64,000 bases of DNA from Chiridota heheva (Eukaryota; Echinodermata; Holothuroidea; Apodida; Chiridotidae): positions 663,501 to 727,500 of the forward strand of contig JAIGNY010000077.1 of assembly GCA_020152595.1 (NCBI GenBank), read 5' to 3'. The translations under genes were made by a program, and so were the position numbers. Position 1 is the first letter of the stretch. The number at the start of each line of letters is the position of its first letter. The notes beneath the pieces were generated by a model that was not told the DNA's origin, searched no databases, and saw only the letters and a list, made by a program, of their open reading frames with translations. This document shows, piece by piece, positions 1 through 64,000 of this stretch.

Positions 1-338
1 TTGAAGATTTGCTCATGTGATAATTTCGTTTTTTGCTCTAAAGAATATCAAATACATCTTGATCGATGATGATTTTTCAAATTTGTGCAATTTTTCACGA
101 TGAAAGCAAGCAACATCTCAATAAAAAGAAACTTGCGGAGAATTATGAACATCAGACTCAGATGTAAAAATGATTACCAGTGAAAAGAGGGCGCTTCTAC
201 CAAGTTCCTTGTATTTGATTTACTTCATAAATTCTGGTCTTTCGTCAAATCTCATCATTTCTAGCCGTGTGATGATAAACGATTCCATCTTTGTAATATA
301 TTTAATGAATCCTGGTCATCTAATAACCATTTAATCCA
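1..338. other. Unassigned AT-rich sequence
   Basis: Downstream flank of C1orf50. I see no exon, repeat array or RNA gene in it. Confidence 0.5.
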
Positions 339-769
339 TTTATTACATTCAAAAATGACACTTACATTTAGATATTAGGAAGCACATATTATTGCAATAT
401 TGAAAATACACAACATACAGCCGCCATTGACTAATTTGAATTTTACAATTGTACCCTTGGATTGTGAATTAAATAGGTACCCTCTCCCTCTGGAATGTAC
501 TATTTTACCAATCCAATCATATCATCCACTGGCACTATCATATATTCAATCAACTATTTATCAATCAATAAAACAATTTTCCAGAAGATCAGTTGCACCA
601 CAAGACTGTGAATTAGATAGGTAGGTACCCTCTCTTCTGGCATGCACACTTTGAACGAGCCAATCAGCAAATCGACTGGCACTATCATATAATCAATCAT
701 TCAATCAATTTTTCCTGAGTCCCATGGTCACTTGCACTCTGGATGGAATCTTATTTCCAACTTCATTCA
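339..769 (-). other. Probable C1orf50 3' UTR with AATAAA signal
   Basis: Downstream of the stop, the first good AATAAA on the minus strand is at 339-344 (TTTATT on the plus strand), which would give a 3' UTR of roughly 430 nt. The interval contains a diverged direct duplication: about 458-590 and 605-715 share the blocks TAGGTACCCTCTC, ACTGGCACTATCATATA and ATCAATCAAT. Cleavage position is inferred. Confidence 0.4.
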
Positions 770-1015
770 TCACTGGTCTTCACCCCTTGACCCAGATGAC
801 CCTTCTGTTTGACCTATTGGCCCTTCTATACTCAGTCCATTGAATACCGGTTTGTTCTGGTCAAAGTACTCTATACTGACTTGATTCCTAACCAGTTTTT
901 GGATTGCATCTAGGTCCTTGGATCTTTCTTCGATTTTATTGGCGGGTGTCCATGACATGTCGTACTCCAGTTTGTAATCTCCGAGAAATTCGTGGGGGCA
1001 ACTAGCTCCCCATTC
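770..1015 (-). CDS. C1orf50: C1orf50 orthologue, terminal coding exon and stop
   Basis: The exon starts at the acceptor TTTCTTCTTTCAG|GAATGG and runs 81 codons to a TGA at 770-772. It begins EWGASCPHEFLGDYKLEYD, followed by MSWTP, which is the C-terminal block of C1orf50 (human [24 protein letters not shown], as I recall). Joining it in phase 0 to the exon ending SPE restores the family sequence SPE|EWG. The last 45 residues, to ...GSRGEDQ, are polar and less conserved, as usual for this family. With the other two exons this gives 192 residues, against about 199 in human. An ATG lies inside the exon (at 958), but the splice acceptor and the conserved residues upstream of it show that it is not the start. 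Confidence 0.92.
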   Translation of the reverse strand, partial: EWGASCPHEFLGDYKLEYDMSWTPANKIEERSKDLDAIQKLVRNQVSIEYFDQNKPVFNGLSIEGPIGQTEGSSGSRGEDQ

Positions 1016-1187
1016 CTGAAAGAAGAAAGATTATCACACAATAAGTTGTATTGACAGCCGCGCAGATTAAAAGGGGGTACATCTGAGAGTCTGGGCACTC
1101 CCCTAAAAGTTGTTAAGAAAAAAACCTGTGATAGTTTTTTTAACCATAGACAGTGAGAAATCTAGTGTCCAAATTTTAGGGTTTATG

Positions 1188-1614
1188 AGATAGGCTTGCC
1201 TAGATTGATTTTATTGGATTTTCTTAATGTTTTGGTTATGCTGAATCCAAAAATGCAGAGTTCCATTTTTCTCAACATCTTCAGAGCAGCCATCTTTAAT
1301 TTCAAAATGGCCACCATATTTCATAGGAAAATGACCATAACTTTCTTATTATAGCAGCTACAGACATGATTTTGGTGGCTAATCCTATGTTTTTAATACC
1401 AACTAACTAATTTGTAATATTGCCATCAAAAATAAATGGCAGCCATATTGAATTTAAAATGGCTGCCATATTTTTATCAAAATCTCACTATAAATTGCTC
1501 TATATGTCATGTCAACAGCAGATTATGATCATTAGTTTAGTCTTATGTTTTTAATAATGACACTTTTTAATGCTGTTAATTATTACATTCATTTCAGCCA
1601 CAGTACATATATAT
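1188..1614. repeat. Left terminal inverted repeat of the 14.9-kb element
   Basis: It pairs with 15625-16050. Examples of matching blocks are TAGGCTTGCC here against the complement of GCAAGCCTA at 16038-16046, and CAGCCACAGTACATATATA at the inner end against TATATATGTACTGTGGCTG at 15626. It ends where the small inverted-repeat element at 1619 begins. Confidence 0.75.
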
Positions 1615-1618
1615 TCAC

Positions 1619-1880
1619 CACGCTAAGCGTAGCGGGATATTTACGAGAGTTATACTTACCTTCCATGCTATAAATATGCAATCTGGTCACATGACCTGAT
1701 TCTAACGCACTTCTACCTGACCCTAAAAAACGTAGTAACCAACCAAGCCCTGACCTCCATAATACCTCTACTAACCCTCATTCAACATACCACCGAGGCC
1801 TGAACGAGAGGGAAGGCAGGCGGGATGCATGGAAGGTAAGTTTAACTCTGGTAAATATCCCCGCTACGCTTAGCGGGGTA
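1619..1880. mobile_element. MITE-like element with about 50-bp inverted ends and a terminal hairpin
   Basis: The left end CGCTAAGCGTAGCGGGATAT... and the right end, read in reverse, share about 50 bp including TTATACTTACCTTCCATGC / TTAAACTTACCTTCCATGC. At the right end, CCCCGCTA-CGCT-TAGCGGGG (1859-1878) forms a perfect 8-bp stem. Immediately beyond it (1879-1930) the sequence TTACCTTCCATGCTATAAATATGCAATC repeats the left end again, so a second, truncated copy abuts the first and the junction is a palindrome of about 85 bp. Confidence 0.6.
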
Positions 1881-4800
1881 AATTTACTTCAAGTTATACC
1901 TTACCTTCCATGCTATAAATATGCAATCAGATTGCAACCGAGGATAGGAAGGAAGGGAGTTCAGTTCGCAGCACATATTTTTTTTTTTTAAATGGCTGGT
2001 ACGAAAACTCACACTAATCGAATCCCGTTTAAAGGACGAAATTCCTTCTCCTCTTAAGGATGAAAGACCTCAGAGTGGGAAGTATTAAAACATAGTAAAA
2101 CCACGTCTAGTCACAGTCAAACCGAACAAGGCACCATTCGTTGACAGTAACGGAGGCAAACATCGAATGAACTTGAGCTAAAAACTCAGAAAAACAAGTC
2201 AACCTGAGGAGCGTTTGGACACAATATAAATATCAACAAAGTGTCTACAAAAAACGCCACAAACCACACCGGATTCGTCCCAAGACGGAACCGGCTAGTA
2301 AAGTACGATTGGGAAAGAAGCATGTACCAACTAAAACGAATTGAAGAAATCCCGGACAAGGGAAAAATTTGTAAGCGCGTAACCGCGTGAGAGCAAAAGT
2401 TAGCGGGGTAAACACGAACGTTGAAAAGTGAGTCAGACCAAAAACAAGAGAAAAACCGCGAAAAGCATTTTTCCGAACGACGGCACAAGAGATCCCGTGA
2501 AAAGAGGTTATGCTCCGAACCCGAGTGCATACCGCGGTCGTCCTATAAACAGTTCAGACTACTTGAAAAGAAAGTTACTGGACGATCTAATGGAGAAAAA
2601 TGTCACATGACACACTACGAAGAGATCTCTATGTAACTTTTCAGTGGTCGCGAGTCAAAGACCGTAGACCCAACTGGAAAAACCTCGGTGGATAGCTGCA
2701 AGTTATCCCAGAGCTCATGACTGAACCAAGTTTGAGAGAGGGCCCACCTCCACAGCGGGGAGGGGGGTGAACAATCTCTCAGAAAAGCCATGCTACATCG
2801 AGGAAAGGCGGACTTAGGCCACACCATCAAATGAAGCGCTCCGGGACTGAGATGCAGTCCGCCAGAGCCCGGGAAAGAGACAAAAATTGTCCCTGACCCG
2901 AGGCCCGTACGCGGAGCCTGCAAGGTCTCGAGCAGCCGAGGGAACCGCAGTGAGCCGGGAAAAGTGAGCGCTATCGGCCGTACGTCGCCTAGCGTAGCAT
3001 ACTTGGTACTAGCATGAAAGGCGGAAAACGTAACCCACATAGTTGAGTTCTGAAGAAAACAAAAGCTTTGACCCTGAAACCTGCAGGTCAGGAGTAAGGA
3101 CGCAAAGAAAAGATAGCTTGCGATCATCCACGCATGCGGACAGACCTACGTCTGGGAGACCGAAAAAGGTCCTGATCGCTCTGGTCACCTACAGGAAGAA
3201 CACCCATCAAGTGGGGGTTCCGCTGAAACGAGACGATAGTGATCTTGTACTCGTAGTCCAAGGTGAGCGGCCATAAGGCTGGCATAGTTCGTCCTGCGCC
3301 GAGACGAGAGGAACGATTCCAGAAAACTCTTGAAGGCCGTTCCTATTTGTCTGAAAAGGAGACCACAACAGTGGCGCAAAAACGGCGCGAAACCGAAAAA
3401 GCCTCGCTCAGCACTAGCGGTAAAAAGGTGAACAGAAAAACCCCGACATTCCGCCCGTTGAAAAAGGTCAAGTACCCGTCCAAGTTTCCGTCATAAGGGG
3501 CACAAGAAAATCTACCTCCATCAAGACGCATCCGTCGGCACTGACAATGAAATCTGACGGATGAAAACTTCGTTCCTCACACCAGGTGGGAGCATCCGCA
3601 CCACCACCAAAGGGGGTGGCCACCGACTAAACGTGTACAGCGGAGGTACGGAATGACACTATCTGCAGTCCAGAAAAACCGCCGACCCTGAGCAAAAGTT
3701 GTTTAAACTTTACTGACCAAAAACCAATGGCTAGCGAATTAAAAAGCGGGCCGTTATATAAAACGTTTACAAGAAGGGATGCCAACCGTGTAAGGCTATA
3801 GAGCTGTGAGACGGTTATGGGATGTAAGACCGCGGAGCCATACAACATAGTCGATGGCACCCAAGCGGTGTCTGAAAAGTGGAGCAGTTGCGGATCCGCG
3901 TAGCTCGAGGCCACACCTATCAACAGCGAAACTTGTCGAAGAAGGTGACTGGAAAAGGTGTTAAGGTACAACGTAGAGTAACAACCTTGAAACCGGGAAG
4001 CCTACGGCTACGGGCGTGGAGAAAACTAATACTGTATGTCTGTACGGGTAGTTAAGTAACAAGCCGTAAAACCGCATGGAAACTGCTTTAAGAAGGTGTA
4101 AAGTATGGAATGAACCATGCCGTTGTTGGTAATAGCTACCCCAAACGTGAGGTTGTCTATCAAAAGGACACCTAGTGTCAAGAAAAGTATCCTTCATGGA
4201 GTTAATATTGACAGGGGGGGTGTAACGTACTACGCCAACCGGATGAGTCATAAACCCCAGCACTGGTGTTGAAATCACGAAAAAGTTGACGTCCTGTGTA
4301 TACTACACGGACCGTTAATTCCGTTAAACACTCTTCAACACGGAGCTGAGAAGCGCGTGGCTACTAGGGGGACTTACGCCGTACAAAGTATGCAACCCCG
4401 TTAAGTATCATAGAGCCGTAATGGGTCTACAAAGGCGTCAGCATAACAAGTAAAATCCACTAGTCATCCGCCAAGTTTGTACAAAAGAACCGTCTAGGCC
4501 TACGATAGCGTTAACGTACTACATCCGTAACGTAAGTCGTTACCTCAGTGTACTTCTATTCACTGCGGAGCCACCAAGTAAAAGGCTACGTGTAGGGAAG
4601 TTGTACTCAGTACGCATTCCTGTAGAGAATAGTTAAAAATATACCGGGGCCATATGGAATACGGAAGAGTTCACGTGCTACGCAAGCTATACGAGTCGTA
4701 AACTTAGTTTGTTTCATCACGGAGCTCTGAAACTGGTAGCCTGCGTGGGGAAAAGGGGACTACCGTCGTACTCAGTACGTGTCCCGGTAAGAAAAACGGC

Positions 4801-5436
4801 CGTGGAACTCTGTAGCTCATGGCTACTGGTCCTCTATCACACAGCTGCGCTGCTGGTGTAGGCCGTTAACTCCATTTGTATATAATCACTACGGAGCAAC
4901 GTAACCGGTGGCTACGCGTGGGGGACTACCGCCGAACGCTAAAAGCGTCCCGGTAAGAAAGACGACCGCGGAATACCGCAGCACGCGGCTAACAGTCGCA
5001 ATATCCGGATGTTCCGTTACCCGGGTTTATCGTAAGTTGTACGTAAAAAACGTGTCAATATCTGTATAACTTGAGTGGAACGTCTCGTTCGACGCAAAAA
5101 TCATATTCAGAGTAGTTTGAACGTTCGTGGAACTATGTAACACAAAGAAAATGGCTCTCGTGATGGTATGCCTCCCGTAGAGATGGATTTCTTATCACCC
5201 GGGCACTAGGCCTCGAAACCTAAACAAGCGCTTACACGCGACGCATCCTGGGAGCGTAACGTACCGACAAACGGGGACTTGTCCTCGTGTCCATAATACT
5301 GGTCAAAATCTATGCGGAACCGTGACGTTCAACGCGGAAATCTCATCAAGTCAGCTCACACGGACGTGAAGAAGGAATAGCTCTCCTAAGATTGTTACTG
5401 TCACCTGACCATGTAGCTAAAAAGCTAAAGGGTATA
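1881..5436. other. CpG-rich, purine-biased block of unknown nature
   Basis: This stretch differs clearly from its surroundings: CpG, CGT and GTAC are frequent and the plus strand is rich in A and G. No frame stays open beyond 170 codons and I recognise no domain. Short frames such as 2428-2610 (...RGYAPNPSAYRGRPINSSDY...) look protein-like but have no start or context. From about 3800 to 5000 there are degenerate repeats with the core CGGAGC (for example 4341, 4566, 4720 and 4891, spaced 150-225 bp) and the block GGGGACTACCG(C/T)CG followed by TCCCGGTAAGAAA. It occupies the place that the 3' half of the gene would have in an inverted copy of the right half, so it may be an insertion. Confidence 0.4.
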
Positions 5437-5637
5437 CTTCTTCAATGGCGATGTTGGGTCTTTAGCTCCATCATTATTTCTGATTTGGTTTTTGGTATTA
5501 AGAAGGTATGATCAATAGCATACAGAGAGCAAGGAACAATCATCAAACTGTTTTTCTTAGACCAAGTTCTGGCCTGCTACTCTGAATGATAAGAAACCTT
5601 GACAAAAGATTCCTTTCTTCCCTTAACTTGATCACTT
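5437..5637 (-). pseudogene. Inverted fragment of the element's own gene
   Basis: Read on the minus strand, this matches 14032-14279, including the coding words for AAGTTAAGGGAAG, TCTTTTGTCAAGGTTTC and AGCAGGCCAGAACTT. The right copy encodes NLLSRFLII...SRPELRLRKTI. The left copy lacks about 30 bp near its 3' end and has several stops. It shows that part of the gene exists twice in opposite orientation within one element. Confidence 0.7.
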
Positions 5638-6273
5638 TATTCACAATCTCAAGCCATTATATCACGGATAGAAGATACAGGATTCGGAGTATGCATACCA
5701 GACTTTGTCAAGAGAGACATATCCTGCTGTTTTTGCAGTGGATAACATTGATTTTTTTAGACGACACGCCATGTGGCAAGGACACCCTCTATGGAACACT
5801 TATCGTCATGTGCCAGAAAGACAATAGCAACAACGACATTGATGATACATTTAACACACCACTGCGTATACCAGATACATTAGCAACTAATCCACCTCAG
5901 CTACAAGCAGGCAACTAACATATGTCTACGTCCAATAAAGTTTGAACAAACACAATACCAGTGTGAAAATGAACCTGACAAAGACTACAGCAAGATATAA
6001 GCTTGAATTAGCTATGTAACAAATAAAGTTGACGTGTGTGCTGAATCCCATACATTACAAGAGATGACAGATTTAAATGAAGATATATTGTCACCAAAGC
6101 AGCCGTGTCTTACAAAGACAAAAGTGATGCCAACATGGGCTGCAACTCGGTGATTGGTCCTTCGATCTTTAGGTCAGCAAGTAGATGGAGGTTATAGTGA
6201 AGTGGTCACCCATCTTTTCAAGTCACCTTCAACAGATATGACTACCCACTATACAGTGCTGCCATTTACCCAA
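5638..6273. other. Unassigned interior of the element
   Basis: A 110-codon frame (5586-5918) covers part of it but overlaps the inverted fragment and shows no family match. No repeats seen until the 27-bp array. Confidence 0.4.
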
Positions 6274-6435
6274 GAGATATCTGCCTGTGTAGTTGGTCCT
6301 CACATATCTGCCTGTGTAGTTGGTCCTCAGATATCTGCCTGCGTAGTTGGTCCTCACATATCTGCCTGTGTAGTTGGTCCTCACATATCTGCCTGTGTAC
6401 TTGGTCCTCACATATCTGCCGGTGTAGTTGGTCCT
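6274..6435 (+). repeat. 27-bp tandem array, 6 copies
   Basis: Unit CACATATCTGCCTGTGTAGT + TGGTCCT, with a few substitutions. Because 27 is a multiple of three it gives an open frame repeating ISACVVGPH, which I read as a by-product. Confidence 0.9.
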
Positions 6436-6487
6436 CAGAGACAAACCATCATAACTTTGGACATGAAACTTGTATGAACGGGCCATA

Positions 6488-7306
6488 AAGCTACAGCTGT
6501 CAGGAGGATGTTTATGGATCATGAGGCCTGGAGCTACAGCAGTCAGGAGGATGTCCATGGATCATGAGGCCTGGAGCTACAGCAGTCAGGAGGATGTCCA
6601 TGAATCATGAGGCCTGGAGCTACAGCAGTCAGAAGGATGTCCATTAATTATGAGGCCTGGAGCTACAGCAGTCAGGAGGATGTCCATGAATCATGAGGCC
6701 TGGAGCTACAGCAGTCAGGAGGATGTCCATGGGTCCTGAGGCCTGGAGTTACAGCAGTCAGGAGGATGTCCATGGATCATGAGGCCTGGAGCTACAGCAG
6801 TCAGGAGTATGTCAATGGATCCTAAGGCCTGGAGCTGTAGCAGTCAGGAGGATGTCCATGGATCCTGAGGCCTGGAGCTACAGCAGTCAGGAGGATGTCC
6901 ATGGATCATGAGGTCTGGAGCTACAGCTGTCAGGAGGATGTCCATGGATCCTGAGGCCTGGAGCTACAGCAGTCAGGAGGATGTCCATGGATCCTGAGGC
7001 CTGGAGCTACAGCTGTCAGGAGGATGTCCATGAATCATGAGGCCTGGAGCTACAGCAGTAAGGAGGATCTTCCTGGATCATGAGGCCTGGAGCTACAGCA
7101 GTCAGGAGGATGTCCATGGATCATGAGGCCTGGAGCTACAGCTGTCAGGAGGATGTCCATGAATCATGAGGCCTGGAGCTACAGCAGTAAGGAGGATCTT
7201 CCTGGATCCTGAGGCCTGGAGCTACAGCAGTCAGGAGGTTGTCCATGGATCATGAGGCCTGGAGCTACAGCAGTCAGGAGGATGTTCATGGATCATAAGG
7301 CCTGGA
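6488..7306 (+). repeat. 43-bp tandem array, about 19 copies
   Basis: Unit AGGCCTGGAGCTACAGCAGT followed by CAGGAGGATGTCCATGGATCATG-type sequence. Copies differ by substitutions (GCAGT/GCTGT, GATCATG/GATCCTG), often in alternating subtypes, which suggests higher-order amplification. Confidence 0.9.
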
Positions 7307-7652
7307 GAGCTTCATGTTTGTATGGTAGCACTACATGCACTTGGGAAAAACCTTGAAGGAAGTGGTCTTGGTACACTGGCGATAGAGAAAGGTGTGTATT
7401 CAGCTGCCGCCATAATAATAAATAATACAATATATTTATGAAGCGCCTTCCCTGTAAAATACAACCCCAAAAATACAACCTCTATAAAAAGCATAAAAAA
7501 TACAATGCAAAGATAAATACACAAAGGCAGTCTGGACCCTGCTGTGTTAGAGAGATGCAGCAAACTAAAATTAAATTTCCACGACAGAAGCGTTGACATA
7601 AAGATTGCATATGAGAAAGTCTCTGCTGCTTATGCTGACAACGTGAAGACAA
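7307..7652 (+). other. Gene remnant interrupted by a LINE-tail-like insert
   Basis: The first 90 bases can be read as HYMHLGKTLKEVVLVHW, resembling an upstream segment of the transposon gene family described below (from memory, low certainty). About 7405-7470, ATAATAATAAATAATACAAT then TTATGAAGCGCCTTCC, resembles the reversed 3' tail of L2-like LINEs, compare TATATAGCGCTTATATT near 33518. Confidence 0.3.
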
Positions 7653-8808
7653 GCTGGAGAAGAAGCCCGACGAGGAGCTAGCAGCGTGGATGGACACCTA
7701 CATGCAGAAGTTGGAGAAGAAGCCCGACGGGGAGCTTGCAACGTGGATGGACACCTATATGCAGCAGGTTGGAGAAGAAGCCTGACAGGGAGCTAGCACC
7801 GTGGATGGACACCTACATGCAGCAGGTTGGAGAAGAAGCCCGACGGGAAGCTAGCATTGTGGATGGACACCTACATGCAGCAGGTTGGAGAAGAAGCCCG
7901 AAGGGGAGCTAGCAGCGTGGATGGACACCTACATGCAGCAGATTGGAGAAGAAGCCCGACGGGGAGCTAGCTACGTGGATGGACACCTATGTGCAGCAGG
8001 TTGCAGAAGAAGCCCGACGGGGAGCTAGCAACGTGGATGGACACCTACATGCAGCAGGTTGGAGAAGAAGCCTGACGGGGAGCTAGCAACGTGGATGAAC
8101 ACCTACATGCAGCAGGTTGGAGAAGAAGCCTGACGGGGAGCTAGCAGCGTGGATGGACACCTACATGCAGCAGGTTGGAAAAGAAGCCCAACGGGGAGCT
8201 AGCAGCGTGGATGGACACCTACATGCAGCAGGTTGGAGAAGAAGCTCAACAGGGAGCTAGCAATGTGGATGGACACCTTACATGCAGCAGGTTGGAAAAG
8301 AAGCCTGACGGGGAGCTAGCAACGTGGATGGACACCTACATGCAGCAGGTCGGAGAAGAAGCCTGACGGGGAGCTAGCACCGTGGATGGACACCTAAATG
8401 CAGCAGGTTGGAGAAGAAGCCCGACGGGGAGCTAGCAGCGTGGATGGACACCTACATGCAGCAGGTTGGAGAAGCTCGACGGGGAGCTAGCAGCGTGGAT
8501 GGACACCTGCATGCAGCAGGTTGGAGAAGAAGCCCGACGGGGAGCTAGCAGCATGGATGGACACCTACATGCAGCAGGTTGGAGAAGAAGCCCGACGGGG
8601 AGCTAGCAACGTGGATGGACACCTACATGCAGCAGGTTGGAGAAGAAGCCTGACGAGGAGCTAGCAGCGTGGATGGACACCTACATGCAGCAGGTTGGAG
8701 TAGAAGCCCGACGGGGAGCTAGCAACGTGGATGGACACCTACATGCAGCAGGTTGGAGAAGAAGCCCGACGGGGAGCTAGCAACGTGGATGGACACCTAC
8801 ATGCAGCG
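7653..8808 (+). repeat. 58-bp tandem array, about 20 copies, derived from coding sequence
   Basis: Unit: GTTGGAGAAGAAGCCCGACG, GGGAGCTAGCAGCGTGGATG, GACACCTACATGCAGCAG. One frame of the unit reads LEKKPDGELATWMDTYMQQ. The last copy ends ...MDTYMQ and runs directly into RVEVLLRIIKGCRKG, which looks like the continuing gene, so the array seems to be an expansion of an exon segment. 58 is not a multiple of three, so each copy shifts frame. Confidence 0.9.
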
Positions 8809-9307
8809 AGTCGAAGTGCTCTTGCGCATCATCAAGGGATGTCGCAAAGGTATCATGAAGAATATCTGGTGTCACTTGATGATCAAGTGAAATACTTCTT
8901 CCAATTTGACCTATATATTAAAGTATGCCTAGATGATTCCAGTATACTTAGCATAGACAGTTGAAGGCAAAAGATGAAGAAGGATGGCAGATGCTACAGG
9001 ATGGTAATTTTTGTGTAAGCAAGTCCAATGTACAGATCACTGCCCTATTTTCTGATCAGGCATTAAACCAATGGAATAAGGATCTGAAGATTTGGATCGG
9101 GCAATAGCCACTGCACCCTACTTGTCCAAGGTTCCAAAAAGGCTTCCCAACCACTCATCAGTACCACCACCTTGTCGGCAACACACCAATCAGACAAGCA
9201 AATCATGCCAAGAAACTTAAAGATGCGATCTTTAAACACTGTGGGGAAACCCATTCATAAACAACACACCTCTCAGGAATATCTTTCGTCTGTTTTAATC
9301 CCAGAAC
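8809..9307 (+). pseudogene. Middle part of the element's gene (broken)
   Basis: Reading across frames gives RVEVLLRIIKG, then DDQVKYFFQFDLYIKV, then AKDEEGWQMLQDGNFCVSKS and FSDQALNQWNKDLK. I recall a large repetitive family of uncharacterised proteins in marine invertebrate genomes with segments of this type in the same order: a YFF...D segment, then a short GNFVV...DQA..Q.NK segment. Frameshifts separate the pieces. After this the 41-bp array begins. Confidence 0.5.
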
Positions 9308-12300
9308 CAGCCAAGACTGACATACTCACTGGAACACAGAAGGGGGCTGACTGACATACTCACTGGAACACAGAAGGGAGCTGAGCCAAGACTGACATAC
9401 TCACTGGAACACGGAAGGGAGCTGAGCCAAGACTGACATATTCACTGGAACACAGAAGGGAGCTGAGCCAAGACTGACATACTCACTGGAACACAGAAGG
9501 GAGCTGAGCCAAGACTGACATACTCACTGGAACACAGAATGGAGCTGAGCCAAGACTGACATACTAACTGGAACACAGAAGGGGCTGAGCCAAGACTGAC
9601 ATACTCACTGGAACACAGATGGGAGCTGAGCCAAGACTGACATATTCACTGGAACACAAAAGGGGCTGAGCCAAGACTGACATACTCACTGGAACAAAAA
9701 GGGGACTGAGCCAAGACTGACATACTCACCGGAACACAGAATGAAGCTGAGCCAAGACTGACATACTCACTGGAACACAGAAGGGAGCTGAGCCAAGACT
9801 GACATACTCACTGGAACACAGAGGGGAGCTGAGCCAAGACTGACATACTCACTGAAACACAGAATGGAGCTGAGCCAAGACTGACATACTAACTGGAACA
9901 CAGAAGGGGCTAAGCCAAGACTGACATACTTACTAAAACACAGAAGGGGGCTGAGCCGAGACTGACATACTCACTGGAACACAGAAAGGGGCTGAGCCAA
10001 GACTGACATACTCACTAGAACACAGAAGGGGGCTAACCCAAGACTGGCATACTCACTGGAACTCAGAAGGGGGCTGACTGACATACTCACTGGTACACAG
10101 AGGGGAGCTGAGCCAAGACTGACATACTCACTGGAACACAGAAGGGAGCTGAGCCAAGACTGACATACTTACTGAACACAGAATGGAGCTGAGCCAAGAC
10201 TGACATACTAACTGGAACACAGAAGGGGCTGAGCCAAGACTGACATACTCACTAGAACACAGAAGGGGGCTGAGCTGAGACTGGCATACTCAGTGGAACA
10301 CAGAAGGGGGCTGACTGACATACTCACTAAAACACAGAAAGGGGCTGAGCCAAGACTGACATACTCACTAGAACACAGAAGGGGGCTGAATTGAGACTGG
10401 CATACTCACTGGAACACAGAAGGGGGCTGACTGACATACTCACTGGTACACAGAAGGGAGCTGAGCCAAGACTGACATACTCACTGGAACACAGAAGGGA
10501 GCTGAGCCAAGACTGACATACTTACTGGAACACATAAGGGAGCTGAGTCAAGACTGACATACTCACTAGAACACAGAAGGGGGCTGAGCTAAGACTGACA
10601 TACTCACTGGATCACAGAATGGGGCTGAGCCAAGACTGACATACTCACTGGAACACAGAAGGGAGCTGAGCCAAGACTGACATACTTACTGGAACACAGA
10701 AGGGAGCTGAGCCAAGACTGACATACTTACTGGAACACATAAGGGAGCTGAGCTAAGACTGACATACTCACTGGATCACAGAAGGGGGCTGAGCTAAGAC
10801 TGACATACTCACTGGAACACAGAATGGGGCTGAGCCAAGACTGACATACTCACTGGATCACAGAAGGGGGCTGAGCTAAGACTGACATACTTACTGGAAC
10901 ACAGAAGGGAGCTGAGCCAAGACTGACATACTTACTGGAACACAGAAGGGGCTGAGCTAAGACTGACATACTCACTAGAACACAGAAGGAGGCTGAGCCA
11001 AGACTGACATACTCACTGGAACACAGAATGGGGCTGAGCCAAGACTGACATACTCACTGTAACACAGAAGGGAGCTGAGCCAAGACTGACATACTTACTG
11101 GAACACAGAAGGGAGCTGAGCCAAGACTGACATACTTACTGGAACACAGAAGGGAGCTGAGCCAAGACTGACATACTTACTGGAACACAGAAGGGGGCTG
11201 AGCTAAGACTGACATACTCACTGGAACACAGAAGGGGGCTGAGCTAAGACTGACATACTCACTGGATCACAGAAGGAGGCTGAGCCAAGACTGACATACT
11301 CACTGGAACACAGAAGGGGGCTGAGCCAAGACTGACATACTCACTGGAACACAGAAGGGGGCTGAGCCAAGACTGACATACTCACTGGAACACAGAAGGG
11401 AGCTGAGCCAAGACTGACATACTCACTGGAACACAGAAGGGAGCTGAGCCAAGACTGACATACTCACTGGAACACAGAAGGGAGCTGAGCCAAGACTGAC
11501 ATACTTACTGGAACACAGAAGGGGCTGAGCCAAGACTGACATACTTACTGGAACACAGAAGGGGGCTGAGCTAAGACTGACATACTCACTGGAACACAGA
11601 AGGGAGCTGAGCCAAGACTGACATACTTACTGGATCACAGAATGGGGCTGAGCCAAGACTGACATACTCACTGGAACACAGAAGGGAGCTGAGCCAAGAC
11701 TGACATACTTACTGGAACACAGAAGGGAGCTGAGCCAAGACTGACATACTTACTGGAACACAGAAGGGAGCTGAGCCAAGACTGACATACTTACTGGAAC
11801 ACAGAAGGGGGCTGAGCTAAGACTGACATACTCACTGGAACACAGAAGGGGGCTGAGCTAAGACTGACATACTCACTGGATCACAGAATGGGGCTGAGCC
11901 AAGACTGACATACTCACTGGAACACAGAAGGGAGCTGAGCCAAGACTGACATACTTACTGGAACACAGAAGGGAGCTGAGCCAAGACTGACATACTTACT
12001 GGAACACATAAGGGAGCTGAGCCAAGACTGACATACTTACTGGAACACAGAAGGGAGCTGAGCCAAGACTGACATACTTACTGGAACACAGAAGGGGGCT
12101 GAGCTAAGACTGACATACTCACTAGAACACAGAAGGGGGCTGAGCTAAGACTGACATACTCACTGGATCACAGAATGGGGCTGAGCCAAGACTGACATAC
12201 TCACTGGATCACAGAATGGGGCTGAGCCAAGACTGACATACTCACTGGAACACAGAAGGGAGCTGAGCCAAGACTGACATACTCACTGGAACACAGAAGG

Positions 12301-13898
12301 GAGCTGAGCCAAGACTGACATACTTACTGGAGCACAGAAGGGGGCTGAGCCAAGACTGACATACTCACTAGAACACATAAGGGAGCTGAGTCAAGACTGA
12401 CATACTCACTAGAACACAGAAGGGGGCTGAGCCGAGACTGACATACTCACTGGAACACAGAAGGGGGCTGAGCCAAGACTGACATACTTACTGGAACACA
12501 TAAGGGAGCTGAGTCAAGACTGACATACTCACTGGATCACAGAATGGGGCTGAGCCAAGCCTGACATACTCACTGGAACACAGAAGGGAGCTGAGCCAAG
12601 ACTGACATACTTACTGGAACACAGAAGGGAGCTGAGCCGAGACTGACATACTTACTGGAGCACAGAAGGGGGCTGAGCTAAGACTGACATACTCACTGGA
12701 TCACAGAATGGGGCTGAGCCAAGACTGACATACTTACTGGAACACAGAAGGGGGCTGAGCCAAGACTGACATACTCACTGGAACACAGAAGGGAGCTGAG
12801 CCAAGATTGACATACTTACTGGAGCACAGAAGGGGGCTGAGCTAAGACTGACATACTCACTAGAACACAAAAGGGGGCTGAGCCGAGACTGACATACTCA
12901 CTGGAACACAGAAGGGGGCTGAGCCAAGACTGATATACTCACTGGAACACAGAAGGGGGCTGAGCCAAAACTGACATACTCACTGGAACACAGAAGGGGG
13001 CTGACTGACATACTTACTGGAACACAGAAGGGGGCTGAGCCAAGACTGACATACTCACTGGAACACAGAAGGGAGCTGAGCCGAGACTGACATACTCACT
13101 GGAACACAGAAGGGGGCTGAGCCAAGACTGATATACTCACTGGAACAAAAAGGGGACTGAGCCAAGACTGACATACTCACTGGAGCACAGAAGGGGGCTG
13201 AGCCAAGACTGACATACTTACTGGAACACAGAAGGGGGCTGAGCCGAGACTGACATATTCACTGGAACACAAAAGGGGGCTGAGCCGAGACTGACATACT
13301 CACTGGAACACAAAAAGGGGCTGAGCCGAGACTGACATACTTACTGGAACACAGAAGGGGGCTGAGCCAAGACTGACATACTTACTGGAACACAGAAGGG
13401 GGCTGAGCCGAGACTGACATATTCACTGGAACACAAAAGGGGGCTGAGCCGAGACTGACATACTCACTGGAACACAAAAGGGGACTGAGCCAAGACTGAC
13501 ATACTCACTGGAACACAGAAGGGGGCTGAGCTAAGACTGACATACTCACTAGAACACATAAGGGAGCTGAGCTAAGACTGACATACTCACTGGAACACAG
13601 AAGGGGGCTGAGCCAAGACTGACATACTCACTGGAACACAGAAGGGAGCTGAGCCAAGACTGACATACTTACTGGAGCACAGAAGGGGGCTGAGCCGAGA
13701 CTGACATACTCACTGGAACACAGAAGGGGGCTGAGCCAAGACTGACATACTCACTGGAACACAGAAGGGGGCTGAGCCAAGACTGACATACTCACTGGAA
13801 CACAGAAGGGAGCTGAGCCGAGACTGACATACTCACTGGAACACAGAAGGGGGCTGAGCCAAGACTGATATACTCACTGGAACACATAAGGGGGCTGA
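9308..13898 (+). repeat. 41-bp tandem array, about 112 copies (4.6 kb)
   Basis: Unit GAGCTGAGCCAAGACTGACA, TACTCACTGGAACACAGAAGG. Variants fall into classes (GGGAGCTGAG/GGGGGCTGAG, CCAAG/CTAAG, CTCACT/CTTACT, GAACACA/GATCACA) and short copies of about 31 bp lack the AGCCAAG part. Runs of variant classes recur, for example around 11050-11250 and 11690-11890, which points to block duplication. The array sits inside the element's gene, between the DGNF segment and the NLLSRFL segment. Confidence 0.93.
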
Positions 13899-15582
13899 AT
13901 TGCACGAGTGCTTCCCAAACAAGAACGCCTTTCTTAAGAAGGAAAGGAAAGTCTATGGGATAGAATGACAAAAGCCAAACTCAAAACATTAATCATATGG
14001 ATGCCGAAAACAACTCTTTGGGTTTGCAGAAAAAGTGATCAAGTTAAGGGAAGTAAGAATCTTTTGTCAAGGTTTCTTATCATTCAGAGTAGCAGGCCAG
14101 AACTTAGGCTAAGAAAAACAATTAAACACTACGAGGTTTCGCTTGTTCCTCGCTTTCTGTTTACTACTAATCGTACCTTATTAATACCAAGAACCAAATC
14201 AAAAATAATAAAAGAGCTAAAGACACAGATGAAAGAGTACAAACCAGATGAGAATACCCCAACATTGCCATTGAAAAGGTAGCAATAATTGATGCCATGT
14301 CCGAGGTGCAAGCATTCAATATTGAACCAGGTATGAAGGTATTTGATGATTTGACCAACACATTTGTCTCTAGGATAGAGAGAAAGATTGAACATTGCCC
14401 AGAAGGAAGAGTAGTGTTTGATAGATATGATGTTGAAGATTCACTAAATTGCAAAACAAGATTATAGAGAACAACACAAACACCAATTAAATACAACATC
14501 CACAAGGATATGGCAGTAAACCATGTGTCTATGAAAGATATATCATCTTGTAGCAAAAACAAGTCATCCCTGACACATCAATTCAGAGAAGCATTAATTA
14601 AGAAATACAATGGTAGTCCAAAGAAGGTTGTCATGGTTAAGGGTACTGAGACTAAGGTCAACAAGGACTTCTAATTGTCTGAAGATCTTAAAGAACATGA
14701 CTTCAAAGAGGCAGACACAGTCATGCCACACCATGTTATAGACTGCCTCCGTGACACAACACTGAACAAGGTTACTGTCTATTCGCCAGATACAGATGTG
14801 CTTATCTTATTGAGTGACTTACTTGCAAACGGAGGAGCAGGAGCATTTACTGTAGTAAAGTTTATTAAGAATACCACTAACTTAAATGTCACAGACATTG
14901 TCAGTGCCATTGACAAAGCAAAATGCCAAGGTCTTGATGGTATACCCAACCTCTCTGGTGCTGATTGTGGTGGCAAATTTGTTGATATCGGAAAGAAAAT
15001 GTGGATACAGATATATCTCGTATTACCTCACAACGACCATGCACTACGATTATTTAGCAACCTTGGGACCAGTACAACACAAATGAAGTTGTAGATGGTA
15101 ACTTGCCCGGCAAATTGAAATTGGTGGAAAAGTTTCTATGCTCTCTACATATGAAAGGTGCAAGTGATATCCCAGATACTAGTAGGGAACTCTTCAGGTC
15201 AACGAACCATGAAGGAGAACACTTGCTACCTACGATGGCTGCACAACTGCCTCATATCCGAAGGATCAATTACATCTGTGCCTGTGACAAGTCATACACA
15301 TCAGCTAAGCAAGACCTTCCGTCAAGAGATAATCTTTGATGGGACAAAATCGATGGATCATTCCAGCCAAGAACATATTTGAATCTTCCGGCACCCAAAG
15401 CAGTCATGGAGCTGGTAAAATGTGGGTGCCAAAAAAATGTCCAAAAAAGTTGTTCCTGTAAGAAGAAGAATCTGGTATGTACGCCTCTGTGCAAGTGCAT
15501 CAACTGTGAAAACTGTGAAGACTACAGCATACTAGATGAAATAAATGAATGTGACCTAAAAGATACAGACGTTATGGCTTAG
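13899..15582 (+). pseudogene. C-terminal half of the element's gene: FEN/XPG-like nuclease motifs plus CXC domain
   Basis: Frames in order: 13965-14282 reads ...NLLSRFLII...SRPEL...; from 14279 VAIIDAMSEV, at about 14405 GRVVFDRYD; then after a TAG (14464) and a TAA (14672), EADT (14711), VYSPDTDVLILL (14778), LSGADCGGKF...DIGKKMW (14950-15005); then in another frame EKFLCSLHMKGAS (15127) and finally MELVKCGCQ...CSCKKKNLVCTPLCKC (15406-15500) to a TAG at 15580. The CXC part has the spacing of tesmin/TSO1-like zinc-binding domains. The acidic motifs match in order the catalytic ones of FEN1/XPG nucleases (VFDG, EAEA, EDxD, GSDY then GIGPK). Nuclease assignment is my inference from motif order; the family itself I know only as uncharacterised repeats. 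Two stops and at least two frameshifts make this copy dead. Confidence 0.65.
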
Positions 15583-15624
15583 ACACTACTATATGGTAAG
15601 TAGCAACATGCATACTATAATAAG

Positions 15625-16050
15625 TATATATATGTACTGTGGCTGAAATGAATATAATAATTAACAGCATTGAAAAGTGTCATTGTTAAAAACATAAGAC
15701 TAAACTAATAATCATAATCTGCTGTTGACATGACATTTAGAGCAATTTATAAAACAGATTTTGATTAAAAAATGGCGGCATCTTGAAATTCAACATGGCC
15801 GCCATTCATGTTTGACAGCAATATTACCAATGGGTTAGTTGGTATTGAAAACATAAGGTTAGCCACTAAGATCATGCCTATAGCTGCTTTAATAAGAGAG
15901 TCATGTTCATTTTTCGATGAAAAGTAATGGCCATTTAAAATTCAAGAAGGCTGCCATGACAATTTTGGAAAAAATGGAACCCTCATTTTTGGAATCTGCC
16001 ATACACGAAATGACAAGAAAATGCAATAAAATAGTACGCAAGCCTACCTC
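15625..16050. repeat. Right terminal inverted repeat of the 14.9-kb element
   Basis: Inverted copy of 1188-1614, of equal length, with substitutions and few gaps. It includes AAAATGGCGGCATCTTG and ATGGCCGCCATTC blocks. It begins about 40 bp after the stop of the CXC reading frame. Confidence 0.75.
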
Positions 16051-17789
<1,739 letters not shown>

Positions 17790-18201
17790 TTATTCTTTGA
17801 AGGCAAACAGAGAGCTAAAGAGAGCTTGTCTTTTACTGCATCTCTAACTGCAGATGTAGGTAGTGTATGCCGTTTTGGTATTCTACATCCTTTTCTCAAC
17901 AACTAAGGTTATAGGTATGTCCATGGCCCTAGCATGAAATTCTGAGTAAAAAATCTTTACTTGTTTTTTTAAAACGGCTGTCAAAGCTTCAAGATTTTTT
18001 GGTGCATGCAAAATTTGTGACGTATGAAGGGGTTGACACCTCTAAAATTTTGTGCAATCCTTTTGTGTACCTTAGTATTTCTTTCCTTTATTTTAGTTTG
18101 TTTGTTGCGGTTCAAGGGCACTGGACAGTCATAGTCAATTGTGCCACAAGGGTATTTAAAATCATGGTACTAGAAATAAATTACAGTAGAGAATAGGGTT
18201 T

Positions 18202-19293
18202 CTTAGAAGGGGAAAGGGGAGGGTTGAGAGGAGGAGAAAGGAATGATAAGGAGAGGAATATGGGAGGGAGGAGAAGAATATGGGTGGGGGGGAGGAAAAT
18301 GAGGGAGGGGAGAAAGATGTGAGGAGGGGAGGAAGATGAGAGGGGGGGAGAAAGATGAGAGAAAAGGGAGGAATATGGGAGGGAGGAGAGGAATATGGAA
18401 GGGAGGGGAGGAAGATGAGAGGGAAGGGAGGAAGATGAGATGGAAGGAAGGAATATGGGAGGAAGGGAGGAATATGGGAGGAAGGAAGGAATATGGGAGG
18501 AAGGGAGGAATGTGGGAGGAAGGGAGGGAAGGAAGGAGTATGGGAGGAAAGGGAGGAATGTGGGAGGAAGGGAGGAATGGGGAGGAAAGGGAGGGAAGGA
18601 AGGAGTATGGGAGGGAAGGGAGGAATATGGGAGGGAAGGGAGGAATATGGGAGGGAAGGGAGGAATATGGGAGGGAAGGGAGGAATATGGGGAGGAGATG
18701 CAGTGAGAGGGAGGAAAGGAAGATGAGGAGGGGAGGAAGATAATATGAGAGGGAAGGGAGGAAGATGAGAGGGAGGGGGAGGAAGATGAGAGGGAAGGGA
18801 GGAAGATGAGAGGAAGGGGAGGAAGATGAGGGGAGGGGAGGAAGATGAGAGGGAGGGGAGGAAGATGAGAGGGAGGGGAGGAAGATGAGAGGGAGGGGAG
18901 AAAGATGAGGGAGGGAGGAGAAATAAGGGGAGGAAGGGAAGGGAGATGAGAATCCAGAAAGGAACATGAGAGGGAGGAGAGGAAGATGAGAGGAAGGGAG
19001 GGAAGATGAGAGGGAAGGGAGGAAGATGAGAGGGAAGGGAGGAATATGGGAGGGAAGGGAGGAATATTGGAGGGAGAAAAAGAATATGAGAGGAAAGCGA
19101 GGAAGATGAGAGGGAGGGGAGGAAGATGAGAGGGAGGGAAGGAAGATGAGAGGGAGGAGAGGAAGATGAGGGGAGGAATATGGGAGGGAGGAGAGGAATA
19201 TGGGAGAGAGGGGAGGAAGATGGGAGGGAGGAAGATGGGAGGGAGGGAGGAAGATGAGAGGAAGCAGAGGAATATGAGAGAGAGGAGAGGATG
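18202..19293 (+). repeat. 1.1-kb purine-rich tract (GGGAGGAAGATGA-type repeats)
   Basis: The plus strand is almost only G and A, with T mainly in ATGAG and ATATGG words; units such as GGGAGGAAGATGAGA and GGGAGGAATATGGGA repeat with variable spacing. Since C1orf50 is on the minus strand, its pre-mRNA would contain a long pyrimidine-rich stretch in this intron. A 396-codon minus frame rich in Ser, Pro and Leu is a by-product. Confidence 0.9.
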
Positions 19294-19965
19294 GCGGTAA
19301 GAATGATAATTATTATTTCAGTCTTTGAAAATAATGAGAATATCTTCTCCACTTAGGTGTTGATTGGAGGTATTTCTATGTTTCTTAACTTTTTGTCAGA
19401 ACCACCTCCCCTTAAAGCAACTAACCTCACTGCGCTAGTTGATTCACAGCTTTTTCAACCAATCCTGCCCAAATTTGCCTACCAACAAAATCTGTGTAAC
19501 TAAGTGGGCAAAAATCTATACGGTACTGGTACAGTACAGCTAGCAAGCAGCACACCTCAAGCAGTCAATGCAATATACTGCACAAAACAAATTTCTGCAC
19601 ACACAGATTGAGTGACGACTAGATAGTAAACACAATTTGCACCTACGGGCCCGCTACAGGCTTTAAAAATCCAATTCCAATTACCCAGAACGATTATTAG
19701 CAAAGGCAATTTCGTTTATTTCTTCTGCTAAAAACTGTAAAGATCTGGAGAAATGCCATAAATGAATCAAAACTTGCAGAAGGACCATGAACATCTAAAT
19801 GTCAACACATTAGAGTCAGACAGGTTTGATTACCTAGTTACTGCATTGCTATGGTGGGTGTGACTTATTTCCTAACCCATAGAGGTCAATTACCTAAACC
19901 TGGGGTCAGACTGTCAGGGTGGTCATAGATTAAAGCAAGGCTTTAATATACCATCTCTTGATTAC
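19294..19965. other. C1orf50 intron, unassigned
   Basis: AT-rich unique sequence; no exon, array or inverted repeat noticed. The segment 17736-18201 on the other side of the purine tract is likewise unremarkable. Confidence 0.5.
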
Positions 19966-20081
19966 CTTTTGTACAAGTTCAGCAAGTTCAACCAGGTCCA
20001 TTGGGTCGCCCATCTTGTTGGTCCGGTCAGAGTTGACCAACTGGACCCCTGTGGGGTTTCTTTCCACCTCGACTAAGGCAA
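19966..20081 (-). CDS. C1orf50: C1orf50 orthologue, internal coding exon (N-terminal part)
   Basis: This 116-nt exon encodes 38 residues ending ...[15 protein letters not shown]. It starts after the acceptor TTTTTCTTGTCTAG and ends at the donor CAAAAG|GTAATC. Two bases are left over at the 5' side, so the upstream intron is phase 1; the downstream intron is phase 0. The segment matches human C1orf50 as I remember it (ALVEL...; GDPLDLVALAEQVQK), and the next exon continues directly with ADEF, as in that protein. C1orf50 (DUF2452) is a short conserved animal protein of about 200 residues with no established biochemical activity that I can state. The exon carrying the start codon is not visible with confidence; it lies at higher coordinates or outside the window. 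The identity is seen at sequence level; the function is unknown. Confidence 0.9.
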
Positions 20082-21254
20082 CTAGACAAGAAAAAGATAA
20101 CAACATTTGAAACAATACAAATCAAGCAATGTTGTTATCAACGTACAAATTGTAAACAGCGGCGTGGCCAGGGTACGATTACTTCACTTCCTGCTCAGTC
20201 CTTCAGTTCTATGCAGTCACAAAGAATATAATTAATGCTTAAACACATCCAGAAGTTTTATATCAGCAGTACTTCATATTATATTACATTGCAAACAACG
20301 GTCCAGAACCCTAGCTTTGCTGTTTCACAGGGAGAGCCCGCCCCTCCCATCCATGGGTCTGCCCCGCCCTTCCATGGGTCCACCCTACCCCTGGTGGTCC
20401 GCCTTGCCCCTCATGATAATTTTTATTTATTTATTTATTTATTATTATTTTATTTTTTTAAATGTTTTTTTTTTAACTTAATGATCTTAATTAGCCTCAT
20501 AAATGAAATACCTTACATTTATACAGAACACAGAATGATAGCATAGTAGGCAATTGTCCTGTTTGGCTAATGACTGGTCCTTATCATTCACAATAGCTTC
20601 ATTCTGAGATGCATGATTGTAGCTAAAATCCCAGAGCTTCTTCACCAAGGGATTGAGCCTTAAGGGGGCCCGTGACTCCAAACCCAAAATATGCAGTGCT
20701 TCACGCGCGCATTAATGTGCCCCTTAACAGACTAGCACCCTGCCCCTTTTTAAATCAAGCTATGAGTCTGCAAGCTGATAACTCACATGCCATAAATAAT
20801 CTTTCTTCTGACACAATCTGTTCACCTATTCCTATAATGGTATTGCCCAACACATATTGTAAATTGGACTTCAAATAGAATCACAAATGTTAATATTTTA
20901 ATGTTTTTACTTCTGATTCCTACTTTCAAAAAAATAATCATACAGTATTTAATTTCTTATTTTTCAAAACATATCAAAAACATTAATTGGTTTACAAGAC
21001 ATTTGCAAGTATTCTCAAATTTGCAAGTCAGTGTATCAAAGATGGCTGATTTTCAGCATGTACTCAGCTATACTAGACCTGCTGTGTGTCCTGAGGGCCA
21101 TGACAGAAAACCAAATATTACTATTGCTGATGGTAAAATGCCTTGTTTCTAATTAATATGGATACCTAATGATTGGTCTTTAATACTGTAAGTGTCCGAG
21201 TCATTACTTTAAACCATTCACAATACTAGCCACAATTTCCAGCGTTAGCATATC
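20082..21254. other. Sequence upstream of the second visible C1orf50 exon boundary
   Basis: Contains GC-rich CCATGGGTCT/CCATGGGTCC words near 20335-20400 followed by an (ATTT)n-like run at 20420-20460. No first exon recognised. Confidence 0.4.
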
Positions 21255-21587
21255 AATTGGTGTCCTTTATGCATTGCATACATTGAACCTCCATTGGTGT
21301 CCTTTATGCATAGCACACATTGAACCTCCATTGGTGTCCTTTATGCATAGCATACATTGAACCTCCATTGGTGTCCTTTATGCATAGCATACATTGAACC
21401 TCTATTGGTGTCCTTTATACATAGCATACATTGAACCTCCATTGGTGTCCTTTATGCATAGCATACATTGAACCTCCATTGGTGTCCTTTACACATAGCA
21501 TACATTGAACCTCCATTGGTGTCCTTTATGCATAGCATACATTGAACCTCCATTGGTGTCCTTTATGCATAGCATACATTGAACCTC
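21255..21587 (+). repeat. 37-bp tandem array, 9 copies
   Basis: Unit CATTGGTGTCCTTTATGCAT, AGCATACATTGAACCTC; copies are nearly identical (GCATTGCATA in the first, ACACATAGC in one). The length is exactly 9 x 37. Confidence 0.93.
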
Positions 21588-22079
21588 AACGAACTGACAA
21601 CTCTAGGGTCAACAACACAATCATCTATGCAATTACAAAGAGTGGTATAACAAATAGGAGTGATTTCAGTCCATGACAGTGAAAGATAAAAGATACATGA
21701 CAATGACACCAGGCCGAGTAGCCCTTGCTAAAATCCATGAAATTTCTTGGCATCTCTATAAAAGTTCAACTGTTCAGAGTTGGATTTTGAGGCTCATAGG
21801 CATAGGAAGTGGGGGTGAAGGGATGCAACCACCCCTACTCCCCTCCCCTTCCTCCCCAAAAATGGTATAGTTTTAGCAGACTTTGGACAAAAACGTATTT
21901 ATAGTCTTGTATACAGTATAAATGCAGTTTCTTTTTAGAGATGTGCACAGGATCCCCTGGGTTCTGGGTGTTGAAGAAGGGGAACGGGTTATATGGCTCT
22001 ATGTTTGTCAGCTAGGCTACTAAAAGGTATGCAAATTTGACCACCTTAATTCTTAACCCCCCACTTTGTACCCTCTCCA

Positions 22080-22205
22080 CTTTTTTACCCACTCCCCACT
22101 TTTTTACCCTTCCTACTTTTTTACCCTCTCCTTACTTTTTTACCCTCTCCTTACTTTTTTACCCTCTCCTTACTTTTTTACCCTCTCCTTACTTTTTTAC
22201 CCTCC
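22080..22205 (+). repeat. 19-bp tandem array
   Basis: TTACTTTTTTACCCTCTCC repeated about six times, first copies more diverged. Flanks 21588-22079 contain a C-rich stretch (21820-21860) but no gene. Confidence 0.85.
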
Positions 22206-22974
22206 CGCATTTCTCTCTAACCCTTCTCTTTAAATCCTTCTGCCAAGATTATCAGCTAGGCTACTGAATTGTATGCAATTTTGACTCCTTCATTTTCAAC
22301 CCCACTTCTTTACCCCCCCTCTCTTACTTATTTTACCTGGCGACACCGCTGCTAATGTGCTACAAATAAGCAAGATCAAGAGATTTGATTATTTCCTTTT
22401 CATACCTGCAAAACTTCAAACAGAGTAAAAACTGTATAGGTCAGTGCATTTACACATCTTATCTACTGTACTGTATGTTACATGGTTTGGTTTGTTGAAG
22501 TTTAACAGCACTGTGAGTCAGAGTCAAAGGTGCCAAGAGGTTGTTAATAAATAATGGTGTAAAATAGTGAGGAGATGGAAGGTTTGTAAGGGGAAAAAAA
22601 GGAAAAAGCTGAATGTGGGAGAGGTGAAAAGAAAGGGGTGTGTAAGGTTAGGTGTAGGAGGGGTGTGTTACATAAACACAATCTGCAAGCTCTCCCTTGT
22701 CAATCAATAAAAAAAAAAATATGTAATCTATATAGTTATGGTTAAGGTTGAAGTATATAATTCCACTTTTTTCAATATATACTGTACATGCATACATACA
22801 GAGAACATGTCCAAAGACGACCATTGATATGGTGGAGAACTAACTAAAGCCTGGGCTTTTACAAAGCAGCCCCTCTATAATTTACAAACAAATCATGAAA
22901 TTATTATGAGCAGAGGAAAACATACAAAAACTTGAATTATAGAAGAAAAAAGATAGCATGCCTTCCCCCACAAC
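22206..22974. other. Unassigned; includes a LINE 3' UTR-like fragment
   Basis: About 22830-22960 (ATGGTGGAGAACTAACTAAA, GCCTGGGCTTTTACAAAGCAGCCCC..ATAGAAG) resembles 28705-28830, which lies just beyond the 3' end of the minus-strand LINE at 28975. It may be a 5'-truncated copy of that LINE tail. Nothing else seen. Confidence 0.35.
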
Positions 22975-23107
22975 CCCATAACCACCCACACACCCCTAAC
23001 CACCCACACCCCCTAACCACCCATACACCCCTAATCACCCACACTAACCATCCACCCCAACCACCCACACCCCCTAACCACCCACACCCCCTTAACCACC
23101 CACACCC
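22975..23107 (+). repeat. C-rich short tandem array
   Basis: ACCACCCACACCCCCTA-type units of about 17 bp, imperfect. Confidence 0.85.
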
Positions 23108-23237
23108 ATTTGATAGTACAGAATATACATTGTAATTCAAGGTCAAAAGATTTTGTTTTCGAAAAGGATGAAATTGACTTTGCCCAGGTGAACGGTGGCA
23201 TATTCAAACATTGCTGTATTTGGCAGTCACGCTTTCC

Positions 23238-23475
23238 AGTTGTATTCACTTGGTTCATGCCACATCACATCCAAAGATAATGTTATTTGCTGGAGTGAAA
23301 ACAAACCTCTGCGCGATACACGTAGGCAAGTCCGTATTCATTTACTGTTGTTTACTGTGTGGCATGTAAACAAACAGCTGATCGCTTTGTTTTCACTCCA
23401 ATGCGGGGTGAATGCGCGCAGTTGCTATGCGGTCTGATGACCTCAGGTCACATTTCCAACCAAGTGAATATTGTG
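23238..23475. mobile_element. Small inverted-repeat (MITE-like) element
   Basis: TATTCACTTGGTT (23242) is the exact complement of AACCAAGTGAATA (23458), and further in, TGGAGTGAAAACAAA (23292) is the exact complement of TTTGTTTTCACTCCA (23385). The arms are interrupted but colinear, so the whole can fold back. It holds several CpG-containing words. No TSD identified. Confidence 0.55.
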
Positions 23476-23524
23476 CACAGGGCCTCACCAGCAAGTTTTA
23501 GTGGTTGGTATTTACAGGATGAAG

Positions 23525-23740
23525 GGAAGAGTGGCTCAGTGGTTGGGAGTCTGGGTTCAAGAAAAACTGGGTTCGATTCCCAGCCAAGCAGCTGTGTTGT
23601 GTCCTTGGGCAAGGCACTTGATCCTGGTTGCCTCAGTTCCACTCATGCTGTGAAAGTAAGTATGGTACCAGAATTGCTGAAGAGTTAAACCGCGATTGAC
23701 TGGTGTCCTGTCCAGGGGAGTCATACATGAGCAGAGCCAG
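23525..23740 (+). mobile_element. tRNA-derived SINE
   Basis: GTGGCTCAGTGG (23531-23542) fits a pol III A box and GGGTTCGATTCC (23569-23580) a B box, at normal tRNA spacing. The following TGTGTCCTTGGGCAAGGCAC region (23597) is a conserved SINE body I recall from many marine animals, followed by a non-tRNA tail. It lies directly beside the MITE-like element. The anticodon arm does not fold as a functional tRNA by eye. The SINE superfamily of the body is not determined. Confidence 0.7.
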
Positions 23741-23934
23741 GTAAAAATTTCAGGGGGCCAAGCCAAACCTAACCAGAGATGATGTTTGATAACATGTTTT
23801 ATTGGCAGTTTTGTCATCATCAATAAAACATACGTGGGGCAAATGGTTGAGTGAGAAAGGACAGAAGTGTAGCCCCTAAGAGGAGTTCACCTACTAGGTT
23901 ACATGTAATCTTTTATGTTGTGAGGTAAAGTTTT

Positions 23935-24210
23935 AAAAATTATTAACATAATATTGAAAAAAAGTGGTAAAATGGAAGGAAAATTTGGTAAAATTAAAAG
24001 AAAATTTGAGGAAAACTTCCTGAAAACATTGAAGATTTCTTGATTAGGTCAAAAAAGAAAATTTTCAGTAAAACTTAAAAACTTTTCCAAAAATTGAGAA
24101 AAATATCCCAGCAAAAGATAGTGAAGAAATTTCACAAAAATCGAAGACAATTTCCCACTAATGAAGGCAATATCCCAGAAATAAAGGAATTTTCCTGAAT
24201 ATTGAAGATT
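23935..24210 (+). repeat. Degenerate GAAATTT..AAAATTGAAG repeat, locus 1
   Basis: Words such as GGAAAATTTGGTAAAATTAA, GAAGAAATTTCACAAAAATC and GAAGATTTCCTGA recur about every 20 bp with heavy divergence. The same word set occurs near 52254-52385, 53755-53990 (reverse) and 55075-55615. A looser patch (GAAGATTTTTGATCCAAAAT) is at 24480-24640. Confidence 0.6.
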
Positions 24211-27200
24211 TCCTGATTAGCTGCAACTTTTGATACATAATTTACCAGTGCAATTTCAAGATTCTTGCCCCACTGACAGAGGACCACTTCTAAATTTTCT
24301 ACGTTTTGCAAACTTGTTGGGAGTGGTGGCTTTTTCAGTTTTAATAGCTTTAACTTTAGGGGTCAAACTTTAATTTGGTTTATGGAAAAAAAGTGATGCA
24401 AATTTTGATTGGTCAAATAAGACACACAGGTAAATGCATAAAGGGGCACAATTAGGGGCATGCATCATCCAATATTTAAGTGATTTGGTTCAAATTTGAA
24501 TAAAATTGAATATTTTGGTCAAATAATGAAGAGTTAATAGTCGAAAATTGAAGAGGTATGTTTACATATGGAAGACTTTTATGTCCAAAATTGAAGATTT
24601 TTGATCCAAAATAGAAGATGTTCGGTCAAATACTGAACATTCATAATTCAGTCAACAGGGGTTAAAATTCCTGCTGTTCCGAGAACAGTGCTTTTTAAGC
24701 AGGAACAGTGAATTTCTAAATATCACTGTTCCGTGGAACAATTGTTGACTTTTTCTGTTTTCTGCTTATAAAACGTGTTCTATGAGTAAATCCCTCGTAA
24801 CAAATATTTTTTCTAGTATGAAAAACCTTTCTTTTCCCGCAATTACAAGCGCAATCGATCATAGATGGACCGCTGAAACTGACAATAACATAACCTTAAT
24901 GTTAAGTTTTGATCTCACTCAGCTGTCAAGACTTGTTTTAAAAACTGTAAAATTGACCAAAAAATACACAGTGAAAATTCTTTAATGGTAGAATCAGTAC
25001 ATTTACTTGTAAACATTACCTGATGAGTCAATTAAATTTTGCAAGAAAGACAAAATATTTGAAAATAAACTAACCAAAAAGGTACTAAAATTCTGTAGCT
25101 TCGCAAAGCTTGCAGCCATTTTATTATAGGACTGATAAACAGTATTTCAGGGGTGATGGCATAGAAATTGGGCAATGGGGTCAATACTTTTGCAATACTG
25201 GTTGCTTGATATTTTTACTTAGCATCGTAAATTCAAGTAATTTTGGTGTACTTCCGAAAATCATGGTACTAAACGCATGTATACAATAAATGCTAATGCA
25301 TTTGTGGCGCGTACACGTTTACTAAAATCCTTAAACGTACACAGCTCCAAAAGTATGTCAGTACATGTTCCACGTGGAAAGCATTTCAGTATGTACTACC
25401 TGGGGAACAGTTTCCCTGGGCAGTTTACTTCTCAGGCTCACCACGGAGCTGTCAAAATAAGAGCTCCCAGGACCCAGGGCTTAGCTTAATTGGGAATTTA
25501 TTTACTAACAGGGGATATATCTGTCGGGGAATATTAATGCTTGCTTCAAAAGTGCTCCATATGTAAATAAATAACTAGAAACAATAATATGTGTGGGTAA
25601 TAATTACGAGAAATTAAAGTGGGATGCAAGACCATCATTAAGATAAGCTTTGTGTGTGACCCCCATGTTATTTTGACAAAATATAAGTTCCCACCACGTG
25701 GTGTGGTCAAAGTCCACAAGTGTCACTCATATAACTTCCATAATTGTTCGGAAGAGGTTAGAATTACCCATTGACCCACACATTATAATTTATACAAAAC
25801 AGCTCATAACTATTGTTAGAAGCAAACTTTTATGTTCAAACATCCCCATCAAATCATTTTTCTCCCTAATGCCTTTTAATTTTGTTGTTGGGAAAATATA
25901 TTTTCCAGCGCGTGGTATGGTCAAATTGACCCCCTCCCCCACCCCTTCCACGCCGTTTGCTGAAGATGAAATAATTTGTGTTACATATTCATTATCTTCA
26001 AAAGAATTTTTTATGTCTCACTCACATCCCTAATATTATATTTGCAACTAACACAACTATCATTAGTTCCATTACATATTTACCCCATACATACAATACG
26101 TGTTACAGCCTTATGACTATTTTTTATTACTTGTTTCTCTTACAGATATATTATGACAAAAAAGGTGTATAATTAGTTCAATTTAAAGCAAGGAATTTGC
26201 TTTTTTTATTGAGGAAAATTTTGAACAGTGAAATTTGATCCAAAACAGTGTTTTTTAAGACAGCAGGTGAATTTATTTTAATTTGGCTTCTGGTCAAATA
26301 TGGACAAAAAAGACCACAATAGTATATATTCTTACAAGAATCTGCCAGGGGGCAGCTTGCCTGGAGCCCCTTTCTAATAGGCCTACACCAACTGACCAAT
26401 GGGATGGACGCCATCACTGAAAATGTACCCGGGAAGGTTTGTTTTCACCCTTACAATGATTTTAGGCAAAGTTTTGAAAAAAAAGCTTAAATACACAGAA
26501 CTTTCATCTTTGCCACTTTAATTATTTCACGTACTGTACATGTACAAATATTATACAGTAGTTTACATGATTTTGAAAAATAAGTCAAAATTGGAGTAAG
26601 CAGCTCAGTTCCACATAACCTGTTGTCCAAAATAGCCATAATCTGCTCCCATAAAGGGTAAGGGTGCAATCCTCCCTCCCCACAACGTTTTGCTAATTAT
26701 TGTTTTAAACACAAAAATCCATGAATTATGTATTTTAAAGGATCTTCACCATCCCCTCCAATGTAATGTTTTGCTCCAATAACTGAAGTACATGCGTAGG
26801 AACTGGGGAGGCAAAGGGGCATGTGCCCCCCAATGCTGCAGTGATCTACATGGTGCCCCCAAATAAGTCACACTTTGTACCATTGAAATAGTGTTGTAGT
26901 ATATCTTTGTGCCCCCAATGAAGAACATGCATCCAACACCAATGACTACATGTAAAATCTCTTCCAGCTGTATAAGTATGGCCAAAAGTTTACTGTAATA
27001 ATAACTTTTAATGGAATAATTTTTAATAAAGATTTGGGGAAATTTGTATTACTTATACTATATTTTACTTATATATATATTACTTATCTATATACTCTAA
27101 GTCAAATGATACACCCTTCATGTGCCTGGGCCATAGGTCCTCAGTTGTAAAACTTCAACTCTAGGTATGCTGCCACAACTGTTCTTTACAAGATGCACAC

Positions 27201-27310
27201 AAGCTTTTGCCCTCCAAACCAAAAGGTGATGCGTCCTTAGTTGTTCCAAATTAGACAAAGAACCCGCTAGTCTACTTATGCCATATCATGCACTCACTGA
27301 ACCTGTATCA
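24211..27310. other. Unassigned AT-rich sequence
   Basis: No gene recognised. Two perfect palindromes containing an E-box core are present: TTCCACGTGGAA (25370) and ACCACGTGGT (25694). A short ATG frame on the minus strand at about 25119 (MAASFAKLQNF) has a good start context but no convincing donor. A run of C-rich, low-complexity patches (26690, 26825) resembles ends of degraded hAT-type elements. Confidence 0.4.
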
Positions 27311-27318
27311 AGAACCTA

Positions 27319-27510
27319 ATGTATTTCACTGGCAGGAGTTTCATTACAGTCCAAGTCAGATGGAACAGTCTCCCAGACTGTGATGTTGGAGAGATTCAAG
27401 ACAAAGGGGTCCAGTACTTCAAGACAAAGGGGTCCAGTACTTCAAGACTTGGGTGCATCATCGTCTTCTTTCAGCACCATGACATAGCAGAAAATTATTT
27501 TTCATTCTGA
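27319..27510 (+). pseudogene. Possible LINE ORF2 C-terminal fragment
   Basis: The frame reads SFITVQVRWNSLPDCDV, similar to the C-terminal x-F-x-x-W-N-x-L-P motif of Jockey-type LINE proteins. A 23-bp direct repeat (GACAAAGGGGTCCAGTACTT..) lies inside. Weak support. Confidence 0.3.
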
Positions 27511-28181
27511 TGACTCTGGTTGGTTTACCAAGGTCTTAAACGTCCCAACAGACCTCCATTGAACTTATCAAGATGCCCACAGCCGTTTTATGAACTAGTG
27601 GTGAAGAAGTGGTTGGAGACCCACCTGGAATCAAATCTGGGACACTAGATTGCAAAGCTGACGCTTTACTGCACTGCTGCGGTATGGAGGTCTCTTATAT
27701 CTTAGGGCAAAAACAAAAACTGAGTGAGTCACTTTAACAAGCGGCTGTAGTTGCCAGGTATTCTGCAATAAAGCCATTTTCTTTAACTTATACCCGTTAG
27801 TTCTTTATTTACATGTACATTTCACGGAGCAGTCTATGTCTAATGTGTTATCAAGCAGTGTATCAGGGGTGTAGCGACCAGGGGGTGTGGGGTGTCACAT
27901 CCCACCAACCACCATTTTGTTGGGAAAATTGTGACTTTGTCGGGAATGTCACAATTTTCCCGACAAAAATCGTTCTTCCCTAACTAAATGATTAATTGGA
28001 AATGAAAGCCATGCTGAAAAAATAGTTATGTCAGGAAAATTGGAACTTTGTTGGGAAATACAATAATTTATAACCTTAAAAACAAACTTTATCAACTCAT
28101 GTTCATCACTAATCAATGCACATTTAAACTTATTTGTTCTCAATTTACAGAGGAAAAAAAATATATATTCACATGATTAAA

Positions 28182-28236
28182 CCAGGGAGTTGGTCTAATG
28201 CCAACTCCCTGGAGTTGGTCTAATGCCAACTCCCTG
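28182..28236. repeat. Duplicated perfect hairpin
   Basis: CCAGGGAGTTGG-TCTAATG-CCAACTCCCTGG is a perfect 12-bp stem with a 7-nt loop, followed at once by a second copy GGAGTTGG-TCTAATG-CCAACTCC. Confidence 0.85.
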
Positions 28237-28974
28237 ATCAAACACACACATCAATTAACTCCTTGTAAATTAATTGCAGGTATTGTTGTCAACTAGTTGA
28301 ATTGAATCACAATCGGAGCTATTGTTTCAATCATTGAGGCAACTGATAAGAGTAAGATCAAATAACATCCTCATCCCTTATAACCATGACAACTAGTGGC
28401 TGCTGCAAGTTGGTAGAGATGATCTATGAGTCCCACTTTTAAATAGAAAACGTTTTTAAAGCTTGGGCAACTCTCAAACATTGTCACGTTTCATTCTGAA
28501 TAAAGTTAATAAAGGTATAAGCTGGCTCGTCCTACTAGGTAACATTGATAGACCTCAATCTATATGGTCATATGAGCAGTCGTCTTTCATCTATATGAAG
28601 AATTATTTTCATGTAAAGTTTTCAGTTTTGTAAAAGTCAATTGATTAATTTTCCATTTTCTTGCATATATTACAATATTCATAATAAAAACATAACAATT
28701 TATGAGAAAATGGTGGAAGGGCTTAGAAGCCTGAGCTTTTACTAGAAGCCCACCATAACTTAAATTTAATAATTAATCACAAAGGAATTGTATAGAAAAG
28801 TGAAATTGTGAAAATAGAAGAAAAAGAGGAACCCCCACCCCACACAGTAACAAAACGAAGCCTAGGGGAAAATTAATTAGGTGGTTAGGTAAAATACATG
28901 AAGGTAAACTAGAGTTAGTCAAAATTAGATATAAGTGTCTTTTTTAACTTATAAAAAATAAAAGAAAAAAGAAA

Positions 28975-31900
28975 ATACTTAAACAGTTTTTATGTTTTTT
29001 ATAGAATCGCATATTTGATTCCAGAACTTAATACCATTAGATACAATGGAGCGTTTAAAAAGGTCAGAATTTATGGGAAGAGAAAATAAATGATGGGAGA
29101 ACCTGGTTTTGTGGGAATGTATATTATGAGTAAAAGAATTAGCCCTTGAAAATATTTGGTAATTGTTGATTAACAAATTTTAAAATGAATACAGCGCATT
29201 AATGTCTGTGGATATCAAAAATATCATGAAAACATAATCTGATAAAAAGAGGGGATGTATGTGCTCGAAACTTGATTGGATAATAATACGAACAGCCTTT
29301 TTCTGAAGTATTAATAATTGATTTAGATGAGAATGGTAAGCATTACCCCATACTACATTGCAATAGCTTAAATGAGGAAGAATAAGAGGATTATATACAT
29401 TACTAAGGATGTAACTAGGTACAAAGTCTTTAATTTTATAGAAAACTTCAATCATTTTAGAAATAGATGTCTTAATCTTATTAATATGAGAAGACCATTT
29501 TAATAAAGGGTCGATGTATGAACCTGAAAATTTGATGGCATCAACATGTTTGATTTGGGAATTATCAATCAATATATCAATATTATTTATATTGTTATGA
29601 TGGGGATGAAGAACCATGAAATACGTTTTGCTGATTTTTAAAGATAGCTTATTAACCTTAAACCAATTGGCAACATTTTTTTTTCAGAGTTGATGACTGA
29701 AATGACATTATCAAAATTATTATGCTTATACAAAATACAAGTATAATCAGCAAAAAGTGTAAAGTGTAAAAGATGTGAAGAATAGGTAATATCTTTTACA
29801 TATATATAGCAAAAATAACAAAGGTCCAAGGATTGACCCCTGGGGCACACCACAATTCAAATTACGATAAGATAAATAATAATTGTTATTAATGGATACA
29901 AGCTGATGTCTGTTTGATAATTAACTAACAAACCAATTAAAGGCTACTCCTCTAATACCGTGATGATACAATTAAGCAAAAAGACTGTTATGATTGACAG
30001 TGTTGAAAGCTTTCGATAAGTCCAAAAATACACCTAATAAATACTCCCTATTGTTAAAACCATTAATATATATTGAGTGACATCTAAAGCTGCCATAGCA
30101 GTAGAACGGCCTTTACTAAAACCAAACTGTCTGTTGCTAAGTGTCTTATTCTTATCAAGGAAATTAGTACTAAGATTGTAAATAATACACTCTAGAATTT
30201 TAGATAATGATGAAAGTACTGCGATGGGTCTATAGTTAGAAATACATAAACAAGCACCACCTTTGAATATCGGAGTTAATACTTTAGCTTCTTTGGAACG
30301 AAGTGGTACAACACCAGTGAAAATTGATAAATTAAAGATAAACATTAGAGGAGCTGCTAAAGCGAAACGATTATCTTGGAGAAAATTAACAGAAATATTA
30401 TCAATACCACAAGCACCTTTTTCTTTATATTCATAATTAAGTCAATAATTTCTGAGCAGTTAGTTGGTGATAGTAACAAAGATGTTGAGATTGCATCAGG
30501 AAGAAAATCACGAAAATTTGAATTACATGTGGGGACTGTACTAGCAAGATTTTTACCTATATTAACATAAATAATCAATAAATGTGTCAGCCATTACATG
30601 TTTATCGGTTATATAATTGTCATTATCTTAAATTTTATTGATAGGAGTTTTGGCTGAAGTACGACCAAGAATTTTATTAATGATATCCCAAGTTTTCTTT
30701 AGGTTGTTTTTACTGTCATCAAAACATTTTTCCAAATGTATCTTTTTAGCCAATCTGATAATATTAGTAAGCTAATTTGTATACTGTGTGTACTTGCACT
30801 TATTTTTAATAGAGGGATGAGAAAGATATTTCTTATAAAGTTTATTCTTTTTGGAAAGATATTTTACAATACCTTGTGTTATCCATGGAAATTGGAGCTT
30901 TTGAGAATTAACCTTAAAATCTTTAACAATACAATGCTTAGATATAATGTGATAAACATTATCAACAAATAAATTATATGCAACATCTGCATCAAGTTTC
31001 ATTAAATAGAGGTCCCCAGTGAAAAGAGGAAAGTTCAAGTTTGACATTGCTTGCGCTTTAGCACTAGTGTGTATCTCTCCTATGGTAAACAAGCTTATTT
31101 GTCTTAATAACAGATGAACTAGAACCAAAATCCCTACAACAAAAAATTGGTAAATGATCACTTATGTCAGATAATAGAATGCCAGATCTTGAATTAAGAG
31201 TAGAATCATAAGAAAAAATATTATCAATGAGTGATAATGATGAGGATATAATCCTTCTTGGTTTTGATATCAATGGTAAATAAGAATGAGAATACATTAA
31301 ATCAAGAAAATGTGAAATATCAGGCAAATGGTCATGCTTCTAAAGAACAATATTGAAATCACCGGTAAGATAGCAAGTTTTCTTTTCGTTTTGCATGTTT
31401 TGCAAAATACCAAATAATTCATTATTGAAAGTAGATATTGTGACATCAGAAGGTTTATAAATGACTCCTAAGATAAGAGTTTTATTATTAAATTTAACCT
31501 CAACAAACATAGATTCAAATAAAAGAGGGTTTGACTAAAGAACATTTCCAATTGCAAATGGTACTAATTTATTAATATAAAATCCAACTCCCCCACCTCC
31601 TTTAACACCCCTGTCCCTGTAAATGAAGGTATAATTTGGAATTTGAATTGAGCAAAGATTTGAATCAGTATGAAGCCAGGTTTCTGTAATAGCTAAGGCA
31701 GTAAAATTACATGAAAAGAAATCAAAAATTCATTTATGGCACCAAAATTCCTTAATATACTACGAGTATTTATATGTAGCATAGAAAAAGTTTTTAGTGA
31801 ATTATCAAAAAAATCTTTCAAATCACTTACATCTGAATATAAAGTTGAATTAAGATTAATGGGTGAAATATCATTATCATCATGTCAAAGATTTAGCTCC

Positions 31901-32025
31901 TGGTCACAAAAAATATCATTTAATAAAGAAGGGTTACCCAAATCCTTTGAAAAAGCAAAATCATTCAAGTTTGCAAGTGGTGAAGAGTTCATGAGGTCCA
32001 TAGAGTCCTCATGGAACCTCTATAG
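28975..32025 (-). mobile_element. Nearly full-length, decayed LINE (Jockey superfamily)
   Basis: Reading from 32025 down: FSMLHINTRSILRNFGAINEF (endonuclease start), ITETWLHTDSN, RDRGVKGGGGVGFYI, GVIYKPS, TGDFNI, SDISDHLPIF (AP-endonuclease motifs), then reverse transcriptase pieces [49 protein letters not shown], then PHLSYCNVVWG and the C-terminal NGIKFWNQI. Many stops and frameshifts lie between them. The catalytic FADD is FADY in this copy, so it is inactive twice over. The 28690-28974 interval looks like its 3' UTR. Confidence 0.88.
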
Positions 32026-33479
32026 ATAAACCTCTCTTGCATAATGTGGAAAATAAGCTGTAGAATATCTAATTATGGGTTGATGGGGCCATATGGCAAA
32101 GCTAGAGATGAGGGTCTCTTTATATCTGTGGGGTCCTTTCATTAATTTGATATTAAATTTGGAATGGAAAATTGGTCATTTTGTTTGTTTCCACCATTGT
32201 TGAAAACTAATACTTTAAAGATTGTTGTTTTTGTAAATAGTACTACACATTTGTGGCAACCTGTTTATTTAAGGCCTTTATCAATTTAAGGTTGAGTTTT
32301 AACCTTTCCAAGGACCACAGGCTTTCAATTTCCTGGGCATAATTTCTAAAAATTATATTCAGAATTATACTTAAATTTTTGTGACACCTACTGGGCACTT
32401 GCATCCAGCCTGGTTGTACCTAGTCCGATAACATTAGACTAGTATACACCATAGCCACTCAATGGCTGCTATGGAGTCAGAAAACGCTATATACCTTATA
32501 ATGTTGAAACTGCTGCATTGGCTTATCATAGGAGCGTAGATGAATTTTGACGCGCTAGAAAAACTAGGCCTTTCCGCGATGATCCCAGGTCAACTTTTAA
32601 CAATGCCTTTTGTCATCATGGATCACTTTTACGTAATACAAACTAAATAGATAAATGCAATGATACAATATTGAGCATTCACTTATGTTTTGTGCATGAG
32701 TTTAATAAAGAAAACTAAGAAAAGTTGTGTTTTGTATAAGAGCCTTTACTAGACTTAAGTTTCAAACAGCGCCTTGGATGGATGTACATGTATCTAAATA
32801 GTTGAAAAGTTGTTGAACAGTGAAGTCAATGTGCGTATAGCATTAAATCAAACACACGTTTTCAAAATAGCAATGCCAGCGCTCTCGGCTGATACAGTAC
32901 ATGCACTAATTGTGTACTTGTGTCCTAAAGTGAGGGATTTGCGAAGTAATCGGAATGTCATTTCTTCTGTAATTTAGATGTTTTTTACATACAAAATGTT
33001 CATCATTCCATTTGTAACTTAGTTTGAAAGATACTTTAAAGTTTCAAGATGCTAATGGTACTTTTGTCAGTTTTAAAAAGGGTTTTCATTTCATGTTTAT
33101 GTTATTTGTTGTTGTGAGTGGTTTTCAACGTTACTAGTGTATTAAGTGTTGTCTCAATCGGTATGCAAGTATTGCCTTGCAAGAAGTGCCCTACTGAGTG
33201 AGGTGTTTACCTCACTAGGTTGTACCCTACAGTGCTCCATAGTAATTAGGCTCTGACAGGGGCATACGAGCCTAGCTACAATTCTAGATCTCGTTGATGT
33301 TTCTATTTTAATTTTATGGACTTAGTCACAAGTGTCCAGGGTGTTATGCAAAATAGTTTGTGCAACTTACTAACAAGTTGAATGACGCCTGTTGAATGTT
33401 GAGTCACATACAGACATATGAATATTTAATTATCAGACATAAAGGCATGTAACTCGAATAGTGATCTATTTTGAACGTC
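32026..33479. other. Unassigned sequence between two LINEs
   Basis: AT-rich, no exon or array recognised. A weak inverted repeat (GAGGTGTTTACCTC) is at 33200. Confidence 0.45.
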
Positions 33480-35051
33480 AGGAATATTATCATTATTATT
33501 AGATGCTTAGATGCCTATATAGCGCTTATATTGAGAACAAAACTAAAGCGCTTTACATTATTGAGTAAAAAGGTGTGTTTTTAATTGCTTCTTGAAATTG
33601 ATAATGTCACTTGCAGATCTGATGTGGACAGGCAGCTCATTCCAGAGAGATGATCCAGTGACAGCAAAGTTGTAATGACTAACTTGTTTGTTGCCATACT
33701 GTCTCTTTATCAGTGGGCCATTAGAGACAGACCTAAGTCTGGGACATACAGATGAATTAATTCAGACAGATAAATTGGTGCAAGACCATGGAGAATTTTA
33801 AAAAGATGAACATAAAGCCTAAACCTGATTCGTGACTGTACTTTAAGCCAATGCAAATGGGAAATTATAGGAGTAATATGAGATCTTATACCTATGCCAG
33901 AGATCAGTCTTGCAGCAGTATTCTGAACAAGTTGAAGTTTGTTCAACAGGCCACCTGACAAACCACTCAGTAAACCAGAAGCATAATCAATTCTGCTGAT
34001 CACCAGTGATTGAACAGCACACTTCACATGCATCATGAGTAAGATAAGGCCTTATTTTATGCAGCTGCCACAAGTGAAAGTTGGCACTGCTGCACACCTG
34101 ATTCACATGTTTAGACATTGATAAACTGTTATCAAAATAGGCCCTAAGGTTCCTGATATAGTCAGATCCAGGGACGCCAACTTGCAGTGAGATATTATGC
34201 AATCCATATTTATGCCTATGGTAAGTGGATGAGAAGATAATAAATTCAGTTTTATCATCATTGAGCTTCAGACTACTTGTCAACATCCAGGTACGAATAT
34301 CAGATATGCAACTGGAGAGTTGAAGTTTGGCACGGTCACCATCTCCAGTGAAGGAGGGATCAAATGGTATATACACTTGTACATCATCAGCAAACTGATG
34401 GTACATGACATTATGACTTTCAATGAGATTAGACAAAGGAGCAATGAACATTGTAAATAAAATTGGTCCCAGAACAGACCCCTGTGGGACACCATATGTG
34501 AGGGGCACTGGGGAAGAAGAAAAATTGCCAACCTTGACTCTTTGAAACCTGTCAGTTAAGTATGATTTTACCCAATCCAAAACAAGGCCCCTTATGAAAA
34601 ATTGTTTGTCAAGGGTGTCAAGAAGTAAATCAACATTGATGGAATCAAAAGCAGCACTGAGATCTAGCAGTACTAGCATAATTGCCTGATTGTTGTCAAG
34701 TTGTGATGTAACTAATGTAAAACAACTCTCCGGCCTGTAATTAGCAAGGTTATTAGGATCTAGTGATGGTTTTTTAAGAATTGGGATAACTAAACCTGTC
34801 TTTCCAGCAGATGGGAAGACACCAGAGGACAAGGATGAATTCACAGTCTTACACAAGTGAGGTGAGAAGCATGTCAAACACTTTCTTAGAAGCCATGTTG
34901 GTATTGTATCCAAACTACTGCTTTTGTTAGGAGCAGCTTGAATAATATCTTTCAAATCACTACAACTTATTAACTTAAAATCAGATAGCACAACAGAAGG
35001 TAGACACTTAGGTGGAATGATAGGTCTGCATAGCCCTTCTGTTGCAACCAA
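33480..35051 (-). mobile_element. CR1/L2-like LINE fragment with internal RT deletion
   Basis: One 354-codon frame (33987-35051) carries SSLDTIPTWLLRKC, VIPILKKPSLD, LANYRP, then directly VLLDLSAAFDSINVDLLLDTL, GVPQGSVLGPILF, YHQFADDVQVYI and LKLNDDKTEF. About 70 residues normally found between NYRP and LDLSAAFD are missing, and the frame continues across the junction. After a frameshift near 34010 the frame at 33710-34036 gives RIDYASGLLSG, LQLVQNTAARLI and HLHWLKV; then SLWNELPVHIR and FKKQLKTHLF to about 33555. The 3' end has TATATAGCGCTTATATT and an ATT-rich tail, as in L2-like elements. The FADD centre is intact, but no endonuclease remains. Confidence 0.9.
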
Positions 35052-35340
35052 ATTAGATATTTTATTTACAACTGTGTTTATCTTAAAATTAAAGGTGTTG
35101 CTTTGTTATTTTCATACAGCAATGGCTACCATCATCAAATGTGAACAAGCTGGTAGATAAAGTCAACAAGAGTGTTTGTAGAGATAACTCATGGTAACAC
35201 GAAGCAAAACATTTGTGGGTCAATAGTGACAACAAAAACAATTAAAAAATGTTATTTTGTGGTTTTTTTTTTCTTCTGTAGTTCATAACAAATAGTACAG
35301 TAAATGAATGCCGGTGTTTCAGTTTTTAAATAAAAAAGTC

Positions 35341-35710
35341 CCCATGAAAAATGGAAATGTAAAATACTTAAATTTCCATGCTATTTTGAGGTGATGTTAC
35401 CATGTAAATCAGTGTTATTTTTAGATAAAACATCAGCCATAAAATGCCTAAAAACGCAGAGCTTATGAGGGTTTCACTGGTTTTTAAATAAAGCGGGCAC
35501 TTAGACCCCATGCTGTTGATGAAAAATGGAAATGTAAAATACTTAAATTTCCATGCTATTTTGAGGTGATGTTACCATGTAAATCTGTGTTGATTTTAGA
35601 TAAAACATCAGCCATAAAATGCCTAAAAACCCAGAGCTTATGGGGGCTTTGTCACTGGATCCCATTAGGGGCTCTAAAGCGGGCACTTAGACCCCACACT
35701 GTTGATGCTA
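35341..35710 (+). repeat. Direct duplication of about 180 bp, two copies
   Basis: The block ATGAAAAATGGAAATGTAAA...GCGGGCACTTAGACCCCA occurs at 35344-35505 and 35518-35696, more than 90% identical by eye, with a small indel (GGATCCCATTAGGGGCTC only in the second). Confidence 0.85.
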
Positions 35711-36367
35711 AAAAAATTGTCAGGAAATATTCTTTTACACCCCCAATAAAATTTCTTAGCTACGCTAATGTGATCCAGTTTAATATAAATTATGATGAGT
35801 GCAGTGCTGACGTTTCTTTAGTTTTAATCCTAACATTAATTTTCGTGGAACTCATTCAGTACACTTTCATCATTAACATTGTAACGTAGACAAAAATGGT
35901 TTGAAATTTAAGAAGAGAGGGAACTGAGTAACAAACGTACCTGTTGTAATGGGATTCATAGCTAATTTTTTGATGATGAAACCTAACAAAAACCCTCAAC
36001 CAAGAACTTCTTGTCTGTATTGACGATTTTTGCGGTAGGACTCAACACTTCAGTACAGAATCTTGCATCGAAAGACCAACTTCTCGATTACGTAATGCTT
36101 ATATAATCGATTAAGAGATTACTACGGTATCTTGTACAAAACGTAATGTTATATCATGACTTTGTAAGTTATTACATATGCGCGACATTATGTAGCCAGG
36201 ACCGCAGACACGGGGGGGATGAACCAGGGGCACTTCTTAGGGGCCTGGTGTCTTAGGGTACCGGGGTCATTATCTTAGTGTGAACTCTCCAGTATCCATT
36301 AGGGATGTTAATTTTTCAGTTGATGTATTGTCTAAGAACGGTTGAAAGGTTTGAATTCAAATAAAGC
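35711..36367. other. Unassigned
   Basis: No gene or repeat family recognised. A GC-rich patch with GGGGGGG is near 36211. Confidence 0.4.
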
Positions 36368-36645
36368 ACTGGAATCAGACTAGTTGTGATGTCACAGCCT
36401 CAGATTCCTCATAATCTTTATGTATTTTAAAGACAGTTTATTTAATTTGTTCACTATTTAAATTATTTTCCCTCAAGCTTTCTTCAGGTAGTGTATTATT
36501 AAAACCCTTCCTTGAATCAGTTTTACTACTTTTTTGACATATCCCACGGTTTTAAGCCACAAAATCGCAGGACAAAATATGATAGAATACATAAAAACTT
36601 TGAGGAATCTGAGGCTATGACATCACAACTAGTCTGATTTCAGTC
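36368..36645. mobile_element. MITE with about 58-bp terminal inverted repeats
   Basis: The left arm AATCAGACTAGTTGTGATGT then CACAGCCTCAGATTCCTCA is matched in reverse at the right end (TGAGGAATCTGAGGCTATGA then CATCACAACTAGTCTGATTT). Mismatches are few. Total length about 278 bp; no coding. TSD not evident. Confidence 0.8.
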
Positions 36646-36799
36646 GTTTCTACACAAATAATACCAAACTTTAATTTGAATATTTCCTTAACGGAATAAG
36701 ATTATTGAATGCTTTGTTCACTATTTTGTTTCGTTTGAAGTCCTTTTCACATAAGATGGACATGCTTGACCACTGAACCACTGAAGTAATCCTTTAAGG

Positions 36800-37790
36800 A
36801 TGTTGTACTAGATCATTTACTGGTCAATGGCTTGTTAAATTTGTCCCAGCATGGGTTCTTACCTACGAGGTCTTATGTTTCTAATCTATTAGAGATTTCG
36901 TGATGATGCTACACTACTAGTTTATTCTGGTCATAATGTGGATGTTATCTATTTAAATTTCTAAAAAGCATTTGATAAGGTTCCGTTAGGCAGGCTCATG
37001 TTGAAAACAAGAGCGCTTGGTGTGGATCGAGGGAAAGTATGCGAGAGTGACAGATCACAAGGAGTTGTTGAAAATGGTGAAGTATCTCCATGGAAGAAGG
37101 TTACAAGTGGTGTTCCTCGGCGTTCTGTATTGGATTTGGGTCCACTTCTTTTCTTAATCTTCATTAATGATATTGATGTTTCCCTTAGCTCCAGGATTTG
37201 TAAATTTGCTGGTGACACTAAGCTGTACAGGATTGTTGGTGATGCTAGGGATTCTGCACTGTTGCAAACTAATCTGGATGTGTTAGTTTCTTGGTCCCAA
37301 ACGTGGCAGATGTCATTCAATGTTGATAAATGCAGTTATTCATTTTGGGCAGAGCAATTTGGCTTTTGATTACTGCATGAATGGTTCAAATCTTGGTTGC
37401 GTTGAACAAGATAGGGATCTAGGTGTTGTCGTTACTAGCAATCTGAAGTCTTCTAAACAGTGTGTTTTAGCAGCTGCAAGGGCAGATAGGATGCTTGGTT
37501 TGAGTAGAAGAAATTTTTGTTTTCTCAGAGAGGAGTAGTTATTCAGGCCTCACCTTGAGTATGCTATTCAGGCTTGGAGTCCCTTTTTGAGAAGGATAAG
37601 TTCATTTTGGAGCAGGTTCAGCAAAGGGCCACTACACTTATTCCCAAAGTAAGAAATCTCTCTTATGAATCTAGGTTGTGAATTCTTGGTTTGACCACGC
37701 TTGAGTTGAGAAGAGTACATTGCGATGTGATTCAGGTTTTTAAATTCCTATTTGGTAGTGATGCTTTGACTTCCTGTAATTTCATCTAAT
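36800..37790 (+). mobile_element. CR1-like LINE reverse-transcriptase fragment
   Basis: Frames in order: LVNGLLNLSQHGFLPTRS, VDVIYLNF then a stop and KAFDKVPLGRL, SGVPRRSVLDLGPLLFLIFI, ICKFAGDTKLYRI, WQMSFNVDKC, LGCVEQDRDLGVV, FRPHLEYAIQAWSPF, VQQRATTLIP and LTTLELRRVHCDVIQVFKF. The catalytic FADD is FAGD and several stops or shifts are present. Both ends are truncated. Confidence 0.88.
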
Positions 37791-37880
37791 CCTCATGTGA
37801 CATATGGTAACAGTATAACACTGGTAAAAGCTTCAAAATATGGCACCTCCACCAATTTGTAACAGGTGTGTAGCGTTGTT

Positions 37881-40060
37881 GAATAAATATCAGCGTACAG
37901 AATAAAACAAAGTTGATTATAACAGGTGGTAAATTCCAGAACGAACAAAAATAAGTCACACAGATAGCAACAGGTTATGATCACGAAATTGATTGCAGAA
38001 CATACTGGTTCGAGTTTTAGCAGGATAGGCCTACACACAGGAAAAGTATTTACAAAAGATGAAGATCATGAAGTTACAGGTTTCATCGTCTGGAATACAA
38101 CTCGATAGACCTGAGTCTAAACTCCCACTGCCTAATCTTTAAGAGAAAAGCAGTATTTAAAAGATCTAATTCTTATTATTTCCTTAATGTTGAGGAAACA
38201 ATTAGCAGGAAAATTCACATTAAGTGCATGTTGTTCAAAAAAACAAATAAACTTAGGCTATATGATCGAACGTAAAACACAACAAAAAATGTTCGCATTT
38301 CCTTGCCTTAGTAACCGCGTGCCGGATTCCTGTATAAAAGGTACCCTTTACGCAATATTTCAGTTGTTGAACAACGTCACCTACAACGTTGTAATTCCGC
38401 ATGCGGAGAGGCCGCCTAAACACCAACCCTCCGAGTCCGTCCGTCTAACCGCTCGGAAAGTTAAGGAAATGCGTAGACAGTTGTGAATTGGTGACTGTGA
38501 GGCGGTATTTCCGTATCAAAACGCCATATTTAAGAGTCGTTTTAATGCTTGTATTTTTTTATCGGAAACATGACGGTTAGACTCATGTTCGTTGGTAGAA
38601 AGAACAAAAGTATCGTTTGTGATTACGTCTGAAAGGTTGCTTCTATTTGTCGGATCGTTTGCCCATAGACATATATTAGTTGCGGAAATGCTTAAACGAT
38701 CGTCGGACAGTCGCGTAAGGACGTGTTTATTGCAGACCCGTAGTAGGATGAGCCCCCCCCCCCACCCCTCCCTTTCTACCAACATCCCTTTCCATTAACG
38801 ATAATCAAAATTCATGTTTTTTTCTCCCGTCAAGTTGAATTTTACGTCTGTTCTTTAAACAGTTGATTATCCCCTATGCTCACATGTTAAGCTGGTGAGA
38901 TGAGAATATGATATATATGACAATAATATGTCACTAAGGGAACAAACTGTTATAGCTACCGCTGGAGAAATACTATTGAGAGCAAAAATAACACACTTGA
39001 TAGAAAGTTCAACTTGCTTTTCAATATATTTTAAATTACTTTCTGTATAACAATAATAAACTTGTAAATGTAAAATAGACATTGAAAACAATACATAAAA
39101 CTGTAAAAACGTATCAGTTATACTTACTAGCCATGACCCGCATGTAGAAGGAGGAAATGCAGGGATTAATTTCCCCAAATAATAGGCCTATATTGTTAAG
39201 CTGGTGAGATGAGAATATGATATATATGACAATAATATGTCACTAAGGGAACAAACTGTTATAGCTACCGCTGGAGAAATACTATTGAGAGCAAAAATAA
39301 CACACTTGATAGAAAGTTCAACTTGCTTTTCAATATATTTTAAATTACTTTCTGTATAACAATAATAAACTTGTAAATGTAAAATAGACATTGAAAACAA
39401 TACATAAAACTGTAAAAACGTATCAGTTATACTTACTAGCCATGACCCGCATGTAGAAGGAGGAAATGCAGGGATTAATTTCCCCAAATAATAGGCCTAT
39501 ATTGTTAAGCTGGTGAGATGAGAATATGATATATATGACAATAATATGTCACTAAGGGAACAAACTGTTATAGCTACCGCTGGAGAAATACTATTGAGAG
39601 CAAAAATAACACACTTGATAGAAAGTTCAACTTGCTTTTCAATATATTTTAAATTACTTTCTGTATAACAATAATAAACTTGTAAATGTAAAATAGACAT
39701 TGAAAACAATACATAAAACTGTAAAAACGTATCAGTTATACTTACTAGCCATGACCCGCATGTAGAAGGAGGAAATGCAGGGATTAATTTCCCCAAATAA
39801 TAGGCCTATATTTCAAAATTTGGGCACAATTATTCTCATCTAGTGTCAGTTACATTACATAATTACGCTCATCTAGTGTCAGTTACATTACATCTGTACA
39901 GTTGTGTGCCACATCCATTTGCCCATCTCGTCTACCCACACAAACGCATAATGGGCGTATAGCCTATACTATTCAACCCATGCATCTTTTGAATTTGCCC
40001 CCACTGGAACTGTCAAATCACTCCTACGCTGTAAATACTCTTTCTTTTTTGGATTTTTTG
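37881..40060. repeat. Segmental tandem duplication, copy A (with triplicated 309-bp block)
   Basis: Copy A pairs with copy B at 40061-41856; shared landmarks are AATATCAGCGTACAGAAT at the start, the CpG-containing block with CGGAAACATG at 38565 / 40726, the 309-bp block, and TTTGGGCACAATTA near the end. Copy A has three tandem 309-bp blocks where B has one diverged block. Confidence 0.9.
38886..39811 (-). repeat. 309-bp tandem repeat, three identical copies
   Basis: Copies at 38886-39194, 39195-39503 and 39504-39811. I found no difference between them apart from the edges. On the minus strand each holds the reading INPCISSFYMRVMA followed at once by the splice donor GTAAGT (donors at 39122-39127, 39431-39436 and 39740-39745). 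Confidence 0.93.
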
Positions 40061-41856
40061 AATGAATATCAGCGTACAGAATTAAACAGAGTTGATTATA
40101 ACAGGTGGTAACTTCCAGAACAAAGATAAGTCACACAGATAGCAATAGGATAGTATGATCACGAAATTTATTGCAGAACACACTGGTTCGAGTTTCAGCA
40201 GGATACACACAGGAAAAGTATTTACAAAAGATGAAGATCATGAAGTTACAGGTTTCAGCGTCTGGAATACAACTCGATAGACCTGAGTCTAAACTCCCAC
40301 TGCCTAATCTTTAAGAGAAAAGCAGTATTTAAAAGATCTAATCTAATCATTTCCTTAATGTTGAGAAAACAATTAGCAGGAAAATTCACATTAAGTGCAT
40401 GTTGTTCAAAAAAACAAATAAACTAAGGCTATATGATCGAACGTAAAACACAACAAAAAATGTTCGCATTTCCTTGCCTTAACCGCATGCCGGATTCCTG
40501 TATGAACGGTACTCTTTACGCAATATTTCAGTTGTTGAACAACGCCACCACCTACAACGTTGTAATTCCGCATGCGCAGAGGCCGCCTAAACACCAACTA
40601 ACACCGTCTAACCGCTCGGAAAGTTAAAGAAATGCGTAGACAGTTGTGAATTGGTGACTGTGAGGCGGTATTTCCGTATCAAAACGCCATATTTAAGTGT
40701 CGTTTTAATGCTTGTATTTTTTATCGGAAACATGGCGGTTAGACTCATGTTTGTTGGTAGAAAGAACAAAAATATTATTTGTAATTACGTCTGAAAGGTT
40801 GCTTCTATTTGTCGGATCGTTTGCCCATAGACATATATTAGTTGCGGAAATGCTTAAACGATCGTCGGACAGTTACGTAAGGACGTGTTTATTGCAGACC
40901 CGTAGTAGGATGAGCCCTTCCCCCCCCCCTCTCTACAAACATCACTTTCCATTAACGATAATCAAAATTCATGTTCTTTTCTCCCGTCAAGTTGAATTTT
41001 ACGTCTGTTTTTCGAACAGTTGATTATCCCCTATGCTCACATGTGAAGCTGGTGAGATGAAAATATGATATATATGACAATAATATGTCACTAAGGGAAC
41101 AAACTGTATTAGCTACCTCTAGAGAAATACTATTGAGAGCAAAAATAACACACTTGATAGAAAGTTCAACTAACTTTTCAATATATTTTAAATTACTTTC
41201 TGTATAACAATAACAAACGTGTAAATGTAAAATAGACATTGAAAACATAATACATAAAAATGTAACCGTTATACTTACTAGCCATGACCCGCATGTAGAA
41301 GGAGGAAATGCAGGGATTACATGACTTGTCCTTCTCCCTAACAATTTGTTCCAGCAAATCATAACCACAAACTTACTGTAGCAAATAGTGAGACCACTTA
41401 ATCTTAATCAAAATAACCACACAATAAGGACTTTATCCATTGCTAATATGATATTAACCAACAACTTCCGCAACGACTAAGGTTTTCAGAATAAAAAAAA
41501 TATAGAGGAAAAATCTGACCCGACCTGGTTATTTATCAGGTCGGGTCTGACTGTTTGAAACTTTAAGGAGCAGAACAACTAATGAATATCTCCAAATAAT
41601 AGGCCTATATTTCAAAATTTGGGCACAATTAAGTCACCTAGTGTCAGTTACATTACATAATTACGCTCATCTAGTGTCAGTTATATTACATCTGTACAGT
41701 TGTGTGCCACATCCATTTTTCACCCTCATCTATCCACACAAAAGCATAATGGGCGTATAACCTATACTATTCAACCCATGCATCTCTTGAATCTGCCCCC
41801 ACTGGAACTGTCAAATCACTCCTACGCTGTAAATACTCTTTCTTTTTTGGATTGTT
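40061..41856. repeat. Segmental tandem duplication, copy B
   Basis: Same order as copy A, with roughly 90-95% identity by eye. It carries a segment (about 41320-41600) missing from A, which completes a putative exon and contains a hairpin at 41514-41550 (GACCCGACCTG, 9-nt loop, CAGGTCGGGTC). Confidence 0.9.
41279..41371 (-). CDS. Candidate internal exon of an unidentified gene
   Basis: Between a possible acceptor (GCTACAGTAAG, at 41372) and a perfect donor GTAAGT (41273-41278) lies a 93-nt open stretch encoding CGYDLLEQIVREKDKSCNPC then ISSFYMRVMA, phase 1 on both sides. The composition is protein-like, and the 3' half is preserved in the three 309-bp copies to the left (INPCISSFYMRVMA). I do not recognise a family. 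No flanking exon was found, so this could also be chance. The frame stays open into the intron, which weakens the case. Confidence 0.25.
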
Positions 41857-42838
41857 GTGTGATGGACACTCGGTCTTCAGCTTATATCTACTAACAGCCA
41901 CCCCCCCCCCCCCCACACCAAAAAAAGAGAAGTAATAATACTAATCATACTTCTCTTCCATGATAGTATTAGTAAGATAAATCATGTATCATTATTACAA
42001 CAGAACACAATCAGTTTTCAGTGCGCAAGCAGTATTTAGATTTCTTTTCATGACAACATATATACCTGTATAGGATTATCTCATTGATCAGTTGATAAAC
42101 ATTATCTTAGTATTTCTTAAGATTTTTGAAATCATAAGGACACTTGCAAGGGTAACTTGAAGAGAACACATAAGTATAAAAAAAAAAAAGGCACTTTGCA
42201 TTATTTATGAATACATACTAAATGATACTACGATCCCCAGTTCATTCAACTAATTGATATAGAAGTATATACAATGTGTATTTTTAGGGATGGCGTAACC
42301 ACGAGGGAAACACAATCCGCTGCCTCATGTCCAAGAGTAAGGGGTTCGGGCGGATGCATGATATGTCCTTTTAGGCCTACAAGTTATGAAACTACTTTGT
42401 TTGTTTATTCAAACATTACTTATATACAGTAAAGCTTTTATTCCAACGTTTGTAATCAGTCCGGGAGAGAGACTAGAATAAGGAACCAAAAGGTTCCTTA
42501 AATGAGGAACTTTTTGTGACATGGACATTTTGTGATATTTCTCATGATGCTTTGCTATACTAACGTTAAAGCCTTATGTAGTGTTATAAGTTTTTAATTT
42601 TAGATACTTCTACAAAAAATGCCTTTGCCCGGCGACACTTAAAACTGAGTGATAATTTCCTTCATTGCATTCATGGTTGAATATTAGCCATTCCCTTTGT
42701 ATATGTTTACCACGTTGTTTTTGAAATATGAGAAAACGCATGAGAGCGAAAACTCAAATATCTGTAACAGCATAACTTAGATGTGTCTTTGAGATTGCAG
42801 ATTATAATTACCTATCGCAAAATCTTACATTGTATATG
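41857..42838. other. Unassigned
   Basis: AT-rich, poly-C at 41890-41904; no gene seen. Confidence 0.45.
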
Positions 42839-43052
42839 CAGTGGCGGTGCTACGATGGGACACAGGGGGGAATTTCCATCCACGAGGTCGCTCCCCCCCC
42901 CCTCCCTCCTTCCCCCTCACTTGCCTCATCAGAATTTTTTTGTAAAGTGACATATTTTATCTGATTTATAGGCTTTTTCTCCCGTGAGACAAATTTTCGC
43001 ATCTATCCCCTCCCCGCCCCCACCTATGACCAAATTCCTAGTGCTACAACTG
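42839..43052. mobile_element. hAT-type MITE with 8-bp target duplication
   Basis: Starts CAGTGGCGGTGCTACGA and ends GTGCTACAACTG (imperfect inverted ends). The flanking octamers TGTATATG (42831-42838 and 43053-43060) are identical, as expected for hAT insertions. Interior is poly-C and C-rich; 214 bp, no coding. Confidence 0.8.
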
Positions 43053-43360
43053 TGTATATGACAAAATGGTCGCTCCCATAATCGATTTGTACATTGTTAT
43101 CGCAAAATTTAAACAAAATGGATGCAGGACGTCTATTATCTTAGGTGTTTTACAGGTTCCTTGGACCTCTCCCGGAAAACCTCAACAAATTGGTCATAGT
43201 TTAGAACTCCCTTGCAAGAACTTAACCTTTACTGGAACTAAATTCTCCTTTTTCACTGAGGCCCGCCATGCCAGCACGGGGCACGGGAGGGGAATGCTCT
43301 TGCGAAGGTATAAGTGTCTCCTTGCGTAAAATCAAAGGAAACAATATTACACAAGGATAT

Positions 43361-43840
43361 ATACGAAATGTCCTGGCTATACAGGTATACGAATGTCCTG
43401 GCTATACAGGTATACGAATGTCCTGGCTATACAGGTATACGAATGTCCTGGCTATACAGGTATACGAATGTCCTGGCTATACAGGTATACGAATGTCCTG
43501 GCTATACAGGTATACGAATGTCCTGGCTATACAGGTATACGAATGTCCTGGCTATACAGGTATACGAATGTCCTGGCTATACAGGTATACGAATGTCCTG
43601 GCTATACAGGTATACGAATGTCCTGGCTATACAGGTATACGAATGTCCTGGCTATACAGGTATACGAATGTCCTGGCTATACAGGTATACGAATGTCCTG
43701 GCTATACAGGTATACGAATGTCCTGGCTATACAGGTATACGAATGTCCTGGCTATACAGGTATACGAATGTCCTGGCTATACAGGTATACGAATGTCCTG
43801 GCTATACAGGTATACGAATGTCCTGGCTATACAGGTATAC
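43361..43840 (+). repeat. 25-bp tandem array, about 19 near-perfect copies
   Basis: Unit ATACGAATGTCCTGGCTATA + CAGGT. I see one variant only, an extra A in the first copy. As 25 is not a multiple of three and has no stop in any frame, all three forward frames stay open (up to 202 codons); these are by-products. Each unit contains CCTG-N6-CAGG. Confidence 0.96.
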
Positions 43841-44746
43841 GGGTCTGTTGAGTTTCTCTTTAGAAGTCTTAAATAAAGAAAGTGCCCTCACTGGATTTTC
43901 TCTTTGAAAACTAATTACCTGTTACTAATTGATCGAAAATATATAGTGGGAATTTTTGAAAAATAATTTACTGTCTTGAACATGTCCTAGAAAGGCCTAT
44001 ATTTTAATGACAATCGTATTATGTATGTGTGTGTGTGTGTGTTTGGATTTAGACCCACCAACTGATGACATTCGTATGTTTACACACCTTCAAAGCGATG
44101 AATAAACATCAATTCAAATGAAATTTTCGTTTTTCAAATAAATAGAAACAATCTTCTTTCATCTTAGACTGATTTTTAGCATCCAAAATCAGATTTTTAC
44201 ATCCAATTTCTAGACCCTTTAAAATATGTTCGCGCTTCGTGCGATAACTTTAATGATAAAACAGAAAATGTATCCAATTTCTTGTATTTTTCAAGTACGG
44301 TCATTTTTCAACTTCCTGTGAAGTATAGGCCTATATCATATTTATTTCTCTCCAAGTGCTTAAGCTTTTTGAGAAAATTAAAACATCCCCCTCCCCCCTC
44401 TCCCCTTCCCTCTCCCAATATAAATAGGACAATACAGTATTCGAAAAATAATCCCGATCATTTTAATCTAATAATCTGAAATAATCCCGATACATTTAAT
44501 TTGAATACATAAAAACCCAACCAATCTATATAACTGAATTTAATTTGTAATTTTACTCCCCACCCCCTCCCCCTTCATGAGAGGCATTTGCCCCTCTTTT
44601 CCCCCCATGACCAAAATCCTGGTGCCGCCACCCGGGAGAAGCGAATGTGAAACTTCCCGACAAGTGGGAAACGATGGTGTCAGTGTCTCATGCGGGGTGT
44701 CTCATCGGAGGCAGAAAATCTAGATTTATCATTTAGACATAATCAT
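43841..44746. other. Unassigned; short (TG)n
   Basis: A (TG)n run is at 44024-44041. C-rich patches near 44390 and 44560 resemble degraded hAT-type MITE interiors. No gene. Confidence 0.45.
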
Positions 44747-45101
44747 CAGTGGCGCCATGGGGGACGTGCCCCCTCTTCCCTCATGTCCGAAATTTCGAAA
44801 ATTGTATTTTGTCCAAAATGGCTATTTTAGACCTTTTTAATGTGGGGGTGGGGGGTAGTCTGTATCATTGCACAATTATATGCAGCTATACTAGATCGTT
44901 CGTAATCATCCTACTTTAGTTTAAAAAGCCGTGTATTGCACATAATCAGTCTTTTGGGGTATCTAAAACTTGGAAAAGCGAGGTTTCCCTGGAGCTTCGC
45001 CCCCAGGACTCCCACCGGAGCTTTGTCCCGCCTAAGGCGGTATCTTTACCCATACCGAAAAGGTTTGTGCCCCCAATATCAAACACCTGGCGGCGCCACT
45101 G
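44747..45101. mobile_element. hAT-type MITE, perfect 8-bp target duplication
   Basis: Ends CAGTGGCGCC... and ...GGCGCCACTG are inverted; the flanks ATAATCAT (44739-44746 and 45102-45109) are identical. 355 bp, C-rich patches inside, no coding capacity. Confidence 0.88.
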
Positions 45102-46455
45102 ATAATCATGGACGCAGATCCTGGGAAATGTGGGTATTCATACCCCACTTCTTGGCGAACCTCTAACACGTAACGTGTTACATACAATATAATTGAAAGA
45201 AAAAAAGTTGGGGTCAAAATGGGACATAATCCGGCGCTTCCTAATTCAAAAGAATGAAAATGAACTTACGGATAGTGAGGTTTCTAAGACTGTACCCTTC
45301 TTTCATATCAACGTTACTTTTTGCTTTAAAGGTTGGCTTTTAGTAGATCGTTGAGACATATATCAATTCGATCTTTTGTTATCACGCCCAAATTGCTTTA
45401 TCTTGAAAGAGCCACCCCTCCCCCTTCTTTTTTGAACTTTAACTCCTTTGAGGTAATTCAGGGGCCCCTTATCATAGTAATTGTAAGGCTCCGGGATCTT
45501 TTTCATACGGTGCCTCATCGGGACTCTTTGGGGCCTCTTAGCATGTAATTATCAGGCCCCTTAATTGCCTTCTTGTTGCTAGTGCTTTATCGAGGCCAGG
45601 GCCTTTCGGGTTGGAGCCGGCGTTGCAGCCAGGGCGTAACTTGACTTCGAGCCCAGGAGGGGGTGTAAGTCAAATTTTCCTTTGCCCTACTAATTCAAAA
45701 ACGAAATTCATGTGTCTATACAATCACACAATATAGAACAGTTGGGAACAGATCACCTCCCACCCCCTCCCCCCTCCCCAACCCCCTCCCCCGCCAATCC
45801 TGTCGCCATAAATTTTACTGCCTAACACCGTGTGCCCATTTACGGGCCCTGGCGAGGTCTATAGGGGTGAAGGCTTGGTTGGGGTCCAGAGGACGAAGCC
45901 CTGGGAGCTCCGAAGTAATGCATCAGCAGAGAAGAAGTTTCTCTGCAAACTGGTTGGAGAGATTTTCTTGGTTAATCTATTGTAAAAGAAGGAAAGGAGA
46001 CGTGTTGCTTTACCTGCCAAAAAGCTGATGTACTTGTCCAGAAGACAGGGGTGTAGGAAGCTTTCGAGAAGTAGGGGCACGACCTTTAAGGGGGAACTTC
46101 GCAAAGTCATATGCATATGCCCGCCCCCTGTCTGTAGATAATAAACTAAAGTAAAAGGGGCACTTTATTTTTAGGAAGGGGACATTTTCCAATAGGAACC
46201 TATTTCCCCGTAAATGGGACTGACAAAAGTTGCCAGTTTCCTACAATTGGATCAGTAATTAAGGGGCATTTAATTTTCAAAAGGGCACTTTTATAATATT
46301 TTTTTTTTTAAGTGTGCTCAAATTCCACCAGTTCTTGCACCTTCGACAGTAATTGAGGGGCACTTTTCAATTTCAGATGGGGCACTTTTGTCATTTTTCG
46401 TAAAAGCTGGGGCCACGTTCCCCCAGTGCCCCACGGTTCCAAAACCTATGCCAGT
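45102..46455. other. Unassigned, with probable further hAT-like remnants
   Basis: CAGGGCGTAACTTGA (45631) and CAGGGGTGTAGGAAG (46046) look like hAT-type ends with poly-G/C next to them; for 46046 a possible right end is CCTATG near 46450, with only an approximate TSD (CCAGAAGA/CCAGTAGG). No gene. Confidence 0.35.
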
Positions 46456-46875
46456 AGGGATTTAATCCTCCATTGGTTAACGTGTATTTCCAGGGTCCAT
46501 TAAGATAAAGTGTATTTTCTTGGGCACTCTGGGTGGTTAAATCTTCATTGGGCACGCTGGGTGCTTGTGGTTAAATTCTCATTGGGCTCACTGGGTGATT
46601 GGGGTTTAATCCTTATTGGGCGCATTGGATGTTTGGGGCCCTCATTAGGTGTACTGTATTTCTATGGTCCATTGAGATAACGTGTATTTTCTCGGTCACT
46701 CTGGGTGCTTTGGGTTTAGTCATAATTGGGCACTCGAAGTGCTTGGGGTTTATTCATCATTGGGCGCACTGAGTGCTTGGATTTAATCCTCATTGGGCGC
46801 GCAGGGTACTTGGGGGTTTAATCCTCATGTTCGCACTGGGTGCTCTTGGGGTTTAATTTTCATTGGGCGCGCTAG
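46456..46875 (+). repeat. Degenerate array with GGGCGCACTGGGTGCTTGG units, left part
   Basis: Units of about 40-47 bp with TTTAATCCTCATTGGGCGCA and CTGGGTGCTTGGGG repeat about nine times with much divergence. The array resumes at 47400, beyond the inserted LINE piece. Confidence 0.75.
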
Positions 46876-47399
46876 GCTCTAAATGAAGTAAACAAGTTCA
46901 GATACCTTGGTATCTGAACTTGTTTCTGAAAATTAGGTAAGCTTACAAGGTGGTGGCGAGAAAGATATCAAAAACAGAATCTCTAAAACAAGAGTAGCAT
47001 TTATGAAGTTAAATAAGATATGGAACTCATGATCAAATGCTACAGGAGAATTTTGAAGATCAGATGGCCATATGTAATATTTAACGATGAAATACTGAGA
47101 ACCACTAAACATGACAAAATCAGCACTGAAGTAAAACGAAGAAGATGGAGGTGGATTGGTCATGTGATGCGCACGAGCACTATTAAGCACTGTGTGACAG
47201 CTATGAAGTGGAAACCAGAGAGGAGAAGGATGGTCGTCCTAGAACGACCTGAAGCAGGACAGTCGAGAAGAAGAGGAAAGTGATGGGATGGAGCTCGTGG
47301 ACAGAAGCCATGAAAGTTGCAAAAAAGAGAGTCCAGTGGAGAGAGTGCACTGCAGCCTTATGGGCCAGGAGGCATGAAGAGACTAGGTGAGGTGAAGTG
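46876..47399 (+). mobile_element. LINE ORF C-terminal fragment inserted in the array
   Basis: Readable pieces in order: VNKFRYLG, DIKNRISKTRVAFMKL, then 47020-47283 CYRRILKIRWPYVIFNDEIL and KRRRWRWIGHVMR, then SWTEAMKVAKKRVQWRECTA and ALWARRHEETR before a stop. This order is the standard C-terminal end of a group of non-LTR retrotransposons (RTE/Jockey-like). At the upstream edge a perfect palindrome (arms AAACAAGTTCAGATACC, 46890-46906 and 46909-46925, 2-nt spacer) replaces part of the coding sequence after FRYLG. Confidence 0.8.
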
Positions 47400-47650
47400 C
47401 ACTAGGTTCTTCCTTTGAGGTAATGTGTGTTTCTATGGTCCATTGAGATAACATGTATTTTATTGGGTACTTTGGGTGCTTAGGGCTTAATCACCATTGG
47501 GCAGTGGGCACTCTGAATGCTTGGGGCTTAATCACCATTGGGCGCACTGGATGCTTGTGATTTAATCATCATGTTCGCACTGGGTGCTTGGGGAATAATC
47601 CTCATGTTCGCACTGGGTGCTTGGGGTTTAATCCTCATGTCCTCATGATT
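47400..47650 (+). repeat. Degenerate array, right part
   Basis: Continues the units seen left of the LINE piece, for example GGTCCATTGAGATAACATGT, TTAATCACCATTGGGC and TTCGCACTGGGTGCTTGGGG. Confidence 0.75.
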
Positions 47651-48517
47651 ATCAATGAAAATATGTGTATCTATATCTTATCTAATAAATCAAAGTGGGT
47701 GTGATTTGTGATTTTTTCGCATACACAAATTATCATAGGCCTACATGTGAAGGGCACTTTTTCACACGTAATGGTGAGGAGTTGTGTGCATATTAATTAG
47801 GGTTTTTGCATAACAATAGACTTTCGTGCAAAATGATTAACCTGAGATTACAGCTTAAACAGGCGGTCTCGTCTCAAAACAAGTCGCAATGACGTCAGTG
47901 AGCACACCGGCAGTTCTTACATACGTCATCAAAAATTGACTCGGGCCTACCCTTTAACAATCGTTCAGAGGAGCGTATATTAGGTAAGGAAGGCCTGCAT
48001 GCGTATGTTTTATCGGGGACATTTATATAAAAAACACTCTTTATATGAAACACTTTCCAATCGGGGACAACCTACCATTCGGGGACATCCCTAGTTGGTT
48101 TTCTTCGAGATTTGGGCTCTCTCCATGGGTGAAACAATATGCCACCTGAAATATTACGCATTTTAGTGCTGTTCCCTTTTAGTAGGTTCTATGCAGGCTG
48201 TGTTTCAAAATATGTGCCTTTAGGTGTATTATCAGAGTATGAAATTCTAGCACATATGTCCACAGTTATGTGATTCAGACTGCATACTGTCCCCAGTTGG
48301 GCAAATAAACTCTAACACATTACCTGTTTCCCCGATTGGTATCTTTTCTGTGGTATAGTGGTCCTGGTTGGAGGACATACACATGGGTGTACGATGCAGT
48401 TAGTATGTACTATAGAGTACATTCCTGTTTTATGTCACTAAACTGTGAAAAAGAACACGATGAGTAGTAAATGATAAATAAATACAAATGGGTTGTGAAA
48501 TTGTGATCAATCTCACC
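47651..48517. other. Unassigned
   Basis: Unique AT-rich sequence with words such as TCGGGGACA repeated loosely (48013, 48061, 48078). No gene. Confidence 0.45.
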
Positions 48518-48699
48518 CAGGGCCGTAATTTCCGGGGGACAGAGGTGACATGTCCCCCTCTTTTTTCCTTTTAAATTCAGTACATTTTGGGGGAATTTTG
48601 CCATTCCCCCCCACATTTTTTTGGATAAAAGGCCACCCCCTACCCCTACCCCCCCCCCCCCCCCACATATACACTTTTCAAATAAGAATTACGGCCCTA
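48518..48699. mobile_element. hAT-type MITE, near-perfect 8-bp duplication
   Basis: Left end CAGGGCCGTAATT; right end AATTACGGCCCTA (last base changed). Flanks ATCTCACC (48510-48517) and ATCTCATC (48700-48707) differ at one base. Interior C-rich. A related right end (GGAATTATGGCCCTG, 48845-48859) lies nearby without an obvious partner. Confidence 0.75.
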
Positions 48700-49551
48700 A
48701 TCTCATCTCATCTAATTCGGTTAAAAATAACGTTCATACGATGTCCCCGATCGGATGATTCAAAACGCATGTCCCCGGTTGGGACTCAAAACAAGTATGG
48801 GTGTGTGTGGAGGGGGGGGGGGGGGAATTCTTACTGCCTCACGGGAATTATGGCCCTGGTTTTTATCATCCAAATCGTTTTTGTGAGATGAATATGTCGA
48901 ACTGCCAGGCTCTTCCGTTTCTCCCAGCAGATTGACCTGTCGACTGCCTGAGCCATTTACAGGCTGCATAAGCGTATAAACCCGTTTTTCTCAACTTACT
49001 ACTGCAGATGACCCACGGGCGCAACAAAAATATGTCCCTCTTCTCTAGTTTCGTCCCTGGCCTTGTTTGGATGGCATCCATGGCCCTACCAATTGGATTT
49101 GGTCATAATTTGGGGGTTAACATAATACATTAAGTTTTTGAAAAGCAGTGTTGGGGAACACTGTTGGCAGGTTGGGGGAAATAATTGCATAATTTTTTCA
49201 AAAAATGCCTAATCACTCAAAATGCTGTAAAATGATAAAATTTCAACAACATGTATTTCTTAGCTACCTGTCCATCTGTCCATGGATCTCGAATTAATTG
49301 TTCAAATGATTCCTTGATCAGATTACGGAAAGTTGTAAGGTGCATGCATGGCAGCTAATTTTTGTAAGCTTGCGTGCGCTGACAGGTATATGGAGATGGG
49401 GATGTATTAAGGGGTTATAAACTTCTCGGCTACCGTACTACGCTAAGTAAAGCCAATGCAACAGTGGGTAGGTGGGCAGCGAACCGATTCGTTTAATCCC
49501 TAAAATGGGCTTTCTGACAAAAGATGTACGAAAATTGGAATGAAAGAACAA
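48700..49551. other. Unassigned
   Basis: Includes a poly-G run at 48812-48825. Small minus frames at 48760-49081 show no recognised family. Confidence 0.4.
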
Positions 49552-49555
49552 TTAA

Positions 49556-49803
49556 AGGTGGACTAAGACTCATATGTCAGGGCGTCTTTTTGGTGAATTT
49601 TCAAATATTCAATAAAGATATTTCATCTCCCAAAGGGATATAACTATCTGTTTACATTGATTCTGAAACTCAGAGAGCTACTTCGTATACAATTGGTGTT
49701 AGAGCAGTTTCGTAGTTCTCCACGACGACCAAAAAGCACAGTTTTGCTGAATATTTGTGAGACTCTGGAAAATTGTGTCCTCACTTGTCGGTCTAGTGTC
49801 CCT
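49556..49803. mobile_element. TTAA-flanked MITE
   Basis: Left end AGGTGGACTAAGAC, right end read in reverse AAAGGGACACTAGACC; both are bordered by TTAA (49552-49555 and 49804-49807). Length about 248 bp. A relative is at 58319-58538. TTAA duplication fits piggyBac- or Kolobok-type mobilisation; I cannot decide between them. Confidence 0.65.
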
Positions 49804-49869
49804 TTAACTTATTGAATAAGATTTACAAGGGGTCACGATGTTTGCATCAAATGTCAACGAAAAGCAAAT

Positions 49870-49879
49870 GCGCGGGAAA
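49870..49879. promoter_or_regulatory. E2F-type site (GCGCGGGAAA)
   Basis: The reverse complement TTTCCCGCGC contains the E2F consensus TTTSSCGC. It lies 30 bp upstream of a well-placed ATG in an otherwise AT-rich area. Inference from consensus only. Confidence 0.35.
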
Positions 49880-49909
49880 TTTATAATATTTGTTATTCTG
49901 GATTTGACC

Positions 49910-49984
49910 ATGGCACTTCGGAGACGTCTTGGAGCTTGTTGCCTGTCAGGCAGGCGGCCGGGAAAATCAAAGTCTTCAGAAACG
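49910..49984 (+). CDS. Candidate first coding exon of an unidentified gene
   Basis: GACCATGGCA is a strong start context. The 25 codons MALRRRLGACCLSGRRPGKS + KSSET end at AACG|GTAATT, a reasonable donor, phase 0. The stretch is CpG-rich relative to its flanks, Arg-rich and free of repeat signature. An E2F-like site is just upstream. No downstream exon was recognised; the next kilobase is (TA)n and repeats. I do not know the gene. It could be chance. Confidence 0.3.
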
Positions 49985-50423
49985 GTAATTAAACCTTAAT
50001 GAATTTGTTATTATAGCACATACTCTAAGAAAGAATGATTTACCATGTTTATTCATATTTTTCATCTTTTTATGTTTGACAAACTATTTCAATATAATTT
50101 TAAGTTATTTTCAAATCATTAAACACTCTAATTGTACAGCCTTTAATATTCCTGGCAGCCTGCATGGCTGCATGGGATGGATTTCATCGCAATATCTTCC
50201 ATAAGCCCCCTCATGAAAAAAATGGAACTCTCCCCTATTTGAAGTTGGTCCACAAGGTTTTGAATTTTCTAGTTGTCCTATTAAGTCTGAGGTCACAAAA
50301 TATCGCGCAATTTATGCTAATCAGCTGATTAGGTATATTTAAGTTTTAACATGCGTGCTGTAAAATGGTCAATCTTGACTTCTGTTGATGTGACTTATTG
50401 CTGTTTGACATAATTATTTTTTA

Positions 50424-53754
<3,331 letters not shown>

Positions 53755-53990
53755 TCATTTTCGTAAAATGTCGTTCGTTTTCGTGAAATTTCCTTCGTTT
53801 TCGTGAAATTTCCATTATTTTCGGTGTGTTTTCTTCAATTTTCGGCATTTGTTGGAAAGTTTTTCTTCAATTTTGGGGAAATTTCCTTCATTTTCGGGAG
53901 ATTTCTTTTATTTTCAGGAAATTTCCTTCATTTTCCGAAATTGTTCTTTAATATTTGGAAAATTTTCTTCACATTTTCGGGAAATTTTAC
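53755..53990 (-). repeat. Degenerate GAAATTTCACGAAAA repeat, reverse orientation
   Basis: On the plus strand TTCGTTTTCGTGAAATTTCC recurs with decreasing conservation about every 18-24 bp. It is the complement of the words at 55075-55615. Confidence 0.75.
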
Positions 53991-54948
53991 CAAAACAGCG
54001 CTTCCGGAGGTTTCGGCTCCTGGACCCCTTCTAGGGCTTTGACGGGTTGGTTCCTATATTTTAAACACTGAATTCAAGCAATTTTCTAAAATGTTCATGC
54101 CAATTTACTTCTATGTGCTCAATGTTTTACTGTTATGAGCTTTTTTGCCGGAAGGAAGGGGAAGATGGGGCGCCAAAATTCCCTTTCCCCTAGTAAAACA
54201 TGACCCACCACGCCACTACAAAAGTATGTTTTTGTAAACAAAATATAGAGCATAGAGAAGAGGGGCAGTGTGGATCACCCCTCTGAAAAATAGGTACTGG
54301 TGTATTTTTTTATTGTCAAAACGTGTAACATTTTCTGCAATCCTTTCGTCTATATGGCACAGTAAAAGTATATGAGAAGTAGGGTGCATTATGGGAACAT
54401 GCATCAAATTTAATGAAAATTGAATTTGAAATCTTTAATTTTAAAGATGTGAGCCCTTCGAATTACTCCCCGACTGTTTCGGTAGGCCTCTACCTGCCCG
54501 CAAAAATACATTGATGTAAGATCTATGGACAGTATCATATTTCAACAACATCAACCATGAAAATAGCAACAACAAAAAAAAGTAACATATTCGGTCAAAA
54601 AAGCGACCAAAATGGTCGCTTTTTAAATTTTAAATTTTTAGGACTTATTATGATAAATTACGCAAATTTTATAGAAATTGTGACATAGTAACAAGTTAAT
54701 TTATTGTTTTCTAATCCTCCAACGTTTTGAATCTCCATTATACCCCCCATATTCAAATTTAGCAGGAGAAAAAAAGTCTCTCTTAAAAGAGGTTTATATA
54801 TCTATATATATCTATATATCTATATACCTATATATCTATATATACATATATATATATACATATATATTAAACAAAACTTTTGCATATATTTTGATTAGCC
54901 ACATTTCGGAAACAATGGGTGCTTTTGACAAATCTAAAGACAATTATG
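53991..54948. other. Unassigned; includes CTATATAT-type microsatellite
   Basis: A TATCTATATA/TATACATA microsatellite is at 54797-54869. GACCCACCACGCCACTA (54201) looks like one end of a GTGGCG-type element. No gene. Confidence 0.45.
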
Positions 54949-55735
54949 CAGTGGCGTAGGTAGATATTTGAAATTAACGGGGGGGCTTGATTTTTGTCTC
55001 AATAGACCAACAAAAATGTACAGGTCTCTCATCACTATTTGTAAAAAGAGGGAGGGGGGGGGTGTGATTCCAGAAAATGCAAGAAATTTCACGAAAATTG
55101 AAGCAAATTTCACAAAAATTAAGAAAATCTCACGACAATGAAGGAAATTTTACGAAAATTGATGAAAATTTCTTAAATAGGAAGACAAATTTTCCAAAAA
55201 ATGAAGGAAATTTTACAAAAATTGAAGGATCAGAATTGATGCAAAATTCCCGAACATGAAGAAAAATCATCGAAAATAAAAGACAGTTTACGAATAAGTT
55301 GATACATTTTTTACAAAAATTGGGAGCAATGATGAAAAATTCCTGAAAATAAAGGAAATTTCCCAAAAATGAAGATAATTTCCCCAAACATGAAGGAATT
55401 TTTTTCAAAAAATTTAAGCAAATTTCACGAGAATTTAGGATAATTTCCTCAAAATGAAAAAGATATCCCGAAAATAAAGGAAATTTCAGGAACATTAAAG
55501 GAAATTTTCCGAAAATTGAAAATAAATTCTCGAAATGAAGAAAACGTTTCGAAAATTGAAGGAGGTTTCTCAAAAATTGAAGGAGGTTTCTCGAAAATTG
55601 AAGATTTCCGGAAGAAAATGCCATGGAATCTAAATCTGACTCTCCAAAATTGATTCGTTAGACCGTTATAGTTTGAAGGGGAAGAAAGGGAGGGGGGGTT
55701 TAACCCCTGGTCCCGGTTCGGTTCCTACGCCACTG
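54949..55735. mobile_element. Element with CAGTGGCGTAGG ends enclosing a repeat array
   Basis: CAGTGGCGTAGG at the left and CCTACGCCACTG at the right are perfect 12-bp inverted ends of hAT type, with poly-G next to each. The flanking octamers (CAATTATG and TTCTGTTC) do not match, so either the TSD is lost or the ends come from two insertions. The interior is mostly the degenerate AAATT repeat. Confidence 0.6.
55075..55615 (+). repeat. Degenerate GGAAATTTCACGAAAATTGA repeat array
   Basis: Units such as GAAATTTCACGAAAATTGAA, GGAAATTTTACGAAAATTGA and GGAGGTTTCTCGAAAATTGA recur for 540 bp, spacing about 20-25 bp. A 164-codon minus frame is a by-product. Confidence 0.85.
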
Positions 55736-55865
55736 TTCTGTTCAATATTTCAGGAGCTTTATGGTGAATATAACATCTCTATCTGTCCATATACAGTTAA
55801 ATAAGGTATTTGTTCTATAACACATCATGTTAAAATGTAGATCCCGACATGCTATTATTCAAAAT

Positions 55866-56665
55866 GTGCATGTGGGTCATAAGTGGGATGACATGTGGAT
55901 TATAATGTTGGGTGGCATGTGAGTCATAGGTGGGATGACATGTGGATCATAATGTTCGGTGGCATGTGGGTCATAAGTGGGATGACATGTGGATCATAAT
56001 GTTGGGTGGCATGTGGGTCATAGGTGGGATGACATGTGGATCATAATGTTGGGTGGCATGTGGGTCATAGGTGGGATGACATGTGGATCATAATGTTGGG
56101 TGGCATGTGGGATGACATGTGGATCATAATGTTGGGTGGCATGTGGGTCATAGGTGGGATGACATGTGGATCATATTGTTGGGTGGCATGTGGGTCATAG
56201 GTGGGATGACATGTGGATCATAATATTGGGTGGCATGTGGGTCATAGGTGGGATGACATGTGGATCATAATGTTGGGTGGCATGTGGGTCATAGGTGGGA
56301 TGACATGTGGATCATAATGTTGGGTGGCATGTGGGTCATAGGTGGGAAGACATGTGGATCATATTGTTGGGTGGCATGTGGGATGACATGTGGATCATAA
56401 TGTTGGGTGGCATGTGGGGCATAGGTGGGATGGCATGTGGATCATACTGTTGGGTGGCATGTGGGTCATAGGTGGGATGACATGTGGATCATAATGTTGG
56501 GTGGCATGTGGGTCATAGATGGAATGGCATGTGGATCATAATGTTGGGTGGCACGTGGGTCATAGGTGGGATGACATGTGGATCATAATGCTGGGTGGCA
56601 TGTGGGTCATAGGTGGAATGACATGTGGATCATAATGTTGGGTGGCATGTGGATCATAGATGGGG
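55866..56665 (+). repeat. 47-bp tandem array, about 17 copies
   Basis: Unit GGATGACATGTGGATCATAA, TGTTGGGTGGCATGTGGGTC, ATAGGTG. A few copies lack the GGTCATAGGT part. Confidence 0.93.
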
Positions 56666-57960
56666 TGGCATGATAATGGATAGAGGGTTGGATTGCGCAT
56701 ACGAAAGATGTTGGAGTATAACGTGGGACAGGGTGGGAGGGAATAGTGGGTGTAATGGCAAACGTGCTGGCTGTCGTATGGGAAATAGTTTTGGGGTGGC
56801 GTGTGACACAAAGGTGGTATGACTTATGGCGCATAGTATGGAATAGCATATGAGGCATAAGGTGAGATGGATGGCACATGGTACATAGGTTAAAATGCCA
56901 TGTGAAGCATACTGGCACGATGGTATGTTGGGCATATAGAAAGTATTGGATAGAGGCTGGGATTGGTTAAAAGAGAAAGGGTGGGATATCATGTGGAACA
57001 TGAGGTGGGTTGGCATAAGAGACGTAGGGTGGTATAAACGGGATAGTGCGCGTACGACATGGATGGCATATAGTACATAAGTTAGAATGTCACATGGAGC
57101 ATGTGGGTCGTATGCTGCGATGGAAAATATTGGATAAAGAGATGAAATTAAAAATACGACATAGGGTGGAACATCATATGGGACATATAGGGTGGAATGC
57201 CATATGGGACAAAGAGTGAAATGTCACATTGTACACAGGGTGGAATGTCACATGGAGCAGAGTGACATGTACATGCTACTGGGTTTGGCGTACACGTATG
57301 CGACATAGCGTGGGTTGTCATGTGGGACATGGTTTGGGATGGGACATATGGTGAAATGGCATATGAGACATAGGGTGTGTTGTCATATGGGACATAGGGT
57401 GGTTTGTCATTAGGGGCATAGAGTTGGATGGCATGCGAGACAAAGGGTGGAATGGAATATACTGAATAAAGGTGGGAATGCGTATAAGAAAAGAGTTAGA
57501 TACCATGTGGGACATTGGGTGGGTTTGAATGTGGTATAGGGTGGCATGTGTATAGAGGGTACGATGACATACAAATAAAGGATGGGTTGCGTGGGAGCAT
57601 AACATTGGATAGTATATAGGCATAAGATGAGATAAGCAGTTGGAAGACTTGGAATGACTTATGAGTCATAGGGTGCGATGGAACGTGAGACGTAGGGGTG
57701 GCATAGTGTTTTAAACATATGGGTGAAAGGTATTGCATAAGGGTAAGATTGCGTATACGAAATAGCTTGAAATATCATATGGAAATTGGTCGGCATATGG
57801 AATAAGGTGATATGCATGGGATAGTGGGTTTGGCATTCACGTATGCGACATAGCGTGGGATGTCATATAGTTTGGGATGGGATGACATATAAGATGACAT
57901 ATGTGAATTAGAATGGGATAACATGTAGGACATAGGGTGGGATGGCACGTGAAACATAGG
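56666..57960 (+). repeat. Degenerate continuation of the 47-bp array
   Basis: Half-unit words such as CATATGGGACATAGGGTGG(A/G)ATG recur every 20-48 bp with strong divergence, becoming older to the right. Minus frames rich in His, Met, Pro and Ser are by-products. Confidence 0.75.
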
Positions 57961-58318
57961 GGACAAAGTGGGATGACATGTGTTGTATGGTGGATATGAT
58001 TGTGTACATGTATAATACGAAGGAGGGGGAAAGGGAAGGTGGCAACGACTCAAACATAATTTGCCGCACAATTCCAAGGAAGTATAATTTCATATTGTTG
58101 CCTTTAAGGAGTTTGAAAAACGCTGTCAAATTGTCTCAGTTTGACCAATTTTGATAACAGATTTTGTCACTCTTATAAAAATACAAATTTGTGATGGGTT
58201 TGTGGAATTTTCTTCTGTAAATGTGTTTTTAATGGGCGTATTTCAATATACATTCACAATACCCACAATCAAAATTGAGCAAGATTAGTCTATCCCATCA
58301 TTTTCGCGACATATTTAA

Positions 58319-58538
58319 AAGGGCACTAGACCAAAAAGTGTGGACGTATTTTAATGCCCCCACCCCCTTCAGCACCCTAATCAAATGCTTATCTATTTTC
58401 TGGTTAATATGAATATTCAAGCAAACTTAGCCCTCACGTCTGTGGGTAATTGAGGCATGAAGTTTATCGATCTGTTGTGGAAAATATATCTGTGGAATTT
58501 GCATAAACGAACGCCCCCACTTTTCGGTTTAGTGTTCC
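58319..58538. mobile_element. TTAA-flanked MITE, second copy of the family
   Basis: Left end AAGGGCACTAGACCAAAAAG; right end in reverse AAGGAACACTAAACCGAAAA. Left flank TTAA (58315-58318), right flank TTAG (one change). 220 bp, related to 49556-49803. Confidence 0.7.
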
Positions 58539-58669
58539 TTAGATAAAGAGCAAATAGATAAAGAGTTGCTTGGTTAGTTAAAAAATTTTTTACAACTTTT
58601 GAAGTTGTGTGACTTAAAAATCGTGGTTGTGTGACAAAAAAATCGTGTGTCTTAAAAATCGTGTGGCTT

Positions 58670-59035
58670 TAACTTGTGCGGCTCGAAGTCATGCAGTTCG
58701 AAGTCGTGCGGCTCGAAGTTGTGCGGCTCGAAGTCGTGCGGCTCAAAGTCGTGCGGTCGAAGTCGTGCGGCTCGAAGTTGTGCGGCTCGAAGTCGTGCGG
58801 CTCGAAGTCGTGTGGCTCGAAATCGTGCGGCTCTAAGTCGTGCGGCTCTAAGTCATGCGGCTCTAAGTCATGCGGCTCTAAGTCATGCGGCTCTAAGTCG
58901 TGCGGCTCTAAGTTGTGCGGCTCGAAGTTGTGCGGCTGTAAGATGTGCGGCTCTAAGTCGTGCGGCTCTAAGTTGTGCGGCTCTAAGTCGTGCGGCCCTA
59001 AGTCGTGCTGCTCTAAGTCATGCGGAACCCGCAAC
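58670..59035 (+). repeat. 15-bp satellite (AAGTCGTGCGGCTCG)
   Basis: About 24 copies with variants TCTAAGTC/TCGAAGTC and TGCGG/TGTGG. It passes into the 24-bp form at about 59035. Confidence 0.93.
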
Positions 59036-61368
59036 GGCTCTTAGTTGTGCGGAACCTGAAACAGCTATTAGCTGTGCGGAACCCGCAACTCGACTCGAAG
59101 TCGTGCGGAACCGGCGGCTCGAAGTCGTGCGGAACCTGCGGCGGCTCTAAGTCGTGCGGAACCCGCGGCTCGAATTCGTGCGGAACTCGCTGCTTGAAGT
59201 CGTGCGGAGCCCGCTGCTTGAAGTCGTGCGGAACCCGCGGCGGCTTTAAGTCGTGCAGAACTTGCAACGGCTCTAAGTTGTCGGAACACGTGGCTCGAAG
59301 TCATGCGGAACCCGCAGCTCTAAGTCGTGCTGAACCCGCGGCTCTAAGTCGTGCCGAATCCGCAGCTCTAAGTCGTGCGAAACCCGTGGCTCTAAGTCGT
59401 GCGGAGCCCGCGGCTCTAAGTCGTGCGTAACCTGCAACTCCAAGTCAGGCGGAACCCGCCGCGACTCTAAGTCATGCGGAACCCGCCGAGGCTCTAAGTC
59501 GTGCGGAACCTGCAACAGCTCTTAGTCATGCGGAACCCGCAACGGCTATAAGTCGTGCGGAACCCGCGGCTCGAATTCGTTGTGCAAAACATGCGGCTCT
59601 AAGTCGTACGGAATCGGCAACTCTAAGTCGTGCGGAACCGGCAACTCTAAGTCGTGCGGAACCGGCAAGTCTAAGTCGTGCAGAACTGGCAAGTCTAAGT
59701 CGTGCGGAACCGGCAACTCGAAGTCGTGCGGAGCCGGCGGCTCTTAGTCGTGCGGAACCGACGGCTCTTAGTCGTGCGGAATTGGCGGCCCTTAAGTCGT
59801 GAGGAACCCTCTGCTCTAAGTCGTGCGAAACCTGCGCTTCTAAGTCCTGCAGAACCCGCGGCTCTAAGTCGTGCGGAAGCCGCGGCTCTAAGTCGTGCGG
59901 AACCCGCGGCTCTAAGTCGTGCGGAACCCGCGGCTCTAAGTCGTGCGGAACCCGCGGCTCTAAGTCGTGCGGAACCCGCGGCTCTAAGTCGTGCGGAACC
60001 GGCTCTAAGTCGTGCGGAACCCGCAGCTCTAAGTCATGCGGAACCGCAACTGGAAGTCGTCGCGGAACCAGCGCTCTTTAGTCGTGCGGAACCAGCGGCT
60101 CTTAGTCGTGCGGAACCCGCAACGGCTATTGGTCGTGCGGAACCGGCAACGGCTATTGGTCGTGCGGAAACCGCAATGGCTATTGGTCATGCGGAACCTG
60201 CAACAGCTCTAAGTCATGCGGAACCCGCAACGGCTATTAGTCGTGCGGAACCCGTGGCTCGAATTCGTTGTGCGGAACAGGCGGCTCTAAGTTGTGTGGA
60301 ACCGGCAACTCTAAGTCGTGCGGAACCGGCAACTCTTAAGTCGTGCGGAACCGGCAACTCTAAGTTGTGCGGAACCGCAACTCAAAGTCTTGCGGAGCCG
60401 GCGGCTTTTAGTCATGCGGAACCGGCGGTTCTTAGTCGTCGCGGAACTGACGGCTCTTAGTCGTGCGGAACCTCGTCAGAACTCGCGGCTCTAAGTCGTG
60501 CAGAACCCGCAGCTCTAAATCGCGAAACCCGCGGCTTTAAGTCATGCGTAACTTGCAACTCTAAGTCAGGCGGAACCCGCCGCGGCACTAAGTTGTGCGG
60601 AACCCGCCGCGGCTCTAAGTCGTGCGGAACCTGTACCAGCTCTTAGTCGTGCAGAACCCGCAACGGCTATTAGTCGTGCGGAACCTGTGGCTCAAATTCG
60701 TTGTGCGGAACAGGCGGCTCTAAGTCGTGCGGAACCGGCAACTCTAAGTCGTGCAGAACCGGCAAGTCTAAGTTGTCCGGAACCGGCAACTTGAAGTCGT
60801 GCGGAACCGGCGGCTCTTAGTCGTGCGGAACCGGCGGCTCTTAGTCGTGGTGGAACACGCCGTGGCTCTAAGTCGTGTGGAACCTGCTGGGGTTCTAAGT
60901 CGTGCGGAACCTGCAACTCTAAGTTGTTCGGAACAGGTGAATCAAAGTCGTGCGGAACCCACAGCTCTAAGTCGTGCGGAACCGGCGGCTCTAAGTCGTG
61001 CGAAATTGGCGGCCCTTAAGTCGTGCGAAACCCGCAACGGCTCTAAGTTGTGCGGAGCCCGCAGTTCTAAGTCCTGCAGAACCCGCAACGGCTCTAAATT
61101 GTGCGGAACCCTCAACAACTCAAAGTCCTGCGGAACCCGCTGCGGCTCTAAGTCGTGCGGAACCCGCCGCGGCTCTAAGTCGTGCGAAACCCGCCGCGGC
61201 TCTAAGTTGTGCGAAACCCGCCGCAGCTCTAAGTCGTGCGGAACTGGCCGCGGCTCTAAGTCGTGCGGAACCGGCCGCGGCTCTAAGTCGTGCGGAAAAT
61301 GCCGTGGCTCTAAGTCTTGCGAAAAACAGCCGCGGCTTTAAGTCCTGCGAAAAACAGCCGCGGCTCTA
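59036..61368 (+). repeat. 24-bp satellite (AAGTCGTGCGGAACCCGCGG-CTCT)
   Basis: The 15-bp unit with an added GAACCCGCG-type segment. Subtypes (CCGGCAACTCT, CCGCCGCGGCTCT, CCGCAACGGCTATT) form local runs, and longer blocks recur (for example around 59560-59780 and 60240-60430), so higher-order repeats exist. Open frames with ALSRAEPA periodicity are by-products of period 24. Confidence 0.93.
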
Positions 61369-61790
61369 ATAGCCGTTGCGAGTTCTGCACGACTAAGAGC
61401 TGGTGCAGGTTCCGCACAACTTAGAGCCGCGGCGAGTTTCGCACAACTTAGAGCCGCGGCGGGTTCCGCCTGACTTAGAGTTGCAAAATACGCACAACTT
61501 AGAGCTGCTGGTTCAGCAGGACTTAGAACCACGGGTTCGGCACAAAATAGAGCTGCGGGTTCCGCAGGACTTAAAACCGCGGGTTCGGCACGACTTTGAG
61601 TTGCCTGTTCCGCACGACTTAGAGCCGCCAGTTCCGCACGACTAAGAGCCGCCAGTTCCGCACAACGAATTCGAGCCGCCGGTTCCGCACGACTAATAGC
61701 CGTTGCAGGTTCCGCACGACTAAGAGTTGTTGCAGGTTCCGCACAACTTAGGCTTAGACTTAGAGCCACGACGGGTTCCGCACGACTTAG
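61369..61790 (-). repeat. 24-bp satellite in reverse orientation
   Basis: Units read GCACGACTTAGAGCCGCGGG and GTTCC, the reverse complement of the array on the left. The switch is at AGCCGCGGCTCTAATAGCCG (about 61360-61379). Confidence 0.92.
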
Positions 61791-64000
61791 GCGCTGCGAC
61801 CGTAGGCGCTGCGACCGTAGGCGCTGCGACCGTAGGCGCTGCGACCGTAGGCGCTGCGACCGTAGGCGCTGCGACCGTAGGGCGCTGCGACCGCAGGCGC
61901 TGCGACCGTAGGCGCTGCGACCGTGGCGCTGCGACCGTAGGGCGCTGCGACCGTAGGCGCTGCGACCGTAAGCGCTGCGATCGTAGGCGCCGCGACCGTA
62001 AGCGCTGCGACCGCAGGCGCTGCGACCGTAGGCGCTGCGACCGTAGGCGCTGCGACGCAGGCGCACGACGTAGGGCGCTGCGACCGTAGGGCGCTGCGAC
62101 CGTAGGCGCTGCGACCGTAAGCGCTGCGACCGGGCGCTGCGACCGTAGGCGCTGCGACGTACCGGGCGCTGCGACCGTAGGCGCCTGCGACCCGTAGGGC
62201 GCTGCGACCGTAAGCGCTGCGACCGTAGGCGCTGCGACCGTAAGGCGCTGCGACCGCAGGGCGCTGCGACCCGCAGGCGCTGCGACCGTAGGGCGCTGCG
62301 ACCGTAGGCGCGCTGCGACCCAGGCGCTGCGACCGTAGGCGCTGCGCCGTAAGGCGCTGCGACCGTAGGCGCTGCGACCGCAGGCGCCGACGTAGGCGCG
62401 CGACCGTGGCGCTGCGACCGTAGGCGCTGCGACCGTAGGCGCGCTCGTAGGCGACCGTAGGGCGCTGCGACCGTAGGCGCTGCGACCGTAGGCGCTGCGA
62501 CCGTAGGCGCTGCGACCGTAGGCGCTGCGACCGTAGGCGCTGCGACCGTAGGCGCTGCGACCGTAGGCGCTGCGACCGTAGGCGCTGCGACCGTAGGCGC
62601 TGCGACCGTAGGCGCCGACCGTAGGGCGCTGCGACCGTAGGCGCTGCGACCGCAGGGCGCTGCGACCGTAGGCGCTGCGCCGTAGGCGCTGCGACCGTGG
62701 CGCTGCGACCGTAGGCGCTGCGACCGCAGGCGCTGCGACCGTGGCGCTGCGACCGTGGCGCTGCGACGTAAGGGCGCTGCGACCGTAGGGCGCTGCGACC
62801 GTAGGCGCTGCGATCGTAGGCGCTGCGACCGTAGGGCGCTGCGACCGTAGGCGCTGCGACCGTAGGGCGCTGCGACCGTAGGCGCTGCGACCAGGCGCTG
62901 CGACGTAGGGCGCTGCGACGTAGGCGCTCGACCGTAGGCGCTGCGACCGCAGGGCGCTGCGACCGTAAGCGCTGCGACCGTGGCGCTGCGACCGTAGGCG
63001 CTCGGGCGCGACCGTAGGCGCTGCGACCGCAGGGCGCTGCGACCGGGCGCTGCGACCGTAGGGCGCTGCGACCGTAGGGCGCTGCGACCGTAGGCGCTGC
63101 GACCGTAGGCGCTGCGACGTAGGGCGCTGCGACGTAGCGCTGCGACCGTAGGCGCTGCGACCGTAGGCGCTGCGATCGTAGGCGCTGCGACCGTAGGCGC
63201 TGCGACCGTAGGCGCGCGATCAGGCGCTGCGACCGTAGGGCGCTGCGACCGTAGGCGCTGCGACCCGTAGGGCGCTGCGACCGTAGGCGCTGCGACCGTG
63301 GCGCTGCGACCGTAGGCGCTGCGACCGTAAGCGCTGCACCGTAGGGCGCTGCGACCGTGGCGCTGCGACCGCAGGCGCTGCGACCGTAGGCGCGCGACGT
63401 GGCGCTCGACGTAGGGCGCTGCGACCGTAGGCGCTGCGACCGTAGGCGCTGCGACCGTAGGCGCGTAAGCGCTGCGACCGTAGGCGCGCGATCAGCGCTC
63501 GCGACCGTAGGGCGCTGCGCGAGGCGCTGCGATCGTAGGCGCTGCGACCGTAGGCGCTAGGCGCTCGACCGTAGGCGCTGCGACCGCAGGGCGCTGCGAC
63601 CGTAGGCGCTGCGACCGTAGGGCGCTGCGACGTAGGGCGCTGCGACGTAGGCGCTGCGACCGTAGGCGCTGCGACCGTAGGCGCTGCGACCGTAAGCGCT
63701 GCGACCGTAGGCGCTGCGACCGCAGCGCGCGACGTGGCGCTCGACCGTAGGGCGCTGCGACCGTAGGCGCTGCGACCGTGGCGCTGCGATCGTAGGGCGC
63801 TGCGACCCGTAAGCGCTGCGACCGTGGCGCTGCGACCCAGGCGCTGCGGCCGTAGGCGCTGCGACGTGGGCGCTGCGACCGTAGGCGCTGCGACCGTAGG
63901 GCGCTGCGGCCGAGGCGCTGCGACCCGTAAGCGCTGCGACCGTGGCGCTGCGACCGTAAGCGCTGCGACCGGGCGGCGCTGCGAGGCGCCGTAGGGCGCT
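61791..64000 (+). repeat. 15-bp GC-rich satellite (GGCGCTGCGACCGTA), running off the window
   Basis: About 145 copies. Most variants are one- or two-base gains or losses (GGGCGC, GACGTA, GCGACCCG) rather than substitutions. The unit resembles the reverse-orientation 15-bp unit GAGCCGCACGACTTA and follows it without a break. Confidence 0.95.

Follow-up and report, generated by a model that had tools for sequence, protein, structure and literature searches.

The enzyme of the AcademX lineage of DNA transposons is an XPG-type nuclease. According to PMC10045372, a helicase and a nuclease are the enzymes of the two lineages of Academ, and their target duplications, which are tied to the encoded enzymes, are 3 or 4 bp long in AcademX and 9 or 10 bp long in AcademH. 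Judged by title, none of the 10 papers listed for Academ, XPG and transposase is devoted to Academ transposons; the phrase 'XPG nuclease' was absent from the 20 papers listed out of 36 in another search, and no paper was found that combined Academ, CXC and transposon.

Here we analyze a locus from the holothuroid Chiridota heheva, in a stretch of 64,000 nucleotides (contig JAIGNY010000077.1, positions 663,501 to 727,500, forward strand) that we refer to as the window. An earlier note, made from the letters alone, had described positions 13899–15582 as a transposon gene with FEN1/XPG-like motif order fused to a CXC domain. We consider it likely that the locus is a dead, rearranged copy of a transposon with terminal inverted repeats (TIRs), in which the C-terminal part of a long gene has a FEN/XRN fold, probably that of a metal-dependent nuclease, and is followed by a Cys-rich tail that perhaps binds DNA.

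Layout of the window copy

The window copy is collinear with an element copy on contig C1206 from base 3226 of that element onward. Its features, in window coordinates, are:

1152..1495, + strand: left terminal inverted repeat, 81% identical to bases 14–359 of the C1206 element
5459..5653, − strand: inverted duplicate of a gene piece (left arm of the palindromic derivative), bases 5091–5291, 76%, 5 bp from 5658
5658..6302, + strand: upstream part of the gene, collinear with C1206 bases 3226–3849, 79%
6277..6437, + strand: tandem array with a 27-bp gene-derived repeat unit, mapped to the gene
6489..7307, + strand: tandem array with a 43-bp gene-derived repeat unit, mapping to C1206 6722–6766
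7655..8807, + strand: tandem array with a 58-bp gene-derived repeat unit, mapping to C1206 6331–6396
8749..9352, + strand: middle part of the gene, collinear with C1206, 78%
9349..13898, + strand: tandem array with a 41-bp gene-derived repeat unit in about 112 copies, mapping to C1206 5726–5767
13899..14278, + strand: gene part immediately 5′ of the nuclease domain
14279..15057, + strand: FEN/XRN-like nuclease domain, recognized by its motifs, with stops at 14465 and 14672; fold taken from paralogues
15058..15582, + strand: C-terminal part, read in a different frame that has a stop at 15337; ends at the gene's stop codon (from reading frames)
15421..15516, + strand: Cys-rich (CXC/TCR-like) tail, from a sub-threshold Pfam TCR match
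15756..16051, + strand: right terminal inverted repeat, its outermost 30–40 bases not recognized in the window

Position 13899 is not the start of the gene but the place where a 4.5-kb array of the 41-bp unit stops. These four arrays, with units of 27, 43, 58 and 41 bp, each amplify a stretch of one transposon copy's coding sequence. The stretch 1615–5454 has no match to the C1206 element and fills the left arm where a gene copy is expected, and long tandem arrays of short units also occupy 18249–19291 and 58676–63984.

The window copy belongs to a palindromic derivative of the element whose 5′ half has given way to the 3′ part in inverted orientation. One junction (base 5091 beside 3226, 4–6 bp apart) is common to 5 of 13 loci (the window, C679, C3290, C1442 and C2790), and the rearranged form therefore seems to have multiplied. 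An inverted partner at another spacing is present in C486, C1694 and C2763, and the 5′ half is kept in C1206, in C3734 and partly in C1926. Examples of the palindromic derivative are L016, L020, L023, L029 and window 5459–5658.

The six motifs claimed to follow a FEN1/XPG-like order (IIDAM, VFDRYD, (K)EADT, SPDTDV, SGADC and DIGKK) do lie in that order and in a single frame, at 14279–15091, which is broken by two in-frame stops. The Cys-rich region said to follow them is also present, but a different frame carries it (15058–15579, with one stop), and its CXC label is weak, as Pfam TCR, whose cut-off is 23.5 bits, scores 13.4 bits for the window and 12.7 bits for the majority reading. Because of the stops at 14465, 14672 and 15337 and the Cys-rich part lying in another frame, the window copy is a pseudogene, and dead.

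A majority reading, built from 18 groups of matches, each defined by contig and strand (the window copy and 17 groups from the 12 fetched contigs), has no stop across the nuclease part and carries IIDAM, VFDRYD, EEADT, SPDTDV, SGADW and GIGKK; the DIGKK of the window is found once among the 18 groups. Out of 200,000 shuffles of the majority reading in each case, 0 matched a loose pattern for the whole set and 26 matched a pattern for the last three motifs, both patterns having been composed after the sequence had been seen. By this measure, the motif set in the majority reading is more than chance.

Paralogues and the predicted fold

A protein search of the same genome gave at least 146 matches (142 of 276 candidates scored). 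We fetched 30 paralogue pieces of about 0.7–1 kb, 25–38% identical to the window piece; the first 20 were picked mainly for having no stop. Within the matched stretch 23 of the 30 are free of stops, and some (for example L032, L034 and L047) break just past it. Sorted by eye, the paralogues fall into families C, D, E and F; the window family is called A, and a further, decayed family (C1442) is called B. Family C carries IVDAM, VFDRY, HEEADT, RDTDV, TGSDT and FAGIGKK. Near-identical copies exist in families C and D (L033 and L041 are 97% identical), which suggests that both families have been recently active. A CXC-like tail was not seen in the distant family B. This related element has a 225-aa open frame, with no Pfam match, beside a family A copy (L029:1419–2096, − strand), with AVDKTIEETFMKFAKS.

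The acidic residues, whose conservation in intact homologues the earlier note had named as a check, are kept in these diverged open paralogues. In a 23-row alignment (A5), counting rows with a letter, the frequencies are D24 13/15, D68 17/17, E166 16/18, E167 18/18, D169 17/18, D193 17/18, D195 15/18 and D249 15/15, and overall the seven acidic columns keep their acidic residue in 13/15 to 18/18 rows; the rows are related, so these counts are not independent. Non-acidic or swapped letters in the acidic columns are N, C, Y, S, N, E and G. The glycine and lysine columns are G247 14/15, G256 11/15, G258 11/13 and K259 12/13.

Sequence methods are nearly blind to any nuclease likeness. In Pfam, the XPG family (XPG_N/XPG_I) was not matched even with E allowed up to 10; no FEN chain was among the PDB sequence matches; NCBIfam gave nothing of note for four paralogues; and a PHROGs search with 10 proteins yielded a single match (E 0.0056), whose family has no known function. 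Protein, alignment and pattern searches found no relatives in a viral contig set, and none were found in genome contig, phage and plasmid collections. Against an hhalign reference of five archaeal FEN-1 proteins, only the GxD...GxGxK region aligns. Local alignment of two families scored 29.7, against at most 21.9 in 100 column shuffles; a 15-row alignment, in which rows of more than 120 letters were kept, scored a marginal 24.3 against at most 23.1 in 60. Global alignment of the two families (9.0, shuffles up to 11.1 in 100) and a single sequence (20.2, shuffles up to 20.4 in 60) were not better than shuffles.

For fold prediction, we modelled an open paralogue that shares 24% identity with the window row, using the paralogue alignment; an AlphaFold2 model of the window protein alone (pLDDT 32.6) was useless and was discarded. 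The fold search that had been proposed as a check places the paralogue model among the FEN/XRN nucleases: in VIA-align, which compares only chains pre-selected by Foldseek, 50 of the 50 rows listed are FEN, Exo1, XRN or 5′-exonuclease chains. Foldseek TM scores are about 0.4, just two matches reach E 0.001, and identity in the fold matches is 7–16%. Model residues 248–259, which include D249 and most of GIGKK, have pLDDT below 50; the mostly conserved G258 and K259 fall where a helix-two-turn-helix would lie. The domain family is thus predicted to have a PIN-like FEN/XRN fold, with part of the model of low confidence. The earlier claim of a FEN1/XPG-like nuclease stands insofar as the domain falls among FEN/XRN folds with its acids kept, but the equal scores of XRN and FEN chains do not single out FEN1/XPG in particular.

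Indeed, XRN chains head the VIA-align table, with Z scores tied with those of Exo1 and T5 FEN, as would be expected of an XRN-like domain that acts on RNA or single strands and not on transposon DNA. We regard this as unlikely: most rows keep the GxGK after GxD, where FEN has its DNA-binding helix-turn motif, and the gene sits in a transposon with a Cys-rich tail at its end. It is quite unlikely that the domain resembles FEN in motif order only and has some different fold, whether Rossmann-like, PIN-like or non-catalytic. A SUMO-E1 chain (Rossmann type) is the third Foldseek match (E 1.2e-3, prob 0.84, TM 0.23), above several FEN rows, and XPG is not matched by any sequence profile; against this, SUMO-E1 rows have TM scores of 0.20–0.27 compared with about 0.4 for the nuclease matches, all VIA-align rows listed are nucleases of the kinds named above, and the acidic columns are kept.

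The element and its copies

The window's own assembly (G000) comprises 1.1 Gb in 3744 contigs. Searching it with the DNA of 13899–15582 gave at least 75 matching pieces, the window included (40 of 59 candidates scored), of which contig C216 alone holds 23, nearly all within one tandem array. On that contig (100463–102713), 100 bp of the nuclease region (query 833–932) match 22 times in succession, and a 717-aa open frame runs through the array.

Stretches from 12 other contigs were fetched for element comparison. In most of these copies the match to the window stops at or near 16050 (the exceptions are C486 and C3393), and the copies compared with one another extend 30–40 bp further outward to a common end that has been lost from the right end of the window copy. 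Most element ends open with TAGTGAGGAGTCT or a close variant. The copies on C1206 and C3734 are about 7.06 kb long and have inverted ends of about 330 bp. The element is a TIR DNA transposon of about 7 kb, with many decayed copies in the 1.1-Gb genome. In C1206, open pieces in several frames, all on a single strand, extend from 8858 down to 4255; the nuclease domain and Cys-rich tail make up roughly the final 30% of the longer gene, and the upstream gene pieces have no Pfam match above cut-off.

Eight elements have both ends available. A candidate 3-bp duplication is exact in 4 of them, one base off in 3 and two off in 1, compared with 7 of 56 for cross-paired ends; the boundary was picked after trying 5 boundaries and 9 lengths, and an alternative reading as TA (2-bp) duplications fits 6 of the 8. 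Private changes in the 18 groups comprise 103 silent, 366 changing and 23 stop changes (neutral expectation 0.27/0.70/0.03), with 71 of the approximately 330 codons counted lying upstream, outside the gene's frame. The decay of the window family is close to neutral, and conservation within it therefore says little about function. That this is a host gene or gene family trapped in a repeat, and not the element's own protein, is very improbable: the open paralogues are known as pieces of about 0.9 kb only, without their ends, but within family A the gene is flanked by inverted ends at independent places and decays nearly neutrally.

Proposed role and comparison with known systems

The element, its ends and copies, the conserved acidic set and the predicted family fold are established by these analyses; the domain is probably a metal-dependent nuclease. 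We propose that the acidic set would cleave branched or frayed DNA arising in transposition. Candidate tasks are the second-strand cut at the ends, flap trimming and the opening of ends, and the Cys-rich tail may guide cleavage. The first cuts would be made by the upstream part of the same protein, perhaps by a DDE-type core. Such a core is a guess: its basis is VDNID and DKTIEE in the upstream pieces, which we take to resemble motifs of similar invertebrate proteins, and Pfam detected no DDE core in these pieces. Structure-specific cutting and a role as the transposition enzyme are candidate functions, since the domain makes up no more than the C-terminal portion of a larger protein. It seems doubtful that the FEN/XRN-fold domain itself cuts the transposon ends or opens hairpins of the inverted repeats, so that a flap-type nuclease and not a DDE core does a catalytic step of transposition in lineages that look recently active. 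On the reading we prefer, a nuclease domain at the end of a longer transposon protein, an abundant transposon carries what is probably a nuclease of FEN/XRN type, missed by Pfam and NCBIfam, and sister families with open, near-identical copies in the same genome make the nuclease's role in cut-and-paste directly testable.

Several known systems share parts of this arrangement. At the C-terminus of the protein, the tail has the CxC...CxC...CKC pattern of the Tesmin/TSO1 CXC (TCR) domain, but it scores 13.4 bits in the window against the cut-off of 23.5, and no tail of this kind was seen in family B. Compared with the 5′–3′ exoribonucleases Xrn1 and Xrn2 (Rat1), which are much larger, the present family has GxGK after GxD. 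With FEN1, XPG, EXO1 and T5 FEN it shares the predicted fold, the order of acidic residues and GxD...GxGxK, but it has no recognizable XPG_N/XPG_I, is 7–16% identical and sits in a transposon protein. AcademX is reported to make duplications of 3 or 4 bp, whereas exact 3-bp duplications are found in just 4 of 8 elements of the window family. Like AcademX, however, the element is a DNA transposon with terminal inverted repeats that encodes a nuclease (here by predicted fold only). Because it fits the published description of AcademX, we assign the element to an already known kind; matched by description alone, the closest is probably this lineage of Academ transposons.
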